Part shown: piece after piece, positions 1 through 44,840 of the stretch
Position numbering within the stretch: the first letter of the stretch is position 1
Layout of the letters: the number at the start of each line of letters is the position of its first letter
DNA from: Planctomycetota bacterium
Lineage (GTDB): Bacteria; Planctomycetota; JAJSAM01; JAJVHW01
Length of the DNA stretch: 44,840 nt
Assembly: GCA_022072415.1 (NCBI GenBank)
Contig: JAJVHW010000067.1
Span: forward strand, 1 to 44,840
Direction of reading: 5' to 3'
The notes under the pieces: model-generated
What the model was told of the DNA's origin: nothing
Database searches by the model: none
Seen by the model: only the letters and a program-made list of their open reading frames with translations
Position numbers and translations under genes: made by a program

Positions 1-36
1 GGGCGGCCGCGACCAGCGCCGCGGCGGTTGCGCCTC

Positions 37-1026
37 TCACCGCGCCGCGCCGACGCCGGACGTGCGCGGCGGCGCCGCCGGACGCACGGTGAACGCGTGC
101 GGGAAGTGCCGGCCGGGGCACTCGGTGCCCTTCACGTCGCCGTGCATCAGGATCTGCGACTCCGGGATCCCGCAGTGCGTCATCAGGAACGCGCAGAGGC
201 GCTCGAGGGAACGCATCTGGAGCGCGCTCGGCTTCGTGCGGTTGAAGTCGCCGACGAGCACGATCCCGATGCCGTGCTCGTTCATGTAATTCGACGGCCC
301 CGGCGTCTGCGCGTGCGCGCCGACGAGCTGCCGCTTCCAGCGGTAGCCGACTTCCACGTGCCCGTCGGGCGTGCCCGTGCCGTTCCCGATCACGAAGTCG
401 TAGCCGAGTCCGTCCCAGCCCTTGTCGCGGTGCCAGCGGTCGATCTGCGCGGCGCTGCCGAAGGCGCTCGCGGAGTGGTGGATCACGATGTGCTTCCACG
501 CGCGACGGAGCGGCACCGACCACGCGGTGCGCTCCGCGGGCGTGGGGTCGTTCTGCGACGGCTGCGGCGCGGGCTCCCCGGCGAGCACCGGCGGACGCGG
601 CGACGTGGAGGGCGGCGGAGGCGCGGGAATCCAGACCGGGGCAGAGCTCCCCGCCTGCGCCTCCTCCGCGGCGCCCTCGGACCACGCGGCGCGGATCGTC
701 CCCGCGTCGCGAGACGACACGAACACGTCGTCCTCGCGGAGCGACGCGCCGTCGGCGAGGTCCACCGTGCGGCCGCGGACGCTCGCGATCGCGGTGCCCG
801 CGAACACGAGGATCCGCGAGCCCGCCGGGGACTCGAGCGTCGCCTTGCCGCCCGCGACCGACGCGCGGAGCCCGAGCGACCGCGCGATCTCGGACGACGC
901 GACCCAGGGCGAGGGAGGGCGGACTTCGACATCCGTAGAAGCCGCGCCGGACGACGCGCACCCTGCCGCGAACGCGGCCGCCGCCAGCGCCGCGAACGCG
1001 ACGAGCGAGGAGCCGGGGACGCGCAT
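37..1026 (-). CDS. N-acetylmuramoyl-L-alanine amidase, lipoprotein
   Basis: This 329-residue protein is predicted to cleave the amide bond between muramic acid and the stem peptide of peptidoglycan. The ATG at 1026 was chosen because it gives a clean lipoprotein signal: MRVPG, a hydrophobic Ala-rich stretch, then lipobox AAGC with Cys23 as the lipidated residue. Residues 40-112 resemble a copper-amine-oxidase N-terminal-like domain (beta-rich, SSEIARSLGLRA), often found on envelope amidases. A Pro-rich linker (about 130-165) leads to an Amidase_2/PGRP fold, with IVIHHSA (His183-184), GAHA (His238) and the C-terminal MHGDVKGTECPG (His295, Cys303). These carry the expected zinc ligands and are characteristic of the family. 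It is transcribed away from the structured-RNA region. The family call is firm; attachment to the outer or inner membrane is inferred. Confidence 0.88.
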   Translation of the reverse strand: MRVPGSSLVAFAALAAAAFAAGCASSGAASTDVEVRPPSPWVASSEIARSLGLRASVAGGKATLESPAGSRILVFAGTAIASVRGRTVDLADGASLREDDVFVSSRDAGTIRAAWSEGAAEEAQAGSSAPVWIPAPPPPSTSPRPPVLAGEPAPQPSQNDPTPAERTAWSVPLRRAWKHIVIHHSASAFGSAAQIDRWHRDKGWDGLGYDFVIGNGTGTPDGHVEVGYRWKRQLVGAHAQTPGPSNYMNEHGIGIVLVGDFNRTKPSALQMRSLERLCAFLMTHCGIPESQILMHGDVKGTECPGRHFPHAFTVRPAAPPRTSGVGAAR

Positions 1027-1475
1027 GGGACCGCCTTCCGGCGACCGGCCTCCGCGGGGAACCGCGGGGACCGGGCGCACGCTGATCGAACGGGAGACAC
1101 GGAGATGGCCGACGGGACGGCCCTCAGAGCCATCCGTCCCGCCGGACCGCGGCAGGCACCATCCCTTGGGGACGTATGCCCGTGCCCCGCATTGTGTGGG
1201 AGCCCCGGGGCGTCCGTCAAGTGCCCGGACGCCGCCGCGGCGGGTGTGCCGCCGGCGACGCGGCGTCCCCGGCCGGGGCGACCGCATGTGAGCCCGCGGA
1301 TTTCCGCAGATTTCTTCCCGCTCGGCGCGGCCCGTCGGGACCGGGTCGGCTCCCGCCCCGGTGGAGAAACCCTCCGGACCCGTCACGCTCGCCGCGGGCG
1401 GTTCCCCACCGTCGGCACGGCTCTCACCGCTTCTCCACAGCGGCGGTGGAGAACATGTGTGCGTAATTCGGCCCC
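1027..1475. other. Intergenic region upstream of the structured RNA
   Basis: About 450 bases lie between the amidase start and the promoter at 1476. Open frames cross it on both strands, but none has a family signature, a ribosome binding site or a believable start, so I call no gene. The only structure I can defend is the set of TTCTCCAC-type octamers near the right end, listed separately. The amidase promoter must lie in this stretch on the minus strand, but I could not identify it. Confidence 0.5.
1431..1453. promoter_or_regulatory. Dyad TTCTCCAC-N7-GTGGAGAA, operator-like or DnaA-box-like
   Basis: TTCTCCAC (1431-1438) and GTGGAGAA (1446-1453) form a perfect 8-bp inverted repeat with a 7-base spacer, 22 bases upstream of the -35 element at 1476. 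A third copy, GGTGGAGAA, lies at 1360-1368. TTCTCCACA (1431-1439) differs at one position from the DnaA-box consensus TTATNCACA; the other two copies differ at two. Either a dimeric repressor or activator site or weak DnaA boxes would fit. Confidence 0.4.
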
Positions 1476-1503
1476 TTGAAACGTGTTGCGACGTCGCTAC
1501 GAT
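1476..1503 (+). promoter_or_regulatory. Sigma70-type promoter TTGAAA-16-TACGAT
   Basis: TTGAAA (1476-1481) and TACGAT (1498-1503) are separated by 16 bases, a near-consensus housekeeping promoter in otherwise very GC-rich DNA. The predicted start point, about 1510, falls directly before the 5' strand of the long-range helix that closes the structured RNA. That match is why I pair this promoter with the RNA. Confidence 0.6.
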
Positions 1504-1509
1504 GTGCCG

Positions 1510-2610
1510 CAGGTCGGTCGGGCGTGCCGGAGCATCCGAGACACCCCCGCTCGAGAGACGCAGTTCCTTGAAAACCCGGTGCCGGGAGCGCGACCGCGGG
1601 CGACCGCGGACGCAGGAGGGTTCATCCCCTCCGGCTTCCGGACTCTGCGGGGCGCGCCGGCGCTCTGCGGAGGGAGCACCGGGAGGCGCCGGAGGCGCCT
1701 CGAACGGTGCAGGTAAACCCCATGGGAGCCGCGGATCTCTCCGAGATCCGCAGGCCCGCGCGCCGAGAAGGACCTCGAGATGCCGCCCCGGGTGACCGCG
1801 CAAGCGGCGGCCCGTGAAGAAGCATGCGGAGGGACGTGCGAGGACGCCGGTCCTCAGCCGCGACGCGCGGGAGACGAGCTCCGGAGGGGGGACGCCCGAG
1901 GGCATGGACCGCGGCAGGCGTACGACGCAGCGGTCAGGACCAAGGCTCGTCCGGTCAGGCGTGGCTGCGTGGCTCTCCTCGTGTTCCTCAGAGCTCGGGG
2001 AGCAGACACTCGTGCCGCAATCGACCGGGGCTCGGCGGAAACGCCGGGCGGCCCGTCCGGACAGGTCTTCGAGGCGGAAGGAACCGGCCGTGGCGCGGCC
2101 TCCCGGGGAAACCCGGGCGGGCAGCGCGCGCAACAGGGAGCAACCCGCCGTGGGGGAGAGACACCCCGGGGGCGGAACGTGCCGGGGAGTGGCATCCCCG
2201 GGTGAAGCGGACCTCTGCGCGTACGTCACGGACGGGCCAGCGAGAACCCCAGGAGGGGAGTCCGGGCCGGCAGGCTCGGACGCCCCCGCGGTGGACGCCC
2301 CGAGAGGGGCCCAAGCCTGAGGGAGCCGTCCGCACCGCCGGGTGCGGACTGACCGGTCGGCGGAAGACCTCATGGTCGTCGAGACGACGCAGAGGGAGCG
2401 GCCAAGCCAACAGGCCGCTACGCCGGGCGGAGAGAGCTCCGGGAGGACGGGCAACCCATGGAGGGCAGGACGGAGGGCGGCGACGCTCTCCGGACGAGCC
2501 GCGGTCGGCGAGAGACCCTGAAGGGGCGATGGACGCACGGAACCTGCCCGACCGACTGACCGGCAGCTCAGGCCCGTCTCACCGCAAGGGAAGGCGGGCC
2601 TGTTCGATTC
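1510..2610 (+). ncRNA. Candidate large structured noncoding RNA, about 1.1 kb, unrecognised class
   Basis: No protein family is visible in any frame here, although GC richness keeps long frames open on both strands. Evidence for RNA: (1) GTCGGTCGGGC at 1513-1523 is exactly complementary to GCCCGACCGAC at 2546-2556, with G-U pairs extending both ends, so the first and last parts of the transcript can form a closing helix. A nested GTGC/GCAC pairing (1524-1527 with 2535-2538) fits beneath it. (2) Perfect local hairpins occur at 1731-1751 (9 bp), 1685-1699, 1796-1807 (GCAA loop), 2102-2117 (GAAA loop), 2182-2201, 2297-2310 (GAGA loop), 2328-2349 (9 bp) and 2398-2418. (3) A exceeds T about 3:1 by hand count over seven 60-base lines, as in RNAs whose loops are A-rich; flanking genes show no such bias. 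(4) A promoter sits just upstream and a terminator-like stem just downstream. I see no RNase P, tmRNA, SRP or rRNA core motifs. Confidence 0.6.
2569..2609 (+). terminator. Terminator-like hairpin at the end of the structured RNA
   Basis: CAGGCCCG (2569-2576) pairs with CGGGCCTG (2595-2602) across an 18-base loop and is followed by TTCGATT. The U-tract is weak, but the position fits: 12 bases after the closing helix of the RNA and before the -10-like element of the PTS gene. Confidence 0.4.
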
Positions 2611-2631
2611 CCGGCGGACGCCGGGGCGGGG

Positions 2632-2637
2632 TACAAA
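2632..2637 (+). promoter_or_regulatory. -10-like element TACAAA, leaderless start of the EIIA gene
   Basis: TACAAA ends 6 bases before the GTG at 2644, and no Shine-Dalgarno sequence is present. The same spacing recurs before several other genes in the window. No convincing -35 is seen. Confidence 0.35.
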
Positions 2638-2643
2638 GACGGC

Positions 2644-3114
2644 GTGAAGCTGAGCCAGCTCCTGCCGGCCGCGCAGATCCGCGTGCCCCTGCTCGCGGCG
2701 TCGAAGCCCGACGCGATCGCCGAGCTGCTGACGCTGCTGCCCCTCCGCGACGACGCGCAGCGGGCCGAGGTGCGCGTCGCCGTCCTCGCCCGCGAGAGCG
2801 AGCTCTCGACGGGCATCGGACGGGGAGTCGCCATCCCCCACGGGAAGACGGAGGCCGTCGGCCGCCACACGTGCGCGTTCGGCATCTCCGCGGCGCCGAT
2901 GGACTTCGGCGCGATCGACGGGAAGCCCTGCACGATCTTCTTCATGTGCGTCAGCAACCCGAAGGACGCGAACGAGCACGTCCGCGTGCTCCTCCAGGTG
3001 GCGCGCATCCTGAACAACCCGGCCGCCCGGGCCGCCCTCGAGGCCGCGCGCACGCCCGAGGCGGTGCGGCAGGTGTTCCTCGACGACGAAGCCCAGCAGG
3101 TGCCGCCGAGGTAG
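2644..3114 (+). CDS. PTS EIIA type-2 domain protein (PtsN/fructose-like)
   Basis: A 156-residue stand-alone EIIA domain (PTS_EIIA_2). The motif GVAIPHGKTE around residues 60-69 carries the histidine phosphorylated by HPr in this family, and the ELLTLLP / LLQVARILNNP segments fit the fold. No EIIB, EIIC, HPr or EI gene is nearby, so a regulatory role like that of PtsN (EIIA-Ntr) is more likely than sugar transport; that is inference. The start is a GTG placed 6 bases after a -10-like TACAAA, so the mRNA may be leaderless. The next gene follows after 47 bases that contain a GC-rich inverted repeat. The family call is secure; the partner and the regulated process are unknown. Confidence 0.85.
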   Translation: MKLSQLLPAAQIRVPLLAASKPDAIAELLTLLPLRDDAQRAEVRVAVLARESELSTGIGRGVAIPHGKTEAVGRHTCAFGISAAPMDFGAIDGKPCTIFFMCVSNPKDANEHVRVLLQVARILNNPAARAALEAARTPEAVRQVFLDDEAQQVPPR

Positions 3115-3148
3115 GAGAATCGCGAGCCGGGCCCGCCCGGCCCGGCGG

Positions 3149-3154
3149 TAGGCT
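3149..3154 (+). promoter_or_regulatory. -10-like element TAGGCT before the MoxR gene
   Basis: TAGGCT ends 7 bases before the ATG at 3162 and there is no ribosome binding site, which again suggests a leaderless transcript. Confidence 0.3.
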
Positions 3155-3161
3155 CGTCCCC

Positions 3162-4463
3162 ATGGCGACCCCCGCCTCCGAACTCCCCGAGGACCTGGAC
3201 CGCGCGGTCAGCGAGATCCGCGACGCGATCGCGTTCGTCGAGCGCCGCGCCGTCAACCGCTCGGACGTCGTGAAGAAGATCTTCTGCGCGCTCCTCACCC
3301 GCGAGCACGTGCTCCTCCAGGCGCGCACCGGCGTCGGCAAGTCGCTGCTCGCGAACCAGGTCTGGGGGATGTTCGAGGGCGCGCGGATCTTCCACATCCA
3401 GGCGAGCAAGGAGCAGCAGCCGGACAGCTACTTCGGCGCCCTGGACTTGGAGGAGCTGAAGAAGGGCCGCATCGTCCACAACACCGAGGGGTCGCTCGTC
3501 GAGAGCGAGTTCGCGTTCATCGACGAGATCTTCGACGCGAACGACTACACGCTGCGCGCGCTCCTCACCTGCCTGAACGAACGGCGGATGATCCGCGGCG
3601 TCCAGAGCAAGGCCGCGTCGATCCACACCGTGATCGCGGCCACGAACTACCTCCGCGTCACCGAGGTGACCGAGGCGGTCCTCGACCGCTTCCTCTACAA
3701 GGCCGTGATCGAGCCCGACCGCGAGCCGTTCTACATGTACCGGATCTCGCAGCAGTTCGTGCTCCACCGCGGCGGCGTGGCGCAGCCGCCGAAGCGGATC
3801 GCGTTCCAGTCGCTGAAGAAGGTGTCGAACGTCGTCCGCGGGCACGACCCGCAGGTCGCCGTCGCGGTCCCCCCGGAGATCATGTTCTTCGCGAACCTCG
3901 CGCTCCGCCACTATGAGGCCGCGCTCCGCCGCGCGCGCCGCGGGAAGCACGAGACGGGGCCGGACTTCTACATCTCGCCGCGCACGCAGGCGAAGGCGCT
4001 CGACGCGCTCCGCGCGATCGCCGTGATGAACCGGCGGCTCCACGTCACCATCGACGACGTCGGCAAGCTCCGCCTCATGCTCTGCACGGCCGGGCTCCGC
4101 GAGGAGTCGGAGGTCTGGGACAAGGCGTACGAGTCGCTCCGCAACCACTACGCGGCGTCGAACGCCTTCGACCAGCTCCACACGCTCCTCGAGCTCCAGG
4201 ACGTCCTCGACCGCATCCAGCTCGATCCGGAGCTCCGCGCGAGGCCGATCTCGGAGCTCGCGACGACCAAAGTGAAGCGCACCCTCGGCGAGTGGGCGCG
4301 GAAGACCCTGGGGCTCGCCACCGACGAGGCGGCGCACAACCAGCGGCTGCTCTCCGCCTACGTCGAGGCGGTGGAGCCGCTGACCGACGAGATCCGGCTG
4401 CTGAAGGCGCGGCTCCAGGACGAGATCGTCGCGATCTTCAAGTCCGACGAGCGGTTCCAGTGA
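3162..4463 (+). CDS. MoxR/RavA-type AAA+ ATPase
   Basis: A 433-residue AAA+ ATPase of the MoxR branch, close in layout to RavA. Walker A is ARTGVGKS (residues 54-61), Walker B is FAFIDEIF (Asp121-Glu122), a sensor-1-like IAATNY follows, and an arginine-rich VLDRFLYK comes after. The C-terminal part (about 330-433) is helical with charged repeats ending in DEIVAIFKSDERFQ. MoxR ATPases work with a von Willebrand factor A protein as chaperone-like remodellers of metal enzymes or envelope complexes, and exactly such a gene follows after four bases, indicating an operon. The ATG at 3162 is preferred over upstream in-frame codons because the family begins shortly before the Walker A region. The substrate cannot be told from sequence. 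Confidence 0.88.
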   Translation: MATPASELPEDLDRAVSEIRDAIAFVERRAVNRSDVVKKIFCALLTREHVLLQARTGVGKSLLANQVWGMFEGARIFHIQASKEQQPDSYFGALDLEELKKGRIVHNTEGSLVESEFAFIDEIFDANDYTLRALLTCLNERRMIRGVQSKAASIHTVIAATNYLRVTEVTEAVLDRFLYKAVIEPDREPFYMYRISQQFVLHRGGVAQPPKRIAFQSLKKVSNVVRGHDPQVAVAVPPEIMFFANLALRHYEAALRRARRGKHETGPDFYISPRTQAKALDALRAIAVMNRRLHVTIDDVGKLRLMLCTAGLREESEVWDKAYESLRNHYAASNAFDQLHTLLELQDVLDRIQLDPELRARPISELATTKVKRTLGEWARKTLGLATDEAAHNQRLLSAYVEAVEPLTDEIRLLKARLQDEIVAIFKSDERFQ

Positions 4464-4467
4464 CGGC

Positions 4468-6042
4468 ATGGAGACCCCGGCGCCCCTGCTGACGGACGCA
4501 CCCGCCGGGGCGGCGGATCCGGACGCGGGAGACGCCGGCCGCTACGCCGCGTTCCTCGAGGAGATGGACGAGCTCGGCCTCCTCTCCGACCTCGAGGAGG
4601 AGCTCCCGCCGGACGTGAGCGCGATGTTCGAGATCGGCCGCGTCCTCGCCGACCCCGCGTCGAAGCTCGGCCGCGCCGTCGGCCCGGCCCTCGAGCTCCG
4701 GCGCGCCGACACGCCGGAGGCCGAGGACGAGGAGGAGCAGCCGAACGAGAGCCGCGTGCAGGTCCCCGCCGCGGAGGAGTACGAGGCGGAGTTCATCCGC
4801 ACGTGGAGCGACGTGCAGCACGTCTACGCGTGGCAGTGGCTCCTCCCGGAGGAGGAGTTCATGCGCCGCCTCGGCGAGCGGCGGCTCCTCCTCCCGCTCG
4901 CGAAGGCGCCGCGGATCCGCGCGATCGAGGACGGCGGCGACGGCTTCGCGCCGTCCCCCACGAAGCAGAAGGCCTACGTGCTCTTCGACACGTCCGCGTC
5001 GATGTCGCTCCGCCACCGCTTCTCGCTGGCGAAGGCCGTGGCGCTCCGGTTCCTCCGCGAGAACCGCCGCGAGCTCGGCGAGGTGTGGTTCCGCACGTTC
5101 GACGTGGACGTGGGCCCCCTCGAGGAGGCGCGCGACCGCGCGAGCTACGACGCGCTCCTCCGCCGCGTCGCCCGGCGCAGGACGCTCGGGAACGGCACGT
5201 GCCTCGAGAAGGCGGTGCTCGCCGCGTGCCGCGACATCCGCGAGCGGAAGGGGCTCGCGGGCGCGGAGATCCTGATCGTGACCGACGGCGCGGCGCACCT
5301 CGACGAGCGCGCCGTCGCGGAGGCGCTCGGCGGCGACATCGAGCTCCACTGCGTGAAGATCGGCACGGCCGACGTTTACGCCACCGACCAGTGGGTCGAG
5401 GACCAGCTCGAGTTCGGGAAGCGCGACGACACGCGCCGCGAGCAGCGCATCCTCCAGATCCGCGAGCGGCGGGACCGCCTCCGCCGCGCGCTCGCGGACG
5501 CCCAGGACCCGTCCGTCCGCCGCGGCATCCAGAAGGGGCTCGACGAATGCGCCTCGGAGCTCGCCGCGATCGGCGAGGAGCTCCGCGGCGAGTACGGGCA
5601 CGAGATCGAGCGCCTCACCCACGTCTACGTGCAGGTGCCCGACATCGATCCGGCCGTGTTCGCGCTCACTCCCGGGCAGATCGAGTCCCTCGAGCGCCTC
5701 GCGCGCGAGCTCCTCATGCGCCTCGACGCGTCCCCGGTGCCCACGCCGACGATGAAGGACGCCGCGCTCCTCCTCTCCCACACCGCGCTCCTCGCCGCGG
5801 AGCAGTCCGACCCCGCCCTCCGCGACCGCCTCGAGGCCGTCCGCTCCGCGCTCGAGCGCCGCCTCGCCGCCGCCATCGAGCACCACGAGTCCCGCGTCCT
5901 CGACGCCGGCTACCTCACGCCGCAGGACCAGCGCGACCTGCGCATCCTGCTCCGCCGCGGCACCACGCGCTACTCGTCCCTCTGGCTCGCGCTGCTGCGC
6001 TACTTCTACTCGTTCGTGTCGAGGATCGGAGGCAGGGGCTGA
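4468..6042 (+). CDS. von Willebrand factor A domain protein, ViaA-like partner of the MoxR ATPase
   Basis: A 524-residue cytoplasmic protein with no signal peptide. The N-terminal third is acidic (EDEEEQ at about 87-91). A VWA domain begins near residue 168: YVLFDTSASMS holds the metal-binding MIDAS motif DTSAS (174-178), followed by NGTCLEKA and the LIVTDGAAH strand. A charged helical region (about 310-375) and an Arg/Leu-rich C-terminus follow. Together with the upstream ATPase, which ends four bases before this ATG, it forms a MoxR-VWA pair like RavA-ViaA. In such pairs the VWA protein recruits the client and stimulates the ATPase. The last ORF codons run into the lower-GC island. The pairing is secure; the client is unknown. 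Confidence 0.85.
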   Translation: METPAPLLTDAPAGAADPDAGDAGRYAAFLEEMDELGLLSDLEEELPPDVSAMFEIGRVLADPASKLGRAVGPALELRRADTPEAEDEEEQPNESRVQVPAAEEYEAEFIRTWSDVQHVYAWQWLLPEEEFMRRLGERRLLLPLAKAPRIRAIEDGGDGFAPSPTKQKAYVLFDTSASMSLRHRFSLAKAVALRFLRENRRELGEVWFRTFDVDVGPLEEARDRASYDALLRRVARRRTLGNGTCLEKAVLAACRDIRERKGLAGAEILIVTDGAAHLDERAVAEALGGDIELHCVKIGTADVYATDQWVEDQLEFGKRDDTRREQRILQIRERRDRLRRALADAQDPSVRRGIQKGLDECASELAAIGEELRGEYGHEIERLTHVYVQVPDIDPAVFALTPGQIESLERLARELLMRLDASPVPTPTMKDAALLLSHTALLAAEQSDPALRDRLEAVRSALERRLAAAIEHHESRVLDAGYLTPQDQRDLRILLRRGTTRYSSLWLALLRYFYSFVSRIGGRG

Positions 6043-6135
6043 TGGTCTTCGACACGCTGCTCTGACACCGGGACCGGCGCGGATACTCCCTGAGTGCACA
6101 GCAGTATTGCATCGCCGTCGATCTCGCTAGGGCTG

Positions 6136-6141
6136 TATCCT
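6136..6141 (+). promoter_or_regulatory. -10-like element TATCCT before the OLD-type ATPase gene
   Basis: TATCCT ends 6 bases before the GTG at 6148. This is the same geometry as before the EIIA, amino-acid binding protein, cytochrome, carbamoyltransferase and glutamine amidotransferase genes. It is the main reason for choosing 6148 as the start of the ATPase. Confidence 0.35.
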
Positions 6142-6147
6142 CGCCTT

Positions 6148-7398
6148 GTGCAGACGACGGCTCGGCTGACCTCGCTACGCATCCGCAACGTGCGGTCATT
6201 CGATTCGCTCGATCTGGACCTCGGGTCGCTGACCGTCCTGATCGGCGAGAATGGTACAGGAAAGAGTTCCATTGCGGAGTGCGTCGAGATTCTCCGGCGA
6301 ACTCGTGGAACGGAGTTCTTCACGGAGTGGCTCACGCTGTTTGGTGGAATCGACGGACTCGCCCGAGATCGGGCGAAGCCACTGACACTCGGGTGTCGGC
6401 TGGAAGTCGCACCGGCGGAGAGCTCGGTCAAGGAGTGGCTCGACTACGAAATCTGCATCGGGCCTGGCGGAATCGCTTCCGAACGGGCGCACATGTCTCC
6501 GCGACCGGGCCATGCTCGTCCGCTGATTCTCTTCGAACGCACGGGCGTTGCCCTTCGCGTGTACACGCGGATCGGCGACGAGTCTGGCCTACAGGTCATT
6601 GGGATCTCGCCAGATCGGACCGCTCTGTCGACGGTTGGCTATCCGCCTGGGCACCCCTCGGTGAGAGCTCTGCAGGACTCGTTGGCTGGCCTCCAGGTGC
6701 ACGTCCCGCCAGAGGGGGCTCCATGGTGGGCGGCCGCTGGCTCCGCCAGATCCGCCGGCGTGCGTGGTCTCTCTCCGATCGCACCAGCGAGTCAACTCGC
6801 GCGCTTCGCCGAGAACCTGCCGAACGTGTACCATGCACTTCGGAACGAGACCGCCAACGAGGCGGCTTGGGCAGCGCTCATGGACTGGGTGCGACTTGGG
6901 CTTGGAGAGGACATCGAATCCGTCAGTGCACCCGCGGCCGGGCCACAGGGGCTGCTAGACCTGCGCGTCAAGCGACGGGGTCGCGATTCCGCCGTACCCG
7001 CGCGCTGGCTCAGCGCCGGGGAACTCCACTACTTGGCGATCGTTGCCCTGACGCACCTCCCGAGCGCCGCACCGCTCGTCGTCTACGACGAGCCCGAGGT
7101 TCATATGCATCCGCAGCTCCAACTGCGGGTTGCAGGCCTGTTCGCGCGCCTTTCAGAGCGAGTCCCGGTCCTCATCGCGACGCACTCACGACGGCTGCTA
7201 GACGGCCTGCCGTCGCCAGAGAGATCGGTCCGGGTACTTCAGCGCGGGGATGCCGGAACGACCTCCGCTCTACGCCTCGACGCCCGGGCACTTGCAGCAT
7301 GGTGTTCGTCGTATGAGGTTTCTGGCCTAGGCGAGGCGCTCGACCGCGGGCTGGAGCGGATGGTTGTGAGTGACGCTCCGCATAGCGGAATACAATGA
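6148..7398 (+). CDS. OLD/AAA_21-type ATPase of a putative two-gene defence module
   Basis: A 416-residue ABC-type ATPase without a long coiled coil. It begins with TSLRIRNVRSFDSLDLDLG, the usual first strands of OLD/RecF-like ATPases. Walker A is GENGTGKS (33-40), the signature-like LSAGE lies at 288-292, Walker B is VVYDEPEVHMHP (from 311) and the H-loop is ATHS (344-347). DEPEVHMHP is typical of AAA_15/AAA_21 proteins found in defence systems such as Septu, PARIS and retron-linked OLD proteins. No TOPRIM domain is fused to it; the next gene overlaps its stop by four bases (ATGA) and may supply the effector. A longer GTG start at 6094 is possible. GC is about 57% in places, against roughly 70% or more around it, so the pair was probably acquired horizontally. 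The ATPase family is firm; a defence role is inferred. Confidence 0.8.
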   Translation: MQTTARLTSLRIRNVRSFDSLDLDLGSLTVLIGENGTGKSSIAECVEILRRTRGTEFFTEWLTLFGGIDGLARDRAKPLTLGCRLEVAPAESSVKEWLDYEICIGPGGIASERAHMSPRPGHARPLILFERTGVALRVYTRIGDESGLQVIGISPDRTALSTVGYPPGHPSVRALQDSLAGLQVHVPPEGAPWWAAAGSARSAGVRGLSPIAPASQLARFAENLPNVYHALRNETANEAAWAALMDWVRLGLGEDIESVSAPAAGPQGLLDLRVKRRGRDSAVPARWLSAGELHYLAIVALTHLPSAAPLVVYDEPEVHMHPQLQLRVAGLFARLSERVPVLIATHSRRLLDGLPSPERSVRVLQRGDAGTTSALRLDARALAAWCSSYEVSGLGEALDRGLERMVVSDAPHSGIQ

Positions 7399-8018
7399 GT
7401 ATTCCATTCGCGATCGTGTACGAAGATTCTCGAACAGTGCAGTCGGGCACCTACCCGCTCCATGATCTCGTAATCGAGGCCGCGCTCGACCGGGAGAGCG
7501 TGGCGATGCCTGAGAGGTACCCCCTGCGCCGCATCCTGCGAAGATGCGCCCTGCCGCTGAACGGCGTTTCCAAGGTGATCTCCGCCCTGAGGGACCCGGA
7601 CAAGTTTCTTCCATCGTGGGCGCGTTGCTGCCCCGTGCGCATTGCTGTCGTGGATCTCGACCGGCTGGACCGCGCGATTGCGGACACAGCGCTGCCACGT
7701 CCGATTGCGCCGAGTGCATGCGCCCGGAGACTCCGCGACATGCCGCCTACCACCTCGAAGGTTGCTTGGCGCGGTCTTCGGCCGAACCTGGAAGGCGTGT
7801 TGAGCGGGCTGCGGCAGATCCCTGAGTGCGAAGCGCGCTCGGCTGAGATCGAACGCGCGATCACAAAGGACCTGAACGCTCGCGACCTCGTGTTCACGTG
7901 GCTCGCCAACGATCCGAGCTGCAGCGCTGTGCGCAGTCGGCTCGTATCCGAACGAACGGATGTCAGAACGCTCGTCCGCTGTGTTTCCAGGCACATCCGT
8001 CGGATGAGAACAACCTGA
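7395..8018 (+). CDS. Unrecognised protein with TOPRIM-like acidic motifs, partner of the OLD-type ATPase
   Basis: A 207-residue soluble protein that I cannot assign to a named family. Its start codon overlaps the ATPase stop (ATGA), so the two are translationally coupled. Near the N-terminus, a hydrophobic strand runs into acidic residues (FAIVYEDS, Glu10-Asp11), and a second strand ends in an acidic cluster (IAVVDLDRLD, Asp87, Asp89, Asp92). Glu after one strand and DxD after another is the TOPRIM pattern, and small TOPRIM-like effectors next to a stand-alone ATPase occur in PARIS-like systems; assignment here is tentative. The C-terminal half is Arg-rich, with many spaced basic residues (VSRHIRRMRTT), compatible with nucleic-acid contact. 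Base composition is low like the ATPase gene (about 45% GC over its first 60 bases). The coding call is strong, the function speculative. Confidence 0.7.
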   Translation: MSIPFAIVYEDSRTVQSGTYPLHDLVIEAALDRESVAMPERYPLRRILRRCALPLNGVSKVISALRDPDKFLPSWARCCPVRIAVVDLDRLDRAIADTALPRPIAPSACARRLRDMPPTTSKVAWRGLRPNLEGVLSGLRQIPECEARSAEIERAITKDLNARDLVFTWLANDPSCSAVRSRLVSERTDVRTLVRCVSRHIRRMRTT

Positions 8019-8042
8019 ACTGCGGCTTGTCCGGGAGCACTG

Positions 8043-8378
8043 TCACCTCCCGTCGAACCGCTGGTCGAAGTGGAGCCAGAGGGTGCGGGAGGTGCGGAAG
8101 AGCCACGGGGCGAGCGGGACGAGGCAGAGCGTGGCGGTCCAGCCGGTGCGCTGGATGCCCCAGTCCATCGCGATTCCGAGGAGCACCACCGGCGCCGCGG
8201 CGGCGACGGCGAGCGCGTAGCTGAAGTACATCGCGCCGAGGAAGTAGCCGGGCTCGCGCTCGAAGGGGAGCGCGCAGTCGGGGCACTCGCGGTGCATCCG
8301 GACGAGCGACGCGAATACGGCGCCGGTGCGGCAGCGCGGGCAGCGGTGGGAGACGAGGCAGCGGAGCCAGCGGTTCAT
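8043..8378 (-). CDS. DUF983 family membrane protein with zinc ribbon
   Basis: A 111-residue protein with an N-terminal four-cysteine knuckle, CPRC (about 13-16) and CPDC (about 32-35), followed by PFEREPGYFLGAMYFSYAL and two hydrophobic segments (roughly 48-70 and 78-96). This order, zinc ribbon plus two membrane helices with the GYFLGAMYF motif, is characteristic of DUF983. The family has no established function. The gene lies just downstream of the ATP synthase operon on the same strand, 50 bases after atpC, so it may be read through from it. Confidence 0.8.
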   Translation of the reverse strand: MNRWLRCLVSHRCPRCRTGAVFASLVRMHRECPDCALPFEREPGYFLGAMYFSYALAVAAAAPVVLLGIAMDWGIQRTGWTATLCLVPLAPWLFRTSRTLWLHFDQRFDGR

Positions 8379-8428
8379 CGCCGCGCGCCGAAGCTCGCCC
8401 GGTGCCGCGCGGTCGTCATCGCGGCGGA

Positions 8429-8845
8429 CTACTTCCGGCCCGCGACCTCGATCTTCGCCTGGACCGACCGGCGCTTCGAGAGCAGCGTCCGGAAGTCCTC
8501 GTCGGACTTCGGGTGGCGCAGGGCCTCGAGGGTCTCCCCGAGTTCGCGCTCGAGCGCGCCGCGGTCGATGTCGTCCTGCTTCACCGCGTCGGTCACGAGC
8601 AGCGTGAGCTGCCCACGCCGGACCTGCAGGAAGCCGCCGGACACCGCGAGGCGCTCCACGGCGCCGCCTTCGTCGGCCGCGCGGTGGATGCGGATCACGC
8701 CGGGGTCGAGCTTCGCGATGAGCGGCGCGTGGCCGCGCAGCACCGCGATCTGGCCGCGGGCGCCGGGCGCCACGACCTTGTCCACGCCGCCCTCGAAGAG
8801 GGGGCGTTCGGGCGAGACCACGGTGCAGCGGAAGGCGGCGGTCAT
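8429..8845 (-). CDS. atpC: F0F1 ATP synthase epsilon subunit
   Basis: A 138-residue epsilon subunit, the rotor-stalk inhibitor of F1. The N-terminal beta sandwich shows the family signatures FRCTVVSPERPLFEGGVDKVVAPGARGQIAVLRGHAPLIAKLDPGVI in broken form: VSPERPLFEG, then GQIAVLRGHAPLIAKL. The C-terminal helices carry KRRSVQAKIEVAGRK. It is the last gene of the operon, 25 bases after atpD, with GAGG placed before the ATG at 8845. Its length is normal for the family. Confidence 0.95.
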   Translation of the reverse strand: MTAAFRCTVVSPERPLFEGGVDKVVAPGARGQIAVLRGHAPLIAKLDPGVIRIHRAADEGGAVERLAVSGGFLQVRRGQLTLLVTDAVKQDDIDRGALERELGETLEALRHPKSDEDFRTLLSKRRSVQAKIEVAGRK

Positions 8846-8870
8846 CGAGATCCTCGTTCCCCGGCGGCCC

Positions 8871-11190
<2,320 letters not shown>

Positions 11191-11228
11191 GGGGTTCCCT
11201 CGTTCCTCTGTTCAGTTCCGGAGGGAGG

Positions 11229-12868
<1,640 letters not shown>

Positions 12869-12872
<4 letters not shown>

Positions 12873-13435
12873 CGCTTCGTGGTCTCCATGTTGTCGGCGG
12901 TGAGGCGGCGCCGGAGCGCGGCCAGCCGGGTGCGGAGCGTGCGGTCGATCACCTTGTCGCCGATCCGAAGCGAGGCGCCGCCGAGGCAGGCGGGGTCCAC
13001 TCGCTCGTGGAGGGCGACCTTGCGGCCGCTGGCCGACTCGAGCCGCGCGACCAGCGACGCGCGGAAGTCGGGCTCGACCGCCGCGGCGGTCACGAGGAAC
13101 GCGTGGACGCGGTTCTCGGCCAGGTCCTTGAACCGGTCGAACTGCCCCACGACGTTGTCGTAGACGGGCTCGCGCCCCTTCTCGATCAGGACCTTGAGGA
13201 GGCCCATGACCGGACGGCCGATCTTGCCGCGGAACGCCTTCTCCACGGCCTTCCACTTCACCGCGCGGTCGATCCGCGGGGAGGTGAAGAACTGCCGGAA
13301 CCACTCGTCGCCGGAGTAGATGCGCTCCACGGCGTGCAGGTCGTCGTAGATCTGCGGGAGCGAGCCCTGCTCGCGGCCGAGCTCGATGAGCGCGGCGGCG
13401 TAGACGCGGGCGACCGGGTCGGACGTGTTCGGCAA
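12869..13435 (-). CDS. atpH: F0F1 ATP synthase delta subunit
   Basis: A 188-residue peripheral-stalk subunit. [19 protein letters not shown] is the standard N-terminus, and the C-terminal [28 protein letters not shown] matches the GG--IRIGD-VIDGS-R-RL signature. It starts 3 bases after the atpF stop and overlaps atpA by 4 bases. Its role is to hold the F1 head to the b-subunit stalk. Confidence 0.95.
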
Positions 13436-13438
13436 GGC

Positions 13439-14005
13439 TCAGTTCCTCGCCACCGACTCGGCGTCGCGGAGGGACTCCTCGGCGAGCCGCCGCTGGTCGG
13501 CGGGGGAGAGCGAGCGGCCGAGCAGCTTCGCCGCCGCGGCCAGGGTGAGGTCCACCGCGTCCTTGCGGATCTCGGCGCGGACCTTGTCGGCCTCGAGCGC
13601 CATCTCCCGCTGGAAGCGGTCCTTGGCCGACTCGATCTCGGCGTGCGCCTTGGCCTCGATGTCGGCCGCGGCCTTCGCGGCGGCGGCGCGGGACTCGGCG
13701 ACGATCTGCTGCGCGGCGACCTGCGCCTCGGCGAGCGTCTTCCGGTTGGTTTCCGCGATCTCCCGGGCGGCCTTCTCGACCTCCTCGGCCTTCGCGAGGG
13801 ACGCGTTGATCTTCTCCTCGCGGTCGTGGAGGGCCTTCACGATCGGGCCCCAGCCCTTCCAGAAGAGGAGGCCGAAGAGCGCGAGGACGATGCCCAGGGA
13901 CCAGAAGGCGGCCTTCATGTTCGCGGGGTCCGCGACGTCCGTGGGGTTGATGTGCACGACGTGGCCGCCGTGCCCTTCCTCGGCCAGCAGGATGAGAATG
14001 TCCAT
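13439..14005 (-). CDS. atpF: F0F1 ATP synthase subunit b
   Basis: A 188-residue b subunit: one N-terminal membrane helix (about 33-52, [20 protein letters not shown]), then a long charged Ala/Glu/Lys-rich helix that dimerises as the peripheral stalk. The first 30 residues ([18 protein letters not shown]) form a His-rich leader ahead of the membrane helix. A GGAGG ribosome binding site lies 5 bases before the ATG. Only one b-type gene is present, so a homodimeric stalk is likely. Confidence 0.93.
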
Positions 14006-14047
14006 GCGTCCTCCGGTGAGACGTTCCGCGGCAGCGTCCCCCGCGGG

Positions 14048-14078
14048 GCCCGGGACCGGCGATGCGCCGGCCCCGGGG
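14048..14078 (-). repeat. GC-rich stem-loop between atpE and atpF
   Basis: CCGGC (14056-14060) and GCCGG (14066-14070) pair around GATGC, and the flanking GCCCGGG and CCCCGGGGC extend the stem imperfectly. It follows the atpE stop in the message. Such a structure could protect the 3' end of a processed atpE transcript or partly terminate, helping make the many c subunits needed; that role is inferred. Confidence 0.4.
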
Positions 14079-14100
14079 CGGGTTCAGGCCGCGGAGGGGA

Positions 14101-14379
14101 CTACTTGCCGGCCTTGGCGGCGTCGACCTTGGCCTGCGCCTCGATCTTGGCGACGTCCGTGACGCCGAAGCTCGTGAGGAGCGCGATCACGCAGGCGAAG
14201 AGGCACACGCCCTCGATGAACGCGGCCGTGAGGACCGTGTTGCCCTTGATGTCCGCGGCAGCCTCGGGCTGGCGCGCGATCGACTCGCACGCGGCGGCCG
14301 AGATCTTGCCGATGCCCATCGCGGCGGCGACGGCGGCGATAGCGGCACCCATGGCTGCACCGACGAAAGCCCACTCCAT
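14101..14379 (-). CDS. atpE: F0F1 ATP synthase subunit c
   Basis: A 92-residue c subunit forming the rotor ring. Helix one is Gly/Ala-rich ([19 protein letters not shown]), the cytoplasmic loop has ARQPEA, and helix two carries the ion-binding Glu56 in [12 protein letters not shown]. The residue after the Glu is Gly rather than Ser, unlike sodium-type rings, so proton coupling is more likely. About 12 extra Ala/Lys-rich residues end the protein ([15 protein letters not shown]). A strong AGGAGG ribosome binding site 8 bases before the ATG fits the high expression needed. Confidence 0.96.
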
Positions 14380-14437
14380 GTTCGTATCCTCCTGAAACGT
14401 GCGGCCGTCGCCCGGAGGCGAGGTCCGCGGCCTGAAC

Positions 14438-15265
14438 CTAGTGCTCGTGCGAGAGCGAGGCGCCCACGAAGACGCTGCTCAGCACCGTGAAGATGTATGC
14501 CTGGATGAATGCGATCGCGAGCTCGAAGGCCGTGATCGCGAAGAAGCCCAGGGCACCCGCCGCCCCGCCGACCGTCTGGCCGACCGAGTGGAACATGCCG
14601 AGGACGAACGACATCAGCACCGCGAGGATGATGTGACCCGCGGTCATGTTCGCCGTGAGGCGGATCGTGAGGGCGACGGGCTTCACAAGGAGCCCGGCGA
14701 ACTCGATCGGCCAGAGGACGAACCAGCGGACGGGGAACGGCGCGTGAGGCGCGATGTGCGCGAGGAACCCGATCCCGTGCGCGTAGAACCCCGCGCCCCA
14801 GATGCCGATCAGGTAGGTCACGCCGAACGCGAGCCCGAGGTTGACGAACGGGCTCCCGGTGGCCGTGCGGCCGAAGGGCTGCGGCATGAGGCCGAGCAGG
14901 TTGCACGTGAGGATGAAGCAGAAGAGCGTGGCGAAGAGCGCGATGAAGTACGGGCTCCGCTCGTGGTGCGGCATCGCCGGCTTCAGCACCGCGTCGCGGA
15001 TGAAGAGCACCGCCTGCTCCATCACGGCGCCGAGCCCGCGCGGGGCGCGGCCCTCGGACGCCGCGCGGGCGCACTCGGATGCGCCGCGGAGGCAGAGGAA
15101 GGCGATCAGCGCCGCCGCGAAGAGCATCATCACGACCGCGTTCGTGATCCCGAGCTGCCTGCAGACCGGGAACGCGTTCAGGTTGACGATCCACCGGTAG
15201 AACTCGATGCCCCACGTGTTCCACGTGTGCTCGAAGGGGTTCCCCGCGCCGAGAAGTGCGTTCAT
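14438..15265 (-). CDS. atpB: F0F1 ATP synthase subunit a
   Basis: A 275-residue membrane stator with five to six hydrophobic helices. The essential arginine lies in PVALTIRLTANMTAGHII, and the last helices carry FELAIAFIQAYIFTVLSSVFVG, both diagnostic. The ATG at 15265 overlaps the stop of the AtpI-like gene as ATGA, which fixes the start. It forms the proton half-channels against the c ring. The segment ERSPYFIALFATLFCFILTCNLLGLMP is the conserved N-L-GL-P helix. Confidence 0.95.
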   Translation of the reverse strand: MNALLGAGNPFEHTWNTWGIEFYRWIVNLNAFPVCRQLGITNAVVMMLFAAALIAFLCLRGASECARAASEGRAPRGLGAVMEQAVLFIRDAVLKPAMPHHERSPYFIALFATLFCFILTCNLLGLMPQPFGRTATGSPFVNLGLAFGVTYLIGIWGAGFYAHGIGFLAHIAPHAPFPVRWFVLWPIEFAGLLVKPVALTIRLTANMTAGHIILAVLMSFVLGMFHSVGQTVGGAAGALGFFAITAFELAIAFIQAYIFTVLSSVFVGASLSHEH

Positions 15266-15831
15266 CGCGCCGAGCTCCCGGCCGCCTTGCGGTTGTCGCG
15301 GACGACGTAGCCGTCGCCGTCCGGACGGGCGGCGGACGAACCCTGCGGCTGCTTCTTCGACTTGCCCCGGTAGTGCACCGGCGCATGGTACGTGACCCAC
15401 GTGAGCCAGCACATGTAGAGGAAGAAGGTGCCGCAGTAGGTCAGGGCGAAGCCGTAGGGATCGACGCCGGCGTCGAGGCTCCGGAGGAGCATGGTGACCG
15501 CCCCCACCGTGACGATCCGCATGAGGAAGCTCATGAAGGTCGTCTGGACGCCCTGCGCGTGGAAGGTCCGCGCGGAGCGCTCGACCATGGCCATCTCGAC
15601 CACCAGGGAGACGAGTCCCGCGAAGGTGCCCGCCCAGCAGCCCATCCACACGGCCGGCTTCCCGCCGAGCATGGCGAGGACGATCGCGATGGTGGCGGCC
15701 TGGGCGCCCGCGAGGAAGACGGCGCCGGAGACGCGCGCCGCGGCGGATCCGCGGGGCATCGCGACCTTCGCGGCGGCGACGCTCGCGGCCGCGGCGGCGG
15801 CGATCTCGGACGGCGCCCGTGCGGTCCTCAC
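15262..15831 (-). CDS. atpI: ATP synthase subunit I (AtpI-like) membrane protein
   Basis: A 189-residue protein between atpZ and atpB with about four membrane helices (roughly 36-55, 60-80, 100-120, 128-150). The position and helix pattern are those of the ATP synthase I chain, an assembly factor for the c ring. The start is GTG at 15831, overlapping the atpZ stop as GTGA; both ends of the gene therefore overlap neighbours by four bases. The Lys/Gln-rich tail (HYRGKSKKQPQGSS) is cytoplasmic. Sequence in this family is poorly conserved, so the name rests mainly on topology and gene order. Confidence 0.75.
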   Translation of the reverse strand: MRTARAPSEIAAAAAASVAAAKVAMPRGSAAARVSGAVFLAGAQAATIAIVLAMLGGKPAVWMGCWAGTFAGLVSLVVEMAMVERSARTFHAQGVQTTFMSFLMRIVTVGAVTMLLRSLDAGVDPYGFALTYCGTFFLYMCWLTWVTYHAPVHYRGKSKKQPQGSSAARPDGDGYVVRDNRKAAGSSAR

Positions 15832-16100
15832 CGGATCGCTCCCGCGTCCTTCACCACGGCATACATCGACGCCGTGATCCCGAACAGGCTCCCCACGACC
15901 GTCCCCCACGGCGCCCATCCGAACTTCGTGTCCAGCCACCGGCCCAGGAAGACGCACAGAAGCAGCGTCACCGCGAACTGCAGTCCCAGGTGCGAGTACC
16001 GGAGCCACGTGGATGATTGCCCTCCCTTGCGTTCGTCCTGCCGATCGCTCCGTCGCGGGTCGTTCCCTTCTGGGTCGTTCCGTGGCGGGTTGGCCGACAT
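15828..16100 (-). CDS. atpZ: AtpZ-like ATP synthase-associated protein
   Basis: A 90-residue protein at the head of the ATP synthase operon. After a polar, Arg/Asp-rich N-terminus come two membrane helices, LGLQFAVTLLLCVFLGRWLDTKFG and PWGTVVGSLFGITASMYAVVKDA; the GRWLD-KFG-APWGT-VG-L-G motif is that of the AtpZ/ATPase_gene1 family. AtpZ works with AtpI in ATP synthase assembly or magnesium supply. I chose the ATG at 16100 because it gives the usual length. A GTG at 16211 would add 37 Pro/Arg-rich residues and cannot be excluded. No clear ribosome binding site precedes either start. Confidence 0.75.
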   Translation of the reverse strand: MSANPPRNDPEGNDPRRSDRQDERKGGQSSTWLRYSHLGLQFAVTLLLCVFLGRWLDTKFGWAPWGTVVGSLFGITASMYAVVKDAGAIR

Positions 16101-16467
16101 GGGCGAGGCTCGGGGCCGGGCGTTCTCCTTTCGGATCAGGGGTTCGGTTCGAGGGGTCTCGGGGGTCCCGTCGGAGGACTTTCCGAAGGGGGCGGGGATA
16201 AAAAGGTCCACAGGGTACCGGCGCCGCCGGGGGCCCCCCGAGAAAATCGACGGGGAAACGGGGGGACGACGGGGCCGGCCCGAGGGGTCCGGGCGGGGGT
16301 CCGAGAACGACGTAAGATGTTACTCCAACTCCAGTTACGGGACCACTTCGAGCCCCCGACCCACGGCCGCGCGCACCGATCCGCCGGGAGGGCGCCGGAT
16401 TTCCCCTCGGACCGCCCGGATTCGCGGCCTCCGGAACCCGCGGCGGGCGTCCGGTCGCCGCCGTCGA
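16101..16467. other. Divergent intergenic region, ATP synthase operon and amino-acid importer
   Basis: This region must hold the divergent promoters for the ATP synthase operon (minus) and the ABC importer (plus). An A+T-richer patch lies at about 16311-16337 in otherwise extremely GC-rich DNA and is the likeliest place for the operon promoter, for example a minus-strand TAACAT at 16322-16317, but I see no good -35. No gene is evident. Confidence 0.4.
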
Positions 16468-16473
16468 TAGACT
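16468..16473 (+). promoter_or_regulatory. -10-like element TAGACT before the binding-protein gene
   Basis: TAGACT ends 6 bases before the ATG at 16480, with no Shine-Dalgarno sequence. This is another case of the leaderless-type spacing seen repeatedly here. Confidence 0.35.
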
Positions 16474-16479
16474 GCGCCG

Positions 16480-17295
16480 ATGCTCCCCTCCCCCACGGGT
16501 CGGTCAGGCCCGACGCGCCGACGGTTCCTCCGTGCGCTCTCCGCCATCTTCATGTGCGCCCCCCTCGCCGCAAGCTGCGGCGGCGGAGGCCCGGCGCGGC
16601 TCCGGATCGGGCTCGAGGCCCAGTATCCGCCGTTCGAATCGGTGGACGCCACGGGCGAGATCGTCGGCTTCGACGTGGACCTCGCGCGCGGCCTCGCGGA
16701 GGCGACGGGCCGGACGCCGGAGTTCCGCAACATGGCGTTCGACGCGCTCCTGCCGGAGCTCGAGGCCGGGCGGATCGACATGATCTGCTCCGCCATGAGC
16801 TTCACGGAGGAGCGGGCGAAGAAGGTCGCCTTCTCGCGTCCCTACGTCCGCGTGCGGATGGGGGTGCTCGTCAGCGCCTCGAAGGCGGCCGACGTGTCGG
16901 GGATCGCGGACCTCGACCGCGACGGCGTCGTCGTCGCCGTGCAGCGCGGCACGTCCGGCGAGACGAAGGCGCGCGAGGCGTTCCCGAAGGCGAGGATCGC
17001 GCCCTACGACAACGAGGTGGACGCGTCCACCGAGGTCGCGGCGGGCCGGGCGCACGCCTTCGTCTACGACATGGTGTCGGTCGGGAAGCTCGCCGCGAAG
17101 GCGGGCGCGGCGGTCCGCGTGCTCCCCGGCGACCTCGGGTCGGAGGAGTACTGCATGGCCTTCGCGAAGGGCTCTCCGCTCGCGGAGCAGGCGAACCGGT
17201 TCCTCGACGCCGCGTCGGCGCCGGGGGGCCTCGTCGAGACGCTGATGGAGCGCTGGAAGCCGGCGGTCGAGCCCGTCCGGACCGCGTCGAAGTGA
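16480..17295 (+). CDS. ABC transporter substrate-binding lipoprotein, polar amino acids (family 3)
   Basis: A 271-residue extracytoplasmic binding protein. The N-terminus has a twin-arginine-like TRRRFLRAL, a hydrophobic core and lipobox LAASC with Cys33, so it is probably a lipoprotein, possibly Tat-exported. The SBP_bac_3 fold is shown by LRIGLEAQYPPFESVDATG, GFDVDLARGLAEATG and DMICSAMSFTEERAKKVAFSRPY, the standard signature of polar amino-acid binding proteins. It is the first gene of a permease-ATPase operon, 10 bases before the permease. The ligand (Glu, Gln, Arg, His or Cys-like) cannot be fixed by eye. Confidence 0.9.
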   Translation: MLPSPTGRSGPTRRRFLRALSAIFMCAPLAASCGGGGPARLRIGLEAQYPPFESVDATGEIVGFDVDLARGLAEATGRTPEFRNMAFDALLPELEAGRIDMICSAMSFTEERAKKVAFSRPYVRVRMGVLVSASKAADVSGIADLDRDGVVVAVQRGTSGETKAREAFPKARIAPYDNEVDASTEVAAGRAHAFVYDMVSVGKLAAKAGAAVRVLPGDLGSEEYCMAFAKGSPLAEQANRFLDAASAPGGLVETLMERWKPAVEPVRTASK

Positions 17296-17305
17296 CGCTC
17301 CGCGG

Positions 17306-18085
17306 ATGAAGGCCCGGGAGAGGATCGTCCGCGTCGCCGTCGTCGCCGCGGCGCTCGCCCTGATCGCGGAGGCGGCGCTCTCGGTGCCGGGCGGCGCCGA
17401 CTACGCGAAGGCGTGGGACCGCCGGGCGCTCTTCGCGTCCGGACTCGTCACGACCCTCTTGATCTCGCACGGCGCGCTCGCGCTCGGACTGCTCCTCGGC
17501 GGTGCGGCGGGGCTCGCGCGGTCGTCGCGCAGCGCATGGGCGGACCAGGCGGCCGTCACGTACGTGGAGATCGTCCGGGGGACGCCGTTCCTCGTGCAGT
17601 TGTACATCCTCTACTTCTGCGTCGCCCGCGCGGCGCGGCTCCAGGACGCGCTCGGCAGCGCCGAGGCGGCGATCGTGGGCGCGGTCGGACTCGGGATCTT
17701 CGCCGGGGCGTACGTGGCCGAGATCGTCCGCGCGGCGATCGAATCGGTGGACCGCGGACAGTGGGAGGCGGCGCGGTCGCTCGGGCTCTCGCACGGGCAG
17801 ACGCTCCGCCGCGTGATCCTCCCGCAGTGCCTCCGCCGGATGGTGCCGCCGCTCACCGGCGAGGCGGTGTCGCTCGTGAAGGAGTCGTCGCTCCTCTCCG
17901 TGATCGGCGTGGCCGAGGTCACGTTCCACGCGAAGAACCTCGCGTCCGCGTCCTACGACACGTTCGCGGCGTACCTCCCTCTCGCGGCGCTCTATCTCGC
18001 GGTCACGCTTCCGCTCTCGTGGCTCTCGCGGCGGCTCGAGGCGCGCCTCACGCCGACGCCTTCGCTTCCGGTGACGCGCCTGTGA
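17306..18085 (+). CDS. Amino-acid ABC transporter permease (His/Glu/Gln/Arg/opine family)
   Basis: A 259-residue inner-membrane permease with an N-terminal anchor and about five membrane segments. The EAA loop that docks the ATPase reads EAARSLGLSHGQTLRRVILPQCLRRMVPPL, and GTPFLVQLYILYF is the usual HEAT-type motif (RGTPFLVQL). Its stop overlaps the GTG start of the ATPase gene by four bases. Only one permease gene is present, so it would act as a homodimer, as GlnP-type permeases do. Confidence 0.92.
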   Translation: MKARERIVRVAVVAAALALIAEAALSVPGGADYAKAWDRRALFASGLVTTLLISHGALALGLLLGGAAGLARSSRSAWADQAAVTYVEIVRGTPFLVQLYILYFCVARAARLQDALGSAEAAIVGAVGLGIFAGAYVAEIVRAAIESVDRGQWEAARSLGLSHGQTLRRVILPQCLRRMVPPLTGEAVSLVKESSLLSVIGVAEVTFHAKNLASASYDTFAAYLPLAALYLAVTLPLSWLSRRLEARLTPTPSLPVTRL

Positions 18086-18831
18086 GCGGTCCGCTCGTCC
18101 GGATCCGCGGCCTCCGGAAGCGATGGGGCGGCGTCACGGCGCTCGACGGCGTGGACCTCGACGTGGCGCCCGGCGAAGTCGTGGCGGTGATCGGCCCGTC
18201 CGGCGGCGGGAAGTCCACGCTGCTCCGCTGCGTGAACGGCCTCGAGGCGCCCGACGCCGGGACCGTCGAGGTCGAGGGCCGGCCGGTCCGCGCCGGCGCC
18301 GCGGACATCGACCGCGTCCGCGCGCGGATCGGCATGGTCTTCCAGGCGTTCCATCTCTTCCCGCACCTCACGGCGCTCGGGAACGTGACCCTCGCCCCCC
18401 GCCTCGTGCGCGGCGAGTCGGCCGACGCGGCGGACCGCCGCGGCCGCGCGCTGCTCGACCGCGTCGGTCTCGGCGACCGCGCCGGCGCGCGCCCCGACCA
18501 GCTCTCCGGCGGGCAGCGCCAGCGCGTGGCGATCGCGCGCGCCCTCGCCATGGAGCCCTCGCTCCTCCTCTTCGACGAACCCACGAGCGCCCTCGACCCC
18601 GAGACGACCGGCGAGGTGCTCGACGTGATGCGCGATCTCGCGCGCTCCGGCACGACCATGATCGTCGTCACCCACGAGATGGCGTTCGCCCGCGAGTGCT
18701 CGTCGCGGACGCTCTTCATGGACGGGGGACGGATCGCCGAGGACGGCCCGTCGCCCGCGCTCTTCGCGGAACCGCGTTCGCCGCGGCTCCGCGCGTTCCT
18801 CGCGCGCACGCACGGAGGCGCCCCGCGATGA
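18082..18831 (+). CDS. Amino-acid ABC transporter ATP-binding protein
   Basis: A 249-residue ABC ATPase of the GlnQ/HisP type. Walker A GPSGGGKST, Q-loop MVFQAFHLFPHLTALGNV, signature LSGGQRQRVAIARALA, Walker B LLLFDEPTSALDPE and the H-loop VVTHEM are all intact. The FQ-F-LFPH-T-L-NV string is specific to polar amino-acid transporters. The start is GTG at 18082 inside the permease stop (GTGA), giving MSGPLVRIRGLRK. It overlaps cutA downstream by four bases. Confidence 0.93.
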   Translation: MSGPLVRIRGLRKRWGGVTALDGVDLDVAPGEVVAVIGPSGGGKSTLLRCVNGLEAPDAGTVEVEGRPVRAGAADIDRVRARIGMVFQAFHLFPHLTALGNVTLAPRLVRGESADAADRRGRALLDRVGLGDRAGARPDQLSGGQRQRVAIARALAMEPSLLLFDEPTSALDPETTGEVLDVMRDLARSGTTMIVVTHEMAFARECSSRTLFMDGGRIAEDGPSPALFAEPRSPRLRAFLARTHGGAPR

Positions 18832-19136
18832 AGCTCGTCCTCACCACCGCCCCCGCGGATCGCGCCGACGCGATCGCGCGCATGCTCGTGGACGAACGCC
18901 TCGCCGCGTGCGTCGCGCGGATCCCCGGCGTGCGCTCCGTCTACCGGTGGAAGGGCGCGATCGAGGAGTCCGACGAGGTGCAGCTCGTCGCGAAGACGAG
19001 CGACGAGGCCGCGCCGCGCGCCGCCGCGCGGATCGCGGAAGTGCACCCCTACGACGTGCCCGAGATCCTGGTTCTCGACGTCGATTCGTCGCACGCCGCG
19101 TACGCCGCGTGGGTGGCCGCGGAGACGCGCCGATGA
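18828..19136 (+). CDS. cutA: CutA-like divalent-cation tolerance protein
   Basis: A 102-residue CutA1-family protein, a small trimeric ferredoxin-like fold. Diagnostic segments are ADAIARMLVDERLAACVARIPGVRSVYRWKGAIEESDEVQLVAKT and HPYDVPEILVLDVDSSHAAYAAWV. The ATG overlaps the ABC ATPase stop as ATGA, so it is co-translated with the importer; the family links to copper tolerance in E. coli but its biochemical role is unclear. The gene is of normal length. Confidence 0.93.
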   Translation: MKLVLTTAPADRADAIARMLVDERLAACVARIPGVRSVYRWKGAIEESDEVQLVAKTSDEAAPRAAARIAEVHPYDVPEILVLDVDSSHAAYAAWVAAETRR

Positions 19137-19250
19137 AAATTCCGCGGATGCGGGCCGAAGATTTTCCGTCCCGCTGACGATGAACGGATTCGAGCGGGGC
19201 GCGTGGCTCCGCTCAGAGTTCAAGGACGTTCCCCCAAGGAGGGATGACCG

Positions 19251-19313
19251 ATGGCCGCCAAGAAGAAGGCTGCGAAGAAGCCCGCGAAGAAGGCTGCGAA
19301 GAAGAAGAAGTAA
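19251..19313 (+). CDS. 20-residue Lys/Ala-rich histone H1-like micropeptide
   Basis: A tiny gene with good control signals. AAGGAGGG (19236-19243) stands 7 bases before the ATG, and a perfect 12-bp hairpin follows 15 bases after the TAA. The product is only Met, Ala, Lys and one Pro: MAAKKK, then AAKKPAKK and AAKKKK, with 12 lysines in 20 residues. Its KAAKK pattern is that of the C-terminal tails of histone H1-like and AlgP-like proteins, so nucleic-acid or polyphosphate binding is plausible. It could also be a relic of a longer H1-like gene, but the intact SD and terminator argue for an active unit. Automatic gene finders usually miss genes this short. Confidence 0.65.
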   Translation: MAAKKKAAKKPAKKAAKKKK

Positions 19314-19328
19314 GCAGCCGAGATCGCG

Positions 19329-19356
19329 AGCGGGGAGGCCGGAAGGCCTCCCCGCT
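19329..19356 (+). terminator. Strong hairpin terminator after the Lys/Ala micropeptide
   Basis: AGCGGGGAGGCC (19329-19340) pairs perfectly with GGCCTCCCCGCT (19345-19356) around a GGAA tetraloop. It is followed by TCGATTCC, so the U-tract is weak, but the 12-bp stem is one of the best local hairpins in the window. Confidence 0.7.
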
Positions 19357-19407
19357 TCGATTCCGCCTCCGTGCATCCCCTGTCGTGAACCGCCCGCCGC
19401 GATCCGC

Positions 19408-19413
19408 TACGAT
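19408..19413 (+). promoter_or_regulatory. -10-like element TACGAT before the cytochrome-domain gene
   Basis: TACGAT, identical to the -10 of the structured RNA promoter, ends 6 bases before the ATG at 19420, and no ribosome binding site is present. Confidence 0.4.
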
Positions 19414-19419
19414 CCCCGC

Positions 19420-21240
19420 ATGATCCGCCGTTTCTCCGCCCTGCTTCTCGCCGCGGCCGCCGCATCGCCCCTGTTCGCTCAGGACGACATGATGGGCGCC
19501 GGCGCCGCGAAGGATCCGCCCGTCGTCCACGACCCCGCGTACTTCCGCGACCGCGTGCTCCCCGTCCTCGCGCAGCAGTGCCTCGGGTGCCACGATGCGA
19601 AGGACCCCGCGAACGAATCGCGGCACCGGCTGGCCGCGCCGGGCCCCGACGGGAAGTGGACCGAAGAGGACGTCCGCGCGAACTACGAGATGGTCCGCGG
19701 CCTCGCGTCCGCCGACTCGCCCGAGCGGAGCCTCGTGCTCTCGAAGCTCGTCCCGGTGTCCCGCGGCGGCGTGGACCACGACGGCGGCAAGGCCGACGAC
19801 GTGGAGATCCCCGCGAAGGTCATCGATCCGCAGGGCCCGCTCGTGTCGTGGCTCTTCGGCGCGACGCCCGCGGACGCCCCGCCCGTCGCCGCCTACGCGC
19901 CGGTGCCCCGCCAGGTGACTCTGGGCGAAGAGGTGCGCCTCGACGCGTCGCTCTCCTCCGACCCCGAGGGGAAGCCGCTCTCCTTCGCGTGGGAGATCGC
20001 CGACGCGCCGCAGGGGGCCCGCGCGAAGCCGTCGGACCCCCGGGCGAAGACCACGACGATCACCCCCGACAAGGAAGGCCCCTGGGTTGTGCGGCTGCGC
20101 GTCCGCGACGGCGCGCTCCGCGGATGGCCCGTCACGGTGCGCTTCGCCGCGGCGCGGAAGACGGAAGCCCCCGGCGCCACGGCGGCTCCCGTCGCCGCGG
20201 ACGCGATCCCCACCGCCGACCGCCGCGCGACGCGCAGCCTCTACCTCGACCTCTGGGGCCGCACGCCGACCGACGAGGAACTCGCCCGCGCCGCGGCGCT
20301 GCCGTGGGAGAAGCGCGTGGACGCGCTCCTCGACACCGACGAGACGTGGCGCACGTGGCTCGACGAGGAGGCCTTCTACTTCCTGCTGATCGACCAGTTC
20401 CGGCCCGTCTCCGACCGCGTGGCGGCGGTGCCGTCCGGGATGCGCGCGGGCCGCACGAGCTTCCGCGACGCGCACCTCGCGGTCGCGCTCTCGACCGAGT
20501 TCAACGCGCGGAACCCGGGCAACGACACCTACTGCACCGTCGTCTTCGAGCAGTTCCTCGGGATCGAGGTGCAGAAGAACGTGAAGCTCCTCGAGACGGC
20601 GAAGAAGGTCTACGACGGGAAGCAGGAGCGGATCTTCAACGCCGTCGCGAGGAACCAGAGCGACATCGTGCAGCTCTCCCTCCAGCAGAAGTCCTACTAC
20701 GACCTCTTCACGAAGCGGATGGCGATCCGGTACCTCGGCGCCGAGCTTCCGAAGGCCGAGCACGAGGCCACGGCGGCGATGCTCGCGGCGCAGCCCGGCG
20801 TGTTCCGCCAGATCCTCCGCGACTGGCTCCTCTCCGACCGGTACACGTCGCCCGCGCGCCCGCCCCGCGCGAAGTCGGACCACCAGTTCATCCGCTCGCT
20901 CTTCGTGGACCTGATCGGCCGCCCCCCGGCGTACGAGGAGTTCCGCAACATGCGGAACGCGCTCCAGGCGCTCGCCGATCCGACCCCGGTCCGCGGCGTC
21001 CTCGCGAAGGTGCTCCTCGACAGTTCCGCCGCCGTCGCGCCGCGCGAGTCCCCGCACCCCGACCGCTACCCCGGCGACCGCTTCCGCCCGGCCGTCGTCG
21101 AACTCTTCCGGCGCCTCCTCGGCCGCGACCCCTCCACCGAGGAGACCGACGCGTTCGTCACCGTCCTCCTCGAGCCCGGCGCCACGTGGCGCACCGCCGC
21201 GCTGGCGATCCTGACGAGCGGCCAGTACGGGACGTACTGA
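19420..21240 (+). CDS. Secreted planctomycete-type DUF1549 protein with CxxCH haem motif
   Basis: A 606-residue exported protein. The signal peptide is MIRRFSALLLAAAAASPLFA, with predicted cleavage before QDD. A single haem-c site, CLGCH (Cys54, Cys57, His58), sits in a PSCyt1-like domain (about 40-150). Then comes a beta-sandwich of PKD/cadherin-like form (about 160-255, GEEVRLDASLSSDPEGKPLSFAWEI). Two DUF1549-like segments follow: RSLYLDLWGRTPTDEELARA (about 270) and RSLFVDLIGRPPAYEEFRN (about 492), with a further FRRLLGRDPSTEE near the C-terminus. This organisation is typical of planctomycete surface proteins of unknown substrate and is the main taxonomic clue in the window. The usual partner DUF1501 gene is not adjacent. 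Confidence 0.8.
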   Translation: MIRRFSALLLAAAAASPLFAQDDMMGAGAAKDPPVVHDPAYFRDRVLPVLAQQCLGCHDAKDPANESRHRLAAPGPDGKWTEEDVRANYEMVRGLASADSPERSLVLSKLVPVSRGGVDHDGGKADDVEIPAKVIDPQGPLVSWLFGATPADAPPVAAYAPVPRQVTLGEEVRLDASLSSDPEGKPLSFAWEIADAPQGARAKPSDPRAKTTTITPDKEGPWVVRLRVRDGALRGWPVTVRFAAARKTEAPGATAAPVAADAIPTADRRATRSLYLDLWGRTPTDEELARAAALPWEKRVDALLDTDETWRTWLDEEAFYFLLIDQFRPVSDRVAAVPSGMRAGRTSFRDAHLAVALSTEFNARNPGNDTYCTVVFEQFLGIEVQKNVKLLETAKKVYDGKQERIFNAVARNQSDIVQLSLQQKSYYDLFTKRMAIRYLGAELPKAEHEATAAMLAAQPGVFRQILRDWLLSDRYTSPARPPRAKSDHQFIRSLFVDLIGRPPAYEEFRNMRNALQALADPTPVRGVLAKVLLDSSAAVAPRESPHPDRYPGDRFRPAVVELFRRLLGRDPSTEETDAFVTVLLEPGATWRTAALAILTSGQYGTY

Positions 21241-21348
21241 CGCCGCCGGATTCCGGATCCTCCGGATGACGTACCTCGCACCGACCGGAGCCCGGGTTCG
21301 TGCAGACTGCGCAGGTCCGCGCGGCGCGCGCTCCGCGGAAGGAGACCC

Positions 21349-22272
21349 GTGACCATCCACCACCTGGCCGCGCTCGACGTGGGCCGCGAGATCGACCTCG
21401 CGCTCGCGCGCCGCATGCTGCCCGCCGCCGCCGCGCCTGAGGGCGGGCCGTACCCGGGGTCGTACGTCGCGGCGGCGCCGGGCGGCGCGAGCGTCGAGGT
21501 CACGGTCTTCGACTTCGGCGCGGTCGTGTTCCGCACGGAGGGTGCGCCCCTCGGCGACGCTGCGCTCGCGGCGGCGCGGGCGGGCGTCGTGGCCGCGCTG
21601 GGTCCGGCGGTCCGCGATCCGGGCGCGTGGGCGGCGGTCGAGAGGTACGAGGTGACCGTGGGAGCGGACATCCCCTCCTCCGATGCGGACACCGCGGCGC
21701 GTCTCCGCCCCGGCCGCGGTCCCCTCTCCGACGACGAGGTCCGCGACGCCGTGCGGCACCGCGTCGGCGGCGCGGGCGGAGACGCCGCGGTGACCGACGT
21801 GGAACGCGCGCTCGTCGCGTCGCGCGATCCGGCGGCGGCCCTGGCCGTGCTCGCGTTCGTGCTCGTGCAGTCGCTCGAGGCGCGGTTCCTCGACGAGCGG
21901 CTCGACGAGGCGCTCCGCACGTCGTACGAACGCCTCGGCGCGCGGCGCGCGCCGTTCGCGCTCCTCGGACGCCTGCACTCGAAGGAGCTCGACCGTGTGG
22001 CGCGAGCCCGAATCGACGCGGCGATGCTGTTCGAGCACGTCCGGAACCCGCCGAAGCTGCTCGACGACCCCTATCTCGTCCGGCTCTACGAGGCGGCCGC
22101 CGTGCGGCTGCGGCTCCCGCAGTGGACGGACGCGCTCCTGCACAAGCTCGACACCCTCGGCACGGTGTACGAGGGGCTCCGCGACCGCGCGGCGATCACC
22201 CGCGCCGAGACGCTCGAGTGGATCGTGATCCTGCTGATCCTCGTCTCGATCGTGTTCCCGTTCCTCGACTGA
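21349..22272 (+). CDS. DUF155 (RMD1/RMND1-like) membrane-anchored protein
   Basis: A 307-residue protein with a soluble N-terminal domain and one C-terminal membrane anchor, RAETLEWIVILLILVSIVFPFLD. A body containing FDFGAVVFR (about residue 58), a helical middle and the closing ETLEWIVILLI segment before the anchor are hallmarks of the DUF155/RMND1 family, known in mitochondria for translation support and widespread in bacteria with unknown role. The start is GTG at 21349 with GGAAGGAG upstream. The intergenic stretch before it (108 bases) shows only a short CCGGAT repeat. Confidence 0.75.
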   Translation: MTIHHLAALDVGREIDLALARRMLPAAAAPEGGPYPGSYVAAAPGGASVEVTVFDFGAVVFRTEGAPLGDAALAAARAGVVAALGPAVRDPGAWAAVERYEVTVGADIPSSDADTAARLRPGRGPLSDDEVRDAVRHRVGGAGGDAAVTDVERALVASRDPAAALAVLAFVLVQSLEARFLDERLDEALRTSYERLGARRAPFALLGRLHSKELDRVARARIDAAMLFEHVRNPPKLLDDPYLVRLYEAAAVRLRLPQWTDALLHKLDTLGTVYEGLRDRAAITRAETLEWIVILLILVSIVFPFLD

Positions 22273-22419
22273 CCCGCACGCGGCGGACAACGCGACGCAT
22301 CAACGCGCGTGGGCACCGGCCGGCTCGGCGAGCGGCGGCGGGCGCGGCGAGGTCTGGTCCGTGGTTTGCGATTCCATGGTGCGCTGCCGCTCACCCCCCG
22401 GCGGCGCGAGGAGGTCCCC

Positions 22420-22614
22420 ATGGCATCGATCCTGCGTCGATGGGTCCGCGCGCTCTGCGAGGAGTGCGGCGAGACGGTGTCCTTCGAAGTCCGCCCGGAC
22501 TGGTCGCTCGTGTGCCCGGAGTGCCGCTCGGAGCTCCAGCTCGAGCCGAACGGGCTCTATCCCCGCCCGCGTCCCGCGACGACGCCGGCGCCCGCGCCGG
22601 GTCGCGCCGCGTAG
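22420..22614 (+). CDS. Small zinc-ribbon protein
   Basis: A 64-residue protein with two CxxC knuckles (ALCEECGETVSFE and LVCPECRSEL, about 13-16 and 29-32) that would bind one zinc, followed by a Pro/Arg/Ala-rich tail. The ATG at 22420 is chosen over an upstream in-frame ATG at 22309 because GAGGAGG (22408-22414) lies 5 bases before it. The family is not recognised; such ribbons often mediate protein or nucleic-acid contacts. It is convergent with the peptidase gene, with only 7 bases between stops. Confidence 0.65.
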   Translation: MASILRRWVRALCEECGETVSFEVRPDWSLVCPECRSELQLEPNGLYPRPRPATTPAPAPGRAA

Positions 22615-22621
22615 CGCCTCG

Positions 22622-23935
22622 TCAGAGCTTCACGGTCACGCGGAGAGCCTTCGAACCGCGCAGCACGCGGAGGGTCACCTTCTTCCCCTTCGCGGCGGAG
22701 AGCGCCTCCTCGAGGCCCTTCACCGGGTCCTCGCCCGGGAGGGCGTCGTCGCCGACGCCGAGGATCAGGTCCATCGGCTGGAGTTTCGCCTCGAACGCGG
22801 GCGTGCCGTCGAGCACCGATCGCACGACCACGGCGCCGTCGTCCGGACCGAGCTTCGCCTGCGGGATCTCCGACGCGGGGATCATGTCGAGCACCGCGCC
22901 GAGCGGGCCGGACGATGCGTTCGCGTCGAGCTTCTGGAATCGCGGGCGCTCGGTGCGCGAGGCGACCTCCCACGCGACGAGATAGGCGTGCGTCGCCGCG
23001 CGGGCGACCTTCCCTTCGTCGATCCGGTCGGCCTTGTCGTCGGGCGTGTGGTAGTCCTTGTGGAGACCGCTCGTCCAGAAGAGGCACGGCACGTTGCGTT
23101 CGTAGAAGTTCACCTGGTCGCTCCGCAGGAAGATCGACCCGGTGCGCGGGAAGAACACGAGGCCGCTCCGCGGCGCCGCCCGGAGGTGCGCCGCGTCGAG
23201 GTCCGGGGACGTGCCGTTCCCGTAGACGTCCATCTCCTTCGGCTTGTTGCGCCCCACCATGTCGATGTTGAGGTCGCAGACGATCTGCCCGAACGGCACG
23301 GTGGGACGGTCGCAGAACCACCTGCTCCCGAGGAGGCCGCGCTCCTCGGCGGACACGTGGAGGATCAGGATCGACCGCCTCGGCCGCGGCGCGTCCTTCA
23401 GCGCGAAGGCCTGCGCCACCTCGAGCAGCGCGGACGTGCCCGACGCGTTGTCGTCGGCCCCGTGCCAGATCTTCTTCTTCCCCGCGCGGCCCACGTGGTC
23501 GTAGTGCGCCGAGAGCACGACGTACTCCTCGCGGAGCTTCTCGTCGCTCCCGCGGACGACGCCGATCACGTTGAACGTGGGCGCGTCGCTCCCGTCGGCC
23601 CCCTCACTCACGGCCTGCCCGGGGAACGGCACCCGCTTCACCGTGAACGGCTGACGGAACCCGCCCGACTCCCCCGCCGGCTCGACGCCGAACGACTTCA
23701 ACTGCTCCTCGAGGTACTTCCCCGCCTCGTCGGCGCCGGGGAACCCGGAGCCGCGGCCCTCGAGCTTCGCGCTCGCGAGGTGCGTCACGTGCTTCAGCGC
23801 GTCGGCCGCGGTGATGGTCGCGAGCGCCGCGGCGGGCGCTTCGGGGAGCGGTGCGTCTTCCAGGGCGGGGAGCTGCGGCGGCGCGCAGACGAGGGCCGCG
23901 GCGGCGAACGTGGCGATCGGGAGCGCGCGGCGCAT
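22622..23935 (-). CDS. Secreted M28-family aminopeptidase with PDZ domain
   Basis: A 437-residue exported zinc peptidase. The signal peptide is MRRALPIATFAAAALVCAPPQLPA. The M28 core is complete: SAHYDHVG, WHGADDNASGTSALLEVAQAF, SAEERGLLGS, CDLNIDMVGR and DYHTPDDKADR supply the ligands of a two-zinc site and the general base (Glu in SAEE). A C-terminal PDZ-like domain (about 350-437, GAVVVRSVLDGTPAFEAKLQPMDLILGVGDDAL) is common in this group. It probably trims peptides in the periplasm; substrate not known. Upstream on the minus strand a TAGGAT lies 9 bases before the ATG. Confidence 0.92.
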   Translation of the reverse strand: MRRALPIATFAAAALVCAPPQLPALEDAPLPEAPAAALATITAADALKHVTHLASAKLEGRGSGFPGADEAGKYLEEQLKSFGVEPAGESGGFRQPFTVKRVPFPGQAVSEGADGSDAPTFNVIGVVRGSDEKLREEYVVLSAHYDHVGRAGKKKIWHGADDNASGTSALLEVAQAFALKDAPRPRRSILILHVSAEERGLLGSRWFCDRPTVPFGQIVCDLNIDMVGRNKPKEMDVYGNGTSPDLDAAHLRAAPRSGLVFFPRTGSIFLRSDQVNFYERNVPCLFWTSGLHKDYHTPDDKADRIDEGKVARAATHAYLVAWEVASRTERPRFQKLDANASSGPLGAVLDMIPASEIPQAKLGPDDGAVVVRSVLDGTPAFEAKLQPMDLILGVGDDALPGEDPVKGLEEALSAAKGKKVTLRVLRGSKALRVTVKL

Positions 23936-23988
23936 GGCCGCACGATCCTAACCCGGATCACTCACGAGGCTTCGCGCCTGGCCGAGCC

Positions 23989-25314
23989 CTACCGCGGAGG
24001 CGCGTCGGCGGGCTCGGGGGACTTGCGCTTCTCGTGCGCCGCCTTCCGCGCCGCGGCGAGGAGCGCGTCCCGCGCGGTGACCGGCCCCCGCGCCTCGATC
24101 GACTTCGCGCGGGCGAGCCACTCGAGCACGGCCGCGGACTGGAGCGAGTACACGACCGCGCCGAACACGGCGCCCGACGCCCCGAGGGCGCCGCGGAGGA
24201 GGCTCGCCTTCGTCTCCGGATGCCAGCCGCGCGCGCACTCGAGCGCCGCCGCCAGCGCGACGGGGATCGCCGCCCCGCGGAGCACCGCGGCGGCGCCGCG
24301 CGTCTCCCGTCGCGTCCAGGCCTCGGTCGCCATGTAGCCCGCCAGCGTGAACGCCGCGGTCCACTCGAGGAGACGGGCGAGTTCGACGAGCTCGGGCGGG
24401 CGTCCGATCTGCGCGAGCAGGAGTTCGCCGCGCCACGCGTCCGACGGCGCCGTGAACGGCCAGCCGGCGAGCACGACCAGGTACGCGACGAAGAACGGCG
24501 CGGCGCGGAGCAGCGTGGGGATCTCGAAGCGGCGGGTGCCCGTGTCGAGGAGCACGGGCACGGCCGTGAGCGTGCGCGTGGCGGCGAAGGCCGCGAGCGA
24601 CAGCGCGGCGAGTTCGTCCGGGTTCTTCCGGAGCATCGGCGCGGCGGCGGCGGCGAACCACGCGCCGGCCGTGAACGACGCGCCCCACGCGGTCATCGCC
24701 CGGACGGGTTGCAGCCGGTGCCGCCAGAGCGACGCGATCACCACCGCGCCGAAGAGCGCGAGCGGCACGGCGAGCGCGATCCGCCGGTCATGACCGATCG
24801 ACGCGAACCCGTTCAGCCAGAGCAGCGGGACCATGAGGTAGAGGAGCCCGGTCAGCGGCAGGTCGAGGAGCATCCGCCCGGCCATCCGCTCGTCGGCGAC
24901 GCGGCGGAGCGAGTCGTGGCACATCGCCCCCGCCCACGCGCCCGCGGCGTTCGCGGCTATGTCCAACGGACTGAAGCACCGCCCGCCGACCAGGATCTGC
25001 GTGCCCTCGATCAGGGACGCCGCGGCGATCCCGGCGAGGAGCGGGACGAGGCAGTAGACGTCGCGGTTCGCCCCCGTCACGGCCCGGAGAAGGAAGCCCG
25101 GCGCCGCGAGGAGCGCGCAGTTGACGAGGAGCTCGAACGCCCCGCCCGCCGCGGCGACGCGGATCTCGCCCGGGATCCGGAACTCGAACGGCGCCAGCGT
25201 CACGAGGAGCACGCCGACCATCGTGTAGACGAGGAGCACGGCCGCCAGGGCGCGACCCGGCCGGCGCTCCGTCGCCGGAGGCAGGGCAGGCTCGTCGAAG
25301 GCTCGTTCGGACAT
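23989..25314 (-). CDS. VanZ-like multi-pass membrane protein
   Basis: A 441-residue integral membrane protein with about ten hydrophobic segments. The N-terminal 130 residues look like a VanZ domain: TLAPFEFRIP, FELLVNCALLAAPGFLL, SLIEGTQILVGGRCFSPLDIAANAAGAWAG. VanZ proteins are linked to teicoplanin resistance, but most are of unknown function. The remaining 300 residues form a second membrane block that I do not recognise. A perfect inverted repeat abuts the ATG (see 25315-25339), so translation may be controlled, or the upstream proline dehydrogenase message may end there. Confidence 0.7.
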   Translation of the reverse strand: MSERAFDEPALPPATERRPGRALAAVLLVYTMVGVLLVTLAPFEFRIPGEIRVAAAGGAFELLVNCALLAAPGFLLRAVTGANRDVYCLVPLLAGIAAASLIEGTQILVGGRCFSPLDIAANAAGAWAGAMCHDSLRRVADERMAGRMLLDLPLTGLLYLMVPLLWLNGFASIGHDRRIALAVPLALFGAVVIASLWRHRLQPVRAMTAWGASFTAGAWFAAAAAPMLRKNPDELAALSLAAFAATRTLTAVPVLLDTGTRRFEIPTLLRAAPFFVAYLVVLAGWPFTAPSDAWRGELLLAQIGRPPELVELARLLEWTAAFTLAGYMATEAWTRRETRGAAAVLRGAAIPVALAAALECARGWHPETKASLLRGALGASGAVFGAVVYSLQSAAVLEWLARAKSIEARGPVTARDALLAAARKAAHEKRKSPEPADAPPR

Positions 25315-25339
25315 CTCCCCCGTATCGGAATCGGGGGAG
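25315..25339 (-). repeat. Perfect inverted repeat abutting the VanZ-like start codon
   Basis: CTCCCCCG (25315-25322) and CGGGGGAG (25332-25339) form an 8-bp stem with a 9-base loop. In the minus-strand message the 3' arm, which contains the only SD-like GGGGGAG, directly touches the ATG at 25314. It could sequester the initiation region or act as a transcription terminator for the gene before it. Confidence 0.5.
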
Positions 25340-25350
25340 GCCGGAGTTCA

Positions 25351-26190
25351 TCAGCCCCCGAACATGGCGCGGAAGACGTGTCCGGCGAGCGCGGGGTTCT
25401 CGCGGAGGCGCCGCACGCTGTAGCCGTACCACGCGGCGCCGTAGGGCACGTAGACGCGGAGGGGGTGCCGCTCGCGGAGGAGCCCGTCGCGGAGCGGCTC
25501 GCGCACGCCGAGGAGCATCTGGAACTCGTACCGCTCGCGCGGGACCTTCAGTTCGGCCAGCGCCGCGCGGGCGTCGTCCACGAGCGCGTCGTCGTGGGTC
25601 GCGATGCCGACCTTCGCCGTGCCCGCGAGGAGTATCCGGAGCACCTTCCGGTAGTTCGCGCGGATCTCCTCGCGGTCCTGGAAGGCGATCTCCGCGGGCT
25701 CCCGGTAGATGCCCTTGCACAGGCGGATCGGCACGCCCTCGGCCGCCAGCGCGGCGGCGTCGCGCTCGGTGCGGCGGAGGTACGCCTGGAGGACGACGCC
25801 GACCGGAAGCCCCTCCGCGCGGAACGCGCGGCACATCGCGATCGTGCGGTCCGTGCACGGGGAGTCTTCCATGTCGAGCCGCACGAAGCTCCCGAGCCGC
25901 CTCGCGCGCTCCGCCAGGCCGCGGATCAGCGCCGCGCAGCGCGCCTCGTCGAGGAGCAGGCCGAACGCCGTCGGCTTGATCGACACGTTCGACCGGAGCC
26001 CCGCGGCGTGGATCCCGTCCAGCGCCGCCTCGTAGCCGCGCGCGGTCGCCTCCGCCTCGGAGAAATCGCGGATGAACTCGCCGAGGACGTCGAGCGTCGC
26101 CTCCGCCCCCGCCGCGTTGAGGCGGCGGATCGCGGCGAGCGCGTCCTCGAGGGTCTCGCCGGCGATGTAGCGGCGGGCCACCCTCCCCAC
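25351..26190 (-). CDS. Proline dehydrogenase
   Basis: A 279-residue monofunctional proline dehydrogenase, an FAD TIM-barrel enzyme that oxidises proline to pyrroline-5-carboxylate. Family motifs include TLDVLGE, SNVSIKPTAFGL, VRLDMEDSPCTDRTI, GVVLQAYLRRTERDA, IRLCKGIYREP and the C-terminal YVPYGAAWYGYSVRRLRENP, which contacts the substrate. The GTG at 26190 is the first canonical start, but the in-frame sequence upstream (about 26247-26191: LSLLDRTVVALLPVTPKFVV) also resembles homologues, so the true start may be a non-canonical CTG near 26247. No pyrroline-5-carboxylate dehydrogenase gene is in the window. Confidence 0.88.
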   Translation of the reverse strand: MGRVARRYIAGETLEDALAAIRRLNAAGAEATLDVLGEFIRDFSEAEATARGYEAALDGIHAAGLRSNVSIKPTAFGLLLDEARCAALIRGLAERARRLGSFVRLDMEDSPCTDRTIAMCRAFRAEGLPVGVVLQAYLRRTERDAAALAAEGVPIRLCKGIYREPAEIAFQDREEIRANYRKVLRILLAGTAKVGIATHDDALVDDARAALAELKVPRERYEFQMLLGVREPLRDGLLRERHPLRVYVPYGAAWYGYSVRRLRENPALAGHVFRAMFGG

Positions 26191-26356
26191 GACGAACTTC
26201 GGCGTGACGGGGAGGAGGGCGACGACGGTGCGGTCGAGGAGGGACAGGGCGGGTCTCCGCTTCTTTCGCGTGGGAAAGGGGCGAGGATCGGGCGGGCCCT
26301 CGGCGGTCCGGTAGAGGAATCCGCCGGAGTCGCGGCGGCGGCGGAGCGGGAGCCGC

Positions 26357-26362
26357 TACTCT
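26357..26362 (+). promoter_or_regulatory. -10-like element TACTCT before the carbamoyltransferase gene
   Basis: TACTCT ends 6 bases before the GTG at 26369 with no ribosome binding site, fitting the leaderless pattern. Confidence 0.35.
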
Positions 26363-26368
26363 GCCGGC

Positions 26369-28051
26369 GTGCCCCTCGTCCTCGGCTTCAACTGCACGCA
26401 CGACGCCTGCGCGGTCCTCCTCCGCGACGGGGAGGTCGTGCTCGCCGTCGAGGAGGAGCGCCTCTCCCGCGTGAAGCACCACTTCGGGATGCCCCTCCGC
26501 GCGATCCGCGCCTGCCTCGACGAGGCGGGGGTGTCGATCGGGGACGTCGAGCATGCGGCCCTCTACATGGAGCCCGGCCTGTGGCTCCGGAGCTTCGGGT
26601 TCCACTTCGCGCGGAACCTGCCCGGGAGCCTCGCCTTCACGGGGCGGAAGCCGGCGCTCTGGAAGAGCTTCCTCGGCGTCGAGCGCAGGTTCCGGCGCGA
26701 GACGGGGTTCACCGGCTGCTTCCACGCGGTCGAGCACCACGCGGCGCACGCGGACAGCGCGTTCTTCCCGAGCGGGTTCGGGTCGGCCGCGTCGATGACC
26801 GTGGACGGCGCCGGCGAGCACGTCACCACGCTCCTCGCCGCGGTGGACGGCAGCCGCATCCGCCGGATCGCGGACGCGCGGTATCCGTTCTCCATCGGGA
26901 AGGTCTGGGAGGCCGTCACGGACTGGCTCGGCTGGCGCGCGACGCAGGACGAGGGCAAGCTGATGGGCCTCGCCCCCTACGGCACCCCGCGGTTCGTGGA
27001 ACCCTTCCGCGCGGTCTTCGCCGCGGCAGACGAGGGCGATCCGCGTCTCTTCCACATGGACCTGCGCTGGTTCGACTTCCCGAGGGGGCGCACGCGGCTG
27101 GTGTCGCGGCGGTTCGTCGAGGCGTTCGGGCCGCCGCGCGCGCCGGACGGTCCCGTCGAGGACTGGCACCGCGACGTCGCCTTCGCGCTGCAGCGCCGGA
27201 CGGAGGAGGCGGTCCTCGCGATGGCGCGGCGCGTCCGCCGGGAGACCGGGCTTCCCCGCCTCGTCATGGCGGGCGGGGTCGCGCTCAACTGCGTCGCCAA
27301 CGGGCGGCTCGTCCGCGAGGGGATCTTCGACGAGGTCTTCGTCCAGCCCGCGGCAGGCGACAACGGCGCGAGCCTCGGCGCCGCGCTCCACGTGGCGCAC
27401 CGCCGGCTCGGCATCCCGCGCGGCGCGCCCATGCGGCACGCGTTCCTCGGCCCGGGGTTCACCGAAGCCGACACCGACCGCGCCGCGGCCGAGCGCGGGC
27501 TCACCGCCGACTCCGCGCCGGACGTCGTGGAACGGACGGCGGAACTCCTCGCGGGCGGGGCCATCGTCGGCTGGATGCAGGGGCGGATGGAGTACGGCCC
27601 GCGTGCGCTCGGGAACCGGTCGATCCTCGCCGATCCGTCGCGTCCCGGCATGAAGGACCACGTGAACGCCCGCGTGAAGTTCCGCGAGGGCTTCCGGCCC
27701 TTCGCTCCGTCGGTGCCTCTGGACCGGGCGGCGGAGTGGTTCGAGGACGTGCGGCCGTCGCCCTACATGCTGCTGGCGTTCCGGGTGAAGGCGGAGCAAC
27801 TGGCCCGGCTCCCCGCGGTGACCCACGTGGACGGAACGGCGCGCGTGCAGACCGTGACCCCCGAGGAGAATCCCCGCTTCCACGCGCTCCTCGGCGCGTT
27901 CGGACGCCGGACCGGTGTCCCCGTGCTCCTCAACACGTCCTTCAACGTGCGGGGCGAGCCCATCGTCCGCGCGCCCGCGGAGGCGCTGGACGCGCTCCTC
28001 CGTACCGGGCTCGATGCGGTCGTGATCGGCGACCGGATCTTCCGGAAGTGA
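26369..28051 (+). CDS. NodU/CmcH-family carbamoyltransferase
   Basis: A 560-residue enzyme that transfers a carbamoyl group from carbamoyl phosphate, via carbamoyl-AMP, to a hydroxyl of an unknown acceptor. The N-terminal ASKHA-type domain has LGFNCTHDACAVLLRDGEVVLAVEEERLSRVKHH, the metal-site histidines in VEHHAAHADSAFFPSGF and MTVDGAGEH. The C-terminal YrdC-like half has EYGPRALGNRSILADP, VKFREGFRPFAPSV and LNTSFNVRGEPIV, all conserved in NodU, CmcH and TobZ. It stands alone, without glycosyltransferase or polyketide neighbours, so the acceptor (perhaps an envelope sugar) is unknown. It starts with GTG. Confidence 0.92.
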   Translation: MPLVLGFNCTHDACAVLLRDGEVVLAVEEERLSRVKHHFGMPLRAIRACLDEAGVSIGDVEHAALYMEPGLWLRSFGFHFARNLPGSLAFTGRKPALWKSFLGVERRFRRETGFTGCFHAVEHHAAHADSAFFPSGFGSAASMTVDGAGEHVTTLLAAVDGSRIRRIADARYPFSIGKVWEAVTDWLGWRATQDEGKLMGLAPYGTPRFVEPFRAVFAAADEGDPRLFHMDLRWFDFPRGRTRLVSRRFVEAFGPPRAPDGPVEDWHRDVAFALQRRTEEAVLAMARRVRRETGLPRLVMAGGVALNCVANGRLVREGIFDEVFVQPAAGDNGASLGAALHVAHRRLGIPRGAPMRHAFLGPGFTEADTDRAAAERGLTADSAPDVVERTAELLAGGAIVGWMQGRMEYGPRALGNRSILADPSRPGMKDHVNARVKFREGFRPFAPSVPLDRAAEWFEDVRPSPYMLLAFRVKAEQLARLPAVTHVDGTARVQTVTPEENPRFHALLGAFGRRTGVPVLLNTSFNVRGEPIVRAPAEALDALLRTGLDAVVIGDRIFRK

Positions 28052-28175
28052 CCCTTCCGGCGAGGTGACCGGCGGCACCGGGTCCCCCGGCCGGGCGCGG
28101 CGGCGCGGCGTTCCCTGTTCTCCGGCCCCCGCGTCCGGCGGGTAGACTCCCCCTCCCCTTCTGGAGGAGCTCCCC

Positions 28176-29390
28176 ATGTCCGGATCCGCCGACCCCAACC
28201 TGAGCACCGTGAACCTCGAGTGGCGCGCCCGCGCGCGCGAGGTGGCGGAGAAGTACGTCCGTCCCGTGGCGTGGAAGTACGACCGCCTGCAGGAGTACCC
28301 CTGGGAGATCCAGAAGCGACTGAAGGAGTACGGGCTTTTCAAGGTGTTCGTGCCGAAGGAGTACGGCGGATCGGAGACGTCCGGAGTCCTCAACCTGTGC
28401 ATCGTCGTCGAGGAATTGGCCCGCGCGTGCGGCGGAATCGGCGTCGGGTTCGCGGTGAACGCGCTCGGATCGTTCCCCCTCATGATCGGCGGCACCGACG
28501 AGCAGAAGCAGCGTCTCCTGCCGTCCGTTGCTGCCGGAGACCGGCTCGTGGCGTTCGGCCTCTCGGAGCGGAACGCAGGCTCCGACGCGGGAGGAATGGT
28601 CACGCGCGGAGAGAAGAACGACTCTGGATGGGTCGTGAATGGTCACAAGAAGTGGAACACGAACGGAGCTGTCGCGACGCTGAATACGATCTTCGCGGTG
28701 ACCGATCCGGAGTCGAAATCCCGCCGCATCAGTGCGTTCCTCGTGGAGTACCCGCGCGACGGGTTCCACATCGTGAAGGTCGAGGACAAGATGGGGATCC
28801 GCGCGATCCCCGTCGTGGAGCTCGAGTTCCGGAACATGCAGCTCCCCGACGACGCGCTCCTCGGCGGCCGGCCGGGGATGGGCTTCTCCCATGCGATGGC
28901 GACCCTCGACAAGGCGCGTCCCGGCGTCGCCGCGCAGGCCGTCGGCTGCGCGCAGGGAGCGCTGGACTTCGCCCTCCACTACGCCACCAAGCGGGTGCAG
29001 TTCGGCGAGCCCATCGTGAGCAAGCAGATGGTCCAGGCGATGCTCGCGGACATGGCCGCGCAGGTCGAGGCGGCGAGGCAGCTCGTCCACGCCGCGGCCC
29101 GCCACATCGACGCCGGCTCGCCGAAGGGCAACAAGTTCGCCGCCATGGCGAAGTGCTTCGCCACCGACACCGCGATGCGGGTCACCACGGAGGCGGTGCA
29201 GATCCTCGGCGGCTACGGGTTCATGCGCGACTACCCCGTGGAGAAGTACATGCGTGACGCGAAGATCACGCAGATCTACGAGGGCACCAACCAGGTGCAG
29301 CGCATGGTCATCGCGCGGAACCTGATCAAGGAGGCCGCGGAGCTCGACAGCCTCGCCGCGTACTTCCCGATCCCGGAATCGGCGCGATAG
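28176..29390 (+). CDS. Acyl-CoA dehydrogenase
   Basis: A 404-residue FAD enzyme catalysing alpha,beta-desaturation of acyl-CoA. Signatures are AFGLSERNAGSDAGGM, VNGHKKWNTNGAVA, the PS00073-like QILGGYGFMRDYPVEKYMRDAKITQIYEGTNQVQRMVIAR, with the catalytic base at the Glu of IYEGTN as in short- and medium-chain enzymes. The ATG has GGAGGAG upstream. No thiolase or ETF genes are adjacent. Base composition begins to fall inside this gene (less GC in codons around 28400-28720) and stays lower through to 32.6 kb. Confidence 0.94.
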   Translation: MSGSADPNLSTVNLEWRARAREVAEKYVRPVAWKYDRLQEYPWEIQKRLKEYGLFKVFVPKEYGGSETSGVLNLCIVVEELARACGGIGVGFAVNALGSFPLMIGGTDEQKQRLLPSVAAGDRLVAFGLSERNAGSDAGGMVTRGEKNDSGWVVNGHKKWNTNGAVATLNTIFAVTDPESKSRRISAFLVEYPRDGFHIVKVEDKMGIRAIPVVELEFRNMQLPDDALLGGRPGMGFSHAMATLDKARPGVAAQAVGCAQGALDFALHYATKRVQFGEPIVSKQMVQAMLADMAAQVEAARQLVHAAARHIDAGSPKGNKFAAMAKCFATDTAMRVTTEAVQILGGYGFMRDYPVEKYMRDAKITQIYEGTNQVQRMVIARNLIKEAAELDSLAAYFPIPESAR

Positions 29391-29618
29391 AGACGGTTAC
29401 AACTTCATTCCCAATCATGTCTTGCGCGGTTGTTGGTCGTTTGTTCGTAGTCCGGGCGGCCCGGTGTGCTTCAGGACGGCCGGGGGGATTCCCGGTCGAA
29501 GTGAGCCTGCCATTCCGGGCCGGTCGGATCCATTGCCTCCGCGGTTCCGGTTCGTCGTAGGTTCCGCGCCACGGTCGTGTCGTCGTCGTCTCCCCACTCC
29601 CCCATCGGAGCGCTCCCC
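29391..29618. other. Intergenic region, lower GC, before the cyclophilin-like gene
   Basis: This 228-base gap has a markedly lower GC first half (29391-29450). It probably holds the promoter of the following gene, but I cannot pick a convincing -35/-10 pair. In-frame ATG at 29577 is possible but lacks a ribosome binding site; GGAG at 29607-29610, 8 bases before 29619, decides the start. Confidence 0.4.
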
Positions 29619-30824
29619 ATGGCCTTGCAACCTTCCGCGATGCCCTCGGCAGACGAGGTTCGCGAAACTCTGCTCGATCGCTGGTACTTCCCCTATCGGA
29701 AGCAGATCTGGGCCGGCCTTCTTGTTGGTGCGATCGCCGTCGTGGCGATTCTGTGGGCCAAGCAGTGGCAGCGGAACGACCGCGACAATCAGTGGAACCG
29801 GCTTGCCGTGGCGACCTCTCAGGAGTCGAGCGCGCAGCTCGCGCCGCTGCGTCGGCTGATCCAGGAGTACCCTGCGGCCCCGGTGACTCCGTGGGCGATG
29901 CAATCTCTGATCGCTGCGCAGATCGAGCTCGGAGCACACGACGATGCGCTCGCCACGCTCGCGGAGCTCCGTGCCAAGTTCCCCGACTTCGTCATCTCCA
30001 CCGAGTCGATGGACTCCTCGGCCACGCGCTCCCTCGCCCACCAGCTCGAGGAGTCGATCAAGTCCCAAGCCGCTTGGGAAAAGGAGCACGCGTACGTGCA
30101 TCCGGTTCCGAGCAAGGCGCGCGAGGTGCTGGTGGAGACGACGGCGGGCGACTTCTGGCTCCACCTCTACTCCGACCTCTCTCCGGCGCATGTGGAGGAG
30201 TTCGTCCGGCGCGCGAAGTCCGGGGTCTACAACGGGACCCAGGTGTACGCGACCCGCGTGCGTGAGTCCGCCACCGCGAGGGAGCCGCTCCTGTTCGAGG
30301 CCGGGAGTTCATGGTCCAACGTGAACGGGGGTGACCGTTTCCGTCGCGATCCCGGCGATCACGACAGGGATGAGCCGGACGCCGTCCAGGAGCCTGAGCA
30401 GTCGAGGTACCGGATCCGTCACCAGCGGGGGGTCGTCAGCTCCGTCATGATGGGTTCAGGCGAGTCGATGCAGCGGTTCCAGGTCATCCTCGCGAAGAGC
30501 GGGATGTCGCAGGAGAACGGTCGTACGACGCCGTTCGCCGCGGTCGCGGACCGCGACGGTTCGATGGACGTGGTGGACCGGATCGGAACCGCGCCGACCT
30601 ACGGAACGACGGACGCGACCAAGGACTTGGCGGGTGTGGACCGGATGCGCGATCACCCCTATCCGCCGATCTACATCCGCAGGGTGTCGGTCTGGGCCAG
30701 CGAGAAGCTCGAGGACGGGCACACGTGGGACACCAAGCGGGTGCGCACCAAGGACGCGGAGCCCTGGGAGACGACCCTTCCGAAGCCTTTCGGGCCCGAG
30801 GACCTGGTCTCCGGCCAGAAGTAG
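29619..30824 (+). CDS. Membrane-anchored protein with TPR-like and degenerate cyclophilin domains
   Basis: A 401-residue protein with an N-terminal anchor (KQIWAGLLVGAIAVVAILWAK, about 28-48), a helical TPR-like region (about 65-150), and a C-terminal cyclophilin-like domain starting VLVETTAGDFWLHLYSDLSPAHVEEFVRRAKSGVYNGTQVY. The later strands also fit (GVVSSVMMGSGESMQRFQVILA; PFAAVADRDGSMDVVDRIG). However, the catalytic FHRVI-FMxQGGD region is replaced by TRVRESATAREPLLFEAG, so peptidyl-prolyl isomerase activity is doubtful. The layout resembles YfgM/PpiD-type periplasmic chaperones. It is convergent with parB, separated by the parS palindrome. Confidence 0.7.
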   Translation: MALQPSAMPSADEVRETLLDRWYFPYRKQIWAGLLVGAIAVVAILWAKQWQRNDRDNQWNRLAVATSQESSAQLAPLRRLIQEYPAAPVTPWAMQSLIAAQIELGAHDDALATLAELRAKFPDFVISTESMDSSATRSLAHQLEESIKSQAAWEKEHAYVHPVPSKAREVLVETTAGDFWLHLYSDLSPAHVEEFVRRAKSGVYNGTQVYATRVRESATAREPLLFEAGSSWSNVNGGDRFRRDPGDHDRDEPDAVQEPEQSRYRIRHQRGVVSSVMMGSGESMQRFQVILAKSGMSQENGRTTPFAAVADRDGSMDVVDRIGTAPTYGTTDATKDLAGVDRMRDHPYPPIYIRRVSVWASEKLEDGHTWDTKRVRTKDAEPWETTLPKPFGPEDLVSGQK

Positions 30825-30836
30825 CCCCACGAAGCG

Positions 30837-30876
30837 CCAAGGGGGGCATGTTCCACGTGGAACATGCCCCCCTTGG
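30837..30876. promoter_or_regulatory. parS site inside a 40-bp perfect palindrome
   Basis: TGTTCCACGTGGAACA (30849-30864) is a fully symmetric parS-like ParB binding site. The symmetry continues without a break on both sides (CCAAGGGGGGCA to the left, TGCCCCCCTTGG to the right), making a 40-bp perfect palindrome between two convergent genes, 12 bases after one stop and 12 bases before the parB stop. In RNA the same sequence would fold into a very strong hairpin, so it may double as a bidirectional terminator. Confidence 0.85.
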
Positions 30877-30888
30877 ATTCAGCCCCCG

Positions 30889-31725
30889 TCAGCCGAGCAA
30901 CTGCTCGACCAGCCGGTCGCACTCCTCGCGGCTGAAGTACTCGATCACGATACGGCCCTTGCCGCCCCGATCCGCCACGGAGACACGCGTTCCCAGCCGC
31001 TCGCGGAGCTGCTGCTCCAGATCCTCCAGGTGGGCGGCCTTCGCCTTCACGGCCCCCTCGCGCGGGTCCCCGGACGACTCCTGCACGAGACGCTCCGCGT
31101 CGCGGACCGACAGGCCCTCGGCTGCGACCCGGGCCGCGAGCACACGCTGCGTTTCCACGCCGGGCGCACCCAGCAACGCCCGGGCGTGCCCCATGGTCAG
31201 TGTTCCACGTGAAACAAGCTCCTGCAGATCCGCCGGGAGGTCGAGAAGCCGGACCATGTTCGCCACGGCCGACCGGCTCTTCCCGATCCGCTTGGCGACC
31301 TCGTCCTGCGTGAGGTCGAACTTCTCCATGTAGGAGTGGTAGGCCCGCGCCAGCTCCATGGGGTTCAGATCCTCGCGCTGGACGTTCTCGATGAGCGCCA
31401 GCTCGAGCATCTCCGCATCGTTGGCCTCCCGCACGATCGCGGGGATCGAGTCCAGACCCAGCGACTCGCACGCGCGGAGTCGGCGCTCGCCTGCGATGAC
31501 CTGGAACCGGTCGCCGAGTCGGCGCACGGTGATCGGCTGCAACACCCCGTGCTCACGGATCGATGCCGCGAGATCGCCGAGCTCTCCGTCCGTGAACGTC
31601 CGGCGGGGCTGGTACGGGTTCGCGTCCACGCTCTGCAGGGGGATCTGCGTCACCGACGCCGCCGGCTGCTCCTCCTGACCGGAGAGGAGGAAGTCGAGTC
31701 CGCGCCCAAGCCGTCGCTGCACCAT
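30889..31725 (-). CDS. parB: ParB/Spo0J chromosome-partitioning protein
   Basis: A 278-residue ParB. The N-terminal NPYQPRRTF and the CTP-binding GERRLRA (79-85) define the CTPase clamp domain, ELALIENVQREDLNPMELARAY follows, then the helix-turn-helix (LTQDEVAKRIGKSRSAVANMVRLLDLP) that reads parS, and a Leu-rich C-terminal dimer domain. ParB loads at parS and spreads, organising the origin region. No parA/soj gene is adjacent, although parAB is usually an operon. A parS-type site lies within this coding sequence and another just beyond its stop. GGAGGTG before the ATG is a good ribosome binding site. Confidence 0.95.
   Translation of the reverse strand: MVQRRLGRGLDFLLSGQEEQPAASVTQIPLQSVDANPYQPRRTFTDGELGDLAASIREHGVLQPITVRRLGDRFQVIAGERRLRACESLGLDSIPAIVREANDAEMLELALIENVQREDLNPMELARAYHSYMEKFDLTQDEVAKRIGKSRSAVANMVRLLDLPADLQELVSRGTLTMGHARALLGAPGVETQRVLAARVAAEGLSVRDAERLVQESSGDPREGAVKAKAAHLEDLEQQLRERLGTRVSVADRGGKGRIVIEYFSREECDRLVEQLLG
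31201..31216. promoter_or_regulatory. Intragenic parS site within parB
   Basis: TGTTCCACGTGAAACA, whose other strand reads TGTTTCACGTGGAACA, differs from the classical parS TGTTTCACGTGAAACA by one base. It lies in the DNA-binding-domain coding region of parB, 337 bases from the palindromic site. Intragenic parS within or next to parB is known in other bacteria. Confidence 0.85.
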
Positions 31726-31815
31726 GAGAACACCTCCATCGGACCGCGCGAGGCACTCCGCGTCGCGCCGCAGGCGAGACTACGGGATAGGGAGGACAGG
31801 CGTCACCTCAACCGC

Positions 31816-31821
31816 TAGAAT
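31816..31821 (+). promoter_or_regulatory. -10-like element TAGAAT before the membrane protein gene
   Basis: TAGAAT, a good -10 match, ends 7 bases before the ATG at 31829. A GGAGG lies between them but is only one base from the ATG, too close to act as an ordinary ribosome binding site, so leaderless initiation is more likely. Confidence 0.4.
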
Positions 31822-31828
31822 CGGAGGC

Positions 31829-32560
31829 ATGAGATGGGCGTTCGAGGCAACGGTCCGAGACGGGCTCCGCGCCCCGGGACTTCGCCTGCTGCTCGCCGCG
31901 GTCGTCGTCATCGGAGTCGCCCTGCCGCGCATCCCGATGCCTGGCGCCTCGCTGCACGATCACCGGCACCTGTCGGCGGAGATCATCTGGTCCACGCTGA
32001 TGCTGGCCGTCGGTGTCTCCTCCCTCGCAGCGGGGGCCTACGCCGCCCAGCGGGACCATTCGAGGGGGTACACAGCGGAGTGGGCCTCCAGCCCGGCGAG
32101 CGCCTCGAGCTACGCATCGGGGCGGGTTCTCGGTGCCGCCATGCTGGCCTTCATTGCGGGAGTCGTTCTGTCGGTCTCGGTCTTGCTCTTCCAGTGGATC
32201 GCGGACATCTCGGCGGTCCCGTCGGACGCGGCTCTCGTGCTTCCGTTCTTGGCCGCGCTCCAGGCGGCCGCGCACGCCGCATTCGGTCTCGCGCTGGGCT
32301 GCCTGCTCCCCGTCGAAGCAGCGCTTCTCGTCGGTCTTCTCGCGTCCTGGACCTGCCGCCTCGGCGGCGACGACTTCGCATGGGTCCGCGTCTGCATTCC
32401 CGACCCTGCGGGTCCATGGTCCGGGCGCAGGGTCGCGCTCACCGGGCTTCCCTCGGCGCTCGAAGCGACGTGGGGCATCTCCGCGTGGCTGGCCGTCGCC
32501 GCGGCGTGGACCCTCGCGTCTGCGGCAGGACTCAAGCGAAGACATCCGGCGACGACATAA
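31829..32560 (+). CDS. Multi-pass membrane protein, ABC-2 permease-like
   Basis: A 243-residue protein with about six hydrophobic segments and short polar loops. The layout (MRWAFEATVRDGLRAPGLRLLL first, then alternating helices and a YTAEWASSPASASSYASGRVLGAAML loop) resembles ABC-2 type permeases, but no ATPase gene is adjacent and I see no diagnostic motif. The assignment is therefore topological only. It is divergent from parB, 103 bases away. GC is lower than in most of the window. Confidence 0.55.
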   Translation: MRWAFEATVRDGLRAPGLRLLLAAVVVIGVALPRIPMPGASLHDHRHLSAEIIWSTLMLAVGVSSLAAGAYAAQRDHSRGYTAEWASSPASASSYASGRVLGAAMLAFIAGVVLSVSVLLFQWIADISAVPSDAALVLPFLAALQAAAHAAFGLALGCLLPVEAALLVGLLASWTCRLGGDDFAWVRVCIPDPAGPWSGRRVALTGLPSALEATWGISAWLAVAAAWTLASAAGLKRRHPATT

Positions 32561-32663
32561 GGTGTTTCTGGACAATGCTTTGCGCCTCCCTCGGGTCCCC
32601 CCGACGAGGCTCCTTGTGTTTCACGCCGGACGGGGCATCATGCGGGGCTAAGGTCAACCCGCG

Positions 32664-33389
32664 TTGCGCGCCGCAGTGATCGCCGACATCCACAGCAACC
32701 TCGAGGCTCTCGAGGCGGTGATGGCCGCGCTTTCGAAAGCCCGGATCGACCGCTACGTCTGCGTCGGCGACGTCGTCGGCTACGGCGCCGACCCGGAGGC
32801 CTGCATCCGGATCGTCCGGGAGACCTGCGACATCGTCATCGCCGGCAACCACGACTGGGCGGTCGCGAACCGTCTGTCGATGGAGTTCTTCAACGCGTAC
32901 GCCCGCGACGCGATCGTCTGGACGCGCACGCGCATCACCGCCGACGACACGGCATGGCTCCGCGACCTGCCGCTCACCGCGGACATCGACCATCACGCGA
33001 CCCTCGCGCACGCCACGCTCCACAACCCCGCCGCATTCGACTACCTCCTCACGTCGTACGACGCGCACCTCTCCATGAACGTGCTCGAGCGTCCCCTCTG
33101 CTTCGTCGGCCACTCGCACATCCCCATCACGTTCATGGAGCGCGGCGGGCTCGGCTTCACGTTCGCGGACATCATCGACCTCGCCGCCGTCGAGAAGGCG
33201 ATCATCAACCCCGGCTCGGTGGGGCAGCCGCGCGACGAGAACCCCGCCGCGGCGTACGCGATCCTCGACACCGTGAAGCGGCGCGTCACGCTGCACCGCG
33301 TCCCCTACGACGTGGACAAGGCCGCGTCGAAGATCCTCGCCGCGGGACTCCCGCAGGTCCTCGCGGACAGGCTGCACGTGGGGAAGTGA
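32664..33389 (+). CDS. Metallophosphoesterase (calcineurin-like, YfcE/MJ0936-type)
   Basis: A 241-residue phosphoesterase with all metal-site motifs: ADIHSN (residues 7-12), GDVVGYGAD, GNHDW and GHSHIP, and a closing NPGSVGQPRDENPAAAYAI typical of the YfcE-like group. The start is TTG at 32664, since there is no earlier ATG and the first strand (RAAVIADIH) begins immediately. A TAAGGT lies 9 bases before it. The 4-base gap to the next gene indicates an operon. The substrate, a phosphodiester or nucleotide, is unknown. Confidence 0.88.
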   Translation: MRAAVIADIHSNLEALEAVMAALSKARIDRYVCVGDVVGYGADPEACIRIVRETCDIVIAGNHDWAVANRLSMEFFNAYARDAIVWTRTRITADDTAWLRDLPLTADIDHHATLAHATLHNPAAFDYLLTSYDAHLSMNVLERPLCFVGHSHIPITFMERGGLGFTFADIIDLAAVEKAIINPGSVGQPRDENPAAAYAILDTVKRRVTLHRVPYDVDKAASKILAAGLPQVLADRLHVGK

Positions 33390-33393
33390 CCCC

Positions 33394-34803
33394 GTGAGCG
33401 CGCGCCACGGACACCTTCCGCGGATCGCGCTCGCCGCCGCAGACGCGGCCGCCGCCGCTGCCGCTGCCGCCCTCGCCTACTGGCTGCGCTTCGGCTCGGG
33501 CCTCCTCGACGTGCACGGGCGCACCGACGTCCTGCCCGGACGATACGCCGCGGCGATTCCCGCGGTCGTCGGCTGCGGCCTGGCCGCCGCCGCGATCTCG
33601 GGCTTCTACGACCGTAGAAGGATGGACCGCGCCCCGCGCCCCGCGGACCTCATGCGCCTCGCGTTCCACCACGGGGCCCTCCTCGCCACGCTCGCGCTGC
33701 TCTGGCGCGACGAGTTCCAGTACGCGCGCGTCGCGGTGGCCGTCGCGGCCGTGCTGTTCGCGCCTGCGGACTTCGCCGCGCGGTCGCTCGTCCTCTCCGC
33801 CCTCGCCCGCGCCGCCGCCGGCGCTCCGTGGAGGACGCGCGCTGCCGTGCTCGGAAGCGGCAGGCCCGTCGCGGCCCTCGCGGCGGCGATGTCGCGGAGC
33901 CGATCCACGGCCGCCGACGTGGCGCTCGTGGACTCCGACGACGCCGCGCGACTCTGGCCCCGCGCCGCGCGGATCGACGCCGCAGCGGCAGATGCATCCG
34001 CACTCGCCGCCGAGATCGCCTCCAGGGGACTCGACGAAGTGTGGATCGCGCACGACGCGGCCGACGCAGAGCGCGTCCCGAGACTTCTCGTGGCGCTCGA
34101 GCAGACGACCGCCGACGTCCGCGTCGTCCCGGACCTCGGGGACGCCGTGCTCGTGAACGCCGACGCCGACGTGGTGGGGGGCCTCCCGGTCGTCACCGCG
34201 CGCCAGCGGCCGCACTTCGGCCTGCGGGCCGCGCTGAAACGGACCACGGACGTGGCCCTCGCCGCGGCGCTGCTCGTCGCGTCCGCGCCCGTCATCGCCC
34301 TCTGCGCGCTCGTCGTGCGCCTCACGTCGCCGGGACCCGCGCTCTACACGCAGGAGCGCATGGGGCTCGACGGCCGGAAGTTCCGGATCTTCAAGCTGAG
34401 GACCATGCGCACGGACGCCGAGGACCTCACGGGGCCCGTCTTCGCCGCGCCGAGCGACCCTCGCGCCACGCCCTTCGGGCGGTTCCTGCGCCGCTTCTCC
34501 ATCGATGAGCTCCCGCAGCTCGTGAACGTGCTCCGCGGCGAGATGAGCCTCGTCGGACCGCGGCCCGAGCGCCCGTCGTTCATCGCGCAGTTCCGGGCGA
34601 GGTACCCCGGCTACATGCTCAGGCACTCGGTGAAGGCCGGGATGACGGGCTGGGCGCAGGTCCACGGATTCCGCGGCGAAAGCTCACTTGAGGACCGCCT
34701 TCGGTACGATCTTGAATACATCGAACGATGGAGCTTCTTCTTCGATCTCGAGATCCTCGGACGCACCGCCTTCCAGGTGGTCGCGGGTCGGAACGCATGC
34801 TGA
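33394..34803 (+). CDS. Polyprenyl-phosphate sugar-1-phosphate transferase (WcaJ/WbaP type)
   Basis: A 469-residue initiating transferase of exopolysaccharide synthesis. The N-terminal half has about five membrane helices and a Rossmann-like CoA-binding segment (AAVLGSGRPVAAL). The C-terminal catalytic domain has KRTTDVALAAALLVASAPVIA, PGPALYTQERMGLDGRKFRIFKLRTMRTDAE, RFLRRFSIDELPQLVNVLRGEMSLVGPRPERP and GMTGWAQVHGFRGE, complete for the bacterial sugar transferase family. It would link glucose-1-phosphate or galactose-1-phosphate to undecaprenyl phosphate. No polysaccharide cluster is present, so it may serve a distant locus. It starts with GTG. Confidence 0.92.
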   Translation: MSARHGHLPRIALAAADAAAAAAAAALAYWLRFGSGLLDVHGRTDVLPGRYAAAIPAVVGCGLAAAAISGFYDRRRMDRAPRPADLMRLAFHHGALLATLALLWRDEFQYARVAVAVAAVLFAPADFAARSLVLSALARAAAGAPWRTRAAVLGSGRPVAALAAAMSRSRSTAADVALVDSDDAARLWPRAARIDAAAADASALAAEIASRGLDEVWIAHDAADAERVPRLLVALEQTTADVRVVPDLGDAVLVNADADVVGGLPVVTARQRPHFGLRAALKRTTDVALAAALLVASAPVIALCALVVRLTSPGPALYTQERMGLDGRKFRIFKLRTMRTDAEDLTGPVFAAPSDPRATPFGRFLRRFSIDELPQLVNVLRGEMSLVGPRPERPSFIAQFRARYPGYMLRHSVKAGMTGWAQVHGFRGESSLEDRLRYDLEYIERWSFFFDLEILGRTAFQVVAGRNAC

Positions 34804-34837
34804 CCGCCGGAGCGCGGCGGACGGAGGAGCGCGCGCG

Positions 34838-35692
34838 ATGACCGCGAAGAACGCGCCGTCCCGGCGGAGGTCGGGCGACGATCCCGCGCTCGACTCCTAC
34901 CTGCGGGACATCCGGGAGACTCCGCTCCTCACGGCCGACGAGGAGAAGGAGCTCGCCACGCGCGTGCGGAACGGCGACCTCGAGGCCCGCGACCGCCTCA
35001 CGCGCGCGAACCTCCGCCTCGTGGTCTCCATCGCGAAGCAGTACGCGAACCGCGGCCTCACCCTCACCGACCTGATCGAAGAGGGGAACGTCGGTCTCCT
35101 GAAGGCCGTCGAGCGGTTCGACCCCGCGGCGGACTGCCGCTTCAGCACGTACGGAGCGTGGTGGATCAAGCAGTCGATCCGGAAGGCCCTCATCAACACG
35201 TCGCGCATGGTGCGCGTGCCGTCGTACATGTTCGAAGCCATCGCGAAGCTCCGCCTCACGGCCGCGCGCGTCGAGCACGAACTCGGCCGCGCACCCACGT
35301 TCGACGAGGTCGCCGAGGCGATGGGGCTCGACGACGACGGCCGCGAGAGCCTCCGCCGCGCGGTCAGCGCCTCGCGGTCCGGCCGCGCCACCACGTCGCT
35401 CGACTCGATCACCGGCGAGGGCGACTCGATCCCCGACCCGCGTTCGACCGCGCCCGACGACGAGGTCTCCGGCACGCAGGACCGCGCGCGGCTCCAGGAA
35501 CTCCTCGCCTCCATCGACCCTCGCGAGGCGGACGTCCTGCGGCTCCGCTTCGGCATCGACACCGAGGCCCCGGTCACGCTCCGCGAGATCGGAGAGCGGC
35601 TCGGGATCTCCCGCGAGCGCGTGCGGCAGATCGAGGTGCGCGCGCTCCGCCGGCTCACGGAGAGGATCCGCGAGGAAGACGGCCCCGCGTGA
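34838..35692 (+). CDS. RNA polymerase sigma factor, RpoD/SigA-like (sigma70 group 1 or 2)
   Basis: A 284-residue sigma70. Region 1.2 DSYLRDIRETPLLTADEEKELATRV, region 2 ANLRLVVSIAKQYANRGLTLTDLIEEGNVGLLKAVERFDPAADCRFSTYGAWWIKQSIRKAL, a region 3 from VPSYMFEAIAKL, and region 4 with the helix-turn-helix TLREIGERLGISRERVRQIEVRALRRL are complete. The short length and the lack of a region 1.1 extension suggest a group 2 (RpoS-like) or a small primary sigma. GGAGGAG lies 8 bases before the ATG at 34838. Its stop overlaps the hemW GTG start. Confidence 0.93.
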   Translation: MTAKNAPSRRRSGDDPALDSYLRDIRETPLLTADEEKELATRVRNGDLEARDRLTRANLRLVVSIAKQYANRGLTLTDLIEEGNVGLLKAVERFDPAADCRFSTYGAWWIKQSIRKALINTSRMVRVPSYMFEAIAKLRLTAARVEHELGRAPTFDEVAEAMGLDDDGRESLRRAVSASRSGRATTSLDSITGEGDSIPDPRSTAPDDEVSGTQDRARLQELLASIDPREADVLRLRFGIDTEAPVTLREIGERLGISRERVRQIEVRALRRLTERIREEDGPA

Positions 35693-36882
35693 GCGATCTC
35701 GCGCGCGGCGCCGCGGCGCTCTACGTGCACGTGCCGTTCTGCGAGTCGAAGTGCTCGTACTGCGACTTCTACTCCGTGCCGCACGACGGTTCCGGCCGCG
35801 CGAAGTACGTCTCCGCGCTGGCCCTGGAGGGCGCGCGGCGCCGGCCCCGCGACTTCCGTCCCGCGACGACGTTCGTCGGCGGCGGAACGCCGACGGCCCT
35901 CTCCGACGCCGACTTCGCCGAGATGCTCCGCGTCGTCGCCGAGCTCGCCGGGGCGCCGCGCGACGCCGATCCGCAGCGCTTCGAGTGGTCGGTCGAGTGC
36001 AACCCCGGGAGCCTCACGCACGCGAAGGCCGCCATGATGCGGGCCGCCGGCGTCACGCGCGCGTCGATCGGCGTCCAGAGCTTCGACGACCGCATCCTCC
36101 GCAGCGTCGGCCGCGTCCACGACGCCGCGACGGCGCGCGACGCCGTCCGGATCGCGCGGGACGCGGGCATCCCGCAGGTCTCGGTGGACCTCCTGTTCGC
36201 GATCCCCGGCCAGGGGATGGCGACGTTCGAGGCGGACCTCGATGCGGCGATCGCGCTCGGCACCGATCACGTCTCCGCGTACGCGCTCCTCTACGAGGAC
36301 GGAACCGTCCTCGAGCGGCGCCTCCGCGAAGGCCGCGTCGAGCCGGAGGAGGAGGACGTGGAGCTCGCGATGCTGCGACGCGCCCACGAGCGCCTCGGCG
36401 CCGCCGGGTTCGAGCGCTACGAGATCAGCAACTTCGCGAAGCCGGGCTGCGCGTGCCGCCACAACATCAACTACTGGCGGAACGGCGAGTACCTCGGCAT
36501 CGGAGCGTCCGCGGCGAGCTACCTCGGAGGCGAGCGCCGGACGAACGTCGCCTCGTGGCGGGACTACGAGGACGCGGTTCACCGCGGCCACGACCCCGTC
36601 GCCTCGGCCGAGCGCCTCGCGCCGGACCGCGCCGCCGGAGAGGAGGCGATGCTCCGCCTCCGGATGCGGGAGGGCATGTCGCTCCGGGACGTGTCGGCGC
36701 GATGGGGGATCGACGCGGCGGAGCTCTGGCGGCCCGTGATCTCGCGTTTCACGGCCGCCGGACTCCTCGCGGCCCACGACGGCGGCGACCGCGTCACCCT
36801 CACGGCGCGGGGACTCGAGGTCGCGAACGGCGTGATGGCGGAGTTCGTCGTGCCGGATCAGCCCGCGAGCACCCGCTCGTAG
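35689..36882 (+). CDS. hemW: Radical SAM haem chaperone HemW
   Basis: A 397-residue radical SAM protein with the cluster motif CxxxCxxC in PFCESKCSYCDFYS (Cys18, Cys22, Cys25), then VGGGTPT, WSVECNPGSL, RASIGVQSFDDRILRSVGRVHD, SVDLLFAIPGQ and RYEISNFAKPGCACRHNINYWRNGEYLGIGASAASYL, the last specific to HemW/HemN-like proteins. The phenylalanine rather than cysteine after CxxxCxxC separates HemW from true HemN. HemW inserts haem into membrane enzymes. GTG at 35689 overlaps the sigma factor stop (GTGA). The last 25 bases overlap the end of bshA on the other strand. Confidence 0.93.
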   Translation: MSDLARGAAALYVHVPFCESKCSYCDFYSVPHDGSGRAKYVSALALEGARRRPRDFRPATTFVGGGTPTALSDADFAEMLRVVAELAGAPRDADPQRFEWSVECNPGSLTHAKAAMMRAAGVTRASIGVQSFDDRILRSVGRVHDAATARDAVRIARDAGIPQVSVDLLFAIPGQGMATFEADLDAAIALGTDHVSAYALLYEDGTVLERRLREGRVEPEEEDVELAMLRRAHERLGAAGFERYEISNFAKPGCACRHNINYWRNGEYLGIGASAASYLGGERRTNVASWRDYEDAVHRGHDPVASAERLAPDRAAGEEAMLRLRMREGMSLRDVSARWGIDAAELWRPVISRFTAAGLLAAHDGGDRVTLTARGLEVANGVMAEFVVPDQPASTRS

Positions 36883-37970
36883 ATCGCCACGTACCGCGCG
36901 AGCACGGCGTCCTCGCCGAACCGTTCCACGGCGCGGCGCCGCCCGGACGCGCCGAGCGACCGCGCGAACGGACGGTCCTCCGCGAGGCGCCGCAGCGCTC
37001 CCGCCGCGGCGCCCGGATCGCCCGGGGGGACGAGCAGTCCCGTGACGCCGTCCTCCACGACCTCCGGCACGCCGCCCACCCGCGTCGCGACGACGGGGAC
37101 TCCGCACGCGGACGCCTCGAGCGCCGCGAGGCCGAAGGACTCCGACTCGCTTGCGAGGAGGAACGCGTCGGCCGCCGCGTGCACGCGCTCCACCGACTCC
37201 GTCTCCCCGAGGAACTCCACGCGATCCGCCACGCCGGCCGCGCGGGCGCGCTCCTCGGCTCCGGCGCGGTCCGGCCCGTCGCCCGCGAGCAGCAGGCGCC
37301 CGCCGCCGCGCGGAAACGCCGCAGCGAACGCCGCGACCACGTCGTGGACCCGCTTCACGGGCCGCATGTTCGACACGTGCACGACGACGAACTCGTCGTC
37401 GCGCGCGAAGTCGCGCCTCGCCGCCGGATCGGGCCGGAAGCATGCGGCATCGACCGAGTTCGGCACCACGTCGATCGCGCGATCGAAGCGGAAGAAGCGG
37501 CGCGTCTCGTCGCGAAGCCACGCCGACACCGCCGTCACGGCGTCGCTCCCCTCCAGGCCGAACAGGGTGGGGCGGTGGTACGAAGCGTCCACGCCGACGA
37601 TCGTGATGTCGGTGCCGTGGAGCGTCGTGACGACACGCAGCCGCGATCCGAGCATCGCGCGCGCGAGGAGCGCGGCCACGGCGTGCGGGATCGCGTAGTG
37701 GACGTGCACGATGTCGAGCGAGTTCCGCTCCGCGATCTCGCAGATCGCCGAGGCGAGCGCGAGGTCGTACGGCGGATAGCGGAAGAGCGGGTACGCGGTC
37801 ACGCCCACCCGGTGGAACGTCACTCCCGTCGCGCCGGCGGGGAGGCGGGCCGGCTGCTCGTACGAGAGCACGTGCACGTCGTGCCCCGCCTGGCCGAGCG
37901 CCCGCGCGACCGCCACCGCGACCGCCCCCGAACCGCCGTACGTCGGATGGCAGACGATCCCGACGCGCAT
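36858..37970 (-). CDS. bshA: N-acetyl-alpha-D-glucosaminyl L-malate synthase BshA
   Basis: A 370-residue GT4 glycosyltransferase, first step of bacillithiol synthesis (UDP-GlcNAc plus L-malate). MRVGIVCHPTYGGSGAVAVAVARALGQAGHDVHVLSYEQP and SLDIVHVHYAIPHAVAALLAR with VVTTLHGTDITIVGVD match BshA closely, as does the PTLFGLEGSDAVTAVSAWLRDET run. The donor-site E(x7)E appears as ESESFGLAALEASACGVPVVATRVGG. The ATG shares a base with the bshB1 stop (TGATG). It is the distal gene of a bshC-bshB1-bshA operon, so the pathway is complete in one place. Confidence 0.92.
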   Translation of the reverse strand: MRVGIVCHPTYGGSGAVAVAVARALGQAGHDVHVLSYEQPARLPAGATGVTFHRVGVTAYPLFRYPPYDLALASAICEIAERNSLDIVHVHYAIPHAVAALLARAMLGSRLRVVTTLHGTDITIVGVDASYHRPTLFGLEGSDAVTAVSAWLRDETRRFFRFDRAIDVVPNSVDAACFRPDPAARRDFARDDEFVVVHVSNMRPVKRVHDVVAAFAAAFPRGGGRLLLAGDGPDRAGAEERARAAGVADRVEFLGETESVERVHAAADAFLLASESESFGLAALEASACGVPVVATRVGGVPEVVEDGVTGLLVPPGDPGAAAGALRRLAEDRPFARSLGASGRRRAVERFGEDAVLARYVAIYERVLAG

Positions 37971-38755
37971 CACCGCGCGCCGGGGCCGAAGAACGCGCCG
38001 ACGTCGCGCACGGGCAGGGGCCGCGCGGCATAGAGCGGCTCCGCGAACTCCACGCCGCACCGCCGTCCGAACTCGCGGCTCCGCGCCTCCATCCGGAGGA
38101 GGAAGTCGGCGCGGGCGAGCGACGTCGCGAACCCCGCATCGGCGGGCCCGGCGTGGAGCTGGCTTGCGAAGCAGCGCGCCAACGCGAGGCGTTCGTCCCA
38201 GACGGCCGACACGTCCACGAGCACACCGCCGCCCGCCGCGACGTCGGGCGCATCGTGCATCGCGTAGTGGTAGAGGGCTTCCGGCCGGTGGGGGACGCCG
38301 GCCGCGGAGAGGTTCTTCATGCCGGACGGATAGAACGCGTCGCGGGCCGCGGCGCCGGCGGCCGCGTGGTCCGGGTGGAGGTCGTCGGGGCGCGGCGCGA
38401 ACACGACGCGCGGGCGGTGACGGCGGTACGCCTCGACCAGCGCGCGACGGAGCTCGAGCGATGCGACGAGCTCCGTGTCGGCGAACCCGAGCGTCTCCCG
38501 TGCGACGAGACGGAGCATGGCCGAGGCCGCCGACGCCTCCGCCGCGCGAAGCTCCGGCGTCCCGCGGCTCCCGCGCTCTCCCGCCGTCAGATCCACGACG
38601 GCCACGCGAAGTCCCGCGTCGCGCATGCGCAGCAGCGTGCCGCCCGCACCGAGCTCCGCGTCGTCCGGATGCGCGCCGATCACGAGCGCGTCGACGTGCG
38701 CGTTCGCGTCGGCTTCGGACGGGGCTCCCGCAGAGACGTCGCGCGGCCGCGTCAC
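37970..38755 (-). CDS. bshB1: Bacillithiol biosynthesis deacetylase BshB1
   Basis: A 261-residue LmbE-like zinc deacetylase that removes the acetyl group from GlcNAc-malate. GAHPDDAELGAGGTLLR carries the AHPDDAE metal motif, TAGERGSRGTPELRAAEA follows, and the later PRPDDLHPDHAAAGAAARDAFYPSGMKNLS supplies the third ligand HPDH with the BshB1-type tail. The start is GTG at 38755, inside the bshC stop (GTGA). It precedes bshA with a one-base overlap. The first 20 residues are a polar, unconserved leader. Confidence 0.9.
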   Translation of the reverse strand: MTRPRDVSAGAPSEADANAHVDALVIGAHPDDAELGAGGTLLRMRDAGLRVAVVDLTAGERGSRGTPELRAAEASAASAMLRLVARETLGFADTELVASLELRRALVEAYRRHRPRVVFAPRPDDLHPDHAAAGAAARDAFYPSGMKNLSAAGVPHRPEALYHYAMHDAPDVAAGGGVLVDVSAVWDERLALARCFASQLHAGPADAGFATSLARADFLLRMEARSREFGRRCGVEFAEPLYAARPLPVRDVGAFFGPGAR

Positions 38756-39987
38756 GCCAGGTCCTCCGGCGACAGCACGGCATGCTCGAGCGAGGGGTCG
38801 GCGAAGGCGTCCAGCATGCGGTCGAGCATCGCCTCTCCGTGCCGGGCCACGAAGGACAGGATGGACAGGGCCCGTTCCTGGGGCACGCCGCCGGGCCGCT
38901 CCGGAGCTTCCGAGAACGTCACGCCCGGCCGGGCCGCGGCGTGCGGGGGAGAAAGCCCCAGCGCGCGGTGCGCCGCCGACGTCATCGACACGTACGCGTA
39001 CTCCGCAGGGCCGCAGACCTGCGCGGCCACGGGAAGCGCTTCCGACTGCGCGAGCACGCGCCCCGCAACGTCCCACGACACGTGCTCCGGACCGCGGCGA
39101 AGGGCTGCGGCGAGCGAGGCCGCGTCGGCGCGATGGCGCGTCCCGTCGCGCCCGACGACGAAGCACACGTGCGGACCGCGCAACGCGAGCGGCGGCGGGA
39201 ACCCGTGTCCGACCGCGATCGCGCGCTCCATGGCGCCGATCTCGGCGACGAGACGGCCGGGCGCGGACGCGTCGAACTCCGCCACGCGGCGCGCCGCGGA
39301 GCGCAGCCACTCCGGCTCGACGACGACGAGCCCGAACCGTCCGAACGTCTCCGCCACTCCGCGAGTCACCCACGTGCCCCACGTCGCGTCGCCCGCGCGC
39401 GGCGTCCACCGGGACATCACGGCCTCCCGACCCGGACCGTCCGGGAGAGATGCCGCGAGTTCCGCGCACTGCGCGCCGAGCGTCGACGGCAGCGGTACCC
39501 GCGAGAGCATGCGGCGGCCGCCGGGAAGCGTCGCCGCGAGGGACCGCACTCCGCCCGTCCCGTCGAGCACCTGCACCGCACACGACTCCGCGTGATCGTG
39601 ATCCTCGGTCGCCGACCACCACACGGGAACCGCGGGGACCCCGGCCGCCTCGATGCGCCGCGCCAGCGCGACCGCGGCGAGCGCCTTCGACCAGACGAGG
39701 TGCGGCCCGCCGAAGAGCACGGGCTGCTGCCCGGCGACGACGGCCACGACTCCGTCCTGCCGCAGCCGCGACGCGGACCGCGCCGCATGCTCCTCGGCGG
39801 CCGGACCGAGCGCCGCAGCGCCGCGGAGGATCGCATCCACGAGCGTCGTCCGGTCGAGCGTCCGCTCCGTCGCCGCGCGCACGCCTTCGCCGAGCGACAC
39901 GGCGCCGGGCGCCGCGATCCTCCCGCGCAGCAGCGCCAGGAAGAGCCCCGCGTCGGAGTGCGCCTGCTCGAACGACAGCATTCTCAC
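38752..39987 (-). CDS. bshC: Putative cysteine ligase BshC
   Basis: A 411-residue protein that adds cysteine to GlcN-malate in the last bacillithiol step. Diagnostic segments are VVAGQQPVLFGGPHLVWSKALAAVALARRIEAAGVPAVPVWWSATEDHDHAE and the downstream PLPSTLGAQC; GQQ-GGP-K and W-A-EDHD-AE are BshC signatures. It is shorter than the Bacillus protein (about 540), lacking much of the C-terminal coiled coil. GTG at 39987 has GGAGG six bases upstream; an ATG six bases on is the alternative. It heads the operon. Confidence 0.88.
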   Translation of the reverse strand: MRMLSFEQAHSDAGLFLALLRGRIAAPGAVSLGEGVRAATERTLDRTTLVDAILRGAAALGPAAEEHAARSASRLRQDGVVAVVAGQQPVLFGGPHLVWSKALAAVALARRIEAAGVPAVPVWWSATEDHDHAESCAVQVLDGTGGVRSLAATLPGGRRMLSRVPLPSTLGAQCAELAASLPDGPGREAVMSRWTPRAGDATWGTWVTRGVAETFGRFGLVVVEPEWLRSAARRVAEFDASAPGRLVAEIGAMERAIAVGHGFPPPLALRGPHVCFVVGRDGTRHRADAASLAAALRRGPEHVSWDVAGRVLAQSEALPVAAQVCGPAEYAYVSMTSAAHRALGLSPPHAAARPGVTFSEAPERPGGVPQERALSILSFVARHGEAMLDRMLDAFADPSLEHAVLSPEDLA

Positions 39988-40045
39988 GGAGCGCCTCCCC
40001 GCTCCGCAGCGACGGAGTTCGGCATCCGGCCGGACCCGATGTCCG

Positions 40046-40054
40046 TGCTATCCT
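40046..40054 (+). promoter_or_regulatory. Extended -10 element TGCTATCCT
   Basis: TG-N-TATCCT is a good extended -10 in the 90-base region between the divergent bshC and 40078 genes. It would start transcription about 18 bases before the ATG at 40078. Confidence 0.35.
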
Positions 40055-40077
40055 CGGTCCGTCGGCGGACGGCGCGC

Positions 40078-40686
40078 ATGAAGACGAACATACTCACCTA
40101 CGATCAGCTCGGCGAGGCCGAACAGGCGACGCTGCGCGAATACGTGCGGTCCCAGCAGGACAGGCACTCCCTCATCCGGGATCACCGCGAGACGATGGCT
40201 TTCGCCGGCTTCGCCGTGTACCTCGGCGCGGTCGCCGCGTGCCTCGGGAGTCCCGACGGACCGCCGATCCTGTCGGCGGCGGGCCCGTCCCTCTTCGTGC
40301 CCGCCTTCATCGCGTTCTGGCTCTACGTCGCGTTCTACCTCCGCTACCAGTTCCGTCGGAGGCGCTGGGCGGCGCTCCGCGTCGCGGGCTGCGACTGGCT
40401 GATGGCCGAGTGGATGCCCGGAAGTCCGCAGGCGATGGCATCGATGCCCGAGGATCCCGCGCGTCCGAAGGCGCCCACGCGCCTCGTCGTCTCCCTAGAC
40501 GTCCTCTGGCCGCTCCGCGCGTCCGTGGTCTCGATCGACTCCGCGCTGAGGGTCTACCCGCCCGAGATCGAGCGCGCGTGGATCCTCGCCGGCGATCGGA
40601 GCACCGACGCGCTGCTCCACGAGCGCATCATCCACGCGGCAGGCTGGCTCGGCTTCGCGGCGGTGATGCTGCGCGTCGCGCTCTGA
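40078..40686 (+). CDS. Membrane protein of unknown function
   Basis: A 202-residue protein with a charged N-terminus (MKTNILTYDQLGEAEQATLREYVRSQQDRHSLIRDHRE), two hydrophobic segments (about 40-57 and 66-90, the latter ending YLRYQFRRRRWAALR), a soluble middle and a hydrophobic C-terminus (LLHERIIHAAGWLGFAAVMLRVAL). I do not recognise the family. The ATG at 40078 is the first plausible start after the extended -10 element. It faces bshC and is convergent with pyrF. Confidence 0.6.
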   Translation: MKTNILTYDQLGEAEQATLREYVRSQQDRHSLIRDHRETMAFAGFAVYLGAVAACLGSPDGPPILSAAGPSLFVPAFIAFWLYVAFYLRYQFRRRRWAALRVAGCDWLMAEWMPGSPQAMASMPEDPARPKAPTRLVVSLDVLWPLRASVVSIDSALRVYPPEIERAWILAGDRSTDALLHERIIHAAGWLGFAAVMLRVAL

Positions 40687-40698
40687 CCGACGCGCGCG

Positions 40699-41604
40699 TC
40701 ACGCCTTCGCGCGGCGGGCCGCCTCGAGGGCGTCGCGCATCTCGATCACCGCTGCGCGCGCCGAGTCGCGCCAGCGCGCGTCGCCGAACCGCGCAGCATG
40801 GTCGCCGGACCGGAAGGCGAACGTGATCCCGCGCGACGAGTTGACGACCGCCGACGCGCCGTCGTCGGCGAACCCCGCGGCGCAGTCGGAGGCCGAACCG
40901 CCCTGCGCGCCGTAGCCGGGGATGAGCAGCGGGGTGCGCGGCATCGCCTCGCGCAGCGCCGCGAGCTCGCGGGGATGCGTCGCGCCGACGACCGCTCCGA
41001 CCGAGCTCCACCCCGACTCGCCGCGCTGCGACGCCTCGGCGCCGAGTTCGTGCACCATCCGCGCGACGCGCGCATGCAGCGTGCCGCCGCCCTCGACGGC
41101 CAGGTCCTGGAGGTCGGCCGAACCCGGGTTGCTCGTCTTCACGAGCACGTAGATCCCCTTCCCGCGGTTTGCGTACGGGAGGAACGGCTCGATCGAGTCG
41201 CGGCCGAGGTACGGGTTCACGGTGATCGCGTCGGCGCCCACGGTGTCGAAGTGGGCCTCCGCGTACGCCTGCGCGGTGCTTCCGATGTCGCCGCGCTTCG
41301 CATCGGCGATCACGAGCACGTTCCGCTCCTGCGCCGCGAGGACGATGTCGTGGTACGCGCGGAACCCCGGCGCCCCGAAGCACTCGAAGAACGCGAGCTG
41401 CGGCTTCACCACGGGGACGAGCGGCGCGACCGCCTCGACGAGCGCGATCCCCCAGGCGCCGACGGCCTCCGCGTGCGCCGCGGGCGTGTCCCTCGCGGGG
41501 CGGAACTCCGAGGGGAGCGAGCCGGGGCGCGGATCGATCCCGACGCACACGGCGGAGCCCTTGGCGCGGACGGCGGCGGCGAGGCGGTCGGCGAAGCGGG
41601 GCAT
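40699..41604 (-). CDS. pyrF: Orotidine 5'-phosphate decarboxylase, PyrF subfamily 2
   Basis: A 301-residue enzyme making UMP from OMP. This is the longer subfamily seen in actinobacteria and myxobacteria: AVCVGIDPRPGSLP, PLVPVVKPQLAFFECFG, ADAKRGDIGSTAQAYAEA (catalytic Lys and Asp pair), NPYLGRDSIEPFL and LIPGYGAQGGSASD. GGAGG lies 8 bases before the ATG at 41604. The ATG shares one base with the stop of the upstream amidotransferase gene (TGATG), so translation is coupled. Other pyrimidine genes are absent. Confidence 0.94.
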   Translation of the reverse strand: MPRFADRLAAAVRAKGSAVCVGIDPRPGSLPSEFRPARDTPAAHAEAVGAWGIALVEAVAPLVPVVKPQLAFFECFGAPGFRAYHDIVLAAQERNVLVIADAKRGDIGSTAQAYAEAHFDTVGADAITVNPYLGRDSIEPFLPYANRGKGIYVLVKTSNPGSADLQDLAVEGGGTLHARVARMVHELGAEASQRGESGWSSVGAVVGATHPRELAALREAMPRTPLLIPGYGAQGGSASDCAAGFADDGASAVVNSSRGITFAFRSGDHAARFGDARWRDSARAAVIEMRDALEAARRAKA

Positions 41605-42218
41605 CAGCGTCCTCCGGAGTTCCAGCGCGCGGCCGCGCGGAGGAAGTTCACGAGGATCGCAGGCCCCGCCGACGTGCGGTAGCTCTCCGGGTGGAACTGG
41701 ACCCCGTGGACCGGCAGGGCGCGATGGGAGAGGGCCATCAGCTCGCCGTCCGCGCCCTCGGCCCGCGCCGTCGCGGCGAGCGGCTCCGGGAGCGGCTCCG
41801 CAACGACGAGCGAGTGGTACCGCATCGCCTCGAACGGCGACGGGACCCCTTCGAAGAGCGGCCCGCCCTCGTGCCGCACCCGGCTCGTCTTGCCATGGAC
41901 GAGGCGAGGCGCGGACGCCACCCTGCCGCCGAACGCAGCCGCGATCGACTGGTGCCCGAGGCAGACTCCGAGGAGCGGAATGCACGCCGACGACGCCGCG
42001 CGCACGAGGTCGACGCTGATCCCGGCATCGGCGGGACCCTTCGGGCCCGGGGAGAGCACGACTGCGTCCGGTCGCGCCGCCACGGCGTCCGCGGTCGTAA
42101 GCACGTCGTTCCTGCGCACGTCCACGACGACAGGACCCCCGGGCGCCTCGGCCGCACGGAGCGCCTGCACCAGGTTCCACGCGAACGAGTCGTAGTTGTC
42201 GATCAGGAGCACGCGCAC
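41604..42218 (-). CDS. Anthranilate/para-aminobenzoate synthase glutamine amidotransferase component (TrpG/PabA-like)
   Basis: A 204-residue class I glutamine amidotransferase: IDNYDSFAWNLVQAL, LSPGPKGPADAG, the nucleophile in GVCLGHQSIAAAFGG (Cys86), and HGVQFHPES (His176, Glu178). This set is typical of TrpG/PabA, which feeds ammonia to TrpE or PabB; neither is nearby, so it may serve both. TAGCAT ends exactly 6 bases before the GTG at 42218 on this strand, so the mRNA may be leaderless. Coupled with pyrF by TGATG. Confidence 0.9.
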   Translation of the reverse strand: MRVLLIDNYDSFAWNLVQALRAAEAPGGPVVVDVRRNDVLTTADAVAARPDAVVLSPGPKGPADAGISVDLVRAASSACIPLLGVCLGHQSIAAAFGGRVASAPRLVHGKTSRVRHEGGPLFEGVPSPFEAMRYHSLVVAEPLPEPLAATARAEGADGELMALSHRALPVHGVQFHPESYRTSAGPAILVNFLRAAARWNSGGR

Positions 42219-42224
42219 GCGGCG

Positions 42225-42230
42225 ATGCTA
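42225..42230 (-). promoter_or_regulatory. -10-like element TAGCAT before the amidotransferase gene
   Basis: On the minus strand TAGCAT is followed by six bases and then the GTG at 42218, repeating the spacing found before the leaderless-type genes on the plus strand. Confidence 0.4.
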
Positions 42231-42249
42231 CGCCGAGGCCGGACCGGCG

Positions 42250-44475
42250 TCAGGTCCGCGACGAGGCGGGGGATTCGATCGTCTGCGCGTGCACCGACGA
42301 GGCGGGCTCCTCGTCCGACGCCGGCAGCGTGAATCCGAAGATGCTTCCGCCGTCGGGGGCGGGCTCGTGCCAGATCCTCCCGCCGAGCGCGGAGATCACG
42401 CACGCGCACATGGGGAGGCCGAGACCGAGGCCCTGCGGCTTCTCGGTCAGCACGTCGCCGAGCTGCTTGAACTTCTCGAAGATCATCTCCCGGAGCGCCT
42501 CCGGGACCCCCGGCCCGTCGTCCCCCACCTCGACGCGCACGGCCCCGCCGTCGGCCCGGAGCGTCACCGACACGTGGCCCCCCTCCCGCCCGAACTTCAC
42601 GGCGTTCGAGAGCAGCGCGTCGAGCACGCGGCCGATCCACGAGGGGTCGGCCATCGCCAGCGGAAGCCCCTGCTCCACGCGCAGGTGCAGCTTGGCGTGC
42701 GCCGCCTTGAACTGCGGGCGGATCCTCTTGTGGCTCTCGAGGACGGCGTCGCGGAGGTTCACGCCCTCGATCGAGAGCGCGGCCTTCCCGGCCTCGAGCT
42801 GCGAGAGCTCGAGCACCTGCTGCAGCATCGCCGTGAGGCGCGCCGCCTCGCGCACGACGACGCCCGCGAACTCCGCCCGCTCCTCGGCGGCTGCGGACCC
42901 CGTCTCGGCGGCCATGGCGCCGAGGATCTCGCCGGCGCCCGCGATCGACTGGAGCGGCGTGAGCAGCTCGTGGCTCATCGACGCGAGGAAGTCGTCCTTC
43001 ATCCGGTCCAGCGCGCGCAGCTCCTCCACCGCGCGCTCGATGTCCCGCGTCCGCTCCGCGACCTTCCGCTCGAGCTCGCGGTTGAAGCCCTCGACACGCG
43101 CGTAGAGCCTCGCGTTGACGAGCGCCACGGCGGCCTGCGACGCGACCGCGCCGAGGAACTTCGCGCGGAGCCGGAGGTCCTGGTCGAGCGGCCGCTCCAG
43201 CACGTACGCGATGATCGCGCCGAGCACCTCGCGCTGGTGCACGAGCGGCGCGACGATCGCGGCCATGGGCACCGTCTCGCCCGCCGCGGGGACGTCCATC
43301 ATGTCGGCGCCCGCGTCGATCTGCAGCACGAACGGACGCTGCTCGTCGATGCGGCCGCGGATCTCGTCGGCCCGCGCCTCCGCGATCGGGTCGCGGGCGA
43401 GCCCGTGCACCACGCGCTGGCGGAGCGCGCCCGAGTCGTCGAGGAGCAGCACGCTGCCGCAGTGCGTGTCCACCGTGCGGAGCACGGACGTGAGCACGCG
43501 ATCGAGGAGCCGGTCGACGTCGAGCTCGCTCGCGAGGGCGACGCCGGTCTGGTGCAGCGCGGCGAGCTGCCGCACGTGGTCCGAGAGGCGGCGCCGGGTC
43601 TCCGTGAGCTCCGCGACCAGCCGCGCCGATTCGATGTTCGTCTCGACCGCGTGGCGGAGCAGCGTCTCCGCGTTCGGGATGTCCGGCACGTCGGCGCTCG
43701 ACACCTCGATGACGGCGCTCTGCGCACCCGGCTGCTCGACCGCGTTCGCGAGCGCCGTGACGGTGCCCGTGGACTGCGTCGCCTCGTCCGCCGCCGCCTC
43801 GCGGGCGGCCATGGTGCCGCGCCACGTCTGGTGCGTCGCGCGCAGCCGGCGCTCGACGGCTGTCCTCGCCTCGTCCGCCGAGCCGACGCGGTACTCCTTC
43901 GCGATCCGCTCGACCGTGCGGCAGGCCACGGCGGTGAACGCCTCGAAGACGCCCGCGCCGGACGTCGCGGTGCTCTCGAAGTCGGGGTCGCCCCGGCTGT
44001 TCAGCAGCGCGCGGAGGTCCTCGACCGGGAGCGCGCCGGGGGCGTCGCGCTTGTTCCACTGGAAGACGAGGGGCGTCGCGTCGGGGGAGAGCCCGTTCGC
44101 CGCGAGATTCTCGCGGAGGCTCTCGAGCGAGCGGAGGTTGTCCTCGCGCGCGGCGGGGCTCGAGTCGGCCACGAAGATCACAGCGTCGGCGCCGCGGAGG
44201 ACGTAGCGGCGGGTCAGGTTGTACTTCACCTGCCCGGGCACGGTGAACGCCTGGAGCTTCAGTTGGTAGCCGTGCACGTTCCCGAGCGGGATCGGGAGGA
44301 AGTCGAAGAAGAACGTGCGGTCCCCCTCGGTGTTGAGGGACACGAGCTCCACGCGGCGGTCGGGGTCGATGACCGTATGGACGTGCTTGAGGCTCGTGGT
44401 CTTCCCCGAGAGCGCGGTGCCGTAATAGACGATCTTCGCCTGGATCGTCTTCTCGCGGACGTTGATCAGACTCAT
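42250..44475 (-). CDS. MglA-type GTPase fused to GAF sensor histidine kinase
   Basis: A 741-residue cytoplasmic protein. Residues 1-200 are a complete MglA-like small GTPase: P-loop GTALSGKT (19-26), TVPGQ (78-82, the MglA form of the G3 motif) and NKRD (141-144). A low-complexity linker leads to a GAF domain (about 300-455), a short coiled coil (455-490) and a HisKA domain with phospho-acceptor His502 in SMSHELLTPLQSI. The HATPase domain (about 600-715) has an N-box SNAVKFG, DDGPGVP and GLGLGLPMCACVISALGG. The ATG at 44475 with GAGGTG upstream is preferred over far-upstream codons. MglA controls cell polarity in myxobacteria; joining it to a kinase suggests GTP-state control of phosphorelay. 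No response regulator or MglB is adjacent. Confidence 0.88.
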   Translation of the reverse strand: MSLINVREKTIQAKIVYYGTALSGKTTSLKHVHTVIDPDRRVELVSLNTEGDRTFFFDFLPIPLGNVHGYQLKLQAFTVPGQVKYNLTRRYVLRGADAVIFVADSSPAAREDNLRSLESLRENLAANGLSPDATPLVFQWNKRDAPGALPVEDLRALLNSRGDPDFESTATSGAGVFEAFTAVACRTVERIAKEYRVGSADEARTAVERRLRATHQTWRGTMAAREAAADEATQSTGTVTALANAVEQPGAQSAVIEVSSADVPDIPNAETLLRHAVETNIESARLVAELTETRRRLSDHVRQLAALHQTGVALASELDVDRLLDRVLTSVLRTVDTHCGSVLLLDDSGALRQRVVHGLARDPIAEARADEIRGRIDEQRPFVLQIDAGADMMDVPAAGETVPMAAIVAPLVHQREVLGAIIAYVLERPLDQDLRLRAKFLGAVASQAAVALVNARLYARVEGFNRELERKVAERTRDIERAVEELRALDRMKDDFLASMSHELLTPLQSIAGAGEILGAMAAETGSAAAEERAEFAGVVVREAARLTAMLQQVLELSQLEAGKAALSIEGVNLRDAVLESHKRIRPQFKAAHAKLHLRVEQGLPLAMADPSWIGRVLDALLSNAVKFGREGGHVSVTLRADGGAVRVEVGDDGPGVPEALREMIFEKFKQLGDVLTEKPQGLGLGLPMCACVISALGGRIWHEPAPDGGSIFGFTLPASDEEPASSVHAQTIESPASSRT

Positions 44476-44542
44476 GACACCTCGGGCTCGGGGGGACGCT
44501 TCCGTCCCTATCGGCTCGCCCCGTCTGCGAAGATGAACCCCG

Positions 44543-44840
44543 ATGGAGCCTGCGCCGCCCCCCGTGAACCTCGACGCGAACGCGTCGGAGCCGCTCCGCC
44601 CGGAGGCTCGCGAGGCGATGCTCCGCGCGATGGAGCTCCCGGCCGGAAACCCGTCCTCCGCGCACGCGGCGGGGCGGGCGCTCCGCTCCGCCCTCGAGGA
44701 CGCCCGCGAAGCGCTGGCCGCCCTGGCCGGCGCCGAGCCGCGCGAGGTGGTCTTCACGTCCGGAGCGACCGAGGCGAACCGCCTCGCGGTCCGCGGCGCG
44801 CTCGCGGGAGCGGCGGGCCGCGGCGGATGGGCCCTCACCG
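44543..44840 (+). CDS. Cysteine desulfurase (NifS/IscS family), 5' part only
   Basis: The first 99 codons of a PLP-dependent class V aminotransferase-fold enzyme that runs off the window. VNLDANASEPLRPEAREAM, AGNPSSAHAAGRALRSALEDAREALAALAGAEP and VVFTSGATEANRLAVRG are the usual N-terminal motifs of cysteine desulfurases. It would supply sulfur for iron-sulfur clusters or thio-modification. The PLP lysine and catalytic cysteine lie beyond the edge, so IscS, NifS and SufS-like enzymes cannot be told apart. It is divergent from the GTPase-kinase gene, 67 bases away. Confidence 0.85.
   Translation, partial: MEPAPPPVNLDANASEPLRPEAREAMLRAMELPAGNPSSAHAAGRALRSALEDAREALAALAGAEPREVVFTSGATEANRLAVRGALAGAAGRGGWALT

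Follow-up and report, generated by a model that had tools for sequence, protein, structure and literature searches.

OLE RNA is about 600 nt long and occurs mainly in Gram-positive bacteria (PMC12054373, PMC9723947), and the GOLLD and ROOL RNAs are RNA-only nanocages (PMC12286853). OLE RNA, part of a membrane-associated RNP in Bacillota, is like the RNA described here a large stand-alone structured bacterial RNA whose biochemical role is unclear; however, our RNA occurs in other phyla, lacks an Rfam match, and no conserved cluster of partner genes was seen with it. GOLLD and ROOL share with it the size range, an elaborate fold with long-distance helices and the absence of a protein product. 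In contrast, they have been described in phage and prophage DNA, frequently close to tRNA islands, whereas our RNA is chromosomal and likewise without an Rfam match. A phage or prophage setting with tRNAs was not seen here: one pattern gave no match in viral contigs, the neighbours are ordinary chromosomal genes, and two tRNAs lie beside one copy (L161) only.

Our analysis concerns a window of 44,840 nucleotides from a Planctomycetota bacterium, the whole stretch of DNA that was analysed. Comparison with relatives supports the conclusion that positions 1513–2556 encode a conserved structured RNA, without transcript data. The recurrence of the locus with compensating changes, with no protein and no catalogued match, makes it look like an unnamed class of large bacterial RNA, and we are almost certain that the locus encodes a genuine structured RNA from a class not yet catalogued. 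No related RNA family was found; the broad kind, the large stand-alone bacterial RNA, is known. We favor the reading that it is a regulated, large, trans-acting noncoding RNA that serves as a compact scaffold, in a class outside Rfam present in Planctomycetota and Myxococcota; we put the probability of this reading at about 0.6, and the function is unproven. The features of the locus are as follows.

76..1026 (-): divergent neighbour, N-acetylmuramoyl-L-alanine amidase (Amidase_2; Pfam E=3.7e-17; synteny)
1122..1129 (-): CUCUGAGG in the amidase mRNA leader, complement of the invariant RNA loop at 1986-1993
1431..1453: DnaA-box-like dyad TTCTCCAC-N7-GTGGAGAA, 5' of the promoter
1476..1503 (+): sigma-70-like promoter TTGAAA-16-TACGAT (-35 TTGAAA, 1476-1481; spacer 16 nt; -10 TACGAT, 1498-1503)
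1510..2610 (+): large structured noncoding RNA gene, inferred transcript (from synteny of homologues, covariation, no conserved frame and no Rfam match)
1513..1523 (+): closing helix P1, 5' strand GTCGGTCGGGC, covarying partner of 2546-2556
1676..1710 (+): conserved hairpin of the 5' half, GCACCG...CGGTGC, with GCATC/GATGC and GTATCG/CGATGC in relatives (from alignments)
1975..2002 (+): hairpin with the order-invariant loop CUCAGAG (from nine order members and one other family)
2136..2262 (+): stretch modelled by covariance model R1 for the family search
2145..2175 (+): core hairpin 1, CCGYY...RRCGG, with a GAG/GAG-type internal loop and an inner covarying stem
2182..2201 (+): core hairpin 2, CCGGGG...CCCCGG
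2297..2466 (+): long-range 3' domain (from double-sided pair changes)
2546..2556 (+): closing helix P1, 3' strand GCCCGACCGAC, exact complement of 1513-1523
2569..2610 (+): terminator-like hairpin with TTCGATTC tail; stem CAGGCCCG/CGGGCCTG at 2569-2576/2595-2602
2644..3114 (+): downstream neighbour, PTS EIIA domain protein (Pfam E=4.3e-28; synteny)

Closing helix, internal helices and coding potential

A sequence-only reading of the window had proposed one large folded RNA with a promoter, a closing helix and a terminator-like end, and this proposal was supported by a conserved promoter position and by compensatory changes in the closing and internal helices. The promoter, the 11-mer GTCGGTCGGGC, its exact complement and the terminator-like stem are all where that reading had located them; the terminator hairpin begins 12 bases 3' of the closing helix, and its TTCGATTC tail is a weak U-tract. 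Most order-mates carry a hairpin with a similar tail at the RNA 3' end. The placement of the 11-bp complement at both ends, to which that reading gave weight, is indeed unusual, as only 37 of 20,000 shuffles (0.19%) gave one between 60-nt end windows, but it is not decisive alone; the decisive evidence lies in relatives, which keep the helix with different bases. The window pair GTCGGTCGGGC/GCCCGACCGAC is replaced in aligned relatives by GGTTGAGCG/CGCTCAACC, GGTTGGGCG/CGCCCAACC, GGTGGGCGAG/CTCGCCCACC and GGGCAAGGGC/GCCCTTGCCC, and among 23 distinct helices from two phyla, double-sided changes were present at all nine of nine positions. The strands of order members were placed by alignment, not by complementarity. 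In distant members, the 100% pairing of P1 is partly selected, because partners there were picked by complementarity.

Core hairpin 1 was analysed in 47 distinct sequences from two phyla, aligned without a structure model: 98.5% of cells were paired, compared with 80.7% after shuffling and 33–50% after sliding, the covariation score was 0.572 against 0.222 for shuffled sequences, and five of the ten pairs showed double-sided changes. In the 3' domain and its 3' flank, such changes were found at 31 of 63 pairs (seven sequences), compared with 14.0 after shuffling and 6–13 after sliding, a count somewhat favoured by the use of one alignment both to predict the structure and to score it. The 3' half of the RNA has a folding z-score of -4.3. 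Conservation at the DNA level is highest at 2136–2565, with shorter conserved islands 5' of that stretch. The GNRA hairpins reported near 1800, 2108 and 2302 are present in the sequence; however, some of the hairpins described as perfect (e.g. GAAA at 2108) are unique to this sequence rather than conserved, and the best conserved helices (2145–2175, 2182–2201 and 2297–2466) had not been singled out. The claim that A outnumbers T about 3:1 was overstated, since 1513–2556 contains 180 A and 94 T, a ratio of 1.9.

No conserved reading frame was found across relatives, where only 10–26% of indel runs have a length divisible by three. An antisense frame without stops spans 348 codons in the window and 377 in G001, and the other relatives interrupt it. 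A protein-coding reading was rejected, since the frame is interrupted and the indels are mostly not multiples of three. The long open antisense frame is explained by the GC-rich, T-poor sense strand. On the minus strand, a 980-codon frame (37–2979) is open across the RNA gene and is not conserved. Covariation of the closing helix and frame conservation had both been set beforehand as refutation tests, and the RNA reading survived both. The locus thus shows, at the level of sequence, three marks of an autonomous structured RNA gene: its own promoter, a covarying fold and no conserved reading frame.

Known RNA classes and repeated hairpins

At gathering thresholds, Rfam gave no match in the window and none to this RNA in 39 relatives; permissive thresholds gave no plausible match in the window (E up to 10) or in 16 relatives (E up to 1). 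The Rfam covariance models of OLE, GOLLD and ROOL RNAs did not match. A search of the open-access literature, limited to open papers, returned no description of this RNA. These results bear on the possibility that this RNA belongs with the large ribozymes or is distantly related to OLE, GOLLD, ROOL, a group I or II intron, RNase P RNA or tmRNA. The size, complexity and strongly conserved purine-rich segments of the RNA would fit such a relative, but the absence of a plausible Rfam match speaks against it, as does a setting with its own promoter and terminator rather than an exon context. Identity with RNase P RNA was rejected, since RF00010 was located elsewhere in eight of nine order genomes, including that of the window. 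We consider a relationship of this kind quite unlikely.

The short hairpins YYC-ANGA-GRG and CYC-UGRA-GRG recur within the RNA and are strongly enriched and strand-specific (126 occurrences against 5 expected, and 1 on the opposite strand). In repeating short hairpins of similar loop sequence, our RNA resembles sponge RNAs of the CsrB/RsmZ type, and the hairpins could be binding sites through which it sequesters a protein. CsrA sites require GGA in the loop. In contrast, the loop consensus of our RNA, ANGA or UGRA, has no invariant GGA (AUGA, ACGA and AGGA all occur), and long-range helices and a highly conserved core set it apart from CsrB/RsmZ, the best conserved parts lying outside the repeated hairpins. 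Protein sequestration is thus a very unlikely main role. The recurring hairpins, together with a second site matched by R1 about 200 nt downstream in some members, suggest that the RNA grew by repetition of modules, which is an inference.

Distribution and genomic neighbours

All eight searched relatives of the window's order carry the RNA. Nucleotide searches gave clear matches in every one of the four remaining members of the family and in another two families of the order, and R1, a covariance model of one 124-nt core (window 2136–2262), added the order members G006 and G008. Over the two phyla, R1 matched 28 of 392 Planctomycetota genomes at E<=1e-4 (34 of 392 at E<=0.01) and, among Myxococcota, 60 of 379 genomes at E<=0.001. 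The control phyla gave one genome in 297 each: the seed itself, a MAG labelled Vicinamibacteria, in the phylum of G398, and one weak match in the phylum of a Mycobacterium. In a collection of named genomes, 52 stretches matched a degenerate pattern, and 48 of them were confirmed by R1 or coincided with confirmed loci; these are mostly labelled Planctomycetota or Myxococcales/Kofleriaceae/Deltaproteobacteria and include the cultured Enhygromyxa salina SWB005, whose copy on contig NZ_PVNK01000114.1 adjoins a CBS-domain gene. The other four, in Mycolicibacterium, Mycobacterium, Acinetobacter and Fimbriimonadales records, were not confirmed by follow-up.

Most genomes carry a single copy, and some carry up to six diverged copies; the six copies of one genome are 71–87% identical where they can be aligned. 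Such divergence argues against recent transposition. A mobile element or protein-coding relic might be suspected from the multiple copies and from the long antisense frame open in the window. However, the copies are diverged and mostly single, indels break the frame, and no match was found in plasmid and viral collections, the viral contigs having been searched with one pattern; this explanation can practically be dismissed.

The length of the class ranges from about 0.27 to 1.45 kb: between the closing-helix ends, L145 measures 273 nt, L144 and L097 about 530 nt, and Kofleriaceae-type members 950–980 nt, while the RNA is about 1.05–1.2 kb long in the window's order and 1.45 kb in L133. In the paralogues L202 and L203, the only upstream sigma-54 site lies at -2114 and -2136 of the core, a hint of RNA forms over 2 kb. 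The minimal versions (L145, L144 and L097) adjoin Usp/GroEL, a CBS-domain protein and a bacterial microcompartment (BMC) shell protein. At L161 (437–613), the two adjoining tRNA genes are overlapped by a sub-threshold Y RNA-like (YrlA) match.

The order amidase, RNA, PTS EIIA is kept in the window's order wherever contigs reach, several genomes having MoxR and vWA genes further out, and the syntenic neighbour proteins are only about 38–75% identical within the order. One could accordingly take the RNA for a leader or riboswitch-like element that acts in cis on the downstream EIIA (ptsN) gene, which it precedes on the same strand in this order where the contig allows. Against this, a terminator-like hairpin separates the RNA from EIIA, the RNA, at over 1 kb, greatly exceeds known leaders in size, and free-standing copies exist in many other families. 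Outside the order, neither EIIA nor the amidase adjoins the RNA and no other gene family recurs as a neighbour, so that the constant place 5' of one gene family expected of a leader is seen only in the window's own order. A leader function is highly improbable. Rather, the mixed neighbours outside the order suggest that the RNA is a stand-alone gene, which appears, from its genomic context, to act in trans.

Promoters, upstream element and possible function

Promoters of the form TTGAC(N)-16..18-TANNNT lie at the same place in all eight order members examined, including the window. Consensus sigma-54 -24/-12 promoters stand at the 5' end of about 20 Myxococcota copies (L122, L105, L119, L123, L130, L144, L145 and others). 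Loci outside the order, 507 kb in all, contain 24 occurrences of TGGCAC-N6-TGCW, 22 of them upstream of the core and on the correct strand; one occurrence was found on the opposite strand. In Kofleriaceae-type members, a 16-bp P1 starts 13 nt 3' of the sigma-54 -12 element, and its 3' strand ends beside a TTTT run. Several Myxococcota members have a T-run 3' of the closing helix, which may double as a terminator.

A DnaA-box-like motif of the TTNTCCACA type, often a dyad, clusters 5' of the RNA promoter in both phyla and is rare elsewhere in the loci. Of the tabulated within-locus occurrences, 35 of 38 in Planctomycetota lie between -1500 and -500 of the core, and 20 of 35 in Myxococcota between -1000 and -500. 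The motif is 82–84 nt 5' of the -24 element in L105, L119, L135, L108, L117, L112 and L130. The motif or dyad was also observed 5' of the promoter in the window (1431–1453), L077–L080, L082, L105 and L119; the window's site is one of 17 DnaA-box-like sites in a 3.86-Mb genome. DnaA or another dimeric activator may bind the upstream dyad, the case for DnaA being a motif match only. A replication origin as the reason for the boxes was rejected, GC skew showing no switch in one contig and being ambiguous in another. Five contigs of G049 (C1, C4, C36, C39 and C48) contain TTATCCACA pairs in opposite orientation about 160–175 bp apart, possibly a dispersed repeat.

The loop CUCAGAG is invariant in nine of nine order members and one other family, while its stem bases vary. 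The extended CUCUGAGG motif has a single occurrence in each of the five genomes tested, always at the amidase-leader locus, and is also found in a third family. The amidase mRNA leader is therefore a candidate target of the loop in the window's order, inferred from complementarity at lower confidence. Covariation cannot support the pairing, because the complementary loops are invariant. The pairing also cannot account for what the class does in general, as nearly all members beyond the order lack the loop (present in 10 of 82 loci). One could nevertheless suppose that the RNA is an antisense-type regulator whose main job is to pair with mRNA targets and whose remaining fold is a carrier. The invariant loop on a varying stem and its complement in the amidase leader agree with this, but the rarity of the loop, the structural nature of the class-wide core and the single target make it unlikely.

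We favor the scaffold reading, in which the transcript would fold to form a compact particle, by itself or together with proteins, as an RNP or RNA oligomer. This role is inferred from the size, the fold and the lack of cis association, in the absence of transcript data. Synthesis of the RNA would be regulated, as the sigma-54 promoters of the Myxococcota copies and the DnaA-box-like site upstream in both phyla may indicate. In the window's order, one exposed loop may in addition pair with the divergent amidase mRNA leader and tune the amidase, which we infer with less confidence. More tentatively, and as a possibility only, the particle, RNA or RNP, could have a link with growth state or with the replication cycle, in an undescribed class of 0.27–1.45 kb (perhaps over 2 kb) with a common core, a regulated promoter (sigma-54 in many Myxococcota) and the DnaA-box-like site.

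Large structured RNA classes of unknown function are few in bacteria, and those studied have been surprising, as the nanocages and membrane RNPs illustrate. The RNA described here has a wide distribution in two phyla whose cell biology is known to be unusual, and is present in a named strain, Enhygromyxa salina SWB005. With a defined core, a promoter type, an upstream element and one candidate target, experiments on it can be designed directly.

Follow-up and report, generated by a model that had tools for sequence, protein, structure and literature searches.

An MglA-type GTPase domain joined to a GAF-containing histidine kinase in an order of Planctomycetota

The locus raises two questions: whether a single frame really joins a Ras-like polarity GTPase to a sensor kinase and, if so, what the GTPase may do there. 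The window, i.e., the whole 44,840-nucleotide stretch of Planctomycetota DNA analyzed here (contig JAJVHW010000067.1), holds on its minus strand a gene for a 741-aa protein (P0001, 42250–44475). Direct translation gives no stop inside the frame, which starts with ATG at 44475 and has an AGGTG-like site shortly 5′ of the ATG. In the protein, Pfam finds Arf (residues 67–159), GAF (319–452), HisKA (492–563), and HATPase_c (610–719), all passing the curated cut-offs. The preliminary description, in which one continuous frame encodes an MglA GTPase followed by GAF, HisKA (His502), and HATPase domains, is borne out by the translation, Pfam, and phmmer against the PDB. The GTPase motifs named in it (GTALSGKT, TVPGQ, and NKRD) are also correct on direct reading: the protein has G19 and the GKT that ends at residue 26, TVPGQ at 78–82, NKRD at 141–144, and the phospho-acceptor H502. 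The length of the frame should not be taken as evidence by itself, because the other strand of this GC-rich DNA also has an open frame, of 881 aa. The case for a real gene is made by homology, the positional GC bias of the frame, and conservation in relatives, with the same fusion in eight of the nine genomes of the order.

The MglA-type GTPase domain (residues 1–194; 43894–44475, minus strand) is assigned from Pfam, phmmer, structural similarity, and residue conservation. In the phmmer search of the PDB, T. thermophilus MglA (3t12) matches residues 1–192 with an E value of 1e-52, and M. xanthus MglA (5ymx) matches residues 1–190 with 6e-51. The AlphaFold2 model of residues 2–194 is nearest to M. 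xanthus MglA-GTPγS (6h17; Z 26.0, rmsd 2.1, 190 aligned residues). The GTPase domain is 57–79% identical to those of six full-length relatives of the order. In the alignment, all seven order fusions, the window's own included, keep G19, G24-K25-T26, R53, T54, F56, F57, D58, F59, the TVPGQ at 78–82, N141, K142, and D144. For M. xanthus MglA, catalysis is attributed to R53 and Q82, Mg coordination to T54 and D58, and the docking of MglB to a surface made by F56, F57, and F59 (PMC6785124, PMC6876712). The hallmark given for Group 1 MglA is TVPGQ plus an arginine (PMC4316618). At the domain level, every Group 1 feature tested is found (TVPGQ in G3, the intrinsic arginine beside the G2 threonine as R53-T54, GxxxxGKT in G1, NKxD in G4, and the MglA fold with solved MglA as the best sequence match), but the whole protein, with its 741 residues, exceeds the single-domain cut-off of 240 aa used in that survey (PMC4316618). 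As TVPGQ is present, the domain does not belong to the Rup family, defined there by eukaryotic-Ras-like G motifs in place of TVPGQ (PMC4316618).

The C-terminal part is an ordinary sensor kinase in its layout. The GAF domain, assigned by Pfam, spans residues about 318–455 (43111–43524), and a helix at residues 456–490 (43006–43110), recognized from sequence identities and from a single helix at 432–522 in the AlphaFold2 model, leads out of it into HisKA. Pfam and the alignment place the HisKA domain at residues 492–563 (42787–43002), with H502 in H-E-x-x-T-P, and the HATPase_c domain at residues 610–719 (42319–42648); all these features are on the minus strand. HK853-type kinases (4jas) match residues 481–719 with an E value of 3e-29 by phmmer against the PDB, and histidine-kinase cores are the nearest structures to the model over residues about 474–721. 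H502, E503, T506, N624, D652, G654, G656, F666, G682, G684, and G686 are invariant in all seven aligned fusions, so that the H, N, G1, F, and G2 box residues of a HisKA-type kinase are all present.

Whether the two halves belong together can be judged from the relatives. With residues 1–470 as the query, 99 genomes were searched, and a collinear fusion was found in eight of the nine genomes of the Planctomycetota order to which the window belongs: the window's genome, four others of its family (G001–G004), G005, G006, where the contig stops within the gene, and G008, with a divergent second copy (L049) besides. In the ninth genome (G007, 79% complete), the matches are limited to an MglA of canonical type and a weak GAF match. 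Eight relatives (seven of the order plus L049) all show the GTPase, GAF, HisKA, and HATPase domains in Pfam, with the Arf match below the curated cut-off in L045, L046, L047, L049, and L050 and at the cut-off in L043, and with the HisKA and GAF matches of L049 also under it. The N-termini of all eight align to MglA, that of L050 without its first part. The domain-architecture search proposed in the preliminary description thus recovers the same MglA-GAF-HisKA arrangement in eight of nine order genomes, and a stop with a new start in the linker of relatives, named there as the sign of an artifact, is not found: all seven full-length aligned members, the window included, are continuous. Judging from these frames, the two halves form a true, conserved fusion, and no sequencing or assembly join is involved. 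The opposite reading, that two genes were wrongly joined by such an error, has in its favor nothing beyond the stand-alone MglA genes that other families have at this locus. These split forms exist because the same chromosomal slot holds a stand-alone MglA there, and they are an evolutionary state, not a sequencing error. Continuous frames in seven genomes and a further frame truncated at a contig end speak against a misjoin, as does a conserved helix that sits in the would-be join, and we give this reading practically no credence.

That helix should be described together with the segment preceding it. Residues 195–267 (43675–43893, minus strand) form a variable linker, in which pLDDT is below 50 at 229–270. 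The coupling helix follows at residues 268–306 (43558–43674, minus strand), recognized by its HMM and by identities, with the signature LLxxAVxxNxExAxLYxEL. It is 38–79% identical to the six full-length relatives, versus 14–59% for the linker. An HMM of the helix, trained on the seven order fusions only, was run over 5230 ORFs, a set enriched in MglA and GAF loci, and its best 16 matches are all MglA fusions (weakest E value, 0.11): the eight order fusions, the divergent L049, one from Acidobacteriota (L064), and six MglA-kinases without GAF (L023, L149, L152, L153, L170, and L029). The first non-MglA protein appears at an E value of 1.1, and one fusion, L169, ranks lower still (3.1). The Acidobacteriota fusions L065, L066, and L070 are absent among the helix matches listed. 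A model of 17 helices over 392 Planctomycetota genomes gives 16 matches with E values below 1e-10 in 15 genomes, all of them MglA-fusion frames and all members of its own training set, and five weaker, partial matches (6e-4 to 0.01) at other places. The later half of the helix (ARLYxEL) is similar to helices leaving ordinary GAF domains, and the distinctive part is LLxxAVxxN. Within the sets searched, the 39-residue helix is restricted to MglA-kinase fusions, those without GAF and one Acidobacteriota member included. It is conserved although the linker before it is not, and its conservation depends neither on the type of kinase nor on the presence of GAF; the simplest reading links it to the GTPase, and we take it with moderate confidence as a docking or transmission element.

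The AlphaFold2 model of the whole protein, made from an input alignment of seven, is of modest confidence (mean pLDDT 71, pTM 0.35). It shows a Ras fold at 1–194, a helix at 200–231, low confidence at 229–270, a helix at 269–315, GAF at about 320–450, and the single helix at 432–522, which runs through H502 and is followed by the catalytic domain; no interdomain contacts are readable in it. Because the linker is partly disordered by prediction, rigid transmission between the GTPase and the kinase has no support, and a pure tether is possible. In such a tether, the MglA part would only place the kinase at the pole or another site through MglB or RomR-like partners, and catalysis would not depend on the nucleotide. 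The partly disordered and unconserved linker at 195–267 fits this arrangement, and M. xanthus MglA-GTP is described as polar and binding partners (PMC3441718). A mere tether leaves unexplained, however, a specific helix that is conserved across different kinase cores with or without GAF, and we consider it unlikely. If the helix is a docking or transmission element, gating is therefore favored over simple tethering.

The reading that we prefer is a cytosolic sensor kinase in which the state of the GTPase, set by a trans-acting MglB, would gate or position the kinase through the helix; from the sequence data we give it about an even chance. The GTPase would cycle between GTP and GDP, with an MglB-like roadblock protein encoded elsewhere as the GAP. 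In its GTP-bound form, it may dock on the coupling helix or recruit the dimer to a polar partner. Either event would then alter the position of the kinase or the helical register that continues from GAF into the HisKA dimer, and in this way set the protein's kinase or phosphatase activity on a response regulator encoded elsewhere. A second input, from a small molecule or redox, could enter through GAF. That GTP state gates a phosphorelay, as the preliminary description proposed, is plausible, and the retained R53 and Q82 and the MglB-docking phenylalanines would favor it. A precedent is the conservon Cvn8, in which a GTPase, a roadblock protein, a kinase, and a GAF protein are reported in one pathway and the GAF protein, CvnF8, stimulates the autophosphorylation of the kinase, CvnA8 (PMC13343842).

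Candidates for the partners are encoded in the genome, whose assembly is 76% complete. MglA had been described as normally a separate switch working with MglB, and such a pair is found here too: a separate canonical MglA, 356 aa from its ATG, lies between two MglB-like genes (L055, contig C139, 6235–8234). This MglA has a hydrophobic C-terminal stretch, and genes for 1127-aa and 400-aa proteins lie upstream. The suggested search for an MglB or roadblock gene gives only these two MglB-like genes on C139; the window has no MglB near the fusion. The suggested search for response regulators gives 24 receiver-domain matches in the genome (22 over the cut-off), none of them in the window. The genome also has eight matches to T2SSE-type ATPases, none of them in the window. 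A third MglA, proposed from a PF00025 match on contig C154, was rejected, the product being, as we take it from inspection by eye, translation initiation factor IF-2. The assembly therefore holds two MglA-type genes.

The chromosomal position gives a further view of the GTPase. Neighboring genes were identified by crude positional-GC gene calls, blastp, and Pfam. Downstream of the fusion, on the same minus strand, lie a class-I glutamine amidotransferase gene (TrpG/PabA-like, 41604–42218), the orotidine 5′-phosphate decarboxylase gene pyrF (40699–41604), and genes for BshC, a BshB-like PIG-L protein, and a BshA-like glycosyltransferase of bacillithiol synthesis (36858–39981), all conserved neighbors; the names BshA and BshB are presumptive, given by context. 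On the other side, a divergent aminotransferase class V gene (NifS-like, 44543–44839, plus strand) is cut by the contig end; in many relatives, it separates the MglA-type gene from dnaA. Together with the relatives, this gives the gene order of the slot: a trpG-pyrF-methyltransferase-bshC-bshB-bshA block, the MglA-type gene, the NifS-like gene, and then dnaA, dnaN, and gyrB. The neighbors vary: the NifS-like gene and some others are uncalled in part of the loci, and the bsh block differs in orientation. In all 16 relatives whose locus extends far enough (five order fusions, two MglA-GAF proteins, and nine stand-alone forms, picked by similarity to the fusion), dnaA is 0.7–3.4 kb from the MglA-type gene. 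It is not seen at the eight called loci of non-oriC or divergent fusions (L163, L166, L167, L169, L170, L057, L053, and L049). In the window's own assembly (76% complete, as above), dnaA is not found; the contig ends inside the NifS-like gene, where relatives place dnaA, and the proximity of the window's fusion to dnaA is inferred from these relatives.

Two further observations concern this region. A ParB-family gene (HTH_ParB, ParB_N, and ParB_C) at 30889–31725, about 11–14 kb from the fusion, fits an origin-proximal region, and a block of sigma-70, trpG, pyrF, methyltransferase, bshC/bshB/bshA, MglA-type, NifS-like, dnaA, dnaN, and gyrB genes recurs across Planctomycetota families (window 36858–44839, L043–L048, L051, L052, L054, L157–L162, L164, and L168). 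Far from the fusion, at 3162–6042, the window has a MoxR-type AAA gene (Pfam bpMoxR) and then a vWA-domain gene.

What fills the slot differs between families. A stand-alone MglA of about 220 aa is found in nine loci of other families (L157–L162, L164, L168, and L054), and an MglA-GAF protein of 541–542 aa in one further family (L051 and L052, the GAF being recognized by Pfam in L052 and by alignment and HMM in L051). The GTPase is thus the constant part of the oriC slot, whether the other domains were gained or lost, and the gene is an oriC-linked MglA paralogue of the phylum with GAF and kinase domains, distinct from the MglA beside the MglB genes. A constant GTPase, present alone at nine loci or with GAF at two, is what would be expected if the flow were reversed, i.e., if GAF and the kinase sensed a signal and controlled the attached GTPase as the output on a polarity or motility machinery; the retained GTPase catalytic residues would agree with this as well. 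Yet every tested kinase box and the H-E-x-x-T motif are also kept, as expected if phosphotransfer is used, and we regard the reversed flow as rather improbable.

The history of the GTPase was examined in a midpoint-rooted tree of 72 GTPase domains, with rows chosen by hand out of 125 distinct domains. One set of 27 (support 99/98) holds the order fusions, L049, the MglA-GAF proteins, the stand-alone oriC forms, and the non-oriC kinase fusions of Planctomycetota; four kinase fusions of Acidobacteriota/Aminicenantes join it at 91/91. Apart from it stand 41 rows of canonical MglA and MglA-Ser/Thr-kinases, among them the separate MglA from contig C139. The stand-alone forms make one clade (100/94), grouped with MglA-GAF (96/87) inside an otherwise kinase-fusion set, and a single clade of all fused forms without them is marginally disfavored (p-AU 0.046). 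The order fusions are not one clade in the tree (two changes), but a single clade is not rejected (p-AU 0.505), nor is one of the order fusions with MglA-GAF (p-AU 0.438). The tree would suit an old fusion followed by domain loss, and stepwise gain remains compatible with it.

The position of R53 in the fusions at other loci should be noted. Among the non-oriC MglA-HisKA fusions of Planctomycetota (L023/L053, L149, L152, L153, L029/L057, L169, and L170), the arginine finger is lost in all seven, with A, S, or T in its place, so that hydrolysis by means of it is not needed in every such fusion. Like the unlinked position of the MglB and response-regulator genes and the likeness of the later helix half to GAF-leaving helices, this weighs against the preferred reading. 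This loss is what favors the view that the fusion is decaying or inert, with a GTPase part that has no function. The identity of the GTPase across the order and the invariance of all tested catalytic residues argue against it, and we find this view very improbable. The neighbors of the non-oriC fusions are outer-membrane efflux, HEAT, and ABC proteins, from which no clear function emerges.

In one search, DP[LI] occurs at one GAF position in all 12 matches fused to MglA, versus none of 26 non-MglA GAF matches; these 12 rows (the eight order fusions, L049, the two MglA-GAF proteins, and L064) are related, and the model was trained on seven of them. The motif suggests common descent of the MglA-fused GAF domains, without being independent proof of it. 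The same search gives no GAF match in L065, L066, and L070, and L066 has DPL in a longer model. With the kinase HMM, L023 scores 235 bits, the Acidobacteriota fusions 102–135, L049 48, and the other non-oriC fusions 69–90; the best unfused kinases of the window's genome, from a small set, score 181 and 171. One kinase origin common to all fusions, which was also considered, is unsupported by these scores, most cores of the other fusions being not especially close to that of the window's protein.

Related arrangements were seen elsewhere. MglA-kinase fusions without GAF occur at other loci in three Planctomycetota families (L163, L166, L167, L169, L170, L057, and L053), and MglA-HisKA-HATPase proteins in Acidobacteriota/Aminicenantes (L064, L065, L066, and L070), one of them with a clear GAF. 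Genome G026 has three fusions of MglA-type and Ser/Thr kinase domains (L058, 2–2215; L059, 819–3326; L060, 2516–4642), one with TPR repeats. In seven records labeled as Nitrospirota or their kin (L072, L078, L080, L082, L093, L095, and L125), a GAF-GGDEF gene lies directly upstream of MglA, which is another link of MglA to GAF signaling enzymes.

Among described systems, MglA/MglB/RomR and the conservons of actinobacteria come closest, and each consists of separate proteins. With M. xanthus and T. thermophilus MglA, the fusion shares the GTPase fold, TVPGQ, R53, Q82, NKxD, and the MglB-docking phenylalanines; unlike canonical MglA, which is a separate small GTPase, it has them in the N-terminal domain of a 741-aa kinase, falls in a separate tree group, and has no linked MglB, a neighbor that is frequent but not obligatory for an MglA. 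As in the conservons, a histidine kinase and an MglA-family GTPase, and in Cvn8 also a GAF protein, are brought together (PMC4316618, PMC13343842). The conservon components are described as separate genes in one operon (CvnA kinase, CvnB roadblock, CvnC, and CvnD GTPase), whereas here they are one fused gene with unrelated neighbors. The conservon GTPase belongs to Group 2 (GTPGQ, no arginine finger), as the survey defines it, in contrast to the Group 1 motifs here (PMC4316618), and CvnA is described with membrane helices, HAMP, and an LPxR motif, which the tail of the fusion (residues 720–741) does not have. GAF, the connecting helix, HisKA, HATPase, and the standard boxes are those of GAF-HisKA sensor kinases with an HK853-like core, to which the fusion adds an N-terminal Ras-like GTPase and a specific coupling helix. 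The other MglA-HisKA fusions of Planctomycetota and Acidobacteriota likewise have GTPase and kinase in one frame, with the helix recognizable in several, but lie at other loci where tested, have kinase cores that are mostly not especially close to this one, and, in the seven Planctomycetota cases, lack R53. The protein is thus a sensor kinase with a Group-1-type MglA domain inside, neither a canonical small GTPase nor a conservon.

In the open-access literature searched, titles and abstract openings gave no MglA-histidine kinase fusion and no oriC-linked MglA; subscription papers lie mostly outside that body. Links of Ras-like GTPases to two-component systems are described, in the sources available, for separate proteins (Frz/RomR-MglA and the conservons). 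The main survey of prokaryotic Ras-like GTPases, according to its available text, dropped sequences of more than 240 aa (PMC4316618), so that such fusions fall outside its scope.

With the switch, helix, GAF, and kinase in one polypeptide, the link between GTPase and two-component signaling becomes testable with one purified protein. The oriC slot, which within one phylum holds MglA alone, with GAF, or with GAF and kinase, is a natural series on the gain or loss of the enzymatic output of a G protein. That the joined form is genuine suggests that cell polarity and phosphate-based signaling are linked within the protein itself. As a tentative wider picture, which we hold to be doubtful as a whole, Planctomycetota, and probably Acidobacteriota, would have a second, so far unrecognized MglA lineage. 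In Planctomycetota, much of this lineage would lie at the replication origin, and it would repeatedly have been joined to kinases or separated from them; the window's order would have turned it into a GTP-gated kinase, in which MglA docks in cis on its own 39-residue effector helix and may tie polarity or origin position to a phosphorelay.
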